From: Ignavibacteriota bacterium | GTDB taxonomy: Bacteria > Bacteroidota > Ignavibacteria > Ignavibacteriales > Melioribacteraceae | Assembly: GCA_002698995.1 (NCBI GenBank) | Contig: PAAX01000023.1 | Coordinates: forward strand, 1 to 64,000 | DNA: 64,000 nucleotides | Reading direction: 5' to 3' | Shown here: piece by piece, positions 1 to 64,000 of the stretch | Numbering within the stretch: position 1 is the stretch's first letter | Layout of the letters: each line of letters starts with the position of its first letter | Translations under genes and position numbers: made by a program | The notes under the pieces: generated by a model | What the model saw: only the letters and a program-made list of their open reading frames with translations | Told to the model about the DNA's origin: nothing | Database searches by the model: none

Positions 1-1329
1 GTTGTTTGAAGAATTGTAGAAGTCATTTGTTCTACTGCAGAGGCAACTTCAGAAGCTTGAGCTGATTGTTCTTGTGCTCCGGCTGCCATTTCTTCTGCTG
101 ATGATGAAATTTGTGTTGATGCTGAGGCTGTGGCTGCTACTGCTTCTGTTACTTCTTTTATCAATGATTCTAATGAATCCCCTAATTTATTAATACTGTT
201 CTTAATCTTTGCATGCTGACCTTTATATTCACCATGTACTCTTACTGTTAAATCTCCCGTTGCCATTACTTCTAATACTTGTGTTCCGTCTTGTACAGGT
301 TTAATTACTGCATCTAATAATTCATTTACTCCACCTACTATATCTTTATAAGCACCTTCAAATTTGGATGCATTACCGCGGTTGTCTAATAATCCGTTCT
401 GTGCATCAGCTATTAGTTTTGTTGCTTCTTTTGAAAGATCGCCGATATTTGTTCTTACTTTTTCATACTCATCAATTCCACCTTGAGCTTTGGTTAACAT
501 AGAATCAAATACTTTTGCCATTTGACCTATTTCATCTTTCATATCTAAATGAAGATGTTTTGTAGCTTTTTCTACTTTAACAGATAAATCCCCTTTTGCC
601 ATTGCTACAAGTCCATTGCCAAGATTAGTTAAACAAACGGATTCTAACTGAGTCATTCTATCTTTAACCATGTTAATTGGCTTAACAATTCCGTTTGTTA
701 AATTGAATGCCAAGAAGATAACAATTGCGGTTACTGCAATACCTAATATAATCATCATTAATGAGGCTGAACTGTATGTCTCATCTGCGGCAGTTGCTGC
801 ATCTTCTGTAAGTTTAGTTTGATAATTAATGATATTTTCAATTGATTCAATATAGCTGGTTTGTGCTTCTCTTACTTCGCTCATTAAAACTCTTACTGCT
901 CCTTCTCTATCGCCGGAGTTAAGAAGATTTAAGTACTTTTCACGAGCAGGAGAATATTCATTGAATCTAATATCCTTAAATTTTGCTAATAAATTTTTAC
1001 CTTCAGGCGTTGTTATTTTTTCTTCCAGTTTGTCATAATTTTCATTTACAGTCTGAGAGTCTTGCTGCATTCTTCTTTTAGTGTTTTCTTTTTCAGTAAG
1101 ATCATCTGTTAAGGCAATATTTCTAATTGCTCTAGCTTCATTATTAACAGCATCAATAATATTATTTGCCCAAACAACTTTTACAAACTTATCATGTGCT
1201 AAATCATCTATTTCATCATTAAGACTGGATAGGTTTACTATTGAAAAAATCAATAGGACAATAAGAGATAATACTGCAATGCCGAACCCGGCAAATAATT
1301 TGGTACCAATTTTTAAATCTTTTAACATG
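1..1329 (-). CDS. methyl-accepting chemotaxis protein, C-terminus cut by the window edge
   Basis: Membrane chemoreceptor that would signal to CheA/CheW; 443 codons are visible and the cytoplasmic tip lies beyond base 1. The protein starts with a short basic stretch and a membrane segment (about residues 12-32). A helical periplasmic region of about 160 residues resembles a four-helix-bundle sensor. A second membrane segment follows (about 190-210), then HAMP-like linkers, including a later HAMP-like segment around residues 340-390. The visible end is alanine/serine/glutamine-rich coiled coil typical of the start of the MCP signalling domain. The ATG at 1329 follows an AGGAG-like SD (AGGAGAAGGGCC in the mRNA). 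The ligand cannot be inferred. The gene lies just downstream of the REC-ATPase gene on the same strand (11 nt gap), so the two may be co-transcribed. Confidence 0.9.
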
Positions 1330-1340
1330 GCCCTTCTCCT

Positions 1341-2357
1341 TTAGTTATTAATTGTATTGATTGTAAATCTTGATTTCACACAGTTATTTGAAACAGCAGT
1401 AATTTGAAATTGCATATCTAAAATCCGGCAGCCTAAATCGATTATTTTCATACCGAATTTGTCAGGTTTATCTAATTCAAAATCTTTATCCAGCATAGAA
1501 TAATTTGTAATTGATATTACATATTGATCATCTTTTGCTACAGCCAACAGTTCAACTGGAGTATGAGACATACTGTGTTGGAAGGCGTTTTCGACTGCTT
1601 CTTTTAAGATTGTCTGAAATATAAAAGTATTGGTGTTTATTTCTAATTCGCTTATGATTAGAGAAATATCATTTTCTCTTAAATCTTTTTTTGCAATTTC
1701 TTCAACTAAATTTTTGATATTTATAAATGAATATTTTTCTAATAGATGAGCTTTTTTAGAATTGGGTAAATCATTCATTATTTCGGATAATTTTGCATAA
1801 CTAGTATACTTTTCTTTTCTCTTTTTATCTTTTTGCTCTTCAATTGTCTTTCTGGAAAGTGCGTCTAAAAGTTCATCTTCATCTAAATTAGAATTTTTAA
1901 GCGATTCTATATCATGATTTGATGAATCAATAACCTCAATTAAAACCGAATCATCTATTGAAATAGAAGTTGAGTTTTTTCTTAAATGTATTACTTGCTT
2001 CCTTTCACTTATACGCGAATTTATTTTTTTGAGAATGTCACTCGACTGATAAGGTTTTTTTATTATGTCAGTGTAATAATCCGGTGCTGTTAAACTGTGA
2101 TCATCATTAGTACAGTTTGATAATAACAATATTGGAGTTGATTTGAGATTAAGTTTATTTCTTACATAATTCAGCAGATCAATTTTACTATTTGAATGTA
2201 AATCGGTAATTATTAATTCGGGTAGGTGAGTATAAATGCGGCGTATTGCATCTTTGGGATTAAAAGCGGTAACAGCCTCATAATTATTATGAAGCAATAG
2301 GGATTCTAAACTATGTAAAATATTTTCATCTTTTACAACTATTAAAACTTTTTCCAT
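1341..2357 (-). CDS. response-regulator receiver domain fused to a degenerate histidine-kinase-like ATPase domain
   Basis: Cytoplasmic 338-residue protein without membrane segments. The N-terminus is a receiver (REC) domain with phosphoacceptor Asp52 in the IITDLHSN strand and a conserved Lys in KKPYQ near residue 101. A linker with a lysine/glutamate-rich helix follows. The C-terminal 120 residues look like a HATPase_c fold, with an N-box (EAVENAFQHS) and a late G-box-like FGMKIIDLG. No HisKA phospho-histidine helix is visible, and the usual D-x-G-x-G box reads ITNYS. It may therefore bind a partner, as anti-sigma-type ATPase domains do, and not act as an ordinary kinase. It lies upstream of the chemoreceptor and downstream of a LytTR regulator, all on the minus strand. 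The target is unknown. Confidence 0.75.
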   Translation of the reverse strand: MEKVLIVVKDENILHSLESLLLHNNYEAVTAFNPKDAIRRIYTHLPELIITDLHSNSKIDLLNYVRNKLNLKSTPILLLSNCTNDDHSLTAPDYYTDIIKKPYQSSDILKKINSRISERKQVIHLRKNSTSISIDDSVLIEVIDSSNHDIESLKNSNLDEDELLDALSRKTIEEQKDKKRKEKYTSYAKLSEIMNDLPNSKKAHLLEKYSFINIKNLVEEIAKKDLRENDISLIISELEINTNTFIFQTILKEAVENAFQHSMSHTPVELLAVAKDDQYVISITNYSMLDKDFELDKPDKFGMKIIDLGCRILDMQFQITAVSNNCVKSRFTINTINN

Positions 2358-2567
2358 AATGCTGCCGATTCGCTTTATTTAATACTCGATAATCGGCTTT
2401 TGTGAATGCGCTTTTTATTAGAATGTTGTAAATGAGATTTTTTTGCAGTAAGCGAGTAATTATTGAAGTGAATAAATAGGGATTGTATTACTCAATATAT
2501 TTTCATGGATAATGAAAAAGATTTTTGGTTATTCTTTTCTCAAATTCTTGGATCAATTGAACTAGGA

Positions 2568-3329
2568 TTAAAGTCCTAGATTAGATTTTATTTTAGCGGT
2601 AAAACGCTGACTAACAATAAATTCTTTCTCTGAAAATTTCATTGTTATTTTCATAGAACGTTTAAACCAGCTTTCAATTTTTTTAATTCCGTTAATATTT
2701 ACGATTGTTGAACGATGAATTCTAATAAACTCATGATCGGGGAGTAAATGTTCCCAATCCTTTAAAAGTTTTCTTACTACATGTTTAGAACCATCATTTA
2801 ACTCTATTTGGGTATATTCGGAAAGGGCAATAATAGAAAGTATTTCGGAGATATTAATAAAAAAGGATTGATTTTTTACTGTGATTAAAACTCTGTCATC
2901 ATAAGAAAATTTGTTTTGCACAGTCTCTTTATCTATCTGAAGTTTCCCTTTAATTTCTTCTTTTCTGCGAAGTCTTACTTTAATAGTTTCAAGAAGTTCT
3001 TTAGCTCTGTAAGGTTTAACAATGTAATCATCGGCACCGGTAAGCATTCCTTTTCTCATGTCCTCAATTGTTGATTTGGCAGTAAGAAAAATAAAGGGAA
3101 TATCTACTGTAGAATCACTTTTACTTAGGTTGCTTTTAACTTTGTAGCCATTGGATTTGGGCATCATTATGTCACAAAGTATTAAATCGGGTGTATTAGT
3201 TTTTGCGGCTACAATTCCCTCGTTACCGTCATGTGCCAGGGTAACTTGATATCCGGCTTCTTCCAGGAGATCTTTTAAATTGCTCCTAACATTTAAGTCG
3301 TCTTCAATTACTAATATTTTTTTCTGCAT
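2568..3329 (-). CDS. LytTR-family response regulator
   Basis: DNA-binding response regulator of 253 residues. The receiver domain (residues 1-120) has the acidic pair Glu9/Asp10, phosphoacceptor Asp53 in LILCDIMMP and the conserved Lys in IVKPYRAKE. The C-terminal 100 residues match the LytTR DNA-binding fold, with the signature FIRIHRSTIVNINGIKKIE and a following FIVSQRF strand. LytTR regulators bind imperfect direct repeats upstream of target genes. No cognate sensor kinase is adjacent; the nearest signalling partner is the downstream REC-ATPase protein, 210 nt away. The gene is divergent from sdhCAB across a 503-nt intergenic region, so autoregulation or sdh control is possible but not shown. 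Confidence 0.9.
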   Translation of the reverse strand: MQKKILVIEDDLNVRSNLKDLLEEAGYQVTLAHDGNEGIVAAKTNTPDLILCDIMMPKSNGYKVKSNLSKSDSTVDIPFIFLTAKSTIEDMRKGMLTGADDYIVKPYRAKELLETIKVRLRRKEEIKGKLQIDKETVQNKFSYDDRVLITVKNQSFFINISEILSIIALSEYTQIELNDGSKHVVRKLLKDWEHLLPDHEFIRIHRSTIVNINGIKKIESWFKRSMKITMKFSEKEFIVSQRFTAKIKSNLGL

Positions 3330-3832
3330 AGGAAATTTGTGTTATTTTAAGTGGAAAATTTTACTCTATAAAGCACCCTGAAAACCCCATAACAATATGT
3401 TTAGAAATATTTGCTAAATCAAATTTATTTTTTTGAGAAGACGAATAATTTTTTTAATAAGGCATAGTATATCCTTTTAACATAGTGCAGAATAAAAGGC
3501 AGCCTCAAATCAAACTAATTTAATTTGAGTGAATGAAACTGTATATATAATTTATTTTTACTGGTTTAAAATAATCGTTTAGCCTATAAACCAAATTACA
3601 TTTTCTGTTGAATCAATTTGCTGATTTTCTATTTTTCAAGAAATGAATAATTAATACGATGACTCAAAATTAATTTTTGATATTAAATCATAAAAAACTA
3701 TTTTAGGGATAAATTAACCTCATTATTTATTTATAGAACTTCTTAACATTTATGGAATGTTTATAGTATTGTTATGAATCATATCACACAACAATCACAT
3801 AATCCAATTTTTATTAAACAGGAGGAGAATTA
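3330..3832. promoter_or_regulatory. long AT-rich intergenic region between a LytTR regulator and sdhCAB
   Basis: This is the longest gene-free stretch of the window, lying between divergent genes, so it should hold both promoters. I see no convincing open reading frame. A 7-bp inverted repeat (CTCAAAT ... ATTTGAG) spans about 3504-3529. The sdhC end holds a TATAGT-like box near 3760, without a well-spaced -35 hexamer. A strong AGGAGGAG ribosome site precedes the sdhC ATG. I cannot define transcription starts from sequence alone. Confidence 0.5.
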
Positions 3833-4492
3833 ATGGGCTGGCTTTCAGAAAGTCTTAATTCATCTATTGGCAAAAAATTTATAATGGCCCTTACAGGAAT
3901 TTCTCTTATACTATTTTTGATTGTTCACTTGGCAGGCAATTTAACATTGTTTATTGGTGAAGAAGCATTCAACCTATATGTTGAATCATTGGACAAAATC
4001 AAACCGTTTATAAGAGTAATTGAAGTTGTATTGGCAGCCATTTTTATTTTTCATATCGTTAACGGTATTAAACTCTATTTTGAGAATAGAGGAGCGAGAC
4101 CGGAAAAATATGCTGTTAATGGTTCAAGAAAAAACAGTACTCTCTTTTCCAGAACTATGGCTCAGACCGGAAGTATCATTTTTATTTTCCTTGTTATTCA
4201 TTTATCTACTTTTTGGAAAGCATTTAATCTTGATACCCATGCTGCGGATGCTTCTTATTATAATATTGTATTGGAGTGGTTTCAAATTGAATGGTACGCA
4301 GTTCTTTATGTTATTTGTATGATAATATTAGGATTTCATCTTAATCATGGTTTCCAAAGTGCATTTCAAACTTTTGGATGGAATCATAATAAATATGCAT
4401 CACTTATTAAAAAGATTGGTACTGGTTATGCAGTTATAATGGCAGTTGGATTCGCTTCTATTCCAATCTACTTTTTATTAGGAGGTATGTAA
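3833..4492 (+). CDS. sdhC: succinate dehydrogenase/fumarate reductase cytochrome b subunit
   Basis: Membrane anchor of respiratory complex II, passing electrons between the flavoprotein/iron-sulfur subunits and the quinone pool. The 219-residue protein has five hydrophobic segments. Histidines in [23 protein letters not shown] and GFHLNHGF sit where the family binds two b hemes, as in the single-subunit diheme (type B) anchors of Bacteroidota and Wolinella. The start is fixed by a strong AGGAGGAG SD 7 nt upstream. The stop overlaps the sdhA ATG by one base (TAATG), implying translational coupling. No separate sdhD exists, which fits type B. Confidence 0.95.
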
Positions 4493-6402
4493 TGGTAAAA
4501 TTAGATTCAAAAATTCCAAGCGGACCATTAGCAGAAAAATGGACTAATCATAAGTTTAATATCAAATTGGTTAACCCGGCAAATAAACGTAAATACGATA
4601 TTATTGTTGTAGGTACCGGATTAGCCGGAGCGTCAGCTGCAGCAACTTTAGGTGAACTTGGCTATAATGTTAGTGCTTTTACCTTTCATGATAGTCCAAG
4701 AAGAGCACACAGCATTGCAGCTCAAGGTGGAATTAATGCCGCTAAGAATTATCAAAATGACGGTGATTCAGTATACAGATTATTTTATGATACTATTAAA
4801 GGGGGAGATTTTAGAGCCCGTGAAGCTAATGTTTATCGTTTAGCTGAAGTATCAAATAATATTATTGATCAATGTGTAGCGCAAGGTGTTCCTTTTGCAA
4901 GAGAATACGGCGGATTACTCGATAACCGTTCTTTTGGCGGTGCTCAAGTTTCCAGAACATTTTATGCTAGAGGTCAAACCGGACAACAGCTTTTACTTGG
5001 TGCATATTCTGCTCTAAACAGACAGATTGCCAAAGGCAAAGTTAAAATGTACAATAGAAAAGAAATGGTTGATTTGGTTGTGGTTGACGGCAAAGCTGCA
5101 GGTATTGTAACCAGAGATTTAGTTTCAGGTGAAATTGAAACTTACTCTGCTCATGCTGTTATTCTTGCAACCGGCGGATACGCAAACGTTTTCTTCCTAT
5201 CTACTAATGCGATGAATTGCAATGTTACAGCAGGATGGCGTGCTCATAAAAAAGGTGCTTTCTTTGCTAATCCTTGTTATACACAAATTCACCCCACATG
5301 CTTACCGGTTCATGGTGAACATCAAAGCAAGCTAACTCTTATGTCTGAATCTTTAAGAAATGATGGAAGAGTGTGGGTTTCAAAATTAAAAGGAGATATG
5401 AGGAATCCGGGAGATATTCCGGAAAATGAAAGAGATTATTATTTGGAAAGAAAATATCCGTCATTCGGAAATCTTTCTCCAAGAGATATTTCTTCAAGAA
5501 GTGCAAAAGAAGCGGTTGATGATGAGAGAGGCGTTAAAGGTCAAGAAGCTGTTTATTTGGATTTTGAAGATGCTATAAATCGTTTAGGCAAAAAAGCTAT
5601 TGAAGAAAAATATGGTAATTTGTTTGAAATGTATGAAACAATTACCGGTGAAAATCCTTACCAAGTTCCAATGAAAATTTATCCGGCTCCGCATTACACA
5701 ATGGGAGGATTATGGGTAGATTATAATTTAATGAGTAACCTTCCCGGATTATTTGTTCTTGGTGAAGCAAACTTTTCAGATCATGGTGCAAACAGACTTG
5801 GAGCTAGTGCTCTAATGCAGGGTTTGGCTGATGGTTACTTTGTAATTCCTTATACAATTGGAAATTATTTAGCTTCAGATAAACCGGAAAAACATGCTGC
5901 TAATAGTGCTCCATTCAAAGAAGCAGCTAATCAAATAAAAGATTTCACAGCTAACTTATTGTCAATTCAAGGCAAGCATACTGTCGATGAAATCCACAAA
6001 AAGCTTGGCAGAGTTATGTGGAATCAAGTTGGTATGGCAAGAAATGCCGAAGGATTGAAAGCAGCAATAAAAGAGATTAAAGAATTAAAAGAATTATTCT
6101 GGAATGATGTTAAAGTTGTTGGAAAAGCAGAAGAATTAAATCAAAATTTGGAAAGAGCAGGAAGAGTAGCCGATTACCTCGAATTAGGTGAACTTATGGC
6201 ATTGGATGCTCTTGAAAGAAACGAATCTTGCGGTGGTCATTTTAGAGAAGAATATCAAACTCCCGAAGGCGAAGCATTAAGAGATGATGAAAACTATACT
6301 CACGTTGCTGCTTGGCAGTTTGACAAAGCCGGAGCATGGACTCGCCATAAAGAAGAACTTACTTTTGAAAATGTAGAATTAAGTACAAGGAGTTATAAAT
6401 AA
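4492..6402 (+). CDS. sdhA: succinate dehydrogenase/fumarate reductase flavoprotein subunit
   Basis: Catalytic flavoprotein that oxidises succinate to fumarate (or the reverse). The 636-residue length fits the Bacteroidota/Wolinella type. Near residue 40 is the dinucleotide-binding motif [18 protein letters not shown]. The motif [11 protein letters not shown] carries the histidine expected to hold covalent FAD. Further conserved blocks are the HPTC substrate region, the arginine-rich [11 protein letters not shown] and the late FAD-binding [19 protein letters not shown]. It sits between sdhC and sdhB with one-base overlaps on both sides. Whether the complex runs as dehydrogenase or fumarate reductase cannot be decided from sequence; the family does both. 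Confidence 0.97.
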
Positions 6403-7178
6403 TGGCTGAAAAGATGATTAATCTAAAATTAAAAGTTTGGAGGCAGAACGGACCAAAAGCCGTTGGAGCATTTGAAGATCACGATGTTTCTGTTTCAGCT
6501 GATTCATCTTTTCTTGAAATGCTTGATGAACTTAATGACTCTCTTGAAAGAAACGGCAAAGATCCTGTAGTCTTTGAAAGCGACTGTCGTGAAGGAATCT
6601 GCGGTACTTGCGGACTTGTAATTAACGGACAGCCGCACGGACCAATTCCTAAAATTGCTACTTGCCAATTACATATGCGACATTTTACAGAAGGACAGAC
6701 AATTTGGATAGAACCATTTAGAGCAAAAGCATTTCCAGTTCTAAAAGATTTGGCAGTTGATCGTTCTGCATTTGATACTATTATGCATGCCGGAGGTTAT
6801 GTTTCTGTTAATACCGGCGGTGTTCCGGATGCTAATGCAATTGCAATTCCAAAAGATGTTGCTGCCGAAGCTTTTGATGCAGCTGCTTGTATTGGATGCG
6901 GTGCATGTGTTGCGGCTTGTAAAAATGCTTCTGCAATGTTGTTTGTCAGTGCAAAAGTTTCTCAATTTGCGGTGCTTCCTCAAGGTCAGCCCGAACGTTA
7001 TACAAGAGTTCAGAAAATGGTGAAAGTTATGGATGAACTTGGTTTTGGAAGCTGCACAAATACTTATGCTTGCGAAGCTGAATGTCCGAAAGGAATTTCT
7101 GTAAAGAATATTGCAAGAATGAACAAAGATTATATTAAAGCAAAAGTAAAAACTGAAAAAATAGAATTAGAAGCATAG
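6402..7178 (+). CDS. sdhB: succinate dehydrogenase/fumarate reductase iron-sulfur subunit
   Basis: Electron-transfer subunit linking SdhA flavin to SdhC hemes. The 258-residue protein shows the plant-type [2Fe-2S] cysteines in [16 protein letters not shown] with a later Cys in IATCQL. The cysteines for the [4Fe-4S] and [3Fe-4S] clusters follow in [15 protein letters not shown] and [16 protein letters not shown]. The start overlaps the sdhA stop by one base. A strong terminator hairpin follows 9 nt after the stop, so sdhCAB looks like a self-contained transcription unit. Confidence 0.97.
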
Positions 7179-7187
7179 TAATTTTTG

Positions 7188-7238
7188 ATTCGTCATTCTG
7201 ATGCGCTTAATTCAGCAATTCAGAATGACGAATTTTTA
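7188..7238 (+). terminator. rho-independent terminator of sdhCAB
   Basis: A perfect 14-bp inverted repeat (ATTCGTCATTCTGA at 7188-7201 and its complement at 7220-7233) with an 18-nt loop is followed by TTTTT. It lies directly after the sdhB stop. Confidence 0.85.
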
Positions 7239-7322
7239 TGAATTATTTCCCCTCAATTAACCGCTTTTTTGATCAGAAATTATATTATTTTTAATTTCTT
7301 ATTACAAAGTATAACTTTAACT

Positions 7323-7688
7323 ATGAGCAAAACAGAATTACTGGATTATAACGCTTTAGAAACTATCAAAAAATTTGATACTTCTACAATAAAAGAAAAT
7401 GTTGCCGCGTTAAGCTCAATTGAACAAAAGATTAGATATCTTGAGGAAACTAACAAAGAATTAAAAAGATTAATTGAAGAATTGACCCTTTCTTTAGAAA
7501 AAATTAGTTTAACTAATATTCCGGCAATTGAATTTGAAAAAAGATTATCGGTAGTCAGTTATAAAAATTTGATTTTTAGAAATGCAAGGTTTACTGTTCT
7601 TGAAGAATTGTTATTTTGGAAAGACCAATACATAATTAAGATTATTGCAGAAAAGAATAGATTAAGTCAAAAAATTAGAGAAAGTTAA
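7323..7688 (+). CDS. small coiled-coil protein of unknown function
   Basis: Not recognised. The 121-residue reading from the ATG at 7323 begins MSKTELLDYNALE and is rich in Lys, Glu, Leu and Ile, with a likely coiled coil (roughly residues 30-65). It has no signal peptide, membrane segment or cysteine motif. An in-frame TTG at 7269 would add 18 hydrophobic residues, but that extension overlaps the region just after the sdh terminator and looks untranslated. The gene is 21 nt upstream of the very acidic gene at 7710 and probably co-transcribed with it and obgE. Confidence 0.65.
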   Translation: MSKTELLDYNALETIKKFDTSTIKENVAALSSIEQKIRYLEETNKELKRLIEELTLSLEKISLTNIPAIEFEKRLSVVSYKNLIFRNARFTVLEELLFWKDQYIIKIIAEKNRLSQKIRES

Positions 7689-7709
7689 TCTCTGCTTAAA
7701 GGATAAAAA

Positions 7710-9647
7710 ATGTTTGAAAAAGAAATTAAATTTATTTTTGATTTTACCACAAACAAAACCAAATCATTAGGAAATTTTAATACATTTACTGAACTTTCCA
7801 AGATTGGGATGCATCCGGCTATTCTCAAATTTATTTCTGCTGATATTGACTATTTGATTTTTGAAGACCGGCAGTCACTACTTAAAAATTCCGCTTTTGA
7901 TTATTCAGGTGAAAAAATTAATAAATACTTTTCACTGATAAATGATGAAATAAAAAAATCAAAAAAACTTTCTGCTGATTATATCAACAAATTGATTTTA
8001 CATGCAATTACATTTAATGTCAATTATTTGATAAGACCACGCTGGGCTTTGGAAAAATTTGTCTTTGAAGATTCCCCAAGTAAATCTGTTTTGGAAATAA
8101 ACCAAATACTGAATTATCTTTTCTTCTATCCTCATATAAAAAAGATTATAATTTCATACTTAACTAAGAAAAAACTTCTTTCCATTAATCAATCTGATTT
8201 TAATGAACTTCTAAAAAATATCGATAAAATAACTATTGAATCCTCTCTTCCAACAGTAATAAATACAGCTCTTATTTCTATAGTTGATTTTATGAGTATC
8301 GGTTCTGTGGCTAAAGATACAATTCACTTAAATGGATTAAAAGTTTTCTTGAATGAAAAAGAACTTAATAGACAAGTTAATACGCTTATCAATCATTTTG
8401 GAAATGATGATAAACAAAGAATAAAAGTAAAAGAGGCTGCTTCTTTACTATTAAACATTGATTCATCTGAAGAAATATTTGAAGAAAAGGAAATTATTAA
8501 GGAGGAAATTTTAGAAGAATTCTCCAATGAAGATGTTCCCGAAAAAGAAGAAACTGAATTTGAAATTTCAGAAAAAGAGGAATCGTTTTTGGAGAATTTT
8601 GAAGAAAAACCGATTAAGAATGTTGAAGAAATTGATGAACTTACAGACGACGAAATAGCTAATAATTCAGATGATGAAGAAGAACTTGAAGATGAAGGTC
8701 TGCTTCTTCACCATAAATTTCATGATGAAAATCCAATTACTCTTTTACCGGATGAACATTTTGAAGATGATACAAATCATGAAATAAAAGAGAATGGAAA
8801 TCAAAATTATACTGATGAGGATTTTCATGAAAGTGAATTTGACAGCGAAGATCCTTCCGATATTATTGATGATGAAGATTACTTTAAGGATTTAGAACAT
8901 TATCATTTATTAACCGAAGAATCTGAAAAAGAAGAAGTAATTGATGAAGATGAATCAAACGATAATGAAGAAGAGAAATTAGAATCTACAAAATTCATGA
9001 AAATTGAAAATCTTGATGAAACCGAGGATGAAGAAGATTCAATTTTTGAAATCAAAGATTCGGCTTTGCTTGATGATATCTTTACCACCGCAGTAGATGA
9101 AAACGAAGAAGAGATTATTGAACCAAAGCAGACCGAAAGTGATAAAGATGATTTCTTGGATAACCAAATTGATGATGAAGAACTTTTAGATGAATTTCCG
9201 GACGAAGAAGATTTTAATGAGAAGGATTCCACAGAAGTATCAACAGATGAATTACTTAATGATGAGGATCCGTTGCTTTTTTCTGAGGAAGAATTATCCG
9301 ATAAAGAAACAATTGATTTGGACAATGAGATTAAAACGGATAATATAATTGAAGAGGAATATGAATACGACAACACAAGAACATCGGAAGAGCAAGCTTC
9401 CGGCAAGCGTATGATTGAAATGTCCGATCTTCTTGAAAATAAAAATATGACAAAAATAATAGAAGTTGTTTTTGATTATGATATGGAAGATTTTGCAAAT
9501 ACCATCGAAAAAATATCGGAATGCAGTAATAAGGATGCAGCATTACTTATCTTGAATAAAATGCTGGAGACAAATAGAGTAAATCCTCAAATAAAAGAAG
9601 CAGAAATACTTAAAGAAATAATTTCAAAATATTTTGACGAACACTAA
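7710..9647 (+). CDS. large hyperacidic protein of unknown function, upstream of obgE
   Basis: Not recognised. The 645-residue protein has three parts. Residues 1-250 are an ordinary mixed-charge, probably helical domain. Residues 250-570 are low-complexity and dominated by Glu and Asp, with recurrent EEE, DDEE and DED runs. The last 80 residues return to normal composition (from MIEMSDLLENKN to the end). There is no signal peptide or membrane helix, so it is probably cytoplasmic. An AAGGATAAAAA stretch precedes the ATG and serves as SD. It ends 5 nt before obgE, suggesting a shared transcript and perhaps a link to ribosome assembly; this is context only. A basic partner such as RNA, ribosomal protein or DNA-binding protein would suit the acidic middle. 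Confidence 0.8.
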   Translation: MFEKEIKFIFDFTTNKTKSLGNFNTFTELSKIGMHPAILKFISADIDYLIFEDRQSLLKNSAFDYSGEKINKYFSLINDEIKKSKKLSADYINKLILHAITFNVNYLIRPRWALEKFVFEDSPSKSVLEINQILNYLFFYPHIKKIIISYLTKKKLLSINQSDFNELLKNIDKITIESSLPTVINTALISIVDFMSIGSVAKDTIHLNGLKVFLNEKELNRQVNTLINHFGNDDKQRIKVKEAASLLLNIDSSEEIFEEKEIIKEEILEEFSNEDVPEKEETEFEISEKEESFLENFEEKPIKNVEEIDELTDDEIANNSDDEEELEDEGLLLHHKFHDENPITLLPDEHFEDDTNHEIKENGNQNYTDEDFHESEFDSEDPSDIIDDEDYFKDLEHYHLLTEESEKEEVIDEDESNDNEEEKLESTKFMKIENLDETEDEEDSIFEIKDSALLDDIFTTAVDENEEEIIEPKQTESDKDDFLDNQIDDEELLDEFPDEEDFNEKDSTEVSTDELLNDEDPLLFSEEELSDKETIDLDNEIKTDNIIEEEYEYDNTRTSEEQASGKRMIEMSDLLENKNMTKIIEVVFDYDMEDFANTIEKISECSNKDAALLILNKMLETNRVNPQIKEAEILKEIISKYFDEH

Positions 9648-9652
9648 AACCT

Positions 9653-10639
9653 ATGTTTATTGATTACGCAAAAATAGAACTAATAGCTGGAAACGGCGGT
9701 AACGGAGCTGTTGCATTCAGAAGAGAAAAATATGTTCCTAAAGGAGGACCTTCAGGAGGTAACGGCGGTAACGGCGGAAGCATTATTATAAAAGCTGATA
9801 GAAATCTGCATACTCTTTTAGATTTTCGATACAAGAAGAAGTATGCTGCACAAAATGGTCAGCAGGGTGGAAATTCATTAAAGGATGGTAAAAGTGCTGA
9901 GAACTTAATCATAAAAGTTCCGGTTGGAACTGTGGTTAAAGATGCCGAATCAGATTTAATAATTGCTGATTTGGATGAAGATGAAAAAGAATTCATCGCT
10001 GCAAAAGGGGGCAAAGGGGGAAAGGGAAATTCAAATTTTGCTACGCCTACAAATCAAGCACCACGATTTGCAGAGGATGGAAAACCTGGTGAAAGTGCAA
10101 ATATTATTTTGGAATTAAAACTTCTTGCAGATGTTGGTTTGGTTGGATTTCCGAATGCCGGTAAATCAACTTTTATTTCTGCAATTTCTGCCGCAAAACC
10201 TAAAATTGCCGATTATCCTTTCACTACACTTCAACCTAATTTAGGAATTGTTCAGTATAAAGATTTTCAAAGTTTTACCGTTGCCGATATTCCAGGTATT
10301 ATTGAAGGTGCACATGAAGGGAAGGGATTAGGACATAAATTTTTAAGACATATTGAGCGAACTGGAATTTTATTGATAATGATTGAATGTTCAGAAGAAA
10401 ATCCAATTGAGAAGTATAAAATAATTTTAAATGAGTTAGAGAAATACAGTGATTTACTTGCTGAAAAAGAAAAAATTGTTGTCCTAACCAAAGTTGATTT
10501 ATTACCTAGTGAAGAATTAAAGAAACTGAAGAAAATAAAATTTCCCGGTTATAAAGATAAATTGTTTATAATCTCAAGTGCTGCGGGAATAGGAATTAAT
10601 GATTTATTAGATGAGTTATGGAAAAGACTGTTCGATTAA
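9653..10639 (+). CDS. obgE: GTPase Obg (CgtA), short form
   Basis: Essential GTPase that binds the large ribosomal subunit during assembly and stringent control. The glycine-rich Obg fold fills residues 1-155 (GGNGGNGGS and GGKGGKGNSNFATPTNQAPRF). The G domain follows, with G1 GFPNAGKSTF, switch region YPFTTLQPNLG, G3 DIPGIIEGAHEGKGLG, G4 TKVD and G5 SSAAG. The 328-residue protein ends after the G domain and lacks the extra C-terminal OCT domain of longer Obg proteins, as is common in this phylum. Its last 22 nt overlap the following permease gene. Confidence 0.97.
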   Translation: MFIDYAKIELIAGNGGNGAVAFRREKYVPKGGPSGGNGGNGGSIIIKADRNLHTLLDFRYKKKYAAQNGQQGGNSLKDGKSAENLIIKVPVGTVVKDAESDLIIADLDEDEKEFIAAKGGKGGKGNSNFATPTNQAPRFAEDGKPGESANIILELKLLADVGLVGFPNAGKSTFISAISAAKPKIADYPFTTLQPNLGIVQYKDFQSFTVADIPGIIEGAHEGKGLGHKFLRHIERTGILLIMIECSEENPIEKYKIILNELEKYSDLLAEKEKIVVLTKVDLLPSEELKKLKKIKFPGYKDKLFIISSAAGIGINDLLDELWKRLFD

Positions 10640-11628
10640 CTTCTTCAAAATTAATTATATATATTTTTTTTCTTAGTTTAATTCTGCTGCTTACCATTTT
10701 AACAGCGTTAAGTATCGGCAGTGTTACAATTTCTTTTGTTGATATAATCAAATCATTTTTTGGCTCTGATACAGAGAGTTTATCTTCAGATATAATATTT
10801 AAAATTAGATTACCTAGAATAATTTTAGCTCTAGCTGTTGGCGGAGGACTTTCCGTTGCTGGAGCAGTTTTTCAAGCAATATTAATGAATCCCTTAGCCG
10901 AACCTTATATTCTTGGTATTTCCAGCGGCGGCACATTTGGTGCAGTATTAGCTATGGTATTGGGATTATCTTTTTTAGGTGTTCAAGCATTCGCTTTTAT
11001 AGGAGCCTTAATTGTAATTGGAATTGTTTTTCTAATAGGTAAGAGGTTTGGAGAATTAGAACCGAATGTTATGCTGTTAAGCGGTGTTATGGTTGGAGCT
11101 TTTTTTTCAGCTATTATTTTGTTAATGATTAATTTTCTTAATGAATCATTACGAACCGCAATTTTTTGGTTAATGGGGAATTTATCTTTAGCTTCCGGTG
11201 AAAATGTATATTACATCCTTGGCATTTCTATCTTCATTAGTTTTGTGCTGAGTATTAATTCTCAGAAATATAATATTCTTTCTTTGGGAGATGAACAGGC
11301 TGCTCATTTGGGTTTAGATACGAAAGTGATAAAAACCGTTACTTATGTTTCTGCAAGTATTTTAGTTGGAGCTATTGTTTCTGTATCCGGAATTATTGGT
11401 TTTGTTGGATTAATAATACCTCATTTGTGCAGATTGATTTTCGGGATCGATAATAGAATCATTATTCCGGCAAGTTTTTTTATTGGTTCTTCTTATTTAA
11501 TTTTAACCGATACTTTAGCGCGATATATAATTTCACCGGTTGAAATTCCTGTTGGTGCTGTTACTGCAATTATAGGAGCACCAATTTTTATTTATCTTTT
11601 AAGAAAGAGATTTAATCTAATTAATTAG
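10618..11628 (+). CDS. FecCD-family ABC transporter permease (iron-siderophore/cobalamin type)
   Basis: Inner-membrane permease of a BtuC/FhuB/FecD-type importer for iron chelates, heme or vitamin B12. The 336 residues carry 9-10 hydrophobic helices and the family blocks RLPRIILALAVGGGLSVAGAVFQ, NPLAEPYILGISSGG and the cytoplasmic coupling segment GFVGLIIPHLCRLIFG. The ATG lies inside the 3' end of obgE (22-nt overlap). No matching ATPase or substrate-binding protein is adjacent, so it must pair with components encoded elsewhere. The substrate cannot be assigned; I see no cobalamin riboswitch, since the gene begins within obgE. Confidence 0.88.
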   Translation: MEKTVRLTSSKLIIYIFFLSLILLLTILTALSIGSVTISFVDIIKSFFGSDTESLSSDIIFKIRLPRIILALAVGGGLSVAGAVFQAILMNPLAEPYILGISSGGTFGAVLAMVLGLSFLGVQAFAFIGALIVIGIVFLIGKRFGELEPNVMLLSGVMVGAFFSAIILLMINFLNESLRTAIFWLMGNLSLASGENVYYILGISIFISFVLSINSQKYNILSLGDEQAAHLGLDTKVIKTVTYVSASILVGAIVSVSGIIGFVGLIIPHLCRLIFGIDNRIIIPASFFIGSSYLILTDTLARYIISPVEIPVGAVTAIIGAPIFIYLLRKRFNLIN

Positions 11629-11638
11629 GAGTAGATCC

Positions 11639-12478
11639 ATGAAAATGATAATCATAAAGAAAAAAATAATATATGCTTTAGCAGCAGCTTTAATTGTAGT
11701 TTCATGTTCAACGGGAATAAATCTTTTTACAGATAATGATGAGGTTCATTTAGGATCACAATTTGATCAAGAGATTAAAAATAATCCTAAAGAATATCCA
11801 ATCTATAAAAACAGTGCTGTAAAGAATTATATAGATACAAGAATATTTCAGCATCTTCTTCAGTCTCCCGAAATTAAAAAGAAAACAGTATATAATTATC
11901 AGTTGGAAATGATAGATAATGATTCAGTTCTAAATGCATTTGCCGTACCCGGAGGTTATGTTTATTTATATACCGGTTTGGTGAAGTATTTGGAAACTGA
12001 AGCTGCTCTTGCCGGAGTATTAGGACATGAAATAGCCCATGTTGAAAGAAGACATGCCACACAAAGAATTACTTCGGCTTATGGTTTGCAAATGATTGCA
12101 AGTTTAGCATTGGGAAATAATCCTTCAGAAGTTTCGATAATGGTTGCAAATCTTTTTTCTGGATTGGCTTTGCTGGCAAACAGCAGATCTGATGAGGATG
12201 AAAGTGACGAATATTCGATCAAATATTTAGCCGAAACAAGATATTATCCAGGTGCTGTAAAGTTCTTTTTTGAAAAACTTAAAGATGATGGAAAAGTAAG
12301 TTCGGCTAGCGGCGGAATTCAAACATTTTTATCAACACATCCTGATCCTGTTGAAAGAATCAGCACAACAAATACAAGAATAAGCAATATGGGTTATCCT
12401 GTTAAAGATTATAAAGCTTCAGGTGAAGGAATCTTTAGAGAAGAGTACAAAACAAATATTCTAAGTAAAATGAAATAA
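11639..12478 (+). CDS. M48-family zinc metalloprotease, lipoprotein
   Basis: Envelope metalloprotease of the BepA/Oma1-like M48 group, which handles quality control of outer-membrane or periplasmic proteins. The 279-residue protein starts with a basic n-region and a hydrophobic stretch ending in a lipobox (VVSC, near residue 23), so it is probably lipid-anchored. The catalytic HExxH is in LGHEIAHVERRH, with the third zinc ligand likely the Glu in SDEDESDEYS. Unlike BepA, no C-terminal TPR region is present. An AGGAGT SD precedes the ATG. It follows the FecCD permease by 10 nt, probably in the obgE operon. Confidence 0.9.
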   Translation: MKMIIIKKKIIYALAAALIVVSCSTGINLFTDNDEVHLGSQFDQEIKNNPKEYPIYKNSAVKNYIDTRIFQHLLQSPEIKKKTVYNYQLEMIDNDSVLNAFAVPGGYVYLYTGLVKYLETEAALAGVLGHEIAHVERRHATQRITSAYGLQMIASLALGNNPSEVSIMVANLFSGLALLANSRSDEDESDEYSIKYLAETRYYPGAVKFFFEKLKDDGKVSSASGGIQTFLSTHPDPVERISTTNTRISNMGYPVKDYKASGEGIFREEYKTNILSKMK

Positions 12479-12551
12479 AATTAAAGGGAATTTTATTTCT
12501 TGAAGTTTCAGAAAATGGTGCATATATTTTGAATCTGTATTTTTAATTGTT

Positions 12552-12625
12552 GGCGGGGTAGCTCAGCAGGTTAGAGCAGTGGAATCATAATCCACGTGTC
12601 GGGGGTTCGAGTCCCTCCCCCGCTA
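12552..12625 (+). tRNA. tRNA-Met (anticodon CAT)
   Basis: A 74-nt cloverleaf. The acceptor stem GGCGGGG pairs with CCCCGCT (first pair G-U), the D-arm is AGCTCAGCAGGTTAGAGC, and the anticodon stem GTGGA/TCCAC encloses ATCATAA with CAT at 12586-12588. The T-arm is GGGGG-TTCGAGT-CCCTC. CCA is not encoded. The body resembles elongator Met tRNAs and not the initiator (no run of three G-C pairs in the anticodon stem). A lysidine-modified Ile(CAT) tRNA cannot be fully excluded by eye. Confidence 0.93.
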
Positions 12626-12645
12626 CAAATTTTAGAGGTATAAAG

Positions 12646-12987
12646 ATGTATACATTATTAATTGCATTATCAATAATAATTTCTATAGTATTAGTTATTG
12701 CTGTTTTGCTGCAGTCTAGTAAAGGTGCTGGGTTAGCAGGAAGCATCGGCGGTGGTGCGCAATTAGGTACTACTTTTGGTACAAGAAGAACAGCAGATTT
12801 TTTAAGCAAAGCAACTTGGTGGTTAGGCGGTTCCTTATTGGTTCTTGCTATAGTTATAAATTTATTCTTTTTACCGGTTGAAAGAACCGGACAAGGGAGA
12901 GAAAGTATTATTCAAGGTTCAGGTCAATCAGTTCCTGCTCAATCAACTGTTCCTCAGCAAAATACTCCAGCTTTGCCTGCAGAATAA
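12646..12987 (+). CDS. secG: protein translocase subunit SecG
   Basis: Small membrane subunit of the SecYEG channel. The 113-residue protein has two hydrophobic helices (about residues 1-22 and 52-76) separated by the conserved cytoplasmic loop LLQSSKGAGLAGSIGGGAQ and TTFGTRRTADFLSKATWW. It has a Gln/Pro/Ser-rich C-terminal tail. An AGAGGT SD lies upstream of the ATG. The gene starts 20 nt after a tRNA-Met, so it is probably on the same transcript, and is closed by a hairpin terminator at 13014. Confidence 0.95.
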   Translation: MYTLLIALSIIISIVLVIAVLLQSSKGAGLAGSIGGGAQLGTTFGTRRTADFLSKATWWLGGSLLVLAIVINLFFLPVERTGQGRESIIQGSGQSVPAQSTVPQQNTPALPAE

Positions 12988-13013
12988 AAAAATGATTAAT
13001 AAGAGTTTGTTTG

Positions 13014-13038
13014 AAGCCGGTTTTAACCGGCTTTTTTT
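13014..13038 (+). terminator. terminator after secG
   Basis: A GC-containing stem AAGCCGGTT/AACCGGCTT with a minimal loop is followed by a run of seven T residues. It sits between secG and the convergent PBP4-type peptidase gene. Confidence 0.9.
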
Positions 13039-13039
13039 A

Positions 13040-14452
13040 TTAGTAATTTTCCCATAGATATTCTAAAATTTTATCTTGAATATCTTTATGATATCCTGCC
13101 CCTTTTTCCTTGAATTGCATTAAGAAGCTTACAATTATTTCTTTACCAGATTTTGTTTCAAGATAACCCGATAGTGATGTTACACCATTTAATGTACCTG
13201 TTTTCCCAAAAAAGTTGTTTCTTAATTTTGATCTTCTGAATCTTCTGTCTAGTGTACCATCTATTCCTGCAATTGACAGAGAATTTTTAAAGAACTCATA
13301 TTTATCAACATTCAAATAAATCTTTTCCAAGAGATTTGAAATTGAAGCGGCTGTTACTTCATTAAACCTGGATATGCCTGAACCATCAACAATTGAAAGA
13401 TCATAAAATTCCGGAATTTCATTTTCCTCTAAGTAATTCATTACGGCTTGAGTTGCGTAAAAAGAATTTCCAATCTTGCCGCTGTAATAAGCTCCAAGAG
13501 TTTTGAATAAACATTCGGCTAAAAAGTTATCGCTATTCTTATTTATTAAGGGAATTATTTCACTTAGTGATGTGGTTGATTCGGCAATATCAAAAAGAAT
13601 TGCTTCTTCCTGTAATGTTCCAGCTGTTCCAGAAATAGCAATTCCATTTTTAACAAGTTTGTCATATAAAGTATAAGCTGCGTATAGAGTTGGATTATCG
13701 GCATATAGAATATAACTATAAGGAAATTTACGCTGCCTCGCACCACCGCTTACTCTAACGGAAATTTTGTTTTCCGTGAATCTTGAAGAAACTCTTGGTG
13801 TTCTTCTGAACTTTACGACTTTAGCGCTGTTATCTACTTCATAAAAATCGATATCTGGTTTTAGTGAGTACCCAACTTTTGAACCCGGCGATTTATTTGC
13901 ATCAACAGAAACAATAAAACCATTACGGTCTAGAATTAATGCAGAAACAGGAGGCAAAGAAACGTTTGCTTTTTCATCAACAATCCAATCATCTCTTGAA
14001 TAGATATTATCAAAAAATGTATCGTCACCAAAAACATTTCCGTTTATTTGTTTGATTCCAAGATTAACGAGAACATTTACTAAAGAATCTAAATCTTCTT
14101 CGGTAAACAATGAGTTTCCGAATCCTTTTAGAATTAAATCACCATCAATTGAACCGTCGGTAAAATTTGAATCAGTGGAACCAATTACGGTTTTCAATCT
14201 ATAATCCTTCCCAAGCAGATCAATAGCAGTAGCAGTAGTAAATAATTTTATATTGGAAGCCGGAATTAATGAAGCCTCACTGTTTTTTGCGAACAATGTG
14301 TCTGCCGAAAGAGGATCATAAATCATAATCCCAAAATTAGTTGAGGAAGGAATTTCATCTATATATGAATTAATGACTCCGATGCCGAAATCTTGTGAAA
14401 TAATTTTTACTATTAACAAAAAGTAAATAAAAAGGGCTCTTATTTTTATCAT
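13040..14452 (-). CDS. dacB: D-alanyl-D-alanine carboxypeptidase/endopeptidase, PBP4 type (S13 family)
   Basis: Periplasmic peptidase that cleaves the terminal D-Ala or the D-Ala-mDAP cross-link of peptidoglycan. The penicillin-binding motifs are all visible: S-x-x-K in PASNIKLFTTAT, S-x-N in NKNSDNFLAE and K-T-G in FFGKTGTLNGVTSLSG. The insert between the first two motifs is of PBP4 size. I place the start at the ATG at 14452, which gives a compact signal peptide (MIKIRALFIYFLLIVKIISQ) and a GGA 7 nt upstream. An ATG at 14464 and a TTG at 14482 are alternatives adding 4 or 10 residues. It is convergent with secG. Confidence 0.92.
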   Translation of the reverse strand: MIKIRALFIYFLLIVKIISQDFGIGVINSYIDEIPSSTNFGIMIYDPLSADTLFAKNSEASLIPASNIKLFTTATAIDLLGKDYRLKTVIGSTDSNFTDGSIDGDLILKGFGNSLFTEEDLDSLVNVLVNLGIKQINGNVFGDDTFFDNIYSRDDWIVDEKANVSLPPVSALILDRNGFIVSVDANKSPGSKVGYSLKPDIDFYEVDNSAKVVKFRRTPRVSSRFTENKISVRVSGGARQRKFPYSYILYADNPTLYAAYTLYDKLVKNGIAISGTAGTLQEEAILFDIAESTTSLSEIIPLINKNSDNFLAECLFKTLGAYYSGKIGNSFYATQAVMNYLEENEIPEFYDLSIVDGSGISRFNEVTAASISNLLEKIYLNVDKYEFFKNSLSIAGIDGTLDRRFRRSKLRNNFFGKTGTLNGVTSLSGYLETKSGKEIIVSFLMQFKEKGAGYHKDIQDKILEYLWENY

Positions 14453-14539
14453 CAACACATCCATTATCAATTTTGGTTTCAAAAATAATAAATGTAATTT
14501 TATGCTTCTATTTTTTACTTAATATGTTTGGAGTTTTTG

Positions 14540-15361
14540 ATGTCGAAAAAAATGAATCTACCTGAAAAAGCTTATAAGAATCTGGAATTTTTAAATTCAT
14601 CAGATGCTAGAACTATAAGAATTTTATCTGAATTTTATGAACCTAAATCACGATTCAAAAAAAATAAGATTGCAGATACAATAGTTTTCTTTGGCTCAGC
14701 AAGAATTAAAGATGAAAAAGAATCAAAAAAATTACTTAGAGAATTTAAGAAAACTGCTGATCCAAAAAAGAAAAATTATAATGCAGAATTAAAGCAACAC
14801 GAAAAAATGGTTGAAATGTCGAAGTATTACGAAGATGCGGTAGAGTTATCGAAAAGAATTACCGAATGGTCTTTGGAAACTTCGGTAGAAACAAAAAGAT
14901 TTACAATTTGCAGCGGCGGTGGTCCAGGTATTATGGAAGCAGCAAATAAAGGAGCTAAGCTTGGCGGGGGTTCTTCTATCGGACTTAATATAAGTATTCC
15001 TTTTGAGCAGTTTGTTAATAAGTGGGTTGATCCTGAGTTAGCATTTGAATTTCATTATTTCTTTATGCGTAAGTTTTGGTTTGTCTACCTCGCAAAAGCT
15101 TTTATTATTTTCCCGGGAGGATTTGGAACATTAGATGAACTGATGGAAGTACTCACATTAATTCAAACCGGAAAGCTTAAGAAAAAAATGAAACTCATTA
15201 TTTATGATTCTAATTATTGGAAAAGAATTATCAATTTTGATGCTTTAATTGAAGACGGTGTAATTAGTAAATCTGATTTGAAACTGTTTGATTTTTGTGA
15301 TACTGTTGATGAAGCTTACGAAAAGGTTATAAAACACATGCAGAAAAATTATGTGAAATGA
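14540..15361 (+). CDS. LOG-family protein (TIGR00730-type nucleotide 5'-monophosphate phosphoribohydrolase)
   Basis: Rossmann-like protein of the lysine-decarboxylase-like/LOG superfamily, whose bacterial members hydrolyse nucleoside or cytokinin monophosphates to the base and ribose 5-phosphate. The 273 residues include IVFFGSARI, SGGGPGIMEAANKGA and the signature PGGFGTLDELMEVLTLIQTGK. The start is the ATG at 14540, supported by TTTGGAG 6 nt upstream; an in-frame TTG at 14528 overlaps that SD. The N-terminus is longer than plant LOG proteins, as in the PpnN-like/long bacterial forms. The cellular substrate is not known from sequence. Confidence 0.88.
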   Translation: MSKKMNLPEKAYKNLEFLNSSDARTIRILSEFYEPKSRFKKNKIADTIVFFGSARIKDEKESKKLLREFKKTADPKKKNYNAELKQHEKMVEMSKYYEDAVELSKRITEWSLETSVETKRFTICSGGGPGIMEAANKGAKLGGGSSIGLNISIPFEQFVNKWVDPELAFEFHYFFMRKFWFVYLAKAFIIFPGGFGTLDELMEVLTLIQTGKLKKKMKLIIYDSNYWKRIINFDALIEDGVISKSDLKLFDFCDTVDEAYEKVIKHMQKNYVK

Positions 15362-15368
15362 TAAAACA

Positions 15369-15400
15369 AAAAAGGCTGTCAAAAAAATGACAGCCTTTTT
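15369..15400. terminator. bidirectional terminator between the LOG gene and rpsU
   Basis: A perfect 13-bp inverted repeat (AAAAAGGCTGTCA/TGACAGCCTTTTT) has a 6-nt A loop and T-tracts on both strands, so it can end both convergent transcripts. Confidence 0.9.
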
Positions 15401-15408
15401 GTAAAGAC

Positions 15409-15603
15409 TTAATTGTCTCTCTGAGCATCTTTCAAGGCACGTCTGCGCGCTTTAATCTGATTCATTCTCTTTTCAATAGATGGCTTAACATAAAACGTTC
15501 TCTTCTTATATTCTTTCAAAATTCCTGAACGTTCATACTTTTTCTTAAATCTTTTAAGCGCTCTGTCAATTGACTCATTATCAGACACTGTAATACCTAC
15601 CAA
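15409..15603 (-). CDS. rpsU: 30S ribosomal protein S21 (bS21)
   Basis: Small basic ribosomal protein near the 3' end of 16S rRNA. The reading from the TTG at 15603 gives 64 residues starting MVGITVSDNESIDRALKRF, a normal S21 length. It has the SIDRALKRFKKKYERSGI core and a basic C-terminal helix. The start choice rests on a near-perfect SD, AAAGGTGGTGAT (15619-15608), with 8 nt between its GGTGG core and the TTG. Using the upstream GTG codons (15615, 15612) would place the start inside the SD. It is followed by a bidirectional terminator and preceded by the stress-operon tail. Confidence 0.95.
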   Translation of the reverse strand: MVGITVSDNESIDRALKRFKKKYERSGILKEYKKRTFYVKPSIEKRMNQIKARRRALKDAQRDN

Positions 15604-15607
15604 GACT

Positions 15608-15619
15608 ATCACCACCTTT
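15608..15619 (-). promoter_or_regulatory. unusually strong Shine-Dalgarno of rpsU
   Basis: AAAGGTGGTGAT matches the ideal anti-SD complement AAAGGAGGTGAT at 11 of 12 positions and is the most extensive SD I see in the window. In Bacteroidia, bS21 helps to hide the 16S anti-SD, and a strong rpsU SD is thought to serve feedback control of S21. Confidence 0.75.
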
Positions 15620-15681
15620 CTTAATGGTATGGTTTAAAAAATACGATTTTAAAATTATACTAATGTTGAATTAATGTCAAA

Positions 15682-16139
15682 TTATAAATCATCTTCGGTT
15701 GGAGTTGTAACCAAAACCGGACATTTAGCGTATCTTATTACTTTTTCTGCTACGCTTCCCAAAAGTGTGTGAAGAACTCCGGTTCTGCCGTGAGTAGCTA
15801 TAACTATTAAATCTGCTGATATCTCATTCGAATATTTAACAATCTCTTCGTAATCTTTCCCAATTTTTATAACGGATTCTATATCCAAATCATCGCTATT
15901 AATCAATTCGGTTTTTATTTCGTTAAGTTCTTCTTCAATTTTTGTTTTTAATCCGGACAAATAATCTTGTTCGCTTTGTTCATTTGATTGAAGAGTTAAA
16001 ATAGCCGGTTGAGGATCAATTACAGAAAGTATATGAATTTTTGCATTCCATTGTATAGCAATCGATTTTGCATAATTGAATGCCGAGAGAGAAACTTTGC
16101 TTAAGTCGGTTGGAACAATAATGTTTTAATATTGAACAT
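15682..16139 (-). pseudogene. universal stress protein (UspA family) with a one-base frameshift near its start
   Basis: The long frame encodes a full UspA domain: IVPTDLSKVSLSAFNYAKSIA, a middle helix-rich part, then IVIATHGRTG and the nucleotide-binding LLGSVAEKVIRYAKCPVLV near the end. The natural start ATG at 16139 reads MFNIK and then goes out of frame. Adding one base to the four-base A run (T run 16124-16127 on the plus strand) would restore MFNIKNIIVPTD, a typical Usp N-terminus. Directly upstream of the good frame is a TAA, and the first in-frame ATG/GTG/TTG is at 15960, which would lose about a third of the domain. It is either a true frameshift, a homopolymer sequencing error, slippage-dependent expression or an ATT start. 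It follows the anti-sigma gene by 6 nt. Confidence 0.75.
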
Positions 16140-16145
16140 AGGAAT

Positions 16146-17012
16146 TTAGAATGACGCCAAAAAATTATCCTCAATTAACTCAGGATCTTCATTTGTTACA
16201 AGAGCAAAAACTTTGTGTTCATTTTCCCAAACAAAAGTTTTATATGATGAATCAAGCATTTTTAAACATTTTCCGTCATGAATATAATTCAGAAGATCTT
16301 TACTTAAATTCAATGGTTGCTCACCATTATTCGAAAGGTAATCTAAATCAACTTGATATAAATATAATATTTGTCCGCTGCTTCCAGCATAAACCTGGTG
16401 AGCAAATTTTTTACCGCTCTCATCCGAAATTACTCCTCCAGCTAAATTCCAAAATTGGAATGTTGGAACTTTAGTTTCATATGCAACACCATTTTCATTA
16501 AAGTATTTTTTTACTTCTTCGGGATTGGATGAAACGCACTCCAATGAAAGTTCGCCTTTCATAATACTTTTAAAATTATTAACCGCTTGAACATACATAT
16601 TATTCATTCCAGCCTGCTCAATAATTATGTCGTTAGGACTTTTCTCGCTGAATAGTGGAGAGGATAAAAATAGCGCAATCATCAAAATAACCAATGGAAT
16701 TGCAAATTGAGGTTTTCTAAAAAAAGAATAAAGATTATTATTTGATTCAGATCTTCTTTTTGAAGCTGATTCTAATTCTGCATTGTAAAGGTTGAATGTC
16801 TGCTTTGCTATATTTTCTCTAAGATTTGCCGGCGCTTTTTTATCAGCGTAACGAGTCTGCAACAAATTCTTAACTGATTTTTGAATAACATATTCTGTGT
16901 ATAAAGAATCATTATTATTGATTTGCAGTTCTAAATCATCTTTTTCTTCAGTTGATAATATCTCATTATCTATTAAAGCAGTAATCTTCTCTTTTAATTC
17001 ATTGATCTTCAT
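16146..17012 (-). CDS. putative membrane anti-sigma factor
   Basis: A 288-residue protein directly downstream of an ECF sigma gene, with a one-base overlap (TAATG). That is the classical place for its anti-sigma factor. Residues 1-80 form a helical cytoplasmic domain with a DNEILSTEEKDDLELQI segment as in zinc-less anti-sigma domains. I see no H-x3-C-x2-C zinc motif. One membrane helix lies near residues 105-123, followed by a periplasmic domain of about 160 residues. The likely role is to hold the sigma factor until an envelope or stress signal acts. The family is assigned by context and topology more than by motif. Confidence 0.75.
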   Translation of the reverse strand: MKINELKEKITALIDNEILSTEEKDDLELQINNNDSLYTEYVIQKSVKNLLQTRYADKKAPANLRENIAKQTFNLYNAELESASKRRSESNNNLYSFFRKPQFAIPLVILMIALFLSSPLFSEKSPNDIIIEQAGMNNMYVQAVNNFKSIMKGELSLECVSSNPEEVKKYFNENGVAYETKVPTFQFWNLAGGVISDESGKKFAHQVYAGSSGQILYLYQVDLDYLSNNGEQPLNLSKDLLNYIHDGKCLKMLDSSYKTFVWENEHKVFALVTNEDPELIEDNFLASF

Positions 17013-17638
17013 TATTTCTTATCCTTAGCACCATTACTATTTTTAAGGTTCTCTAAATAGCCTTTATCCTTAGCATAATCATACAAGCTTGCATATAACA
17101 TTTTCCTGGCTCTGTGTAATCTTGATCTAACAGTACCCACAGGGCAGTCAACAAAATCGGCAATTTCTTCGTAAGTAAATCCTTCGATATCACTTAAAAT
17201 AATTACTGTTCTAAAATCTTCCGGTAAATTAGTAATTGCTTTGGAAATATCATCATCAAGCAATTGACTAAAAACATCTTCCTGTACATGCTGAGTTTTT
17301 ACATCAGATGATTTTATTGTTTCATAAAAATTTTGAATATCGTCGTAATCAACTTTATCCGGTTCTTTACTTGTTTTTCTATAATCGTTAATAAAGGAAT
17401 TCTTTAATATTCGGAACATCCAAGCTTTGCAGTTAGTTCCTTTTTCAAATTTGTCAAAAAATTTGAATGCTTTAAGATAAGTTTCTTGAACAAGATCATC
17501 TGCATCTTCAGGGTCGCCAGTCATGCGAAGAGCAAAATTGTATAATGCATCCATGTGAGGCATAGCTTCCTGCTCAAATTCAGCATACTTTTTTGCTAGT
17601 GCTTCTTTATCCTCTGTTTCTTTTTCTCTGTTAAGCAT
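17012..17638 (-). CDS. RNA polymerase sigma factor, ECF subfamily
   Basis: Alternative sigma factor of 208 residues with the two ECF domains. Sigma-2 is around residues 30-100 (DALYNFALRMTGDPEDADDLVQETYLKAF and KGTNCKAWMFRILKNSFINDYRK). Sigma-4 is around residues 130-185 (LPEDFRTVIILSDIEGFTYEEIADFVDCPVGTVRSRLHRARKML). The CPVGTVRSRLHRAR stretch is characteristic of the RpoE/SigR-like group. It is first gene of a probable sigma, anti-sigma, Usp operon. The promoters it recognises cannot be read from this window. Confidence 0.93.
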   Translation of the reverse strand: MLNREKETEDKEALAKKYAEFEQEAMPHMDALYNFALRMTGDPEDADDLVQETYLKAFKFFDKFEKGTNCKAWMFRILKNSFINDYRKTSKEPDKVDYDDIQNFYETIKSSDVKTQHVQEDVFSQLLDDDISKAITNLPEDFRTVIILSDIEGFTYEEIADFVDCPVGTVRSRLHRARKMLYASLYDYAKDKGYLENLKNSNGAKDKK

Positions 17639-17685
17639 ATATATTGTTTTCTTTTATATTAGATGCAAATTGTTCAGCAATTAAA

Positions 17686-19155
17686 TTAATCAATTAAAAG
17701 TCCATTTTCTACAGTAGTAAAATCAACTTTTGGATTAACTAAAAAGCCGTTTATAAATAGATATTTTACTTGATCATCTTTCTTTACCACAAAATTTGCA
17801 TTTCTGAACAATCTGATTTCGTTTGTACTTTTTCTTTCTTTATCGGTAAATAAGTTAACCTTGGTTTTTCTTAAATCTATTTCCTTAACGTATAAAGTGT
17901 CAGAAAGAAAATCGGTAAATCCATCATTTAATAATTCTGTTAGATCTTCTTTTTCCAACTCATGATAATAATCATCTTTATAAATTTTGCCCGGTTCAAG
18001 TTTCATATTTGATAAATCATATTCTTCGTAACCATAAAAAATTGAAAGATCACCTAATTCGGAAATTGAACTGTAATAAGTTTTTTCACCGTTTCTGTTA
18101 ATTCTTTCATTACGATTTATAGCAACATCCATCAAAAACTCTTTTCCATGAATTTCAATTAAAGCATTTCTTAAGATAACATCGTACAAAAGTCTTTCAT
18201 TTTGAGGAATTGCAAAATAATAATCAATGTTGTTGCTGTTATAATTTCCTTTTGCAATTGATTCAAATGCAACAAGCAATGAAATGAAATTTAATTTTCT
18301 GATGAATTGTTTTTCAGCATCATCTTTCCAACCACCGGATTCTATTAAAACAGAACTTGTACCCCATTTAACCAGATTATCCCCAAAAGCTCTTGGTTCA
18401 AAATCATCGCTGTATCTCCCAATATGTCCGGGAATTATTTTTGACAATTCATTATTCAAATCAACAATTACTTTCATTGTATTTGATCTGACTTCATTAA
18501 TTTCTTTTTCATAATTATAAGCCGGAGCTAAAAATGAGATTGTTGCGGTTTTAAAATTATTTCCTGCAGTGTAATAAGATGATTGATCGTGAAGATTAAA
18601 TCCAAATTCTGGTTCTAATTCATCTCTAACTTTCTTTAATATTTTTGATTCGGGAAATTGAAGTCTTGCAGCATCTCTATTTAAGTCAACCATACCGGCA
18701 TTTCTTCTTGTAAAAATTTCGGCTCCATCCGGATTTAACATTGGTATAAAGTATATTGTGAGATTTTCAAAAAGTAGTTCTCTCAGTTTATTAAAATCAT
18801 CATCAGCTTTCAAAAAATTAAAGAGATCAAACAACGCCATAGTTGCGGTTGATTCATCTCCGTGCATCTGCGACCATGCTAATATTTTTGTTTTTCCATT
18901 TCCAATCTTTAATTGGTAAATATCTTTTCCTAATAAAGATTCACCTAATTTAGTTACTTCAAAAAGATTGTTTGATTTTAGTTTTTCTATTAACGGTAAA
19001 ATATCGGCATTTGTAAATCTTTTACTCTTTATTGCCTCTTCCTTATACTTATGATAATTCTGATAATAAGAGTCAGTTAAAAAATTCTGTGCCGATAATT
19101 CAGTCATTAATAATACGCTAATGATCACAAATAAAAATATAGTTTTAGTTTTCAT
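17686..19155 (-). CDS. secreted M14-family zinc carboxypeptidase
   Basis: Exported metallopeptidase of 489 residues with a signal peptide ending near ELSAQ (residue 23). The M14 zinc motif H-x2-E is in WSQMHGDESTATMALFDL, with the third ligand likely in FNLHDQSSYYTAG and the arginine-containing substrate block in NPDGAEIFTRRNAG, MVDLNRDA. A candidate catalytic glutamate is in SVLIESGGWKDD. The C-terminal 190 residues are not typical M14 and may form a separate beta domain. It probably degrades peptides or peptidoglycan fragments in the periplasm or outside. It stands alone between the sigma operon and DUF2461. Confidence 0.88.
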   Translation of the reverse strand: MKTKTIFLFVIISVLLMTELSAQNFLTDSYYQNYHKYKEEAIKSKRFTNADILPLIEKLKSNNLFEVTKLGESLLGKDIYQLKIGNGKTKILAWSQMHGDESTATMALFDLFNFLKADDDFNKLRELLFENLTIYFIPMLNPDGAEIFTRRNAGMVDLNRDAARLQFPESKILKKVRDELEPEFGFNLHDQSSYYTAGNNFKTATISFLAPAYNYEKEINEVRSNTMKVIVDLNNELSKIIPGHIGRYSDDFEPRAFGDNLVKWGTSSVLIESGGWKDDAEKQFIRKLNFISLLVAFESIAKGNYNSNNIDYYFAIPQNERLLYDVILRNALIEIHGKEFLMDVAINRNERINRNGEKTYYSSISELGDLSIFYGYEEYDLSNMKLEPGKIYKDDYYHELEKEDLTELLNDGFTDFLSDTLYVKEIDLRKTKVNLFTDKERKSTNEIRLFRNANFVVKKDDQVKYLFINGFLVNPKVDFTTVENGLLID

Positions 19156-19244
19156 AGAATTTAATAAATAATTGTTATTGTAACTGTTAATAAAATATAA
19201 TTTTTTTTATAAATCTATTTAATGTGCAGCTTTTATTCAAATAG

Positions 19245-19979
19245 TTAAAGTGATGATTCGGGAATTCCAAAATTTTCTTCAAATTCTTCCAATAATTTGA
19301 TTGGGTTTGGTGAGATTGCAAAAATATAAAGAGGGTAAAGGAGTGAAAATAATTTAATCGAATCGATTAGAAATTCCGGTTTAGAAACTCTTCTGGAAAT
19401 CTTTTTATCAATTTTTTGAAACAGAATAAATTTCATTTTTTCCAATAATTCAAAATCTTTTTTAACATCAAAAGATTTTTTGACAATTTCCGGTTCCTTA
19501 TTCAAGTTATAAAGGGCGAAATTTTTATTTAGATTATATTTCTCAAATACTTCAGTTAGTTCTTTTTTGTATTTAATTAAATTTTCTTTGAAATATAAAT
19601 TCTCACCTTCTGTTTTGTTCAAAAAAATTCCGGTTTGAACTTCATTTTTATCGAAGTATATAAAAAATTCACTATCAAGTTTAAATCGTCCAAAGTGAAT
19701 TAAAAAATAATTCTTGTAAGGTGCCCCTTTAGCAAAACGCATATCTTTGTTGATACGCATAATAGTTTCATTAAATTTTGGTTCATGTCTAATAGCAGGA
19801 TTCAATCTTTGAAAAAAGGGAGCAATTTCGGTTATGAATGATTTAGCCGGAATTACAAAATTGTTTTGATAGCGGTCTTTATTTAAATTAAACCACTCAA
19901 CATTGTTATTCTTTTCCAAATCGTTAAGAAAATTAAAAATATCTTTCGGAAAACCTGAAAAAGGAGGAAATGTTTTCAT
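19245..19979 (-). CDS. DUF2461 (TIGR02453) family protein
   Basis: A 244-residue cytoplasmic protein whose opening (FPKDIFNFLNDLEKNNNVEWFNLNKDRYQ) and the later RINKDMRFAKGAPYKNYF and FYLYF-like strand match the DUF2461 family. Function is unknown for the family. Its start overlaps the stop of the upstream beta-barrel-like gene by one base, so the two are co-translated. Confidence 0.85.
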   Translation of the reverse strand: MKTFPPFSGFPKDIFNFLNDLEKNNNVEWFNLNKDRYQNNFVIPAKSFITEIAPFFQRLNPAIRHEPKFNETIMRINKDMRFAKGAPYKNYFLIHFGRFKLDSEFFIYFDKNEVQTGIFLNKTEGENLYFKENLIKYKKELTEVFEKYNLNKNFALYNLNKEPEIVKKSFDVKKDFELLEKMKFILFQKIDKKISRRVSKPEFLIDSIKLFSLLYPLYIFAISPNPIKLLEEFEENFGIPESSL

Positions 19980-20626
19980 TAATACATCATCCCTATATTA
20001 ATAGTTATATACACAGAACTAAAATTATTTTTGAATTTTCCCCTTAATGTTTCGATGCTGTTTCCGTCAACTAATTGTACGTAATAATACCTTATATTCA
20101 ATCCAACAAGATTGCTTTGGCTTATTCCAAAATTTGCTCCAAACCCAATATATCCACCAACACCTATTTTTGTAATTGCATCCCCAAAAGCAGAGAAAAA
20201 TTCCTTTTGATATGGAGTAGTAATAATTGTTGTTGGTCCGGCAGCTACATTTATGTATGGACGAAGATTGTCAGTTAAATTATCAGAAAATAATCTTTGT
20301 TGTAATCCAATATAAACCGGTAAAAGGAAAACTCTATTAACTTTTCCGATTGAGTAAGTTTGTCCATAATAATCAACATATTCAACTTCTCTATCATCTT
20401 TGGCTTCGGAAAAAGAAAAGTCTATAAATCCGGTAAGATTTTGAGAAAAAGAATTTCTTAAAAAAGTACCAATTCCAAATCCGGCTTCACTTATCATCAA
20501 ATCAACTCCCCAAGCATTCGGAGGGAACTTTATCGGTTCCGGTTCAGGTGCAATCTTTCCTATTTTTTGAGCCGGAATTAATGTGATAAAAAATAATATC
20601 AGAATAATTAAACTTTTCAATTTCAT
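19979..20626 (-). CDS. predicted outer-membrane beta-barrel protein, unknown function
   Basis: Not assigned to a named family. The ATG at 20626 gives 215 residues with a clear signal peptide (MKLKSLIILILFFITLIPAQ). Alternating aromatic/glycine strands follow, such as GVDLMISEAGFGIGTFL, GGYIGFGANFGIS and LVGLNIRYYYVQL, ending in VYITINIGMMY. This pattern suits a small outer-membrane barrel. An in-frame upstream ATG-like start at 20716 would add 30 residues and run into the divergent methyltransferase gene, so I reject it. Its 3' end overlaps DUF2461 by one base. Confidence 0.75.
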   Translation of the reverse strand: MKLKSLIILILFFITLIPAQKIGKIAPEPEPIKFPPNAWGVDLMISEAGFGIGTFLRNSFSQNLTGFIDFSFSEAKDDREVEYVDYYGQTYSIGKVNRVFLLPVYIGLQQRLFSDNLTDNLRPYINVAAGPTTIITTPYQKEFFSAFGDAITKIGVGGYIGFGANFGISQSNLVGLNIRYYYVQLVDGNSIETLRGKFKNNFSSVYITINIGMMY

Positions 20627-20683
20627 AGAGAAATCCAATTTTTTATCTTTAATGTTAATTAATGCTAATATATAAAAAAAATA

Positions 20684-21304
20684 ATGAACCAGAATATAGA
20701 TAAAATTTACCCACAAATTAATTTGTCAAAATTTTGGGATGATTTGTACATCTCTAAAAATGACAACTGGACTTTAAACAATCCATCACCGGTTTTTGTT
20801 CATTTAATTGAAAAAACAAATTTGATTGAAAAAGGGAGAATCTTGATTCTCGGCTGCGGTAAAGGTTACGATGCACTTTTTGCTGCACAAAATAACTTTG
20901 ATGTGGTTGGAGTAGATTTTTCTGAAGAAGCTTTGGGTTACGCAAATCTTTTAGCAGTTAATGAAAATCTGAAGTTAAAATTTATTCACCAAGATTTCTT
21001 TGAACTAGATGAAAATTATAAAAATCATTTTGACTATATATTTGAATATGTAACTTTTTGTGCGGTGAATCCGGATAGATTAAATGAGTTAATAAAAAAG
21101 TGTTACGAATATTTAAATGAAAATGGACGATTAATTACTCAGCTTTTTCCGGTTGATAAAAGGGAAGGAGGTCCTCCTTTTTCTATTGATAAAAATATGT
21201 TTTATGAAGAGGCAAAAAAGTATTTTCATCTTGAATATTATTCAAGAAATATAAATTCAATCAATCCAAGAAAAGGAAAAGAGATTTTATTAATCTTGAA
21301 ATAG
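20684..21304 (+). CDS. SAM-dependent methyltransferase, thiopurine S-methyltransferase (TPMT) family
   Basis: Class I methyltransferase of 206 residues. The SAM-binding motif is ILILGCGKGYDALFAA (about residues 52-67), followed by the acidic loop DVVGVDFSEEAL and the motif IV region FDYIFEYVTFCAVNPD. The opening NLSKFWDDLYISKNDNWTLNNPSPVF resembles the W-D-x-x-Y-x-x-x-x-x-W signature of TPMT-like enzymes, which act on thiols or small halide/chalcogen compounds. The real substrate is unknown. It is divergent from the beta-barrel gene (57 nt between starts) and 4 nt upstream of the AddB-like gene. Confidence 0.85.
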   Translation: MNQNIDKIYPQINLSKFWDDLYISKNDNWTLNNPSPVFVHLIEKTNLIEKGRILILGCGKGYDALFAAQNNFDVVGVDFSEEALGYANLLAVNENLKLKFIHQDFFELDENYKNHFDYIFEYVTFCAVNPDRLNELIKKCYEYLNENGRLITQLFPVDKREGGPPFSIDKNMFYEEAKKYFHLEYYSRNINSINPRKGKEILLILK

Positions 21305-21308
21305 AAAA

Positions 21309-24300
21309 ATGATATTAACCAAATCTGATACAAAACAAATTAATCTAGATATAGAAATTACCGGCAAAATTAATTCCGAATGTCTTGACGAATTATTGAT
21401 AATAGTTCCTACAAACAGAAAGGCTAGAAGTTTAACGAAGGAAATTATTTCTGCCTCAAAATTAAAATCGACTGGAAAAATTAATGTTGATACTCTTACT
21501 ACTTTTTCCGAGAACATTTTAAAGAACTTAAAAAATTTTATTCCGCTAAGCGAGGCTGTTTCAACAGTTCTTATAAACAGAACTGCAAGAGATTTAAAAA
21601 GTAAATTAAAATACTTTCGTCTTTATCATGATGATATTCCTCATGGAACTTTGGAGAGAATTAAAAATCTGATTTCTGAATTAAAACGTGAAGGAGTTGA
21701 TTCGGAAAGATTGTTAAATGATTTGGAAGATTTATCCGTTTCGGATAGAAATAAAGCTGAAGATCTTTCTCTCATTTACTCAGAATTTGTTAAAAAGTGC
21801 AGAGATTTTAACGCTCTTGAAGTTGGTGATATTTACAAAGAAGTAATAGAGCTGAATGAAAATGATTTTGAAAAATCTTTTAATCATTACTACAACAAAG
21901 TGAATTTTGTTGTAGTTAACGGATTTGATGAATTCACAAATCCGGAAGTAGAACTGATAAATAAAATTTCGGAAACAGTGAAAAATCTTTTCATCAATTT
22001 TGATTATTACTCCGGCAACGATTCTATCTTTTCACATCTTGATGACAGTTTTAATAAAATTCTTAAAAGAGGATTTAAGCAAATTGAGGATTTGTCTGAA
22101 AAAGATGAATCGAAGTTTATCACTACAACGAAGAGAAAACTTTTTAATAATCAAGAAGAGATATTAATAAGTGATTATCAAAATGAAATAACTAAAATAA
22201 AAGCAAAAAATAAATTAAAAGAAATTGAACTGGTTGCAAAAGAAATAAAACAATTAATAACCAAAGAGAATGCAGAACCGCATAAGATTTGTGTTTCTTT
22301 CAACCTTATTAAAAATTATTCCAGTTATGTAAGAGATATTTTTAATACGTATGGAATCCCGTTTAATTTAACCGATAGAATACCGCTGCAGAATTCTCTG
22401 CCAATAATAGAACTAATAAACTTTCTTGAAATTCAGGAAAATGATTTCTACTATAAAAATATACTGAAAACTGCAGGCAGCAGATTTCTAAACATTTCGA
22501 AGACTATTGATTTTTCTAATCTGTTAATAACCGCATCTGAGTTAAAAATTGTTGTAGGTAAAAACGTTTGGAAAGAATCAATTAATAAAGCACTTGAGTC
22601 ATTAAAAATTTTAGTTGATGATGAAGATTACTTTTTTGAAGACAAGAAGCAAAGGGAACTTCAACTAAAAAAATCATTAGCCGATGTTGAAACAATTGAA
22701 AAAGCACTAAAGAAGTTTAAGAAGGAATTATCACCAAATGAATTTAAAGAGGAACTGTTTAATTTAATAAAGGAATTAGAAATTCCTTTATTAGTATTAA
22801 ATGGAAGTGAGCAGGAAGAGGAGCATGTTAAAAGTCTGGCAACTTTTATTGAAACCATAAATGAAATGTTTGCCCTAATGGAAGATGAGTATGGAAGAGA
22901 TAAAAAATTTAGATTGAAATTCTATCTCGAAGAAATAAGAAATGCATGCAGCTGGGCAAGATTCAATATTAAAGAAAGACCTAATTACGGAGTTTTAGTT
23001 ACAAGTATAAATGAAATCCGCGGATTGAATTATGATTATTTATTTATATCCGGAATGTATGACGGTGAATTCCCGACAAGATTTCAGCCTGAGATTTTCA
23101 ATTCTTTAAAGTTCTCATCAAAAGAAGCAAGACATATAATTGAGCAGCGTTATCATTTTTATCAAGCACTTTGTACTTGGAAGAAAAAATTATTTTTAAC
23201 TTATCCTTTAATTGAAAGCAAAAAAGAACTTGAAGAATCAAGCTTTTTAAAGGAATTAACCGAATTGTTCAAATGCAATTCAAAAGATGAAAGTAATTTT
23301 GATAACTTGATTTATTCAAAAGAAGAACTTTTAATTAATTCTGATAAAATCGAATTATCGGATGAAATTTTGGAAAATGTTTCAAAGAAAAATTATAACG
23401 ATATATCCACAAGCATTTTAGTTGATAGACGGAGATTTGAAGAGGAAGAATCAATTTATAACGGTTACTTGATTACCTATGAGAATGAAAATCTTCATAA
23501 TGAAATTAAGGATAAACTTTCTAAAATAGTTTCTAAAGAATTTTCTATTTCTCAACTAGAGACTTATGCAAAATGTCCATTTAAATATTTTATTGAAAAG
23601 TTATTAAGAATCCAGACAATTCAAGAGCCGGATGAGGAAATAGAATCAACCGAGCTTGGCAGCCTTCTGCATGATATTTTCTTTCAATTTTATACACGAA
23701 TTAGAGACGAGAAACTGAAATTACAGAACTGCAGTGATTCCGACTTTAAAAAAGCGGAAAAAATTCTATTTGAAATAGCAGAAAATCTATGCAGTAAATT
23801 TCTTAAAGATATTCCACAGAATTTTTATGAACGCGAAAAGATATTTGGGATAGATGGGAAAAAAGAAGAATCAATCCTGTACAAGTTTTTGCAGGAAGAG
23901 AGATTAGAATCCCAAGAAGAACCAAAATATTTTGAAGTAAAGTTTGGATACTTAAGTAAAGCAGGAACTGATAAAATATTAAGTACCGATAAACCTGTTA
24001 AATATAAAGATGCATCATTAAGAGGCAAAATTGATCGCATTGATATAAATGAAGAAGAAAACTCATTTGCTATTGTTGATTATAAACTTAGCAAGTATAG
24101 AGGAAGTTCAAATGATTTGATTGATGGAACGGCGCTTCAACTTCCAGTTTATCTTTATGCCGCAAAAGAATTATTAAGTGAAAAAATCCAAAATCCTAAA
24201 CCTCTTAAAGCAATTATATTCTCATTAAAAATCGACAAAGAAACATTTGGTAAGAAAAAAATTAATCTTACCGGTGAAAATTCAAGGAAGAAATTAACCG

Positions 24301-24479
24301 ATGAGGAGATAATAGAGTTGAATGAGAATCAGATTCAAAATTCATTAGATAAAATAAATGAATATATTTCGAATATCGGAATAGGAAAATTTCCTTTGAC
24401 AAACATAAAAGATTATGAGAAGAAAGTCTGCAATTACTGCGATTTTAAGGCGGTTTGTCGTATTTCCGAAGTTAAGTAG
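21309..24479 (+). CDS. addB: AddB/RexB-like PD-(D/E)XK nuclease with an Fe-S cluster
   Basis: A 1056-residue protein like the B subunit of AddAB helicase-nucleases, which process double-strand breaks. The N-terminal two thirds are a UvrD-like inactive helicase scaffold. It begins IIVPTNRKARSLT and lacks the Walker A P-loop present in Bacillus AddB. Late conserved blocks are NYGVLVTSINEIRGLNYDYLFISGMYDGEFP and the nuclease core: GSLLHDIF, GKIDRID, VDYKLSKYRG and QLPVYLY. Cys756 (AKCPFKYF) with Cys1041, Cys1044 and Cys1050 gives the C-x284-C-x2-C-x5-C spacing of AddB Fe-S clusters. AddA is not adjacent. Confidence 0.85.
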   Translation: MILTKSDTKQINLDIEITGKINSECLDELLIIVPTNRKARSLTKEIISASKLKSTGKINVDTLTTFSENILKNLKNFIPLSEAVSTVLINRTARDLKSKLKYFRLYHDDIPHGTLERIKNLISELKREGVDSERLLNDLEDLSVSDRNKAEDLSLIYSEFVKKCRDFNALEVGDIYKEVIELNENDFEKSFNHYYNKVNFVVVNGFDEFTNPEVELINKISETVKNLFINFDYYSGNDSIFSHLDDSFNKILKRGFKQIEDLSEKDESKFITTTKRKLFNNQEEILISDYQNEITKIKAKNKLKEIELVAKEIKQLITKENAEPHKICVSFNLIKNYSSYVRDIFNTYGIPFNLTDRIPLQNSLPIIELINFLEIQENDFYYKNILKTAGSRFLNISKTIDFSNLLITASELKIVVGKNVWKESINKALESLKILVDDEDYFFEDKKQRELQLKKSLADVETIEKALKKFKKELSPNEFKEELFNLIKELEIPLLVLNGSEQEEEHVKSLATFIETINEMFALMEDEYGRDKKFRLKFYLEEIRNACSWARFNIKERPNYGVLVTSINEIRGLNYDYLFISGMYDGEFPTRFQPEIFNSLKFSSKEARHIIEQRYHFYQALCTWKKKLFLTYPLIESKKELEESSFLKELTELFKCNSKDESNFDNLIYSKEELLINSDKIELSDEILENVSKKNYNDISTSILVDRRRFEEEESIYNGYLITYENENLHNEIKDKLSKIVSKEFSISQLETYAKCPFKYFIEKLLRIQTIQEPDEEIESTELGSLLHDIFFQFYTRIRDEKLKLQNCSDSDFKKAEKILFEIAENLCSKFLKDIPQNFYEREKIFGIDGKKEESILYKFLQEERLESQEEPKYFEVKFGYLSKAGTDKILSTDKPVKYKDASLRGKIDRIDINEEENSFAIVDYKLSKYRGSSNDLIDGTALQLPVYLYAAKELLSEKIQNPKPLKAIIFSLKIDKETFGKKKINLTGENSRKKLTDEEIIELNENQIQNSLDKINEYISNIGIGKFPLTNIKDYEKKVCNYCDFKAVCRISEVK

Positions 24480-24527
24480 TTCGTACCGTTTTTGTTGAAT
24501 TCAAAAATAAAATTTATTAGGTTTGCC

Positions 24528-24559
24528 TTACCACTGCAGACGCGGTGGTAATTTTTTTT
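24528..24559 (+). terminator. terminator after the AddB-like gene
   Basis: A 9-bp stem (TTACCACTG paired with CGGTGGTAA, one G-T pair) with a 6-nt loop and an eight-T tail sits 48 nt after the stop and just before the greA SD. Confidence 0.88.
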
Positions 24560-24590
24560 AAAAGAGTTAAAATTTTTGTAGGAGCATGAA

Positions 24591-25061
24591 TTGGATAATT
24601 TTGTTTACCTAAGCAAAGAGCGTTTAATTGAGTTAGAAAACGAGCTTAAAGATTTAAAAACAAACGGCAGAAAAGAAATGGCTGAAATGATAGCCGAGGC
24701 CAGATCTCATGGGGATTTATCGGAAAATGCTGAATATGATGCTGCTAAAGATAAACAAGGTTTACTTGAGCTTCGTATAAGCAAATTAGAAGAACTCCTT
24801 TCAAAAGCAAGAATTATAGATACTTCTCAATTTTCTAAAGATAAAGTTCATATTCTTGCAAAAGTTAAAGTGAAGAATTTGAACAACAAGAAAGAGTATC
24901 AGTATATGCTTGTCTCACCGGAAGAAGCAGATTCTGAGAAAGGGAAAATCTCTTTTACTTCACCTGTTGGTCAATCACTTATGAATAAAACTATTGGTGA
25001 TGTAACTCAGGTAAAAGTTCCAGCCGGCATCGTGAAATACGAAATTCTTTCAATTGATTAA
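24591..25061 (+). CDS. greA: transcription elongation factor GreA
   Basis: Rescues backtracked RNA polymerase by stimulating transcript cleavage. The 156-residue protein has the N-terminal coiled coil, with the tip loop RSHGDLSENAEYDAAKDKQ carrying the acidic residues that reach the active site. A FKBP-like C-terminal domain includes GKISFTSPVGQSLMNKTIGD. Translation starts at a TTG (24591) with GGAG 6 nt upstream. The ATG at 24586 is out of frame and is a false start. Confidence 0.96.
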   Translation: MDNFVYLSKERLIELENELKDLKTNGRKEMAEMIAEARSHGDLSENAEYDAAKDKQGLLELRISKLEELLSKARIIDTSQFSKDKVHILAKVKVKNLNNKKEYQYMLVSPEEADSEKGKISFTSPVGQSLMNKTIGDVTQVKVPAGIVKYEILSID

Positions 25062-25069
25062 AAATCATT

Positions 25070-26158
25070 TTGAATGACGAATCTTATATAAAACTTACAT
25101 TAGAACTTGCAAAAAAGGGGATAGGCAGCGTTAGTCCTAATCCCCTTGTTGGTGCTGTAATTATAAAGAATGACAGAATTATTGGAGCCGGTTATCACGA
25201 AAAATTCGGTTCAAATCATGCTGAAATTAATGCAATTCTTAATGCAAAAGAATCTATAGAAGATTCAACGTTAGTTGTAAATTTAGAACCCTGCTCGCAT
25301 CATGGAAAAACTCCACCTTGTGCTGATAGAATAATCGAAAGTAAAATTAAGAAAGTTGTTATTGGCTCTGTTGATCCAAATCCTTTAGTAGCCGGGAACG
25401 GAATTAAAAAATTAAAGGAAGCCGGAATTGAAGTTGTACAAAATGTTCTTAACAATGAATGCATTGAACTGAATAAGTTTTTTTTCAAGTTTATTTCAAA
25501 AGGACTTCCTTACGTAACATTAAAAATTGCTCAGACCATAGACTCAAAAATTGCAGATAAAAAATATAATTCTAAATGGATTACTTCAGCGGAATCAAGA
25601 ACTTTTGTTCACAATTTAAGAACCGAGTATGATGCTGTACTTATAGGCAGTAATACTGTTAAAGAAGATAATCCGAGTTTAACAGTTAGACATGTTGAAG
25701 GGAGAAATCCTAAAAGGATTATTTTAGATACTAATCTTTCCCTTTCTACCAAATACCAAATATTTAATTCAACAAATATTGGTGAAGTAATTTTGCTTAC
25801 TTCAAAGGAATCAAAAAATAAAGTAAAAAAGCTGAAAAAATTTGCACAACTTGGTGTTAAAGTTATTTTTTGTAAAACTAACAATGATGGAAAAATATTA
25901 CTCAAAAGTGCATTGAAGAAGATTGCAAAAGAAAATATTATTTCTGTAATGGTTGAAGGAGGTTCAAAAGTTTTTAGTTCTTTTATTGCTGAAAAACTTT
26001 TTGATGAATTAATTGTTTTTGTAGGACCAAAACTAATTGGTGAAGGAATTTGTTCAATTAGTGATATTGGAATTAAGTCAATCAAACGTCCGCATAAACT
26101 TCACTTAAAAGATGTTCAAATGATTGGCGGCGATGCAATGCTAAATTATAGAGTTTAA
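25070..26158 (+). CDS. ribD: bifunctional riboflavin biosynthesis protein RibD (deaminase/reductase)
   Basis: Performs the second and third steps of riboflavin synthesis. The deaminase domain (residues 1-145) has the zinc site H-A-E in SNHAEINAI plus PCSHHGKTPPC. The NADPH reductase domain (about 150-362) has LKIAQTIDSKIA, DAVLIGSNTVKEDNPSLTVR and VMVEGGSKVFSSFI. The start is a TTG at 25070; the nearby ATG (25074) is in another frame. It is 8 nt after greA and 2 nt before ribE. No FMN riboswitch precedes it, so riboflavin control, if any, is not by that route here. Confidence 0.95.
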   Translation: MNDESYIKLTLELAKKGIGSVSPNPLVGAVIIKNDRIIGAGYHEKFGSNHAEINAILNAKESIEDSTLVVNLEPCSHHGKTPPCADRIIESKIKKVVIGSVDPNPLVAGNGIKKLKEAGIEVVQNVLNNECIELNKFFFKFISKGLPYVTLKIAQTIDSKIADKKYNSKWITSAESRTFVHNLRTEYDAVLIGSNTVKEDNPSLTVRHVEGRNPKRIILDTNLSLSTKYQIFNSTNIGEVILLTSKESKNKVKKLKKFAQLGVKVIFCKTNNDGKILLKSALKKIAKENIISVMVEGGSKVFSSFIAEKLFDELIVFVGPKLIGEGICSISDIGIKSIKRPHKLHLKDVQMIGGDAMLNYRV

Positions 26159-26160
26159 TT

Positions 26161-26796
26161 ATGTTTACCGGATTAATTGAAGAAATTGGAATTGTAAAAA
26201 ATATAAAACCACTCGGCAAGGGGAGAGAAATTATTATTTCATCCAAGGTAATTAATAAAGAATTACAACTTGGTGACAGCGTGAATGTTAATGGTGTCTG
26301 CCAAACGGTTGAGACCTTTGATTCAAATTCATTTAAAGTTACAGCCGTCGAAGAAACATTAAAGAAAACTAATCTTGGTTCTCTTAAAGTAAATGATAAA
26401 GTTAACTTAGAATCTTCCTTAACAATGTCAAAAAAACTTGGCGGGCATTTTGTTTTGGGACACATCGATACAACCGGAACAATAAGTAAAATAGAAAAAT
26501 TAACTGCCAGTTGGAATCTTACCGTAAAATATCCGAAAGAATATTCTAAATATCTTATTCATGTCGGCTCAATAGCAGTTGACGGGGTAAGTTTAACTGT
26601 TGCAGAAAATTCAGATTCTGATTTTTCTGTCGCCGTTATACCTCATACTTGGGATAATACGATTTTCCATTTTAAAAAATCCGGCGATTCAGTAAATCTG
26701 GAATTTGATGTTTTAGGTAAATATGTTGATAATATTTTAAATGGAAGTAATAAATCAACTTTTACTATCGAAAGACTTAAAGATTTGGGTTATTAA
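26161..26796 (+). CDS. ribE: riboflavin synthase, alpha chain
   Basis: Dismutates two lumazine molecules to riboflavin and a pyrimidine. The 211-residue protein shows the two homologous barrels, each starting with a FTG/HFVLGHIDTTG-type block: MFTGLIEEIG with SVNVNGVCQTV, then GHFVLGHIDTTG with SIAVDGVSLTV. The paired VNGVCQTV/VDGVSLTV substrate loops are intact. It overlaps tilS by one base (TAATG). Confidence 0.96.
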   Translation: MFTGLIEEIGIVKNIKPLGKGREIIISSKVINKELQLGDSVNVNGVCQTVETFDSNSFKVTAVEETLKKTNLGSLKVNDKVNLESSLTMSKKLGGHFVLGHIDTTGTISKIEKLTASWNLTVKYPKEYSKYLIHVGSIAVDGVSLTVAENSDSDFSVAVIPHTWDNTIFHFKKSGDSVNLEFDVLGKYVDNILNGSNKSTFTIERLKDLGY

Positions 26797-28163
26797 TGAA
26801 AGCTAAAATTTATGAAACGGTAATTAATTTCATAAAAAAGCATAACCTAATTGAAAATAATTCTAAACTGTTAATTGCTTTAAGCGGCGGACCGGATTCG
26901 GTTTTTGCTCTTCATTTCTTTCATCAATTCAAGAATAAATATAAAGCTGAACTTATTGCTGCCCATGTTAATCATAATTTAAGAGGAAATGATTCAGAAC
27001 AAGATCAGATTTTCTGTGAAAAAATTTGTAGTGAATTAAAAATTCCCATCTTTATCAAATCTGTAGAAGTAGAAAAATTTGCAAGGAAGAATAATCAATC
27101 AGTTGAAGAAGCTGCAAGAAATTTGCGTTATAACTTTTTTGAAGAAATTAGTAATCAAGAAAAAGTTGATTATATAATAACAGCTCATAATTCGGATGAT
27201 AACACCGAAACAATTCTGCTTAATCTTATTAAAGGCACAGGTTTAAGCGGTTTAAGTGGAATTCCGGTTAAGAGAGGAAAGATTGTAAGACCAATTTTAT
27301 CCTTATCAAAAAAAGAAATTGTGGAGTTTCTTGAACTGAATAAAATAAATTTTAGAATTGACAAATCTAATTACGAAAATGATTTTGAAAGAAATAAATT
27401 AAGGAATATTGTTATTCCCGAAATAGAAAAAATTAATCCCTCATTAAATTCTACTTTAAGAAAATTCTCAAATAACATTTCTTCAATTAATATTTTTATT
27501 CAACAAGAAACTGAAAAGGTGTTCAAGAAGTTTGTTAAGAAGAATGAAAATCAATTTATAGTAAATCAAAAACTATTTCAGAGAGAAAACGTCTTAATTT
27601 CTTCTTTAATAATTAAAAAACTTTTTGAGGATCATCTAAAAATTTCCTTTACTTCAAAAGATTCGGATAAAGTTAAAAATCTTGTTTCCCAGCAAAAAGG
27701 AACAACAATAAAATTAAAGAATTCTGTTAAAGTAATTAGGGAAGACGAAAGTTTAATTTTTTTCACAGAAGAGAAACTATTTACTGATGAAATTGAAATC
27801 AGATTAAACAGCAGTCAGGAAATTGGTAATTATGAAATTTCGATTGAAGAGGTTAATGAATTTAATGAAAATTCAAACTTTTCCGAAATAATTTCTGGGG
27901 ATAAAACTGAGGATATCTTTATATTGCGAAGATGGAAAATCGGGGATAAATTTATTCCGCTTGGAATGAAAAATTTTAAGAAAATCTCAGATTTCCTAAC
28001 TGATAAAAAAGTTAAATCGTCTAGTAAGAAAAATCATCTAATCTTAACAAATCGGAACGAAATTGTATATGTTTTTGGTTTAAGGATAGATGAAAGATAT
28101 AAATTAACAAAAAACACAAAAAGAAAAATTGGCATATGTCTACGGAAAAAAAACAAAAATTAG
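26796..28163 (+). CDS. tilS: tRNA(Ile)-lysidine synthetase
   Basis: Modifies C34 of tRNA-Ile(CAU) to lysidine so that it reads AUA, which matters in an AT-rich genome that uses ATA often. The N-type ATP pyrophosphatase loop SGGPDS is at residues 30-35, followed by HVNHNLRGNDSEQDQIFC and TAHNSDDNTETILLNLIKGTGLSGLSGI. The 455-residue length includes the C-terminal RRWKIGDKFIPLGM and KVKSSSKKN substrate-binding domain. The last 28 nt overlap hpt. Confidence 0.95.
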   Translation: MKAKIYETVINFIKKHNLIENNSKLLIALSGGPDSVFALHFFHQFKNKYKAELIAAHVNHNLRGNDSEQDQIFCEKICSELKIPIFIKSVEVEKFARKNNQSVEEAARNLRYNFFEEISNQEKVDYIITAHNSDDNTETILLNLIKGTGLSGLSGIPVKRGKIVRPILSLSKKEIVEFLELNKINFRIDKSNYENDFERNKLRNIVIPEIEKINPSLNSTLRKFSNNISSINIFIQQETEKVFKKFVKKNENQFIVNQKLFQRENVLISSLIIKKLFEDHLKISFTSKDSDKVKNLVSQQKGTTIKLKNSVKVIREDESLIFFTEEKLFTDEIEIRLNSSQEIGNYEISIEEVNEFNENSNFSEIISGDKTEDIFILRRWKIGDKFIPLGMKNFKKISDFLTDKKVKSSSKKNHLILTNRNEIVYVFGLRIDERYKLTKNTKRKIGICLRKKNKN

Positions 28164-28699
28164 ATGAAATCCACGTTGGAAACGAAGTATTTGTTCCAAT
28201 GATTAGTGAAGAGCAGCTTCAAAAAAGATTGGCAGAATTAGGCAAACAAATATCTGATGATTATCAAGGTAAACTTCCGATTTTTATTGGAGTTCTAAAT
28301 GGATCATTCCTTTTTATGGCTGATTTAGTTAAGAATGTAACCGTAAATTGTGAAATTGATTTTATGAAACTTTCCAGCTATGGAGAAGAAAAGATTTCTT
28401 CAGGCAAAGTAAAAATGCTTAAAGAATTGAATGCTGATATAAATGACAGACATATAATTATTGTGGAAGATATTGTTGATACCGGACTTTCGATAAGTTA
28501 TATAGAAAAATTATTGGAACCTTATACGCCTGCAAGCGTAAAAGTTTGTTCGTTACTGCTTAAGCCTGAGAGCTTAAAATATCAAGTTAAAATTGATTAT
28601 ATTGGGTTTGAAATTCCTAATAAATTTGTAATTGGTTATGGACTTGATTACGCTCAAAAGTACAGGAATTTAAGATCAATTTATGTTTTAAGTGAATAA
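28136..28699 (+). CDS. hpt: hypoxanthine phosphoribosyltransferase
   Basis: Purine salvage enzyme joining hypoxanthine or guanine to PRPP. The 187-residue protein has the PRPP-binding signature [21 protein letters not shown], the flexible-loop block [19 protein letters not shown], and the base-binding [22 protein letters not shown]. It overlaps tilS by 28 nt and is followed by ftsH, the widely conserved tilS-hpt-ftsH order. Confidence 0.95.
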
Positions 28700-28710
28700 T
28701 GGAGATGTTG

Positions 28711-30855
28711 ATGAATAACTCATTTAGTAAATTATTCTTTGCTGATAACTCAGAAAAGAAGAATCCGCTAAAAAATAAAAAAGGAAACGGAGGAGGATCT
28801 CAAAAACCGGATGGTGAATTTGACTGGTCTAAAGTTATAAAAACCGTTTTTAGCTGGGGCGCTGTTATTATTGTTGCTGTTATTGTAATGCAATTGGCAA
28901 ATTCAGGTAACTCTGCAGCTCCCGAAGTTACATTTGATGTTTATAAAAGACTTCTTAATGAAGATAAAATTACCGAAGCAAAAGTAATTAAAACAGATAT
29001 AAACGATTATAAATTTGAAGGTACTTTAGAAACTCAAGAGAAAATCTTAATTAACAATACTTATGTTAATGTAAAAAACTTTTCCGTAACTCTTATTGAA
29101 CCGATAATAAAACAAGAAGAAGATATATGGAAGGAAAAGAACATTAAATATACTTTTGTTAAAGAGTCTAATGAATGGTTAACGGTTCTGTTATCTTTTA
29201 TTCCTTGGATTTTAATTATCGGTATTTGGATTCTTCTTATGCGCAGAATGCAAGGGGGAGCCGGCGGTTCTAGAGGAATTTTCAACTTTGGAAAGAGTAA
29301 AGCAAAGTTAATTTCTGAGATGGCTACTAAAATTACTTTTAAAGATGTAGCCGGAGCCGATGAAGCTAAACAAGAACTTGAAGAAATAATTGAATTCTTA
29401 AAAGAGCCTTCCAAATTTCAAAAACTTGGCGGAAAAATTCCGAGAGGTGTTTTATTGTTGGGTCCTCCCGGAACCGGTAAAACTTTATTGGCAAGAGCAG
29501 TTGCAGGTGAAGCCGGAGTTCCGTTTTTCTCTATAAGCGGTGCCGACTTTGTGGAAATGTTTGTGGGTGTTGGTGCAAGCCGTGTTAGAGATCTTTTTGA
29601 ACAAGGAAAGAAAAGTGCTCCTTGTATAATTTTTATTGATGAAATTGATGCTGTTGGTCGACACAGAGGTGCTGGTTTAGGGGGCGGGCATGATGAACGT
29701 GAACAAACTCTCAATCAGCTTTTAGTTGAAATGGACGGATTTGAACAGAACAGCGGTGTAATTATTATTGCCGCTACTAACAGACCAGATGTTCTTGATC
29801 CTGCTTTATTAAGACCTGGCAGGTTTGACAGACAAGTTGTTGTTGATAGACCTGATGTTAAAGGTAGAGAAGGAATTCTTAAAGTTCACACAAGAAAAAT
29901 TCCTTTGGATATGGATGTTGATTTAAAAACTTTAGCCAAAGGTACACCCGGATTAGCCGGTGCTGAATTAGCTAATATGGTTAATGAAGCTGCACTTTTA
30001 GCTGCTAGAAAGAACAAGAAAAAAGTTGCTATGGTTGATTTTGAAGAAGCTAAAGATAAAGTAATGATGGGAATGGAAAGAAAAAGTATGATCATTTCCG
30101 AAGATGAAAAGAAGCTTACTTCATATCATGAAATTGGACACGTTTTAGTTGCTAAAATGATTCCCGAAGCTGATCCTGTTCACAAGGTAACAATTATTCC
30201 AAGAGGAAGAGCACTTGGTGTTACAACTTATCTTCCTGTTGATGAAAAGCATACGTATTCAAAAGATTATTTAGAAGCTATGATTACCTACGCACTTGGG
30301 GGAAGAGCTGCTGAATTATTGGTCTTCAAGAAATATACTACCGGTGCTGGAAATGACATTGAAAAAGCTTCCAATATTGCTAGAAAAATGGTTTGTGAAT
30401 GGGGAATGAGTGAGAAACTTGGTCCTCTTTCATACGGAACCAAAGAAGAAGAAATATTTCTTGGCAGAGAAATTACAAAGCATAAAGATTACAGTGAAGA
30501 AACAGCTCAATTAATTGACCAGGAAATCAAAGCTATAATTGAAGCTGGGATGAATCGTGCTATCAAAATATTAGAAGATAATATTGAAGTATTGCATAAA
30601 TTATCTTTAGAATTGCTTGAGAGAGAGATTCTTGATTCAGATGAAATTGACAAAATAATTAAAGGGGAAGAACTTCCTCCGGTAAAAAGAAATGGTTCAT
30701 CAATTTCGGAAAGTCAATCTAATTCTGCAGAAGAAGTACCTGATCATGTTAAGAAATTGATGGATGAAAGAAATAATAAGAAAAATTCTGAAGAAAAATC
30801 GGAAGATAACGCTGAAGAGAAATCTGAAAATACCGGAAATGATGACAGCAAGTGA
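28711..30855 (+). CDS. ftsH: ATP-dependent zinc metalloprotease FtsH
   Basis: Membrane-anchored AAA+ protease that degrades unstable and misassembled membrane proteins. Two N-terminal membrane helices (about residues 45-65 and 155-180) flank a periplasmic segment. The AAA domain has Walker A GPPGTGKT at about 251, Walker [12 protein letters not shown], and the SRH block [22 protein letters not shown]. The zinc motif is HEIGH at 473-477, instead of the usual HEAGH. The tail is acidic and low-complexity. I use the ATG at 28711, with GGAG 6 nt upstream, over the ATG at 28699. Confidence 0.97.
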
Positions 30856-31510
30856 TAACGGTTCAATTGATTATAAATTTGAAATTCTGAGAAAAGGAAT
30901 ACATTTATGTTCATTGTCAATTCCTATTGCATATTATTATATGACAAAAGAATTGGCATTATCAATTTTAGTTCCTCTTTTAGTCTTTTCTTTATTTCTT
31001 GAATTTGCCAGGCATTATATTAAACCGATGGGAAGATATTTTGATCTTCTCTTCGGTTTTCTTTTAAGAGAGCATGAAAAGGATTCTTCAAAAAAAACAT
31101 TGAGTGGCGCTACATACGTCTTTATTTCTGCTGTTATAACTATCCTTATTTTTCCTAAAGTAATTGTTGTATTGGCTTTTTCTGTTTTAATTATTGGAGA
31201 TATTGCAGCAGCTCTTATTGGAAGAAGATTTGGCAAGCATAAATTTTTAGCTAAATCCCTAGAAGGGACTTTAGCTTTTTTTGTCTTTTCATCATTTCTT
31301 GTTTTACTTACCCCAAAAGTAGAATATCTTTTTATTGAATACATAATAGGATTTGCTGCCGTGGCTGTTGGTGCAATAGCCGAAAATATTGCTTATGGCT
31401 GGGCTGATGATAATCTTACTATTCCTCTTTCGGTTGGAGCTGTTATGTGGATTCTTTATTCTTTACTTCTTCCAAATCTGCCTATGGTTTTATCCGGAGT
31501 TCCAAACTGA
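30839..31510 (+). CDS. dolichol kinase/phosphatidate cytidylyltransferase-like integral membrane protein
   Basis: Multi-pass membrane protein (about 224 residues) of the SEC59/DGK1/VTE5-type CTP-dependent lipid kinase family. It has six or seven hydrophobic segments, the early [17 protein letters not shown] and the conserved [27 protein letters not shown] blocks and the [22 protein letters not shown] near the end. These enzymes phosphorylate isoprenols or diacylglycerol; the substrate here is unknown. ATG codons at 30839 and 30842 both lie inside the ftsH 3' end (14-17-nt overlap); a longer in-frame start at 30764 reads ftsH tail out of frame and is unlikely. Confidence 0.82.
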
Positions 31511-31566
31511 TTTTTATTTGAAACAATAAAAAAGCCCTTTTGTATAAGGAAAAAAAGAATACCAAC

Positions 31567-32655
31567 ATGAAAAAAATTATACAATCAAGCTCCATTATTT
31601 TACTAATCTCTTTTATATTTTTTGGATGCGAAACTAAAAAACCGGCAATTGGAAATGAAGATGAAATAATTGTATTTGCAGATTCTGTTGAATATCTTGA
31701 ATTGGAACCGGTTTTGCTCCAAATATTTTCAAAAACAATTTATACACCCATTCCTGAACAATTATTTTTATTAAATAGAAAAGATATTTCTGAGATAAGT
31801 AAATATCAGCATAGAAAAAATATTGTAATTGTTGCTCCGTTCGGTACTGAATCTGAAACCTCGAATTTTATTGGAAATATTGTTAGTCCCGAATTAAAAA
31901 CCAAAATTGAGAACGACAGTCTTTTTGTAATTAATAAATATGATCTTTGGGCAAGAGAACAATTGGTAATGGTTTTGACTGCTCCAACTCTAGAAAAACT
32001 TAAATACAATATCTTAAATGAAGAAGATGACTTAGTTTATTTCTTCCAAAAAATATCTGATAAAAGATTATTAAAAAGTATTTACAATCCTACTTTTGAA
32101 AATGAAAAACAAGAAGCTGAATTCTTAAAGAAATATGACTGGCTTATTTATGTGCAGAAAGATTTTATGCTTGCTAAAGATGACTCATTAAATAATTTTG
32201 TCTGGCTCAGAAGATCACCCAGCAGCAATTTAGAAAGATGGATTTTTGTTCATTGGATTGAAAATGCAAGTCCTGCATTTTTGAATGCAGATTCTATTTA
32301 TGCCGAAAGAAATAAATTAACAAAAAGATACTTTAGAACTACAGATAATTCAGCATATATTGAAATAGCGGATGATTATTTATCTTCAACCGAAGTTAAT
32401 TTTAACGGAAAATATGCACTCTTTACGCAAGGTTTATGGCGTATGAATGATAAAAGTATGGGGGGACCTTTTGTGAACTATACTTTTTACGATGAAAATT
32501 CGAAAAGAATATATATGCTTGATGGAAGTGTATTTGCACCAAAGTTCTACAAAAAGTCTTTAATTCAGCAAGTGGATGTTCTGCTTCAGTCGTTTAAACC
32601 GGGACATGAAATTGATCAGTCAAAAAGAGAAGACCTGCTTAATCTTCTCGATTAA
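31567..32655 (+). CDS. DUF4837 family lipoprotein
   Basis: Exported lipoprotein of 362 residues. From the ATG at 31567 a hydrophobic signal ends in a lipobox (FFGC, Cys at about 19). The rest matches the Bacteroidota family DUF4837, with the early DSVEYLELEPVL, the NKYDLWAREQLVMVL block and GLWRMNDKSMGGPFVNYTFY near the end. Function is unknown. A TTG at 31540 would add nine charged residues before the signal and is unlikely. Its 3' end overlaps the convergent DUF2723 gene by 4 nt. Confidence 0.82.
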   Translation: MKKIIQSSSIILLISFIFFGCETKKPAIGNEDEIIVFADSVEYLELEPVLLQIFSKTIYTPIPEQLFLLNRKDISEISKYQHRKNIVIVAPFGTESETSNFIGNIVSPELKTKIENDSLFVINKYDLWAREQLVMVLTAPTLEKLKYNILNEEDDLVYFFQKISDKRLLKSIYNPTFENEKQEAEFLKKYDWLIYVQKDFMLAKDDSLNNFVWLRRSPSSNLERWIFVHWIENASPAFLNADSIYAERNKLTKRYFRTTDNSAYIEIADDYLSSTEVNFNGKYALFTQGLWRMNDKSMGGPFVNYTFYDENSKRIYMLDGSVFAPKFYKKSLIQQVDVLLQSFKPGHEIDQSKREDLLNLLD

Positions 32656-34499
32656 TTTATCGCTTCCAACAAATTTTTATTTATTAAAAAATTCGGAGAG
32701 ATTTCTTTAATTCTCTCCGAATAAATTTTAGCTCTTTCAGTTTTACCAAATTGCAGTTCATACAATCCTCTGTATTGAAGCATATTGCATACGTTATTAA
32801 TAATAAACTCAGAATATTTATTTAGATTGTCCGGAATTCTTAATTCGAAATCTGGTAAAGGAGCTTCTATATAATTCTTATCGTTTGTAACTAAAAATGT
32901 TAATGTGTATGGAACTAAAAAATATCCTTCAGGCAGTGTTAACTCGCCACTCTGTAATTCATTCGAAAGAAATTCAGAACCTACAAAGAAACTGCGATCT
33001 TTATTTTCACTTATTAGTTTGGTTAAAATTAATCTAAAATATTTTTCTAAAATTTGAGGATTAAAATTGCCACCTCGTTCAAAAGGTTCCAATGCATTTA
33101 AGAAACTTTTGACTTCATGTTCAAGTCCATCAAAAATATTATCATCAAGACTTTTTAATTGTTCATAATACCAAGAACGTCTTAACAGTTCCTTATCAAT
33201 TATTGTAATATCTTTTCTAAAGTTTTCTGCAAATTGAAAATAATAAGAAGGAGAAATTAGATAATCCCATTGATAGCTGAATATAATGGAGTTATTTGGC
33301 AAGGTACTCAAGTTAGCTTTTGTATAATCTTCGAAAATATAGTTATCAGATTGATTAACATTCTTAAAATTATTTAACGCTTGCGATAAAGGAATAATAA
33401 TAAAAGCCAGAATTAAAAATGACTTTTGATACTTTAATGATTTTATAAACTCTACAGCAGTTAATAATCCGAATGCAAAGAAAACAACAAGACTTATATA
33501 AGCCAAAAGAAAATATGAATCTATATCAACAATATCATAATTGATTGAGTAGAATATTGTAACTAATAACAATAAAAATGTGAAAATAAAAATGATCTTA
33601 TTTTTTTTGAAGAGAGAGAAAATCCCAGTAATTATAAACAGAATAGAAGGATAATAAAATTCGTTTGGAATATTATTAATGAAATAAGTCAGCTGCTTCT
33701 TAGATGAATCAAACGAAGAGAAAATCCAAACTTGATATTGTGCACCGGTAAAATGTCTCCAAAAATTTTCAAATTTAATTGGATTTCCCCAGTTTAATTC
33801 TGGTGACTGTAAAGCCCTAATAGGTAAGAACAAATAAACAATTCCAGCCGACAAGATTGTAATTATAGATAGTTTAATTCCAAAAATTAGCGCCTCTTTT
33901 TTAAATCCAAATTTTCTAAAGTATAAAAAAACCGCTGAAGGAATTATTAAAATAGAAGTCATATGATTGGTTAGAGATAGTCCGAATAAATATGCGAACA
34001 AATACCAATACTTATTCTCATTTCTTAAAAACGCTTTTATGAGTACAAAAAGAGAAATGCTTATCAACAATAAATGTAATGAATAAACTTCTACCGAAGT
34101 ACTTTGAAACCAGAATGTTGCGCTCAATCCTAAAACTAAAACTGAAGTAATAATTGCAATTATTCTTATAAAATTATTCTCTAGAACTTTTCCTTTATAT
34201 TGAAGCAAAATTTCATTCAAAAATTTTGATAAGAAGACTGTAGAAACTGAAGTAAATAATAAAGCTAAAAAATTTGCTTGAAATATTTTAGAAGCAAACA
34301 GCGGCAATTGTAAAAAGAGATATCCTAAAATTGTGAATAAAGGGTAACCGGTTGGATGAGCAATCCCAAGCGTATATTGAACAGCAGCAAGTTCTCCACT
34401 GTCTATTTGTATAACGGAAGGGGCAATTGTGAAGTTGTAAATGATAAACAAGATACTGAAAGGAATTAGAGCAAAATAATTTTCAATAAATCTTTTCAC
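32652..34499 (-). CDS. DUF2723 family membrane protein (GT-C-like glycosyltransferase fold)
   Basis: Integral membrane protein of 615 residues with about 11 hydrophobic helices and a soluble C-terminal part. The N-terminal loop PSVIQIDSGELAAVQYTLGIAHPTGYP is the hallmark of DUF2723 proteins, which share the GT-C mannosyltransferase-like fold. In Bacteroidota such proteins are implicated in protein O-glycosylation or lipid-linked sugar transfer. It starts with GTG overlapping the glnE stop (GTGA). The exact sugar and acceptor are unknown. Confidence 0.88.
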   Translation of the reverse strand: MKRFIENYFALIPFSILFIIYNFTIAPSVIQIDSGELAAVQYTLGIAHPTGYPLFTILGYLFLQLPLFASKIFQANFLALLFTSVSTVFLSKFLNEILLQYKGKVLENNFIRIIAIITSVLVLGLSATFWFQSTSVEVYSLHLLLISISLFVLIKAFLRNENKYWYLFAYLFGLSLTNHMTSILIIPSAVFLYFRKFGFKKEALIFGIKLSIITILSAGIVYLFLPIRALQSPELNWGNPIKFENFWRHFTGAQYQVWIFSSFDSSKKQLTYFINNIPNEFYYPSILFIITGIFSLFKKNKIIFIFTFLLLLVTIFYSINYDIVDIDSYFLLAYISLVVFFAFGLLTAVEFIKSLKYQKSFLILAFIIIPLSQALNNFKNVNQSDNYIFEDYTKANLSTLPNNSIIFSYQWDYLISPSYYFQFAENFRKDITIIDKELLRRSWYYEQLKSLDDNIFDGLEHEVKSFLNALEPFERGGNFNPQILEKYFRLILTKLISENKDRSFFVGSEFLSNELQSGELTLPEGYFLVPYTLTFLVTNDKNYIEAPLPDFELRIPDNLNKYSEFIINNVCNMLQYRGLYELQFGKTERAKIYSERIKEISPNFLINKNLLEAIN

Positions 34500-37279
34500 T
34501 TAAGTTCATCCTCAAATAATTTCTTATTCTCTTCTAAAATTAATTTTAACAGCTCAATTAAATCTGTTTTTATTTTTAGCAGACCTTCGTATAGTCTTCT
34601 GTTATTAAGTGTTTCAGGCATTTCCTTTTTTGAATTATTTGAAATAACCTCATTTGCAGCAACTATATTTTTTAATATTGTAAAATTTTTGAGTAATTTT
34701 TTCTTGCTGGTTTTTGATAAAACGATTTTATCAATTTTATGTTTTGTATTGTTTCCAATTAAAGATTTGGTCTTTTCTATATTCTTGAGAAGTAAAAAAT
34801 CCAAATAAAAATTTATGGTAGTCAATCCGCCGAAATCATTTTTAAGATTTATTTTATTTCCAATTCTTTGTGAATTATAACTTATTAGTTTTTGATGCAT
34901 GGTAATTATTTCGTCTTTAAAATTGAATTTAGAACTTTTTATTGAATCAACAAGCAGAGACTTAAAATCTTCAAATAGACTTTTATCTCCGCATATAAAT
35001 CTCATTTTAAGGAGTGATTGAAATTCCCAAACTCTTGCTCTTTTATTCAAGTAATTTTTATAAGCACCAATATCCCACACAATATTAGAGCTTTTCCCTT
35101 CAGGTCTTAACTTAAAATCAATTTCTGTTAAAGGTAATATTTCTCTTATTTCATATAAGAATTTCAGAATTCCTTTTTCATTTACATTATTATTTTTTTT
35201 ATCTGATGTAACAACAATTAAATCTATATCCGAACTAAGTGAAATATCTCCGCTTCCAAAACTTCCAAGTCCGGCAATAAAATATTCACCTTTTATTTTA
35301 TTACTAATGGTATTAATAATTTTTTCATCATAGTAATTTATTGATCTTATCGAAAGATCATCTGCATTAATAAGTCTTAATGCAAATTGAAAGGTTAGAA
35401 TAAATTCTATCTGTATCTTTTCAAAATTATTTTGGATCGATTTTAGATTTTTAGTATAAACTTTTCTTGTGAAAATTAAATCGGCAAGATTTGGTCTTTG
35501 TAAAAGTAGGTCGCAAAACTTTTTAGAAATTTCGCAGACTTTCAAAACATCATTAAGTACTTTTTTATTAGCAAGTTCGTTAAACCAAAAGTAAGGAAAA
35601 TTTGATGCTTGAATCAACTTGGTGAAATTCTCGAGTACTTCATCTGGTGAATTTGATTTTGCTAAATAAGTATTAAAATTGAGTTTTATTTTATTAAAGG
35701 CATCTATTGTTTTTTTATCAAAAGTAGCTGCATTAAATATACTCTTGCCAAACTGTAGATAATCATAATTCCTTTTCGCTTTTTGAGGATCGGCAAATTT
35801 TATATTCGGAAAATCATCTTTCTGAATAGAATTATTAAGCATTGTAAATGATTTGAAAATATTTCTTACCCCGTTTCTTCTTTTCTCTAAATCCGATATA
35901 AAAGAGTTCACTGATTTATAATTCAGATAAGCAGCAAGTTTTTCAGTAATCTCACCATTCTTTGGAATTTCATGCGTTTGAGTATCATTCATTAACTGTA
36001 AAAAATGTTCTACTCTTCTCAAAAAAATGTATGATTCATAAAACGTCTTTCCTTCAGAATTGCTTAAGATGTTATTATTAACTAGAGCTTTAATGGCAAT
36101 TAATGAACTGCCGGTTCTTATGTTTTTATATTTTCCTCCGTTAATAAGCTGAAGTGCTTGAACTGTAAATTCAATATCTCTAATTCCTCCGGTAAATAAT
36201 TTTACATTAAGTTCATCAGTTAATCTTTTTTCAATCTCTATTTTCATCTTGGAAATTTGTTCAAGAGGACTTTTCAGAAATGATTTAGGATAAACAAAAT
36301 TTGAGAGATAATTCTCAAAGCTGCTGAATAAAATTTCATTCCCGGCAACAAACGAGAGTTTAATCAACATTTGTCTTTCCCATTCGGCACCGCGATTTTC
36401 GTAATATCTGAAATAATCGTTTATTGACATACAGATTGGTGCATACTTGCCATCAGGCCTTAAACGAAAATCAACTCTATAAATAAAACCTTCGGAAGTT
36501 ACTTCAGTTGCTGTTTTAATAAAAAGTTGAGCTGCTTCAGTTAATAATTCTTGATATGTAAATTGAGGAGATTTTCCATGAATAGAATTTTCATCGTAGA
36601 ATAAAATAAGATCGATATCTGAGCTGTAATTTAATTCATCGCCCCCAAGCTTGCCCAGTGCGGCTATACAGAATTTGTCATCTTTAATCTCAAGATTTTT
36701 TCTTGTCAGAATTTCATCATAACAAAGATTGAAAAGATGCTTTGTTATTCCTTTAGCTAAGTAAGAAATTTGATTTGTAGTTTTTTCGAGATCATTATTT
36801 TTTAGAATGTCATTCAATCCAATTACAAATAACTTCTGCCTTTTAAAACTACGTAAAAAATTAGTTTTGGAATTGAAGGACTTAAAATTTGTAATGCCGT
36901 TTTTAATTTCATCGTCAATTGATTTTAGGGTTATATCTTTTTCTAAATTAGATGGATTAAAAACATAATAGAGCATTGAAGGATTTCTAACTATTACATC
37001 AGTTAAAAAATTACTGTAAGAAGAAACTAAAATTAAAATCTCAATATGATGAGGATATTTAAGACAATCTTTTAAGAATGTTGATCTATCGAAAACTGAA
37101 TTTAATATTCTTAACAAATTTGCTTCAGAGGATTTTGTGAAATAGCATTTTTGGATTTCTATATTGAAAAGATTAATTAGTTTATCAATTTCAGAATTCT
37201 TTAAATAACCCGTAGTTGAAGTAAAAATGAGCTTTATAAAATCTTCCGATATCTTGAATTTTGAGTTCACTAAATCCAC
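34496..37279 (-). CDS. glnE: glutamine synthetase adenylyltransferase/adenylyl-removing enzyme GlnE
   Basis: Controls glutamine synthetase activity by adding or removing AMP. The 927-residue protein carries two nucleotidyltransferase domains. The N-terminal one has LGKLGGDELNYSSDIDLILFYDE and the C-terminal one has GLGSFGSGDISLSSDIDLIVVTSD, each with the paired aspartates. Between them is the helical regulatory region. Translation starts with GTG at 37279, and the stop overlaps the DUF2723 gene. Its regulator P-II lies 3 kb away at 40490. No glnA or glnD is in the window. Confidence 0.93.
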   Translation of the reverse strand: MDLVNSKFKISEDFIKLIFTSTTGYLKNSEIDKLINLFNIEIQKCYFTKSSEANLLRILNSVFDRSTFLKDCLKYPHHIEILILVSSYSNFLTDVIVRNPSMLYYVFNPSNLEKDITLKSIDDEIKNGITNFKSFNSKTNFLRSFKRQKLFVIGLNDILKNNDLEKTTNQISYLAKGITKHLFNLCYDEILTRKNLEIKDDKFCIAALGKLGGDELNYSSDIDLILFYDENSIHGKSPQFTYQELLTEAAQLFIKTATEVTSEGFIYRVDFRLRPDGKYAPICMSINDYFRYYENRGAEWERQMLIKLSFVAGNEILFSSFENYLSNFVYPKSFLKSPLEQISKMKIEIEKRLTDELNVKLFTGGIRDIEFTVQALQLINGGKYKNIRTGSSLIAIKALVNNNILSNSEGKTFYESYIFLRRVEHFLQLMNDTQTHEIPKNGEITEKLAAYLNYKSVNSFISDLEKRRNGVRNIFKSFTMLNNSIQKDDFPNIKFADPQKAKRNYDYLQFGKSIFNAATFDKKTIDAFNKIKLNFNTYLAKSNSPDEVLENFTKLIQASNFPYFWFNELANKKVLNDVLKVCEISKKFCDLLLQRPNLADLIFTRKVYTKNLKSIQNNFEKIQIEFILTFQFALRLINADDLSIRSINYYDEKIINTISNKIKGEYFIAGLGSFGSGDISLSSDIDLIVVTSDKKNNNVNEKGILKFLYEIREILPLTEIDFKLRPEGKSSNIVWDIGAYKNYLNKRARVWEFQSLLKMRFICGDKSLFEDFKSLLVDSIKSSKFNFKDEIITMHQKLISYNSQRIGNKINLKNDFGGLTTINFYLDFLLLKNIEKTKSLIGNNTKHKIDKIVLSKTSKKKLLKNFTILKNIVAANEVISNNSKKEMPETLNNRRLYEGLLKIKTDLIELLKLILEENKKLFEDELK

Positions 37280-37421
37280 TAATTTTGACTTGATATCAAA
37301 ATTAAAATAATTGTTTGTAAAGAGGAAACTTTTGTTGATAAAAACTGTGAAACAATGTGCTTAATTGCTTTTCAAAAGCCCTTTGGTTAACTTAGTTTCT
37401 TGAATAAAATGGAGAAATTTG

Positions 37422-40828
<3,407 letters not shown>

Positions 40829-40829
40829 T

Positions 40830-43133
40830 ATGAAAATAAAAAATATAATTTCGATTACTATATTTGGTTTTTTCTTAGCCTCTTGCGGTATTTGGCAGGA
40901 TTTTACTACTTTCTTTAATACCTATTATAATGCCAGACTTAATTTTGAAGAAGCAATGGAAGAAATTAATGCTCAACCAAGAGAACTTTTTGAGTTTAAG
41001 GAGCCGGCTCCAACAAATAAGGCAAAAACTTCACTTACTAAAGTGATTGAAAAATGTTCTAAAATTCTTCAGTTCGATTCCGAAAGTTCCTACTTTGATG
41101 AATCATTATTAATAATTGGCAAATCTTTTTATTATCAAGCAGAGTATCTTCAGGCAGTTAGAAAATTCCAGGAGCTTATTTCATTAACCGATACTGATCT
41201 TCAATTGGAAGCAAATTTATGGATAGGAAAAAGTGAGCTGCAATTAAGAAATTTTGAAAACGGTTATCAGATACTAGAAGAGGTTAAAACCAAAGCACGA
41301 GAAGCAGAAGAAGATGAAATTCTTATCGAAGCATACATTTCTCAAATTAGATATTTAATTAATAGAGAAAATTATGAAAGCGCAGTTAATTTAAGTGCAG
41401 AACTGCTTGATATTTCCGATTCCGATGAACGTAATGCAGAAATTACTTATGAAATGGGAAAGATTTATCTTCTCTTAAACGACAATGAAAATGCAGCTAA
41501 ATATTTTAGCAAGGTTACTGAATATTCTCCAACCTTTGATATTGAATTTTACAGCTTTTTAGAATTCGCAAAAATTCAAAAAGATTTGGGAAATTTAGAA
41601 CAAAGTCTTGAAGTACTTGAAGATTTGAGATCCGAAGATAAATATGCCGATTTCTATGATGAAATTGATTATCAAATTGCTTTGATTTATTATCAGCAGG
41701 AAAATATTGAAGATGCGTTGGATTTGTTTACCATTGTTGATACTACATATTCTAAAAAAGAAGCCGGCGGAAAAGCTAAATTTATGCGCGGCGAAATTAT
41801 GGAATTAGTTTTTGCAGATTATGACAGTGCTCAAAAATTTTATGATAAAATTCCAACTTCTGCAGCTCCAAAAGAAGTAAAGAATTCTGCTTCACTTAAA
41901 TCTATTAGTCTAAAAAAGTATTTTGATATAAAAAACGATTTGGATTTTCAACTAGCTCAAATGGTTTATCTTAAAGATGAAGATAGATTCATTGAAGATT
42001 CAACCTGGTATTACAATTGGAAAAACAGAGACACAACCAATCTTGCTGATTTATTCCAAGATCAAAAACCAAAGTTTAATGATGAATTTTTAGCAGATTC
42101 GATAAAAATAAAATTAGATTCAATTGCTGTTGATACCACACTTACCGGATATCAAAAAGATAGTTTGAATTATGTTTTGAGGGGATTACGTCCTCCTGAT
42201 AAAGATTTGCTGCCGGTTAATCCTGTTCCGCAAAATATTGTAGTTGAGGAAATTGAGAAACCTCCGTTTAATTATGAACCCAAGAGACCAAAAATTTCGG
42301 AAGACTCATTAAAAGTATTAATTGCCGATTCCAAAATAAAAATGGGAGATCACTTTTTTACTGAAATGAATGTCCCCGATTCAGCTTTTAAATATTATCA
42401 ATCAATTATAAATGATTATGACAGTACCAAGTTTGTTCCGAAAGCATTAGTGGCATTGGGTGGATATTATGCTTTGAGAGGAAATCAAGAAAAGGCTGAT
42501 AGTCTTTATAGAGTTGTTTATGAAAATTTTAAGAATGATAAAATTGTAAATGAAGCAGCTCGCAAACTGGATTTACCAGAAATCGATTTTATATCCGATC
42601 CCGCTGCAGATGAATATTTAATTGCAGAAGAACAATTGTTGAGTGAAAATTATAATAAAGCAATTTCTTCGCTTCTTAAGATTAATGATTTATATCCAAG
42701 CTCTCAATATGCTGCTAAATCACTTTATACCGTTGGATGGATTTACGAAAATGAATTATTTAAACCGGATTCTGCTTTCTTCTATTATGATTCGTTAATA
42801 TCTTCATTTAATAAAACAGAATACGCAAAAGCAGTTCAAGGGAAAGTTACTTTTTACAAAGCCGAAGAAGAGAAAGCCAAAACTGATTCGCTAAAGAGTC
42901 AGCAAGAAATTACTATTAAAGAAGAAGAAAAAACTGAACCGCTGCTTTCTTCTGAATTGGCTTTGCAAGATTCGCTTCATACAAATATGCAAGTGCAGGA
43001 TTCAACAAAAGTAACTCAGAATATTGAACAGCCTGAAGTAAAAGAAAATCAACAGCAGAATCAACAGTTTGAAAATCTGAACTCAACTCCAATTGGCGGA
43101 TCACAAAGAGTTTATAAGCGGGGACGAAGATAA
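40830..43133 (+). CDS. TPR-repeat lipoprotein, PorW/SprE-like
   Basis: Envelope lipoprotein of 767 residues with a signal peptide and lipobox (LASC, Cys about 19). The opening CGIWQDFTTFFNTYYNARLNFEEAM recalls the start of PorW/SprE lipoproteins that are needed for type IX secretion and gliding in Bacteroidota. Many helical TPR units cover residues 60-330 (for example DESLLIIGKSFYYQAEYLQAVRKFQELI) and 500-680. A Gln/Glu-rich tail ends in a basic RVYKRGRR. The ATG at 40830 starts 1 nt after the P-II stop. The type IX role is inferred from similarity by eye, not proved. Confidence 0.75.
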   Translation: MKIKNIISITIFGFFLASCGIWQDFTTFFNTYYNARLNFEEAMEEINAQPRELFEFKEPAPTNKAKTSLTKVIEKCSKILQFDSESSYFDESLLIIGKSFYYQAEYLQAVRKFQELISLTDTDLQLEANLWIGKSELQLRNFENGYQILEEVKTKAREAEEDEILIEAYISQIRYLINRENYESAVNLSAELLDISDSDERNAEITYEMGKIYLLLNDNENAAKYFSKVTEYSPTFDIEFYSFLEFAKIQKDLGNLEQSLEVLEDLRSEDKYADFYDEIDYQIALIYYQQENIEDALDLFTIVDTTYSKKEAGGKAKFMRGEIMELVFADYDSAQKFYDKIPTSAAPKEVKNSASLKSISLKKYFDIKNDLDFQLAQMVYLKDEDRFIEDSTWYYNWKNRDTTNLADLFQDQKPKFNDEFLADSIKIKLDSIAVDTTLTGYQKDSLNYVLRGLRPPDKDLLPVNPVPQNIVVEEIEKPPFNYEPKRPKISEDSLKVLIADSKIKMGDHFFTEMNVPDSAFKYYQSIINDYDSTKFVPKALVALGGYYALRGNQEKADSLYRVVYENFKNDKIVNEAARKLDLPEIDFISDPAADEYLIAEEQLLSENYNKAISSLLKINDLYPSSQYAAKSLYTVGWIYENELFKPDSAFFYYDSLISSFNKTEYAKAVQGKVTFYKAEEEKAKTDSLKSQQEITIKEEEKTEPLLSSELALQDSLHTNMQVQDSTKVTQNIEQPEVKENQQQNQQFENLNSTPIGGSQRVYKRGRR

Positions 43134-43145
43134 CTCCTTTTTATT

Positions 43146-43802
43146 ATGACTAGAAGAAAACTTCTCCAATTAATTGAAGAAGGTGAAAATCTTTATATTG
43201 AGTTCAAACAAAGATTTTCTTCTTATGAAAAAATTGCGAAAGAAATGCTTGCTTTTGCAAATACCAGCGGCGGAGTAATAATTTTTGGTGTTGATGATGA
43301 TAAATCGATTTACGGTGTTGAAAGTGAAAAAAGTGAGACTGCTTTAGTTGAAGAAACCGCAAAGAATTATTGTGAACCTCCCTTACAAATTCAAGTAAGT
43401 TATTTTGAAATAGAACATAAGGAATTAGTAGTTGTAGAAATTCCCGAATCTTCTAATAAACCACATAGACTGCAGGATTATAAACCTTCAATAGATATTA
43501 ATGATGCTAATGTTTATGTAAGAGTTGGTGAGAAAAGTGTGCTTGCCAGTAAAGAGATGATAAAGGTTCTTCAAAACCAAGTTAAGAAAAAGGAATTAAA
43601 AAATTATACAGTTGGAAAAAATGAAAAAATTGCTTTTGATTATCTTGAAAAGAATGAAACGATAAATGTGAAAGAGCTTAGTAAAATTGCGAACATATCA
43701 AATAGAAGAGCGTCAAGAACTTTAATTAATTTAGTTAGAGCCAACTTGTTAATGATACACACCAAAGACAACGGTGAAGATTATTTTACTTATTGCGGTT
43801 AG
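43146..43802 (+). CDS. AlbA_2 (Schlafen-like) domain ATP-binding/DNA-binding protein
   Basis: A 218-residue protein. The AlbA_2 domain fills residues 1-130, recognised from GENLYIEFKQRFSSYEKIAKEMLAFANTSGGVIIFGVDDDKSIYGV and the later IPESSNKPHR and VYVRVGEKSVLAS. The C-terminal 60 residues look like a winged helix (VKELSKIANISNRRASRTLINLVRANLL). These proteins are usually called putative transcriptional regulators; the real function is not known. Its last 17 nt overlap the 3' end of the trmH-like gene on the other strand. Confidence 0.88.
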   Translation: MTRRKLLQLIEEGENLYIEFKQRFSSYEKIAKEMLAFANTSGGVIIFGVDDDKSIYGVESEKSETALVEETAKNYCEPPLQIQVSYFEIEHKELVVVEIPESSNKPHRLQDYKPSIDINDANVYVRVGEKSVLASKEMIKVLQNQVKKKELKNYTVGKNEKIAFDYLEKNETINVKELSKIANISNRRASRTLINLVRANLLMIHTKDNGEDYFTYCG

Positions 43803-44334
43803 CTTCGTCGTAAATTTTTCTCAATTCAAAAATTGAAATGCCATAAGCAACAGCTACATTTAATGACTGTTTAATTCCATATTGAGGAATTTCAATTGAA
43901 AAATCACATAAATCAATTAATTCCTGTGAGACTCCGGTAATTTCATTCCCAACAATTAAACAGAGCGGCATATCAATTTCTTTAACTGAATAATGAGGAA
44001 TGCTTTTATCTGTCTGCTCAAGTGCACAGATTTTAATTCCTTCAGCTTTTAACTTCCTTACAACTTCAATTGGATTTTCTGAATATTCCCAATCTACGCT
44101 ATCTTGTGAACCTAATGCGGTTTTCAAAACTTCTTTTTTTGGCGGGTGAGGTGTAAATCCGCAAAGATATAACTTAGTAATCATAGCACCATCAGAAGTT
44201 CTGAAAATTGAACCTACGTTGTAAGAACTTCTAATACTGTTTAATACAACATAAACCGGAAGCTTATCAGCTTTGTGAATAGAATCAACAGTTAATCTGT
44301 TTTCTGCAATTTCATCGTGGGATAGTTTTTTCAT
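43786..44334 (-). CDS. SpoU/TrmH-family RNA methyltransferase
   Basis: RNA 2'-O-methyltransferase of 182 residues with the trefoil-knot SAM site. The conserved motifs are NVGSIFRTSDGAMI, LIVGNEITGVSQE and IPQYGIKQSLNVAVAYGISIFEL. The target nucleotide in tRNA or rRNA cannot be assigned from the short sequence. It is co-transcribed with the SMR exporter and rlmN (4-nt ATGA overlap with the exporter). Confidence 0.9.
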   Translation of the reverse strand: MKKLSHDEIAENRLTVDSIHKADKLPVYVVLNSIRSSYNVGSIFRTSDGAMITKLYLCGFTPHPPKKEVLKTALGSQDSVDWEYSENPIEVVRKLKAEGIKICALEQTDKSIPHYSVKEIDMPLCLIVGNEITGVSQELIDLCDFSIEIPQYGIKQSLNVAVAYGISIFELRKIYDEANRNK

Positions 44335-44657
44335 TTTGTAGAAGTTGATAATAATTTTAATCCGATTATTCCAATGATAATCATCATTATAAATAATATT
44401 CTTAAAAAATCTTTTGGTTCATCAAAAAATAAAATTCCATAAATGGTAGTGCCAACAACACCAATTCCGGTCCAGACTGCGTATGAAGTTCCGATTGGCA
44501 AAGTTTTTACTCCTAATGCAAGAAATACATAGCTCAATATCATAGTAATAATAGTAAATATACTAGCTTTAATGTTCGTAAAACCTTCACTGTACTTTAA
44601 ACCTATTGCCCAGCTAATTTCAAATACTGCAGCAATTAAAACATATACCCAAGCCAT
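44331..44657 (-). CDS. SMR-family small multidrug/guanidinium exporter (SugE/Gdx-like)
   Basis: Four-helix membrane exporter of 108 residues working as a dimer. The first helix reads MAWVYVLIAAVFEISWAIGLKYSEGF, with the membrane Glu of the SMR family. The WAIGLKYSEGFT segment favours the Gdx/SugE branch (guanidinium exporters) over EmrE. The start is the ATG at 44657, which overlaps the rlmN stop by one base; a longer start at 44684 would sit inside rlmN. No guanidine riboswitch is visible, since the gene is internal to an operon. Confidence 0.88.
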   Translation of the reverse strand: MAWVYVLIAAVFEISWAIGLKYSEGFTNIKASIFTIITMILSYVFLALGVKTLPIGTSYAVWTGIGVVGTTIYGILFFDEPKDFLRILFIMMIIIGIIGLKLLSTSTK

Positions 44658-45718
44658 TAGAATTTCACCGCTAACTGTCCGCATGCAGCTGCAATATCAT
44701 CTCCTTGGGTATCGCGTAACATAACAGTAATATTTTTGTCTCTTAATTTATCTGCAAACAGTTGTATTTTATGAAATGGAGTCGGTTCTAATTCCGCTGA
44801 AATTCCATCAGGATTCATATGTTTAATACTGTTAAATGGAATAATATTTATTTTAGATGGAACAGAAGCGCATATTTTTATAAGACCTTTTATATCTTCT
44901 TCTCTGTCATTTATCCCTTCAAGCATTGTATATTCAAAGGTAATTCTGGTTTTAGTAGTTTTAGCATAATACTTAATTGCATCCAGATTTTGCTTTAATG
45001 AGTACTTTTCATTAATAGGCATAATTTTACTTCTTATATCTTCAAAAGCAGAATGCAGCGACAAAGCAAGTTTAACACGAAGACCGGAATCAGCTAATTC
45101 CTTAATTTTGTGAGGAATTCCCGATGTAGAAACAGTAATTCTATTTCTGCTTAATCCGGTACTTAATTCATTCGTAAAAATTTGTAATGATTTTATTGTC
45201 TCTTCAAAGTTGAGAAGAGGTTCTCCCATTCCCATATAAACAATATTTGTTATTTCCTTTGCGCCGTAGTCTTTTGAAGCAAGTAAGTATTGATCAACAA
45301 TTTCTCCTGCAGTTAGATTGCGTTTGTATCCCATTAATCCTGTTGCACAGAATTTACAATCTAAGGGACAGCCGACTTGAGTAGAAATACATAGGGTTTT
45401 TCTATCTTTGTCAGGAATTACAACTGATTCAATATTTCTGTTATCAAAAGTCTTAAAAAGATATTTCTCAGTTCCGGTTGATGCAGAGTATTCCGATGTA
45501 ACTTTTTCTAAGGCAGCAATATCATAATTTTCCTTCAGCTTATTTCTTAAGCTTTTTGGAATGTTAACCATTTGATCATAATCAAATGCGAGATGATTGT
45601 ACATCCAGTTAAAAATTTGCTCTGCTCTAAATTTTTGTTCTCCTAATTCGAGCATCAAATCTTTTAACTCATCCAGAGTTCTGCCTTTTATAAATCTATC
45701 TTTAATTACTGATTTCAT
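44657..45718 (-). CDS. rlmN: 23S rRNA (A2503-C2)/tRNA (A37-C2) methyltransferase RlmN
   Basis: Radical-SAM enzyme that methylates C2 of A2503 in 23S rRNA and A37 in tRNAs. The 353-residue protein has the cluster motif C-x3-C-x2-C in GCPLDCKFCATG, the upstream SVVIPDKDRKTLCISTQVG, the SAM-binding GMGEPLLN and a late cysteine in RDTQGDDIAAACGQLA needed for catalysis. It is the first gene of the rlmN-SMR-trmH operon, and its promoter lies in the 210-nt gap shared with the divergent acyl-CoA dehydrogenase. Confidence 0.96.
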   Translation of the reverse strand: MKSVIKDRFIKGRTLDELKDLMLELGEQKFRAEQIFNWMYNHLAFDYDQMVNIPKSLRNKLKENYDIAALEKVTSEYSASTGTEKYLFKTFDNRNIESVVIPDKDRKTLCISTQVGCPLDCKFCATGLMGYKRNLTAGEIVDQYLLASKDYGAKEITNIVYMGMGEPLLNFEETIKSLQIFTNELSTGLSRNRITVSTSGIPHKIKELADSGLRVKLALSLHSAFEDIRSKIMPINEKYSLKQNLDAIKYYAKTTKTRITFEYTMLEGINDREEDIKGLIKICASVPSKINIIPFNSIKHMNPDGISAELEPTPFHKIQLFADKLRDKNITVMLRDTQGDDIAAACGQLAVKF

Positions 45719-45928
45719 AGCTTACAAATATAGTAAACGAATAAGTAAGTTATCCGCAGAAATTAATACATAAAAGCCTATTTAAATGGCAATTATCCAA
45801 AATTTGCGAGAAAAAATATTTTATGAATCTAAACCAACAGAAAAGTTTGTTATTGAAATTTCAATCTTCATTCTTTAGTTTCTGTACACAAAGAATAACC
45901 TCATAACCCAATAAATTAAGAGGATAAA

Positions 45929-47074
45929 ATGAATTTTGATTTAACTGAAGATCAATTAATGATCCAAGAAAGTGCGAGAGATTTTGCGCAAAATGAAATT
46001 GCCCCTTCATCAATTGAAAGAGATAAAAAAGGAGAATTCCCCGCAGAGATCGTAAAGAAAATGGGAGAGCTTGGTTTTATGGGAATGATGGTTTCCCCTA
46101 ACTATGATGGTGCCGGATTAGATACAATAAGCTATGTGCTTGCTATGATTGAAATTTCGAAAGTGGATGCAAGTGTTGGTGTTATTATGTCTGTCAATAA
46201 TTCTCTTGTCACGTTTGGATTAGAAAAATGGGGATCGGAATATATTAAAGAAACTTTCTTAAAGCCGTTAGCTAGAGGAGAAAAACTTGGAGCTTTTGCG
46301 CTTTCCGAACCTGAAGCTGGAAGTGATGCAACTAAACAAAAAACTTATGCTGAAAAAGATGGTTCACATTGGGTTTTAAATGGAATTAAAAATTGGATTA
46401 CAAACGGTCAAAGTGCAGATTATTACATCGTTATTGCTCAAACTGATAAAGATCAAGGGCACAAAGGAATTACTGCTTTTGTTGTCGAAAAAGGAACTCC
46501 CGGATTTGAACATGGAGTTAAAGAAGATAAACTTGGAATTAGAAGTTCCGATACTTGCTCATTAACTTTTACAAATTGCAGAGTTCCGGAAGAAAACGTT
46601 ATTTGGGAAGTAGGCAAAGGATTCAACTTTGCAATGAATACGTTAAACGGCGGAAGATACGGAATAGCAGCGCAGGCTGTAGGTTTGGCAGAAGCTTCTT
46701 TTGAAGCCGCAATTAAATATTCGAAAGAAAGAAAAACATTTGGAACTGAAATTGCAAATCATCAAGCTATTCAATTTAAGTTAGCTGATATGGCTACAAA
46801 TCTTGATGCAGCTAAATTGCTTACATTAAGAGCTGCAGCCCTAAAGGATGCCGGTAAACCTTATATTAAAGAAGCATCGATGGCTAAGCTTTATGCATCT
46901 GAAGTAGCAGTTAAAAATGCACTTGAAGCAATTCAGATACATGGTGGTTACGGATATGTTAGGGAATATTTAGTAGAAAGATTTTTAAGAGATTCCAAAA
47001 TTACTGAGATTTATGAAGGAACTTCTGAAATTCAAAGAATTATTATTGCAAGACAATTATTGAAAGAATATTGA
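45929..47074 (+). CDS. acyl-CoA dehydrogenase (short/branched-chain type)
   Basis: FAD flavoenzyme of fatty or amino acid degradation that introduces a double bond into an acyl-CoA. The 381-residue protein has FALSEPEAGSDATKQKT, the FAD block WITNGQSADYYIVIAQT, and the catalytic Glu in EIYEGTSEIQRIIIARQLL. The size fits butyryl-CoA-type enzymes, but substrate length is not decided by sequence. GAGGATAAA precedes the ATG. A cupin and a DUF2442 gene follow within 12 nt, probably in one operon. Confidence 0.94.
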   Translation: MNFDLTEDQLMIQESARDFAQNEIAPSSIERDKKGEFPAEIVKKMGELGFMGMMVSPNYDGAGLDTISYVLAMIEISKVDASVGVIMSVNNSLVTFGLEKWGSEYIKETFLKPLARGEKLGAFALSEPEAGSDATKQKTYAEKDGSHWVLNGIKNWITNGQSADYYIVIAQTDKDQGHKGITAFVVEKGTPGFEHGVKEDKLGIRSSDTCSLTFTNCRVPEENVIWEVGKGFNFAMNTLNGGRYGIAAQAVGLAEASFEAAIKYSKERKTFGTEIANHQAIQFKLADMATNLDAAKLLTLRAAALKDAGKPYIKEASMAKLYASEVAVKNALEAIQIHGGYGYVREYLVERFLRDSKITEIYEGTSEIQRIIIARQLLKEY

Positions 47075-47086
47075 TTAATTAAAAAT

Positions 47087-47455
47087 ATGATAGAAGTTAA
47101 TGGAATTAATATCGGAGAGAAATTTAATAGTTTCTCAGAATATTGGACTCCCAAAATTGTTGGAGAACTTAACGGTCAATTTGTTAAGCTTGCCAAATTA
47201 AAAGGAGAGTTTGTTTGGCATAATCATAAAGAAGAAGATGAATTGTTTTACGTTTATAAAGGTCAATTACAAATTAAGCTGAAAGATAAGATTGTAAATA
47301 TTGATCAAGGTGAATTCTTTATTATACCTAAGGGTGTTGGTCATTCACCTTATGCAGAGAATGAATGTCATGTTATTTTATTTGAACCAAAAGCTACCGC
47401 TCATACCGGGAATGTTGAACATGAGTTAACAGTTAAAAATCAAGAGTGGATATAA
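47087..47455 (+). CDS. cupin-domain protein
   Basis: A 122-residue protein with a single cupin barrel: metal-site block VWHNHKEEDELFYVYKGQLQIKL (two His and one Glu), then EFFIIPKGVGHSPYA with the third His. It could be a small isomerase, dioxygenase or sensor; the substrate is unknown. It overlaps the DUF2442 start by one base. Confidence 0.85.
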   Translation: MIEVNGINIGEKFNSFSEYWTPKIVGELNGQFVKLAKLKGEFVWHNHKEEDELFYVYKGQLQIKLKDKIVNIDQGEFFIIPKGVGHSPYAENECHVILFEPKATAHTGNVEHELTVKNQEWI

Positions 47456-47733
47456 TGAGTAAAATTATTGAAATAACTGTTTTAGAAGATTATCAATTAC
47501 ATCTAAAATTTGATGACGGAATTGAAGGAGAGCTAAAACTAAATCATCTTTTGAAAAACAATGAATACAATTTTGTAAATGATTACTCAGAATTCAGCAA
47601 AGTTAAAGTTCATCCTAAATCCGGTGATTTATTTTGGGAAGATTACCAAACAGAACATCTCTGTAAAAATGCAATCAGAAAACAAATTGAACTGCGCAAT
47701 CTTGCAAAAAGATTAAAGCTGATGGTTGATTAA
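47455..47733 (+). CDS. DUF2442 domain protein
   Basis: A 92-residue protein starting at the ATG overlapping the cupin stop (TAATG). The pattern ITVLEDYQLHLKFDDGIEGELKL and KVKVHPKSGDLFWEDYQTEHLC fits DUF2442, often seen as small stand-alone proteins beside unrelated genes, including toxin-antitoxin loci. No toxin partner is next to it here, so I do not call it an antitoxin. Confidence 0.75.
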   Translation: MSKIIEITVLEDYQLHLKFDDGIEGELKLNHLLKNNEYNFVNDYSEFSKVKVHPKSGDLFWEDYQTEHLCKNAIRKQIELRNLAKRLKLMVD

Positions 47734-47734
47734 A

Positions 47735-48169
47735 ATGAAAATTATTTTATCAATTATATTTCTTTTGTTTTTCCTTCCTTTAAAAGCGCAGACTGATTGG
47801 GAAAGATGGCAGGCAAAGGAAGTTTTATATTTAGTTGGTAAAGCTGAAGTTAGAGATTATTCAATAGATAGATCAAGTTTTGGTTCTACCGTTTTGTCTT
47901 CAATAAGGAACGGTTATTATTTTTTAATCTCTGATTTGGATGGTGAAAATTGTCCGTTTCATCCATCTTGTTCAGCATTTGCAGTTGAAGCAATAAAAGA
48001 AACTAATATTTTGCAAGGATCATTAATTTTTGCCGATAGATTTACGCGAGATTTAAATTTTGTGAAGAATCCCAATCAATATAAAATTCATGAAGGCAGT
48101 AAATTATTTGATCCTTATTATAATTATCTTTTATCAGAAACTGCTATTTTTACAAACAATAAAAAGTAA
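47735..48169 (+). CDS. yidD: YidD-family membrane-insertion factor with an N-terminal signal peptide
   Basis: A 144-residue protein. The central CPFHPSCSAFAVEAIKETNILQGSLIFADRFTRD is the YidD signature (P-x-C-S-x-(Y/F)-x3-A-I and the downstream R). Classical YidD (70-85 residues) is cytoplasmic, encoded between rnpA and yidC. This one has an added signal peptide (MKIILSIIFLLFFLPLKAQ) and about 45 extra N-terminal residues, so it should be exported. It is followed by two paralogous TPR/membrane proteins, suggesting a three-gene unit of unknown purpose. Confidence 0.82.
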   Translation: MKIILSIIFLLFFLPLKAQTDWERWQAKEVLYLVGKAEVRDYSIDRSSFGSTVLSSIRNGYYFLISDLDGENCPFHPSCSAFAVEAIKETNILQGSLIFADRFTRDLNFVKNPNQYKIHEGSKLFDPYYNYLLSETAIFTNNKK

Positions 48170-48195
48170 AAATCGCAAAACTATTCGGGTTTATA

Positions 48196-49056
48196 TTGCT
48201 TAAAAAGTTTTTCTTAATAATTCTTCTCCTTCTTTTAGCTGATAGTTTATCTGCTCAAAATGTATTATTCAATTCTAAAAATAGATTAAGCTTTGCAGAT
48301 AATCTTTTTTGTGAACAAGATTATTTGCGTGCTTTTAATGAATATCGTGAGTATCTAAAATTTGGTTATAATGATACGGTAATTTTTAAAATATCAATTT
48401 CATTAGCGCAAATGGGGAGATTCTCCGAGGCAATTGATTACAACAAAACTCTTTTCGGCAGTTTAAGACTTTCGGAAGAAGCCAAATTTGAGTTTTATAG
48501 AAATCTTTTTTTATCGAATAGAATTAATGAATTTAAATATTTTTATGAAACCGATTCTTTTATTCCATCTGAGAAAGAGGTTTATCTGAAAAGAATGCTT
48601 TTAACCTCAGATTTACTCAGTATGAAAAAGTACAACTTGAATTTAGATGAACTGTTAAAAGCTTTTCCAAGGTCAATTGCGGATACATTAACTAATTTTT
48701 ATAAAAGATTAAGTTTCCCAAATCAAAAAGATCCAATGCTTGCTGGAATTTATTCTGCACTTATTCCGGGTCTTGGAAAAGTGTACACTGAAGAATATGG
48801 CGACGGGATTACAGCTTTTCTATTGACCGGTATTTTAACTTATCTTGCTGTAGATAATTTTAATGCCGATCATAAATATAGAGGCTGGCTCTTTACCGGA
48901 TTAGCAGCTTATTTTTATGCAGGAAATATTTATGGCTCCGTTTCATCAGCTCATAAATTTAATGCTGATTTAAGATTGAGTCTCGATTCCGATATGAAAA
49001 TATTTTTTAACAAGAATAATTACTTTATTCCAAAACCAAGATTTATATGCGACTAA
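48196..49056 (+). CDS. exported TPR protein with C-terminal membrane segments (paralogue 1)
   Basis: Not assigned to a named family. The 286-residue protein starts at TTG 48196 with a weak ribosome site. A signal peptide (ending DSLSAQN) is followed by helical TPR-like pairs such as RLSFADNLFCEQDYLRAFNEYREYL and ISLAQMGRFSEAIDYNKTLF. The C-terminal third has hydrophobic segments with the motif ALIPGLGKVYTEEYGDGITAFLLTG, resembling DUF5683-type tails. It overlaps the next gene by 10 nt and shares its layout, so the pair arose by duplication. Confidence 0.72.
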   Translation: MLKKFFLIILLLLLADSLSAQNVLFNSKNRLSFADNLFCEQDYLRAFNEYREYLKFGYNDTVIFKISISLAQMGRFSEAIDYNKTLFGSLRLSEEAKFEFYRNLFLSNRINEFKYFYETDSFIPSEKEVYLKRMLLTSDLLSMKKYNLNLDELLKAFPRSIADTLTNFYKRLSFPNQKDPMLAGIYSALIPGLGKVYTEEYGDGITAFLLTGILTYLAVDNFNADHKYRGWLFTGLAAYFYAGNIYGSVSSAHKFNADLRLSLDSDMKIFFNKNNYFIPKPRFICD

Positions 49057-49886
49057 ACTTCAAATATTTATTGCTCTTTTTTATTATCTCGGTTATTAAT
49101 ATAAAACCGCAAGATGATCTACAAAGACAAGTTGAGTTTGCCGATAATCTTTATCATCAAAAATTATTTTATGATGCAATAACAGAGTATAAAAGACTTC
49201 TCTTCTTTGATGTGAATAGAACTTATAGTTTTTATGCAAATAACAAAATTGCTCAATCTTATAAAGGAGGAGGCAAATTTGATGATGCCGTTAAATACTT
49301 TAAGAAAGCCGAACTTTCAACTTTAGATCAAAGTGAAAAATTTGAATCTAAGTTAGAAATAATAAAAGTAAATATTTTAAGAGAAACAACTCAGCAAAGC
49401 ATTGATTTAATTGATGAATTATTATCTGAAGAAAAAGATAAAGAAAAAGTTAAACAGCTTGATTACTGGAAAGCTTGGACGTACATGTTTGCCAATAAAT
49501 GGGAAATTGCATACCAGATTTTGAATATTTATCCAGAATTTTCAGAATTATCAAAGTACTGTAAAGAAGTTATTGATGAAAAATATTCTGTAAATTTTGC
49601 TAAATTACTTGCATATATTTTGCCCGGTGCCGGACAGTTTTATACCGGTGAATATTTATCTGGTGCAATGTCGTTATCATGGAATATTTTATTTGGATAT
49701 TTAACCATAAACTCATTTGTTGAGGAAAGAGTATTTGACGGATTTGCAATTGGTACATTACTCTGGATGAGATTTTACAGAGGAAACTACCAAAATGCAG
49801 AACGATTTGCAGAGAACAAAAACATTGAAATTGCTAATAATAAATTGAAATACATTCAACAAAACTATCAAGGATTAAAACCGTGA
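49047..49886 (+). CDS. exported TPR protein with C-terminal membrane segments (paralogue 2)
   Basis: Not assigned to a named family. The 279-residue protein has an N-terminal signal, helical repeats (VEFADNLYHQKLFYDAITEYKRLLFF and DDAVKYFKKAEL) and the tail motif YILPGAGQFYTGEYLSGAMSL with a membrane segment, then a final soluble helix. It parallels the preceding gene in size and order of parts. It reads GTGA at the junction with the ACT gene, so these genes are translationally coupled. Confidence 0.72.
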   Translation: MRLNFKYLLLFFIISVINIKPQDDLQRQVEFADNLYHQKLFYDAITEYKRLLFFDVNRTYSFYANNKIAQSYKGGGKFDDAVKYFKKAELSTLDQSEKFESKLEIIKVNILRETTQQSIDLIDELLSEEKDKEKVKQLDYWKAWTYMFANKWEIAYQILNIYPEFSELSKYCKEVIDEKYSVNFAKLLAYILPGAGQFYTGEYLSGAMSLSWNILFGYLTINSFVEERVFDGFAIGTLLWMRFYRGNYQNAERFAENKNIEIANNKLKYIQQNYQGLKP

Positions 49887-50314
49887 GACTGAATGAAGAA
49901 GAATTAAGAAAGTTAACTTTAATTGCTATTAATGAATTAGGTGAAAAAGCTTCTCCCGAACTTGTAAAAAAAGTGATTAGTAAAACTGTTGATAAAATGG
50001 GGGAATCACAAGATTTTATTAAACCTCAAAGTGACATGACCTCTGGAAGAATTATTTTAACAGCATTTGGTTTGAATAAATCGGGTGTAGTTGCTTCTAT
50101 TACTTCAGCACTTAGCCAGTTTAATTGTGATATTAGAGACCTAAGTCAAAAAATTATGGATGAATTTTTTACAATGATTATGATTGTTGATATATCTAAT
50201 TCACCAAAAGATTTTAGAGAAATACAAGAAGATATGAGTAAAATTGCCGGTGAAATGAATATAAAAATATTCCTTCAGCATGAAGATATTTTTAGAAGTA
50301 TGCACAGAATTTAA
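49883..50314 (+). CDS. ACT-domain protein, UPF0237-like, with an N-terminal extension
   Basis: A 143-residue protein whose last 90 residues match the UPF0237/GcvR-type ACT domain (LTAFGLNKSGVVASITSALSQFNCDIRDLSQKIMDEFFTMIMIVDIS). The usual member is about 90 residues; here a 50-residue helical extension (LRKLTLIAINELGEKASPELVKKVISK) precedes it. ACT domains bind small amino acids or related ligands. It directly precedes the UPF0210 gene, a pairing seen widely in Firmicutes and others, so it probably regulates that protein. It starts with GTG and overlaps the upstream stop. Confidence 0.85.
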   Translation: MRLNEEELRKLTLIAINELGEKASPELVKKVISKTVDKMGESQDFIKPQSDMTSGRIILTAFGLNKSGVVASITSALSQFNCDIRDLSQKIMDEFFTMIMIVDISNSPKDFREIQEDMSKIAGEMNIKIFLQHEDIFRSMHRI

Positions 50315-50335
50315 TAACCTTTTATAGAGAAGAAG

Positions 50336-51697
50336 ATGCCATACGAATTTGAAGAAATTTTAGAAACCATAAAAATGACGGAGATCGAACATTTCGATAT
50401 CCGCACAGTCACACTTGGAATTAGTTTAAGAGATTGTGTTGATAGAAACCTAAGTATATCAAAACAAAAAGTTTACGAAAAGATTTTGAAGTACGGTAAA
50501 AATCATGTGAAGTTTGCAAAAGACGTAGAAGCTGCTTACGGAATTTCAATTGCTAATAAAAGAGTTTCCATAACTCCTCTCTCAATTCCTTTTGATATGT
50601 TAAAAGCTGAAGAGTTTGTTGAACTTGCAATTGTTTTGGATAAAGCTGCCGAAGAAATTGGAGTTGATTACTTAGCAGGATATTCTGCTTTAGTACCAAA
50701 AGGATTTACAAATGGAGAAAGAGAATTAATTAAATCAATTCCGTATGCCTTATCAAGCACTAAAAGAGTCTGTTCAAGTGTAAATGTTGCGTCTACTAAA
50801 GCCGGAATTAACATGGATGCAATCAATATGATGGCTGATGCAATTAAAAAAACTGCAGAATTAACAAAAGATCAAGATTCAATTGGATGTGCAAAATTAG
50901 TTGTTTTTGCAAATGCAGTAGAAGATAATCCATTTGTAGCGGGAGCATTTCATGGTGTTACGGAACCAGAAGTTGTTCTAAATGTCGGTATCAGCGGTCC
51001 AGGTGTTGTACTTGATGCAATTAAAGAAGCGGGAAATGTTGATTTATCAAATCTTTCTGAAGTAATTAAGAAAACTATTTTCAAGATTACAAGAGCGGGC
51101 GAGTTAATGGGAAGATCGGTTGCGGAAAAGCATGGAATCCCATTTGGAATTGTTGATATTTCATTAGCTCCTACTCCTGCTGAAGGGGATAGTATTGGAG
51201 ATATTCTTAAAGCAATGGGAGTTGAAGATGTTGGAGCTCCAGGAACAACAGCTGCATTGGCTATGTTGAATGATGCAGTTAAAAAAGCTGGATTAATGGC
51301 AAGTTCATCGGTTGGTGGTATGAGCGGCGCTTTTATTCCTGTAAGTGAAGATCAAGCTATGATAGATGCAGTTGAAAGAGGCAATTTAACTTTGGAAAAA
51401 TTAGAAGCAATGACAGCAGTATGCTCAGTTGGGCTGGATATGATTGCGATTCCGGGTGATACTCCCGCATCAACTATTGCCGGAATTATTGCCGACGAAT
51501 CTGCAATTGGTGTTATTAACGATAAAACTACCGCAGTAAGAATTATTCCTGCTTATGGTAAAAAAATTGGCGATACTGTTGATTACGGTGGATTATTGGG
51601 GAAAGCTCCGATAATGTATGTTAGAGAATTAAACAGTATGGGCTTTGTTGGCAGAGGAGGAAAAATTCCTGCTCCAATGAGAAGTTTAACAAACTAA
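50336..51697 (+). CDS. UPF0210/PFL-family (DUF711) protein
   Basis: A 453-residue protein of the UPF0210 family. Characteristic stretches are [76 protein letters not shown] and [17 protein letters not shown]. The fold is related to glycyl-radical-type barrels by name only (no radical glycine motif is seen). The enzymatic role is unknown. It follows the ACT gene by 21 nt, the standard pairing for the family. Confidence 0.9.
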
Positions 51698-51715
51698 TTT
51701 AGTTTAGGAGGGCGA

Positions 51716-52321
51716 ATGAAAAATAAAGGACTTTTAATAGGCTGCGGTGTTGGTGCAGTGCTGGTTGTAATTATTATTGGAATTGTAATGTGGGGTGTAG
51801 GCATTTATAATGATTTGGTTAGAATAGATGAATCTGTTACTCAAAGCTGGAGCCAAGTTGAAAATCAATACCAAAGAAGATTTGATTTAATCCCAAACCT
51901 TGTTAACACTGTTAAAGGTGTAGCTGAGTTTGAAAAAGAAACTTTTACTGCCGTTACTGAAGCAAGATCCAAAGTCGGTCAGATTAACGCAGGTGAGGTT
52001 CTTAATGATCCGGCTAAGTTTGAACAGTTTCAGGCTGCACAAGGAGAACTTAGTAGTGCTCTTTCAAGATTAATGGTAGTTGTAGAAAATTATCCGCAGT
52101 TAAAAGCAAATGAAAATTTCCTACAGCTGCAAGCTCAATTGGAAGGAACTGAAAATAGAATTTCTGTTGAAAGAATGAAATTTACTCAAAGAGTTCAGGA
52201 ATATAATACTCGAATAAGACAGTTTCCTGCTAATATAATTGCCGGAGTTGCCGGATTTACAGTTAAACCTAATTTTTCAGCACAACCCGGGGCTGATCAA
52301 GCTCCAAAAGTAGAGTTTTAA
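51716..52321 (+). CDS. LemA-family membrane protein
   Basis: A 201-residue protein with one N-terminal membrane helix (about residues 3-25) and a long helical domain with the family signature IDESVTQSWSQVENQYQRRFDLIPNLVNTVKG and NFLQLQAQLEGTENRISVERMKFTQRVQEYNTRIRQFP. LemA has no settled function and is often paired with the TPM-domain protein, as here (one-base overlap). A strong TTAGGAGGG SD sets the ATG. Confidence 0.93.
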   Translation: MKNKGLLIGCGVGAVLVVIIIGIVMWGVGIYNDLVRIDESVTQSWSQVENQYQRRFDLIPNLVNTVKGVAEFEKETFTAVTEARSKVGQINAGEVLNDPAKFEQFQAAQGELSSALSRLMVVVENYPQLKANENFLQLQAQLEGTENRISVERMKFTQRVQEYNTRIRQFPANIIAGVAGFTVKPNFSAQPGADQAPKVEF

Positions 52322-53028
52322 TGAGATTTATTTTATTAATATTATCAATCGGCATATTATCTGCACAACCGGAATTTCCGGTTCTGCAGAAGTATGCTAA
52401 TGATTTTACCGGCACTATTTCTTCGTCTAATTTAAATTCATTTGAAAATCAATTGAAGAGATTTGATGACACAACATCAAATCAAATAGTTTTTTTAATG
52501 AACAGTTCAATGGACGGTTATCCTATTGAAATGTACACTTATGAAGTAGCTTCAAAAAATAAAATCGGATCGAAAGAGAATAATAACGGCGTCCTTTTTT
52601 ATGTCGCAAAAAATGATAGAAAAATGAGAATTGAAGTTGGCTATGGTTTAGAAGGTGCATTACCGGATGCTTTGGCAAGTTCAATTATTAGAAATGATGT
52701 TGCTCCTTATTTCAAAAGAGATAATTATGCTGCCGGTGTTCAAGCCGGAATTAATTCAATTATATCCGCTACCAAAGGTGAATATAAAAGAGAAGATAGA
52801 CAAAGCGATGATGATGAATCAGGTGGTGCATTTTGGATTTACCTTATTTTTCTTTTGATATTTTTCATTTTTGGAAAAGGAAACAGAGGAGGTCTATTGG
52901 GTGCAGTAATCTTAGGAAATACACTTGGTGGAGGAAGAAGTTCAGGTGGATTCAGCAGCGGTGGATTTGGCGGATTTACAGGAGGTGGTGGCAGCTTTGG
53001 TGGAGGAGGTGCCAGCGGAGGATGGTAA
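52321..53028 (+). CDS. TPM-domain (DUF477/YgcG-like) protein with glycine-rich tail
   Basis: A 235-residue exported membrane protein. A signal peptide (ending LSAQ) is followed by the TPM fold (about 20-150): SNQIVFLMNSSMDGYPIEMYTYEVA, KIGSKENNNGVLFYVAKNDRKMRIEVGYGLEGALPDALAS and the conserved YFKRDNYAAGVQAGINSI. A membrane helix (about 175-190) leads to a tail rich in Gly, Ser and Phe. It is co-transcribed with lemA, the usual pair. Function is unsettled; TPM proteins may act as membrane-bound phosphatases or assembly factors. Confidence 0.9.
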   Translation: MRFILLILSIGILSAQPEFPVLQKYANDFTGTISSSNLNSFENQLKRFDDTTSNQIVFLMNSSMDGYPIEMYTYEVASKNKIGSKENNNGVLFYVAKNDRKMRIEVGYGLEGALPDALASSIIRNDVAPYFKRDNYAAGVQAGINSIISATKGEYKREDRQSDDDESGGAFWIYLIFLLIFFIFGKGNRGGLLGAVILGNTLGGGRSSGGFSSGGFGGFTGGGGSFGGGGASGGW

Positions 53029-53093
53029 TTTGTAATTATTTCTTATTGAATGTAACTTCTTCTTTTAGTATAATCTAAATTGAATTAAAACAG

Positions 53094-53444
53094 ATGCAGC
53101 AGGGTATTTATCTTTTTAATAGTTCTAATTTTTTTGAAGCACATGATTATTTTGAAGATTTATGGAATGAGGCGGAGAGAAAAGATAGAAAATTTTATCA
53201 GGCTTTAGTCCAAATTTCAGTCGGTTCTTTTCATTTAATATCAAAAAATTATAAAGGAGCTTTAAGTCAATACTGTAAAGGAACTTCAAAATTAATTGCT
53301 TATGTTCCTAATTACAATGGAGTTAATACGGCAAAGCTTCTAATGGAAATTGAAATTTTAATTAGTGACTTAAATGCTTATTTTGAAGAGAAAATTTGCA
53401 GTGTTGAACCAAATAAAATACCAAAAATTGAATTAACTAATTAA
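53094..53444 (+). CDS. DUF309 family protein
   Basis: A 116-residue helical cytoplasmic protein with the family motif FNSSNFFEAHDYFEDLWNEAERKDRKFYQALVQISVGSFH near the start and KGALSQYCKGTSKL after it. DUF309 function is unknown. It lies between the TPM gene and the ferredoxin, 23 nt before the latter. Confidence 0.82.
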   Translation: MQQGIYLFNSSNFFEAHDYFEDLWNEAERKDRKFYQALVQISVGSFHLISKNYKGALSQYCKGTSKLIAYVPNYNGVNTAKLLMEIEILISDLNAYFEEKICSVEPNKIPKIELTN

Positions 53445-53467
53445 TACACTTTTGAAAGGAGATAGAA

Positions 53468-53800
53468 ATGGCAATAATGATAACTGATGAATGCATCAAT
53501 TGCGGTGCTTGCGAACCCGAATGCCCGAATACTGCAATTTATGAAGGGGGTGCAGAATGGGAATTAGCCGGTAAAAATTATAGCGACGGCGATGATGCTC
53601 CTTCAGGTGCATCAGGATTTTTCTCAGAAGAATTTTTCTACATTGTTCCGGATAAATGCACTGAATGTGTTGGTTTTCATGATGAACCGCAATGTGCGGC
53701 TGTTTGTCCTGTTGATTGTTGTGTTCCTGATCCAAATCATGTTGAATCTAAAGAGGAACTTCTTGCTAAAAAAGATCATCTTGATGGATTAGGCAGATAA
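53468..53800 (+). CDS. 4Fe-4S dicluster ferredoxin, YfhL-type
   Basis: Electron carrier of 110 residues with two [4Fe-4S] motifs: [16 protein letters not shown] at about 11-26 and a second [21 protein letters not shown]. The second motif has a spacer of eight residues between the second and third Cys, as in YfhL/Alvin-type ferredoxins. A 30-residue insert lies between the motifs. A good AAGGAGAT SD precedes the ATG. It is closed by a terminator at 53810. The redox partner is unknown. Confidence 0.93.
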
Positions 53801-53809
53801 CTTTTCTTT

Positions 53810-53862
53810 AGGCTTTACAAATGTTAATCAATTTTATTCTTTTGTAAAGCCTTCTTTGTTTT
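53810..53862 (+). terminator. terminator after the ferredoxin gene
   Basis: A perfect 12-bp inverted repeat (AGGCTTTACAAA and TTTGTAAAGCCT) with a 19-nt loop is followed by a T-rich stretch. Confidence 0.8.
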
Positions 53863-53893
53863 AAATTACAACTCTAACTCAAAAGGTTTTAAT

Positions 53894-54736
53894 GTGAAAA
53901 TTGGCAAATATAATTTGCGATTTATTCAAACAGGGTTATTTGCATTAGACGGCGGTGCAATGTTTGGAATAATTCCCAAACCACTTTGGGAAAAATCAAA
54001 TCCTCCGGATGAAAAAAATAGAATTAAACTTGGTGCTAAATCAATACTGCTTGAAAGTGATTCAAGAAAAATACTTGTTGATACTGGAATCGGCAGTAAT
54101 TGGGATGAAAAATTCTTGAAAATTTATGATGTACAGTTTCATAATAACAATCTTTTTGATGAATTAAGTAAACTTAATATCAAACCTGATGAAATTACGG
54201 ATGTTATTCTTACTCATCTTCATTTTGATCATACAGGAGGATCTGTTATTGAACAAAATGGAAAAATGATTCCAGCATTTCCGAATGCTGAATATCATGT
54301 ACAAAAAGAACATTTTGACTGGGCTTTAAATCCTTCTGATAGAGATAGAGGCAGCTTTATAAAAAATCGCTTTGTTCCTCTTGCAGAAGAAGGAGTTTTG
54401 AAATTTATTAATGATAAATATTTTGATGATGAAATTGAATTTATAAAAGTTTACGGACATACAATAGGTATGCAGCTCATTAAAATTTTTGATTCATCCA
54501 ATACAATTTTGTATTGTACTGATTTAGTCCCGACTTCATCACACGTTCCGGTACCTTATGTAATGGGTTATGATATTCAACCGCTCAATACTGTTAAAGA
54601 GAAAAACGAATTATTTCCTATGGCAGTTGAAGAAGAATGGAAATTAATATTTGAACACGATCCTAAAATTTTAGCAGCCACAATAAATAAAACTGAAAAA
54701 GGATATTCACTTAAAGAAACATTTGAAAATTTATAA
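53894..54736 (+). CDS. metallo-beta-lactamase-fold hydrolase
   Basis: A 280-residue MBL-fold protein. The zinc motif H-x-H-x-D-H is in ILTHLHFDHTGGSV. Further ligands are expected in the YGHTIGMQ histidine, CTDLVP aspartate and FEHDPKI histidine. The order resembles the AHL-lactonase/quorum-quenching and glyoxalase II-like groups, but the substrate is unknown. It starts with GTG (53894), using AAAGG upstream; the overlapping ATG at 53892 is out of frame. It overlaps the Rieske gene by one base. Confidence 0.88.
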   Translation: MKIGKYNLRFIQTGLFALDGGAMFGIIPKPLWEKSNPPDEKNRIKLGAKSILLESDSRKILVDTGIGSNWDEKFLKIYDVQFHNNNLFDELSKLNIKPDEITDVILTHLHFDHTGGSVIEQNGKMIPAFPNAEYHVQKEHFDWALNPSDRDRGSFIKNRFVPLAEEGVLKFINDKYFDDEIEFIKVYGHTIGMQLIKIFDSSNTILYCTDLVPTSSHVPVPYVMGYDIQPLNTVKEKNELFPMAVEEEWKLIFEHDPKILAATINKTEKGYSLKETFENL

Positions 54737-55068
54737 TGACTGAAAACGAATTTAAAAAAGTATGCAGATTATCGGATCTCAAAGATAAAATTGGAAAAAG
54801 ATTTTACATTGATGATGTTGATGTTGCTCTATTCAAGGTTGATGGAAAAGTATATGCATTAAATAATGTTTGTCCACACAAACATGCGGCAATTATTTAT
54901 GATGGATTTATTGAAGAAGGAAAAGTTTACTGTCCATCGCACGGCTGGGCTTTTAATCTTGATACAGGAAAAGTTGGGACTACAAATAGAGGACTCGATA
55001 AGTATGAGGTTAAGATAGAAAATGATGAAGTTTATGTTAAAGTTTTTAAGAAAGAATTAAATTGGTAA
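54736..55068 (+). CDS. Rieske [2Fe-2S] ferredoxin (NirD-like)
   Basis: A 110-residue soluble Rieske protein. The cluster ligands are C-x-H in NNVCPHKHAAI and C-x2-H in VYCPSHGWAFNLDTG. The size fits ferredoxin partners of Rieske oxygenases or NirD subunits, but no oxygenase or nitrite reductase is adjacent. It is coupled to the MBL gene by a TAATG junction and is 6 nt before queG. Confidence 0.9.
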   Translation: MTENEFKKVCRLSDLKDKIGKRFYIDDVDVALFKVDGKVYALNNVCPHKHAAIIYDGFIEEGKVYCPSHGWAFNLDTGKVGTTNRGLDKYEVKIENDEVYVKVFKKELNW

Positions 55069-55074
55069 CAGTTT

Positions 55075-56007
55075 ATGGCTCTTACCAAAAAGCAAGTTGT
55101 TGATTCTGCAAAAGATCTTGGTTTTGATCTAGTAGGGTTCTCTTCAATTCAATATCTTCACTCCGAAATTGAAAATCTAAAGAAATGGCTCGGCAAAAAT
55201 TATAATGCCGGAATGAAATACATGGAAGAAAATCTTGACAAAAGATTCGATCCAACCATAATTTTACCGACTGCAAAATCTGTCATTTCCCTTGGTTTGA
55301 ATTACCACATTGAAGAAGACTTTGAAAACTTGCCAAATCATGGTAAAGTATCTCGTTATGCCTGGGGAAAAGATTATCATATAATTATTTGGGAAAAACT
55401 TGACCAATTAATTTCTACTCTTCATGAAATCGATAATAAATTTGAAGCTAAATCTTACGTTGATACCGGACCTGTAATGGATAAAGCATGGGCGGTAAAA
55501 TCCGGACTCGGTTGGATGGGTAAGCATTCAAACATAATTAATAGAAATATTGGAAGCTGGTTTTTTATCGCAAATATTTTTAACAATTTTGATTTTGAAC
55601 CGGATAAACAGATTGAAGATTTTTGCGGAACTTGTACAGCTTGTATTGATGCGTGCCCCACAAATGCAATTGTTGAGGATTATGTTATTGATTCAAACAA
55701 ATGCATCTCCTACTTAACTATTGAAAACAAAAATGAAATTACCGACGAATTTAACGGAAAGTTTGAGAATTTTATTTTTGGATGTGATATTTGCCAGGAT
55801 GTTTGTCCTTGGAACAATAAATTTTCTATTCAATCACTGGAAAAAGAATTCACTCCTATATTTAAGGAAATTGACCTAAATGAATTTGAGGAAATGACAA
55901 ATTCTCAGTTCATGAAGAAATTTTCCATGTCGCCTATTAATAGAGCAAGAGTTAAAGGGATGAAAAGGAATGCACAGTTTCTCAAGGATTTTAATGATCA
56001 CTCATAA
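55075..56007 (+). CDS. queG: epoxyqueuosine reductase QueG
   Basis: Cobalamin-dependent last enzyme of queuosine tRNA modification. The 310-residue protein has the family opening of a QueG substrate-binding domain, the VDTGPVMDKAWAVKSGLGWMGKHSNIIN block and two [4Fe-4S] motifs (CGTCTACIDACPTNAI and CDICQDVCPWN). It lacks the long C-terminal extension of some QueG forms. It needs vitamin B12, so it links loosely to the FecCD-type permease elsewhere in the window, but that is only inference. Confidence 0.94.
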   Translation: MALTKKQVVDSAKDLGFDLVGFSSIQYLHSEIENLKKWLGKNYNAGMKYMEENLDKRFDPTIILPTAKSVISLGLNYHIEEDFENLPNHGKVSRYAWGKDYHIIIWEKLDQLISTLHEIDNKFEAKSYVDTGPVMDKAWAVKSGLGWMGKHSNIINRNIGSWFFIANIFNNFDFEPDKQIEDFCGTCTACIDACPTNAIVEDYVIDSNKCISYLTIENKNEITDEFNGKFENFIFGCDICQDVCPWNNKFSIQSLEKEFTPIFKEIDLNEFEEMTNSQFMKKFSMSPINRARVKGMKRNAQFLKDFNDHS

Positions 56008-56128
56008 ATCATTATATTGAGAAGTATAAAAAATGTCGGCAATATTTTAAGGACAAATTTAAAGAATCGAAAAGAGATTTTTTGAATCTAATAAACGATA
56101 AAGAAATTAATTATTTGGAGAATTTAAA

Positions 56129-57085
56129 ATGGCAGAAAATCATCACAAGGTAGTAATTATTGGTAGCGGGCCTGCCGGTTTAACAGCAGCATTGTACACA
56201 GCAAGAGCTAATTTAAGTCCGGTTATTTATGAAGGGATGCAGCCGGGAGGACAATTAACAATTACTACTGAAGTTGAAAATTATCCGGGATTTGAACATG
56301 GTATTCAAGGTCCCGAATTAATGGATGTTATGAGAAAACAAGCATGCAGATTTGGTGCGGAATGTAAGTTTAAAGAGATTTCAGAAGTAGACTTTACGAA
56401 GAGACCATTTGTTTTGAAGTCTGATAACGAAACAATTACAGCTGATTCAGTGATAATTTCTACCGGTGCTTCGGCAAAATTGTTGAATATAGAAAGTGAA
56501 TCCAAATTTATGGGTTACGGTGTTTCGGCATGTGCAACCTGCGATGGCTTTTTCTTTAAAGGATTAAAAGTTCTTGTAGTTGGCGGCGGTGATACTGCAA
56601 TGGAAGAAGCAACCTATTTAACAAAATTTGCTTCAGAAGTTACCATTGTTCATAGAAGAGAAGAATTTAGAGCTTCCAAAATTATGGTTGAACGTGCACA
56701 AAAAAATCCTAAAATTAAATGGGAATTGAACGCAACTATAAAAGAAGTTTTAGGAACCGATGAAAATGGAATGAAAAAAGTAACCGGTGCTGTATTGGAA
56801 AATACACAAGATGGTTCAACAAAAGAAATTTCTGCAGATGGAATTTTTATAGCAATTGGTCATCAGCCAAATACAAAAATATTTAATGGTAAATTAGATA
56901 TGGATGAAACCGGATATTTAAAAGTAAAACCAGGTTCAACATACACTAGTGTAGAAGGAGTTTTTGCCGCCGGTGATGTGGCAGATAAAACATACAGACA
57001 AGCAATTACAGCTGCCGGTACAGGTTGTATGGCTGCTCTTGATGCACAAAGATGGCTTGAAGCTCAAGGATTAGACGAAGAATAA
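56129..57085 (+). CDS. trxB: thioredoxin-disulfide reductase
   Basis: Reduces thioredoxin with NADPH. The 318-residue protein shows the FAD-binding [16 protein letters not shown], the redox pair Cys135-Ala-Thr-Cys138 in CATCDGFFF, the NADPH-binding [13 protein letters not shown] and HRRE, and the late FAD block [23 protein letters not shown]. It has its own terminator and lies just before the accessory cluster. Confidence 0.96.
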
Positions 57086-57113
57086 AACAAGATAAATTTG
57101 ATGTGAATTTGGC

Positions 57114-57142
57114 AGCCCGGCAATTTAGTCGGGCTTTTTTTT
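57114..57142 (+). terminator. terminator after trxB
   Basis: A stem of AGCCCG paired with CGGGCT around a 10-nt loop is followed by eight T residues, 28 nt after the trxB stop. It isolates the downstream accessory genes from trxB transcription. Confidence 0.88.
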
Positions 57143-57172
57143 GACCATTTTGCAAGCAATTGCAAAATAGTC
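57143..57172. repeat. near-perfect palindrome between trxB terminator and the PLD gene
   Basis: The inverted repeat ATTTTGCAA-GCAA-TTGCAAAAT (57147-57168) extends outward with GAC ... GTC after one mismatch, giving 13 potential pairs. It abuts the trxB terminator and lies about 150 nt upstream of the PLD gene. It may be an operator, a hairpin or an integration scar; sequence alone does not decide. Confidence 0.6.
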
Positions 57173-57322
57173 GGAATATTTCTCTAACTTATAACTATTT
57201 ATCCTATAAGCAAATTTGTAGTTTTCAATTAATAAATTGAATATTTTTTAAAAAAATGAGTTCTAAATTTTTAAAGAATTTTTTAATTAAGAATTGCATA
57301 GTAATTAATGAGGATAAAGGAA

Positions 57323-58384
57323 ATGGAATTAATAACTGAAAACATTGGTGAAGTCTTATTGAATCAATTACAAAATTTAGAGGAATTAAAAATTGCAGTT
57401 GCATATTTTGACCCCAGATCAAAGCGACTATTAGATGAACTAGAAAAAGTTAGCAATTTAACCCTAATAGTTTCTGATGATTTTACCGCTGTAAACCCTT
57501 ATACCCTGCAAGAACTTTTAAATAGAGGGAAAAATGTAAAATCTGTAGACTCTGGAAAAAATAATTTACTTCATTCTAAAGTTTACTATGCAGTGCGAAA
57601 GGATAACTCTTATTTTCTAATTGTTTCATCAGCAAACATGACTAGGAATGGCCTTTATAATAATAACGAAGCCTCAATACTTCTTGATTCAAAAATAGAC
57701 GATATAAAAAAAATAAAGGATTCTACAATTAAATGGTTCTCAGAAATAGAAAAGAAATCAGAGAAAATGGATTTTGAAAGTAAATATAGTATCTGGGATG
57801 AAAGAAATAAAACGTCAAAGAATAAACCAGGTTTAGCAGAAGAAAATTTCTGGATTTTAAAAACTCGAGGAGGTGGACTTGATGAATTTGATAACTGGTC
57901 TAAATTTAAGGAAGAGGGAGTTGTTGCAATCGGTTGGGGCGAGGATTTAACAAAAAGAACACCAAGCGAAGAAAACAAAGAAAAAATGACAAAAGAAATA
58001 TTAGAGAATATAAAAAAGTATAATAAACAAAAAGCAGCTGCTTCTGTAATATATAGTGAAATAAAAGCATTTTTTTCAATGAAAGTCGGAGACACAATAA
58101 TTATAATGGATGGCATTACGCCTAATCAGAAAAAGGAAGTCAGAATTATGGGTGTGGCAACTGTAACAAAATTTATAGGGGAGGATAGTAAAAGTGATTG
58201 GTGGATCTATAAACATAAAGTGGAAATAGTAGATTTTAAGGAAAAATATTTCCCGGTGAATGAAATTAAAGAAGCTTTAAATCTTGGTAGTTGTATGAGA
58301 ACGATTCATTCTATCAAATCTGAACGATATAGATTATTCAGTAATTATTTATTAACAAAACACAATATAAATCTTGGATACTAA
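57323..58384 (+). CDS. PLD-type nuclease domain fused to an EVE/PUA-like domain; candidate restriction or defence protein
   Basis: Residues 1-165 match the PLD_2 fold: one HxK motif (LLHSKVYYAVRK), then SSANMTRNGLYNNNEAS, with Ser/Asn/Glu typical of phospholipase-D-like nucleases. A single HxK implies a dimer, as in BfiI-type nucleases. A charged linker follows. Residues about 175-345 resemble EVE/PUA-like modified-base readers, as at McrB-type N-termini: FWILKTRGGG, VVAIGWGEDL, a helical insert, FSMKVGDTIII and VRIMGVATVTKF. The ATG at 57323 has AGGATAAAGG upstream; an ATG at 57308 adds five residues. Two small genes follow immediately. The role, modification-dependent DNA cleavage, is inferred from domain combination only. 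Confidence 0.72.
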   Translation: MELITENIGEVLLNQLQNLEELKIAVAYFDPRSKRLLDELEKVSNLTLIVSDDFTAVNPYTLQELLNRGKNVKSVDSGKNNLLHSKVYYAVRKDNSYFLIVSSANMTRNGLYNNNEASILLDSKIDDIKKIKDSTIKWFSEIEKKSEKMDFESKYSIWDERNKTSKNKPGLAEENFWILKTRGGGLDEFDNWSKFKEEGVVAIGWGEDLTKRTPSEENKEKMTKEILENIKKYNKQKAAASVIYSEIKAFFSMKVGDTIIIMDGITPNQKKEVRIMGVATVTKFIGEDSKSDWWIYKHKVEIVDFKEKYFPVNEIKEALNLGSCMRTIHSIKSERYRLFSNYLLTKHNINLGY

Positions 58385-58700
58385 ATTGCAAAAATCAGAA
58401 ATTTTAAAAATCACAAATATTGAGAAAGCTAAAGATATTTTCTTTATCAAAGGCGAAATTGATTTCGATCTAGTAAAATGTATCACTTCTCAAACAGTTA
58501 TCTTAAAAAGAAAAAATCCGCCGGATTTTATTATAAAACTTTTTAAAGAAGGCAACTATAAAAATAAAAAAGTAATTGTAGATACAACTAAATGCAAATA
58601 CAGTTTTATAGAAGTAAACGACTACAATGAAGAATATTTTCTTCCTTGCTCCCTATCAGGAAAAATTGAATTTGTGAAATTATATAAAAGCGGAGAGTGA
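58374..58700 (+). CDS. small protein of unknown function downstream of the PLD-EVE gene
   Basis: Not recognised. The 108-residue reading begins at TTG 58374 and overlaps the PLD gene end by 11 nt; a TTG at 58386 is an alternative with TTGGA upstream. It is lysine/isoleucine-rich, with alternating strands such as KDIFFIKGEIDFDLVKCI and SQTVILKRKN, and lacks a signal peptide or membrane helix. The tight overlap suggests co-expression with the PLD-EVE protein. Possible roles are partner, inhibitor or immunity factor. Confidence 0.65.
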   Translation: MDTKLQKSEILKITNIEKAKDIFFIKGEIDFDLVKCITSQTVILKRKNPPDFIIKLFKEGNYKNKKVIVDTTKCKYSFIEVNDYNEEYFLPCSLSGKIEFVKLYKSGE

Positions 58701-58703
58701 TAA

Positions 58704-59009
58704 ATGGAAACTGAAATTAAAAAAGGTAAGGTAGATGAATCAAAAGAACATTTCCTGTTGTATTTTAAGGAAATTCGTAGTAAACCATATGCGAAAATTT
58801 CCAAAAATGGTGATGGTTTTATTATTGAAATAACGAATATTTTCAGAAGTTATGGTATGGAATTAGCAAAAATGGAGATCAAAAGATATTTACTGGAATC
58901 TAAAGAAAATAATCCATGGGAGTATGCTAAATATAGATGCCGGACTATATCTAATGTTTATGCAGATATTCAATGGGCTTATTGCGAAGGTGAAAAGTCA
59001 AATGATTGA
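58704..59009 (+). CDS. small protein of unknown function, third gene of the PLD cluster
   Basis: Not recognised. The 101-residue protein starts at the ATG 58704 with GGAG 8 nt upstream, just 3 nt after the previous stop. It is a mixed alpha/beta sequence with a basic/aromatic core (HFLLYFKEIRSKPYAKISKNGDGFIIEI) and helical C-terminus (NNPWEYAKYRCRTISNVYADIQWAYC). It has no known motif, signal or membrane helix. It ends the cluster, facing the convergent SGNH gene. Confidence 0.68.
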   Translation: METEIKKGKVDESKEHFLLYFKEIRSKPYAKISKNGDGFIIEITNIFRSYGMELAKMEIKRYLLESKENNPWEYAKYRCRTISNVYADIQWAYCEGEKSND

Positions 59010-59056
59010 ACTAAAAAAGTATAATTAACTCACTTAGAATTTTCGCCCACCTTTTA

Positions 59057-59590
59057 TTAATCAAAAAATTTCTGAATCAATTTAACCAGCTCATCTCTCC
59101 ATAAATTATAAGCTGACTCTGTTAGATGAAGTCCATCATCAGTAAATTCTTTTTTTAGTTGATTCGATTCATCCTTCATTAATTTATTCAGATCAAAGAA
59201 TAATGCATTCCTTTTTTCGGCAGTTATTTTTAGAAGTTCGTTGAATTTATCTATTCTGCTGTTTGGACGTGGCTTATTTTCTCTTGATGGAAATATTGTT
59301 GTAAGAATTATTTTTGAATCTGAGTATTTCCTTATTTCAGAAATAATTTCTTCTATTTGAGCAATTATAAAATCATTAGAACGAAATCTGGCAAAATCAT
59401 TTGTTCCTATGCAGAGAGAAATAAAATCGGGCTTAAATTCAAACCATTCCTTGCTTATTCTTGAAAGAGTTTCAACTGTACTATCACCGGAAACTCCTCT
59501 ATTATCAATTATAAAATTCTCATCAAAATGGTTACTACCAAAAGATGCGGTGATTGAATCCCCAATAAATAGTATCTTTGTAGAATGCAT
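59057..59590 (-). CDS. SGNH/GDSL-family hydrolase
   Basis: Esterase/lipase-like enzyme of 177 residues. Block I holds the nucleophile in ILFIGDSITASFG, block II has the oxyanion glycine (NRGVSGDST), block III has LCIGTNDFARF and block V has the catalytic D-x-x-H in DDGLHLTESAYNLW. There is no signal peptide, so it is probably cytoplasmic. The ATG at 59590 begins at a natural position before the first strand; an upstream TTG (59608) overlaps the SD. Divergent from the propeller kinase with only 48 nt between starts, it may share control. Substrates could be acetylated sugars or lipids. Confidence 0.9.
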   Translation of the reverse strand: MHSTKILFIGDSITASFGSNHFDENFIIDNRGVSGDSTVETLSRISKEWFEFKPDFISLCIGTNDFARFRSNDFIIAQIEEIISEIRKYSDSKIILTTIFPSRENKPRPNSRIDKFNELLKITAEKRNALFFDLNKLMKDESNQLKKEFTDDGLHLTESAYNLWRDELVKLIQKFFD

Positions 59591-59638
59591 AAAAGTTTTT
59601 TTCTCCAAATAATAAAATAGACTGATTAAAAATCTCTA

Positions 59639-62600
59639 ATGAAATATTCATTAGCAATAACATTAAATTTTCTTCTTGTAATTTCACTCCTTTCTCAATC
59701 AAGAAACATTGAGTTTGAACGCATTTCTATAGATGACGGACTTTCGCAAAGTTCCGTTTTTTCTATTATTCAAGATAGTAAAGGATTTATTTGGATTGGA
59801 ACATTAGACGGTTTAAATAAATACGACGGTTACAATTTTATGATTTACCGTTCTATTCCAAACAACGAAAATTCTTTGAGTCATAATACTGTCTTTAAAT
59901 TGTATGAAGATTCCGAAGGAACTTTATGGATTGGAACTTTGGGTGGAGGATTAAACAAATATGTTCCGGAAATTGACGGATTTATTCATTATGAATTGGA
60001 TAATTCAGAGCATTCCCTTAGCAACAATAATGTAAGATCGATTTTTGAGGATAGTAAAAACAATTTATGGATTGGTACTGATAACGGATTAAATCTTTTT
60101 GATAGAAAGAACAAAAAGTTTATTAAATATTTAAATGAACCTGAAAAAAGAAATTCATTAAGCAATAATACTATTTGGTCAATTGAAGAAGATAAAAACG
60201 GAACTCTTTGGATTGGCACTTATGCCGGTCTGAATAAGTTTGATTATCATACAAATACATTCAAAAGATATTTTCACAATCAATATGATCCAAATTCTTT
60301 AAGCAACAATTATGTATGGAATATCCGCACATTCAATAATAAATTATTAATGATTGCTACAAATTACGGGTTAAGTATTTTTAATACAGAAACTGAAACT
60401 TTCAGTAATTTTTATAATAATCCGAAAGAGTCGAATTCCATTAGCCATAATAATGTGTGGGATATTTTTATTGATAACAAAAACGAAATTTGGATTGCTA
60501 CGCTGGGCGGAGGTATTTCAAAGGTTGAAGAATTTGTTATAGTTAATGATAAAGTAACCGAATTAAATTTTTCTAATTACCTAAATAATAAACGGGATGA
60601 TAAATCATTATCTCATAATCTTGTCTGGTCAATTTTTCAAGATAAATCCGGTTTAATTTGGATTGGTACTGATCTTGGTCTTAATAAAATAAATACTAAT
60701 TCAAAAGGGTTTGAACATTTTTACAGCCATCCGTTTGAAGAAAACTCATTAAGCAGTAATGAAATTACGGCGATAATTGAAGACTCAGAACAAAATCTTT
60801 GGATAGGTACAAGAAATGGACTCAATTATTTTAATACTTCTGCAAATAAATTTAAGAATTACTTTTTCGAAGGAAATAATTCCATAAGTAATAATTATGT
60901 TCGTTCTTTATATATGGACAAAGAAGGACTTATTTGGATTGGAACTAACGGCGGCGGTTTAGATAAATATAATCCCCAAACAAAAAGATTTTCAAATTAC
61001 TCAGTTGGATTTAGTCCTAATTCTATTTCTAATAATAATGTTTCTACAATTCTAGAAGATTCACAAAATAATATGTGGATTGGTACACTTGCCGGATTAA
61101 ATCTTTTCGATAGACAAAAAGGAAGTTTCAGAAACTTCATTTCTGATAGAAATGATACTACTACAATTAGTCATGATTATATCTCTGCGATTTATGAAGA
61201 TTCAAAAAATAATTTATGGATAGGTACTTTAGGCGGCGGCATAAATAGGTTGGATAGAACTAATCTTACTTTTGAAAGATTTGAATTTAATCCCAACGAT
61301 AAAAATTCTATAATTAATAATTATGTGTGGTCGATATTTGAAGATGATAAAAACAGATTGTGGATTGGAACAAATAATGGTCTCGAAAAATTTGATGAAA
61401 ATAATAATCAGTTCATCCATATAAATACAAATAAAAACTTTGCTTACGATGCGGTTTATGGAATACTTCAGGATAACTCAGGCTTTATTTGGATTAGTAC
61501 AAACAGAGGATTAATAAAATTTCTACCCGATTCTAACTTTGTAAGAGTATATGATTTTGGTGATGGACTTCAAAGCAATCAATTCAGCGGCGGTGCTGCT
61601 TGTAAAGGAAAAGATGGTAAATTATATTTTGGCGGAATAAACGGATTCAACTCTTTTTATCCAAATCGTATTAAGGATAACGAATACATACCTAATATTG
61701 TAATCAGCAAGTTTGAGGTTCTTAACAGCACATTAACTAGCGAAGAACTTTCTAAAATCAATCAGTCACTTTATAGTAACGGATCAATAAATCTTGGTTA
61801 TAAATCGAATTCTTTTTTAGTTGAATTTGCAGCATTAGATTTTACACTTCCTTCAAAAAATCAGTATTCATATAAAATGGAAGGAGTCGATCAGGATTGG
61901 ATTGAATCAGGTACCAGAAAATTTGTTACATACACAAATCTTGATCCAGGCAGTTATACTTTCCATGTTAAAGGTTCAAACAACGATGGAATTTGGAATG
62001 AAGAAGGGACTAAGTTAAGCATTATAATTACTCCTCCTTTTTGGATGACATGGTGGTTTATACTAATAATTATCTCAATAATTTTTGCAATTATAAGTCT
62101 GGTTATTTATGCACAGATTAATCACCTATTAGAAATGGAGAGACTAAGAGTAAAAATTGCCGCTGACCTGCATGATGACATAGGAACAAGATTAACTGAA
62201 ATTTCTATGATTACTGATATTCTTTATCATAAAAAAAGTAATTGTGATGATCCCGATAAAGAAACAATAAGAAAAGTAGGTGGAATTGCCAGAGCATTGA
62301 TTGATAACATGAGTGAAATTGTTTGGTTGATAAATCCCAAAAGAGATACTCTTTATGAATTATTTATGAAACTTCGGGATACTTACGAAGAGATTTTAAG
62401 TTATTCAAACATTTATCTGCAGATTAACAATTTCAATTTTCTTCAAAAGATTCGTCTTCCAATGGAATATAGAAAAAATCTTTACTTAATTTTTAAGGAA
62501 GCAATGAATAATAGTTTAAAGCACAGCGGATGTACTGAAATTTCTATCAATGCAAATCTTACAGGAAAAACTTTGGAAATTACTTTATATGATAATGGAA

Positions 62601-62743
62601 AGGGTTTTGACATTTCAGATGATTTTAACGGAAATGGATTAGTGAATATGAAAGCAAGAGCAGAAAATATTGGAGGAAGTTTAAGAATTCAATCTTCATT
62701 GGAAACCGGCTCAATGATAAAATTTGTAGGAAAAATAAAATGA
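59639..62743 (+). CDS. two-component sensor histidine kinase with a 14-blade Reg_prop periplasmic sensor
   Basis: A 1034-residue membrane kinase. After a signal peptide it carries 14 Reg_prop repeats (core WIGT-x-x-GL), enough for two seven-bladed propellers, then a Y_Y_Y domain (about 715-795), a membrane helix (about 802-826) and a HisKA_3 dimer/phospho-acceptor helix with His845 in AADLHDDIGTRL. The ATPase domain has NSLKHSG, DNGKGFD and GNGLVNMKARAE. It is not a hybrid, since no receiver domain follows. It overlaps its LuxR partner by 4 nt. Family members often sense carbohydrate signals; the ligand is unknown. The tandem repeats also make the DNA internally repetitive. Confidence 0.95.
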   Translation: MKYSLAITLNFLLVISLLSQSRNIEFERISIDDGLSQSSVFSIIQDSKGFIWIGTLDGLNKYDGYNFMIYRSIPNNENSLSHNTVFKLYEDSEGTLWIGTLGGGLNKYVPEIDGFIHYELDNSEHSLSNNNVRSIFEDSKNNLWIGTDNGLNLFDRKNKKFIKYLNEPEKRNSLSNNTIWSIEEDKNGTLWIGTYAGLNKFDYHTNTFKRYFHNQYDPNSLSNNYVWNIRTFNNKLLMIATNYGLSIFNTETETFSNFYNNPKESNSISHNNVWDIFIDNKNEIWIATLGGGISKVEEFVIVNDKVTELNFSNYLNNKRDDKSLSHNLVWSIFQDKSGLIWIGTDLGLNKINTNSKGFEHFYSHPFEENSLSSNEITAIIEDSEQNLWIGTRNGLNYFNTSANKFKNYFFEGNNSISNNYVRSLYMDKEGLIWIGTNGGGLDKYNPQTKRFSNYSVGFSPNSISNNNVSTILEDSQNNMWIGTLAGLNLFDRQKGSFRNFISDRNDTTTISHDYISAIYEDSKNNLWIGTLGGGINRLDRTNLTFERFEFNPNDKNSIINNYVWSIFEDDKNRLWIGTNNGLEKFDENNNQFIHINTNKNFAYDAVYGILQDNSGFIWISTNRGLIKFLPDSNFVRVYDFGDGLQSNQFSGGAACKGKDGKLYFGGINGFNSFYPNRIKDNEYIPNIVISKFEVLNSTLTSEELSKINQSLYSNGSINLGYKSNSFLVEFAALDFTLPSKNQYSYKMEGVDQDWIESGTRKFVTYTNLDPGSYTFHVKGSNNDGIWNEEGTKLSIIITPPFWMTWWFILIIISIIFAIISLVIYAQINHLLEMERLRVKIAADLHDDIGTRLTEISMITDILYHKKSNCDDPDKETIRKVGGIARALIDNMSEIVWLINPKRDTLYELFMKLRDTYEEILSYSNIYLQINNFNFLQKIRLPMEYRKNLYLIFKEAMNNSLKHSGCTEISINANLTGKTLEITLYDNGKGFDISDDFNGNGLVNMKARAENIGGSLRIQSSLETGSMIKFVGKIK

Positions 62744-63378
62744 AAGAAATTAAGGTAGCTATTGTAGAAGATACCAAAATTATCAATGATTCATTAGCAA
62801 CACTGCTTGATAATTCAGACGGATTTAAATGTGTCGGACAATATTTAGATGCAGAGACTTGTATCAAAGAAATTAAAAGTACCGGAGCCGATATTTTACT
62901 GATGGATATTAAGCTTCCGGGTATGAACGGAATTGAGGCAGTCAAACAAATTAAAGAAAAATTACCAGATTTAAGTATATTGATGTTAACGGTTCATGAA
63001 GAGAATGATCTGATCTTTGAAGCATTGTGTGCTGGTGCAGTTGGTTATTTAATCAAGAAAACTCACCCGGAAAGACTGCTTGATGCAATTCAAGAAGCCT
63101 ATGAAGGGGGAGCTCCGATGAGTTCTCATATTGCACGTAAAGTGACTACATTTTTTCAATCAAACAAAAAAATAACTCCAAATCAAACTGTATTAACTGA
63201 TAGGGAACAGGAAATACTTAAAGAACTGATTAAGGGAAAAACTTATTACGCAATTGCCCATTCACTAAATATCAGTAAAGACACGGTAAGATTTCACATA
63301 AAAAAAATTTACAAAAAGCTTCATGTTCATTCGCAGGCAGAAGCTGTGGCAGAAGCCATTAAAAAAGGAATTGTTTAA
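62740..63378 (+). CDS. NarL/LuxR-family response regulator
   Basis: A 212-residue regulator. The receiver domain has acidic residues Glu10/Asp11 and phosphoacceptor Asp56 in ILLMDIKLPGMNG, with a conserved Lys in YLIKKTHPERLL. The C-terminal LuxR-type helix-turn-helix is in LTDREQEILKELIKGKTYYAIAHSLNISKDTVRFHIKKIYKKLHVHS. It overlaps the propeller kinase (ATGA), so the two form a cognate pair. It probably regulates nearby genes such as the NagB-like enzyme or esterase, but this is context only. Confidence 0.95.
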   Translation: MKEIKVAIVEDTKIINDSLATLLDNSDGFKCVGQYLDAETCIKEIKSTGADILLMDIKLPGMNGIEAVKQIKEKLPDLSILMLTVHEENDLIFEALCAGAVGYLIKKTHPERLLDAIQEAYEGGAPMSSHIARKVTTFFQSNKKITPNQTVLTDREQEILKELIKGKTYYAIAHSLNISKDTVRFHIKKIYKKLHVHSQAEAVAEAIKKGIV

Positions 63379-63400
63379 TTAATAAAATAAAGGAAAAATA

Positions 63401-64000
63401 ATGAGTAAGAAAAAGGTGAAGAAAATTGATCCGTCTCAACCAACCTCCTTGGTTGAGCAATACTACTTAAAAGAATCAGGTAAGGAATTTATTTATAAAC
63501 CGATTGAAAAAATACCAATTATTCAAGTAAGCAACTTTCCTGAGTTAGGAAAACTTACAGCATTAAGATTTATTGAGTGGGTACAGGATAATCCCAATGG
63601 TGTTATTTCTCTTCCAACAGGTAAAACACCAGAACATTTTATTAAATGGGTTGGTCATTTCTTAAAAGAATGGGATACTCAATCGGTTAAAGATGAAATG
63701 AACAAAGTAGGAATAGATCATTCTAAAAAACCGGAAGTATCTAACTTAAGATTTGTTCAGATTGACGAATTCTATCCGATAAATGCTTTCCAGCATAATA
63801 GTTTCTATTACTATATACAAAAATACTATTTCAAAAATTGGGGATTAGATCCAGAAAAAGCATTGATGATTAATGTAAATGAAATTGGTACTGCAGAAAA
63901 TCTTCCGATGGATGTTGTTTTCCCCGAAATGAAAGTTGATCTTTCTTTAAGAACTAGATATGCAAGCAACAGACAAGAAAGACTTCAGAAAGCAACAATT
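63401..64000 (+). CDS. glucosamine-6-phosphate deaminase-like protein, 3' end beyond the window
   Basis: Partial: 200 codons visible. The start ATG 63401 follows AAAGGAAAAATA. The sequence contains PTGKTPEHFIKWVGHFL and LRFVQIDEFYPI, the NagB/6-phosphogluconolactonase-type sugar-phosphate isomerase blocks. NagB converts glucosamine 6-phosphate to fructose 6-phosphate and ammonia. The N-terminal 45-residue extension before the fold and the C-terminal remainder fit the longer NagB-like (sometimes PIG-L-fused) proteins of Bacteroidota, but the end is not seen. It lies 22 nt after the LuxR regulator. Confidence 0.82.
   Translation, partial: MSKKKVKKIDPSQPTSLVEQYYLKESGKEFIYKPIEKIPIIQVSNFPELGKLTALRFIEWVQDNPNGVISLPTGKTPEHFIKWVGHFLKEWDTQSVKDEMNKVGIDHSKKPEVSNLRFVQIDEFYPINAFQHNSFYYYIQKYYFKNWGLDPEKALMINVNEIGTAENLPMDVVFPEMKVDLSLRTRYASNRQERLQKATI

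Follow-up and report, generated by a model that had tools for sequence, protein, structure and literature searches.

A candidate modification-dependent restriction endonuclease that joins a PLD nuclease to an EVE-like domain, and two small genes whose relatives follow Nmad2-Nmad3

The locus behind trxB in this Ignavibacteriota genome raises the question of what is encoded by a gene that appears to join a nuclease to a reader of modified bases, and of how the two small genes that follow it are related to that function. We analyzed the locus in the window, by which we mean the whole stretch of 64,000 nucleotides (contig PAAX01000023.1, positions 1 to 64,000), and compared its products with those of other genomes, plasmids, phages and contigs. 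The main open reading frame lies on the forward strand at 57308-58384 and encodes 358 aa, with a TAA stop codon ending at 58384. The better start is the ATG at 57323, with GAGGA (57310-57314) eight bases 5' of it as judged by eye; this gives a PLD-EVE-like gene at 57323-58384 (353 aa), and the ATG at 57308 is the alternative. The motifs HSKVYY, SSANMT..N.E, VVAIGWGED, KVGDTIII and VRIMGVATVTKF occur in this order along the protein.

Two small genes follow on the same strand, s2 (58386-58700, 104 aa from the TTG at 58386, or 108 aa if the TTG at 58374 is used instead) and s3 (58704-59009, 101 aa, with GGAG at 58692-58695). The initial annotation had given them an 11-nt overlap and a 3-nt gap. 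Both reading frames are present, with 3 nt between s2 and s3, but the 11-nt overlap of the main gene and s2 holds only with TTG 58374 as the start. The alignment to the homologue in genome G381 begins at TTG 58386, which suggests a 1-nt gap to the main gene. The sequence has both boundaries that had been proposed for the cassette, a convergent SGNH gene and a trxB terminator. On the upstream side the boundary is a terminator-like hairpin after trxB (57114-57135, forward strand; 8-pair stem, 6 GC pairs, 7 T), and shuffled sequences yield 1.1 such sites on average in 56900-59700, such that about one is expected by chance. The convergent SGNH gene (PF13472, 1.1e-25) ends 47 bases beyond the s3 stop codon. 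The GC content of the cassette (0.26-0.30) is not unusual compared to that of the window (0.31).

The N-terminal domain (residues 20-144 in the 358-aa numbering; 57365-57739, forward strand) belongs to the single-HxK PLD nucleases and is kin of BfiI and SauUSI, in agreement with the reading first taken from HSKVYY and SSANMT..N.E. It scored over the curated Pfam cut-offs for PF13091 (5.7e-9) and PF09565, the N-terminal PLD domain of NgoFVII (7.2e-6), and a PDB sequence search with the main protein returned BfiI (2c1l, E 9.2e-5). Residues H89, K91, N110 and E121 align with BfiI 105, 107, 125 and 136, which we take to be the catalytic residues of that enzyme. H89, K91, Y93, S108, N110, T112 and E121 are invariant across 14 aligned PLD sequences. 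The full-length structural model is confident in this part (block mean pLDDT 75-92, residues 11-160), and its top row in VIA-align was SauUSI (Z 18.2, 160 aligned, rmsd 2.5), with Nuc (16.1), PLD3 (16.0), BfiI (Z 15.5, rank 11) and the NgoAVII R protein (13.1, rank 29) in further rows. PADLOC matched the main protein best to REase_II (2.9e-7), then to ZacB (6.5e-7) and DrmC (4.3e-6). Because ZacB and DrmC are also matched through it, the PLD domain by itself is not enough to identify the system, a point that we count against our preferred reading.

Neither Pfam, NCBIfam nor PADLOC assigned a name to the C-terminal domain, and there was no hmmscan match of the main protein to PF01878, the canonical EVE family. 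In PHROGs, residues 7-125 of the C-terminal part matched phrog_10226 (E 1.4e-8). Using the phrog_10226 profile on 247 genomes of the phylum, we obtained matches in 11, including the genome of the window. The proteins from the ten other genomes were read, and four of them (L017, L019, L020 and L026) were run on Pfam. Two of the four (L019 and L020) have Mrr_cat behind the phrog_10226-type domain. L026 is a McrB-type AAA protein that has, besides the phrog_10226-type domain, one Pfam-named EVE domain ahead of it, and L026 matches McrB in NCBIfam too, below the cut-off there. L017 had no Pfam-named domain.

Nine of the ten phrog_10226-type domains, without the weakest (L027) and without the query, were aligned (alignment A4). 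Compared with A4, the query C-terminal domain gave an hhalign probability of 96.6 (E 5.4e-10, 134 columns), and an HMM made from A4, again without the query, found the query ORF (E 2.1e-7, residues 182-298). In control comparisons, the C-termini of 48 other PLD proteins reached at most 10% with EVE-like profiles, and s2, s3, Nmad2 and Nmad3 (see below) were all below 1% with the EVE-like sets. Nmad3 compared with EVE gave 24% over 33 columns, and by hhalign there was no detectable EVE likeness in Nmad2, Nmad3, s2 or s3. Together, the phrog_10226, hhalign and HMM results indicate that the predicted C-terminal domain (residues 181-338; 57848-58321, forward strand) is related to the EVE-like domains of Mrr/McrB restriction proteins. 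The order of VVAIGWGED, KVGDTIII and VRIMGVATVTKF had earlier been likened to EVE-type readers, a likeness that the profiles sustain in this Mrr/McrB form.

We take the N-terminal domain of the Mrr/McrB proteins (the A4 type) to be EVE-like. None of the nine A4 domains was named EVE by Pfam. The match of A4 to classical PF01878 EVE proteins was weak (hhalign 51.3% over 33 columns; 77% with the query included), and the query alone reached 11.6%; we count this weakness against our preferred reading. The label 'EVE-like' for the Mrr/McrB domain is a provisional one that combines this weak hhalign link with the customary view of the family. The weak link is in line with the statement, in the part of PMC7641849 available to us, that many defence EVE domains are detectable by sensitive methods only.

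By homology, the C-terminal domain would have a PUA/EVE fold. Modelled alone, the C-terminal part had a mean pLDDT of 38.7, and block means in the full-length model were 35-60; these values are too low to confirm that fold, and we count them against our preferred reading. The strand/helix order in the latter, b-a-b-a-b-b-b-b, is at this confidence consistent with EVE and nothing beyond that; the same order is given for EVE in the accessible text of PMC7641849. With the C-terminal model (pLDDT 38.7) there was no Foldseek match at E<=0.001, and the 50 rows listed were pyruvate kinases, from E 0.07, from which nothing was drawn. No EVE entry was among the 50 VIA-align rows listed, most of which span residues 1-162, and the EVE-like-set profiles found no credible solved structure. 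Two matches to the C-terminal part were set aside, DUF5495 (0.0008 and 0.002 in two scans, below cut-off; residues 288-336, window 58169-58315) as probably due to chance and Cdc13_OB4 (0.028) as chance. The DUF5495 stretch also weakly resembles T4 55.1 (E 0.8).

The initial annotation had proposed HMM searches for the PLD and EVE combination and for co-occurrence of the two small genes; our searches did not recover the combination elsewhere with confidence, and what recurs instead is s2 and s3, behind Nmad2-Nmad3. The full protein matched 11 of 395 phylum genomes including its own. In the ten other genomes the match was partial: in eight it was confined to the PLD domain, with one genome matched at two places, and in two (L009 and L011) it fell in stretches with stop codons. 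There was no full-length relative among the 395 phylum genomes and no credible relative of the C-terminal part among 164 genomes of the order, and both results count against our preferred reading. The order-level C-terminal matches L014-L016 (E 8e-4 to 5e-3) were set aside as chance; L014 is permease-like by eye. In plasmids and phages the full protein had no relative at E<=1e-3. The C-terminus had no match in plasmids at E<=10 and six weak records in phages (best E 0.5), three of which are T4 records with 55.1.

Seven viral-contig scans with the window protein as first row gave no PLD-EVE protein; their sole locus (L028) is a PLD enzyme that by eye belongs to the NgoFVII type and lacks an EVE part. 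An eighth scan, with an EVE-like query, gave L081. A genome-contig scan gave 52 PLD loci, 50 with a usable PLD match and 48 with at least 60 residues behind it. None of these 48 tails scored above 10% with EVE-like profiles, and the best, in L059 from Salinivibrio siamensis, is a weak candidate with an EVE-like pattern by eye. In all, the genome, plasmid, phage and contig searches yielded no confident second example of a PLD-EVE protein. Because the pattern-based selection has low reach, this absence is not evidence of rarity, and 'numerous' EVE-PLDc fusions are reported in what we could consult of PMC7641849. We also observed, in Pedobacter ginsengisoli (L047; 5806-7041 on the forward and 9557-10636 on the reverse strand), a PLD restriction-type enzyme whose gene lies about 2.5 kb away from that of an EVE-like protein (HMM E 2e-23 to 9e-25). 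The EVE-like protein L017 has relatives in Streptococcus phages and satellite phages that are about 25-28% identical and mostly hypothetical proteins; these are possibly phage-carried defence.

trxB was found in all 24 other relatives searched, and in none of the 24 did tblastn (1e-4) find PLD-EVE, s2 or s3 within 1.5 kb of it. In 22 of these relatives the 1.5 kb read also includes queG, ahead of trxB, and in 15 a sigma-factor-like gene comes after trxB (by eye from ORF starts). For the SGNH gene, 15 of 37 other genomes contain a relative; in three, a hybrid-sensor gene adjoins the SGNH relative, a neighbor common to those genomes and the window. The flanking genes (window 40-54 kb and the 17 kb past 62.7 kb) are housekeeping in appearance by eye. 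No defence island was seen by eye among the genes listed for these flanks, and we count this against our preferred reading. Because none of the 24 trxB relatives has the cassette and the flanks are housekeeping in appearance, it looks like a sporadic stand-alone insertion, outside any defence island. No DNA methyltransferase was recognizable by eye in the ORF lists, which covered the window from 40 to 62.5 kb (ORFs of at least 150 aa up to 54 kb and of at least 50 aa beyond) and the 17 kb that follow. Within that scope, this result and the sporadic occurrence of the cassette speak for our preferred reading. The same genome has genes reading as type I hsdM elsewhere.

The two small genes have few relatives. 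s2 matched six of the 395 phylum genomes at 0.01, strongly only in its own genome and in G381, where the homologue (G381:C140:60226-60531) is 48% identical (E 1.6e-30). A two-row s2 profile over 22 relatives added weak matches and nothing more. Weak s2 matches (L147-L150, L172 and L173; E 8e-4 to 8e-3) were set aside, L147 being antisense to a longer ORF. s3 matched eight of the 395 genomes, strongly only in its own, which has a paralogue (G000:C4:171041-171325) with 39% identity (E 2.3e-15). A weak s3-like gene in G128 (7.6e-4) keeps the GKVD and SN.Y..I.W.Y pattern and by eye is not near any Nmad gene; weaker s3 matches (L153-L158, E 3e-3 to 1e-2) were set aside.

Each of the two strong relatives found beyond the window directly follows the pair Nmad2-Nmad3 ('nucleotide modification associated domains'), which is rare. 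In G381, Nmad2 and Nmad3 are followed by the s2 homologue, 17 nt behind Nmad3. In the genome of the window they are followed by the s3 paralogue, 7 nt behind Nmad3, then by a KAP NTPase (PADLOC PDC-S20, 4e-142) and by genes reading as type I hsdM and hsdS. In the order, 3 of 160 genomes gave an Nmad2 match (the genome of the window, G381 and G462). From this shared position at two loci, which are few, we infer that the s2 and s3 families may act in this bacterial family as partners to modified-nucleotide modules. With the s2 and s3 profiles (E 10) there was no relative of either at the G462 Nmad2 locus, nor at the four Nmad2 loci viewed from 15 plasmid records matched, and these loci speak against any general association of the small genes with Nmad2. 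At three of the four plasmid loci, TIR, nucleotide kinase, pyrophosphohydrolase or uracil-DNA glycosylase genes are near. It is conceivable, though less likely than not, that s2 and s3 are exchangeable subunits of a wider modified-nucleotide sensing class in which the sensor-effectors are swapped and the small partners stay. The literature searched gave no account of such small genes. In the figure legends of the DefensePredictor paper (PMC13092281), which we had in part, NMAD is among the domains of tested and predicted defence systems, the Nmad family being unspecified there.

Several features of the Nmad loci were observed in passing. The region C4:164500-176389 of the genome of the window (L161), with Nmad2, Nmad3, the s3 paralogue, the KAP NTPase and the hsdM/hsdS-like genes at 2161-8443, is a likely defence region. 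In G381:C140 (L160, 6547-8840), Nmad3 is split over two frames ahead of the s2 homologue, and a HigA/HigB-like pair, recognized by eye, is just upstream of Nmad2. In two of the plasmid loci (L168 and L170, from Parabacteroides and Mesorhizobium), Nmad2 is directly behind TIR-domain genes and precedes genes for a nucleotide kinase, or for a pyrophosphohydrolase and a uracil-DNA glycosylase.

We consider it fairly probable that the main gene specifies, in a single chain, a modification-dependent (type IV) restriction endonuclease and that s2 and s3 are accessory proteins that also serve Nmad2-Nmad3. An EVE-like reader and a PLD nuclease are found in one predicted chain (Pfam, hhalign), and the modification-dependent reading is drawn from published EVE-nuclease fusions, as described in the portions of PMC7641849 and PMC7897488 available. 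Modification-dependent restriction had been proposed for this locus together with abortive infection as an option; the profiles and the published fusions favor the former, and the latter found no support. By analogy with known enzymes, the C-terminal domain would bind the DNA with a modified base flipped out into its pocket, and the PLD domain would pair with a second copy, completing the active site. Cleavage of nearby DNA by this dimer would then proceed by way of a covalent histidine intermediate and need neither metal nor NTP, in what would be a defence role. s2 and s3 would be co-transcribed with the main gene and might tune or restrain the reader or make it more specific, and might also serve other modified-nucleotide modules such as Nmad2-Nmad3.

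It seems unlikely that the enzyme is instead directed at RNA or nucleotides, with an EVE-like domain that reads a modification in RNA or a modified nucleotide, and a PLD domain that cuts RNA during infection. Zucchini, an RNA nuclease, and PLD3/PLD4 are in the VIA-align list of PLD folds, and the s2 and s3 families accompany Nmad genes. EVE/YTH relatives read RNA in other systems, according to the consulted parts of PMC7641849 and PMC7897488. Against this, the NgoFVII restriction family is among the PLD matches over cut-off, the PDB match is BfiI, and the C-terminal domain family is found in Mrr and McrB proteins. That BfiI is, by sequence, the closest relative with a solved structure could also be taken to mean that the protein is a sequence-specific restriction enzyme of the BfiI kind. 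BfiI has a C-terminal DNA-binding domain, and here the C-terminus would likewise read an unmodified DNA sequence. We regard this as quite improbable given that the C-terminus matches EVE-like domains instead, and that a DNA methyltransferase to protect host sites was not recognized by eye between 40 and 62.5 kb of the window or in the 17 kb after it. That PLD-EVE is a toxin with s2 or s3 as antitoxin is very unlikely: the small genes are close behind (a 1-nt gap, or 11-nt overlap, and 3-nt spacing) and EVE domains are known in toxin-antitoxin modules (PMC7641849, as far as seen), but relatives of s2 and s3 behind Nmad2-Nmad3 without PLD-EVE, and a weak s3-like gene standing apart in G128, fit a dedicated antitoxin poorly.

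As a candidate modification-dependent restriction enzyme, the predicted protein can be compared with several known systems. Like BfiI and the NgoAVII R protein (NgoFVII family, PF09565), it has an N-terminal PLD nuclease, with H, K, N and E aligned in BfiI; unlike them, it has a C-terminus that matches EVE-like domains and no DNA methyltransferase seen alongside. SauUSI, a type IV restriction enzyme and the top fold match, shares the PLD nuclease, but it is ATP-dependent (title of 7clg) with a chain of 838 residues, whereas PLD-EVE has no ATPase. With Mrr-type proteins that have an N-terminal EVE-like domain, it appears to share a reader of one family, joined in those proteins to Mrr_cat behind it and here to a PLD nuclease ahead of it. 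The Nmad2-Nmad3 cassettes have small partners of the s2 or s3 family in common with the PLD-EVE cassette, and differ in that no PLD or EVE domain was found in them. VcaM4I (EVE-HNH) is a single chain with a PUA-superfamily reader and a nuclease, as is predicted here, but its nuclease is HNH and its reader was placed in the EVE family from structure (PMC7897488, in the text available). The closest likeness in architecture is to the EVE-PLDc fusions, which are among those with predicted roles in modification-dependent restriction in the part of Bell et al. 2020 (PMC7641849) that we could consult. By that description they too combine a PLD nuclease and an EVE-type domain in one chain, whereas the reader here is of a diverged Mrr/McrB type without a PF01878 match, and two small genes follow. 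The fusion itself is thus already reported, and the small genes are what is new. What sets this locus apart as a variant is its diverged reader, the operon-like arrangement with s2 and s3, and the tie to Nmad2-Nmad3. It would extend predicted type IV restriction by a PLD nuclease with a diverged reader of the Mrr/McrB type and, through the s2 and s3 families, by a genomic link of such an enzyme to Nmad2-Nmad3 that we did not meet in the literature searched.
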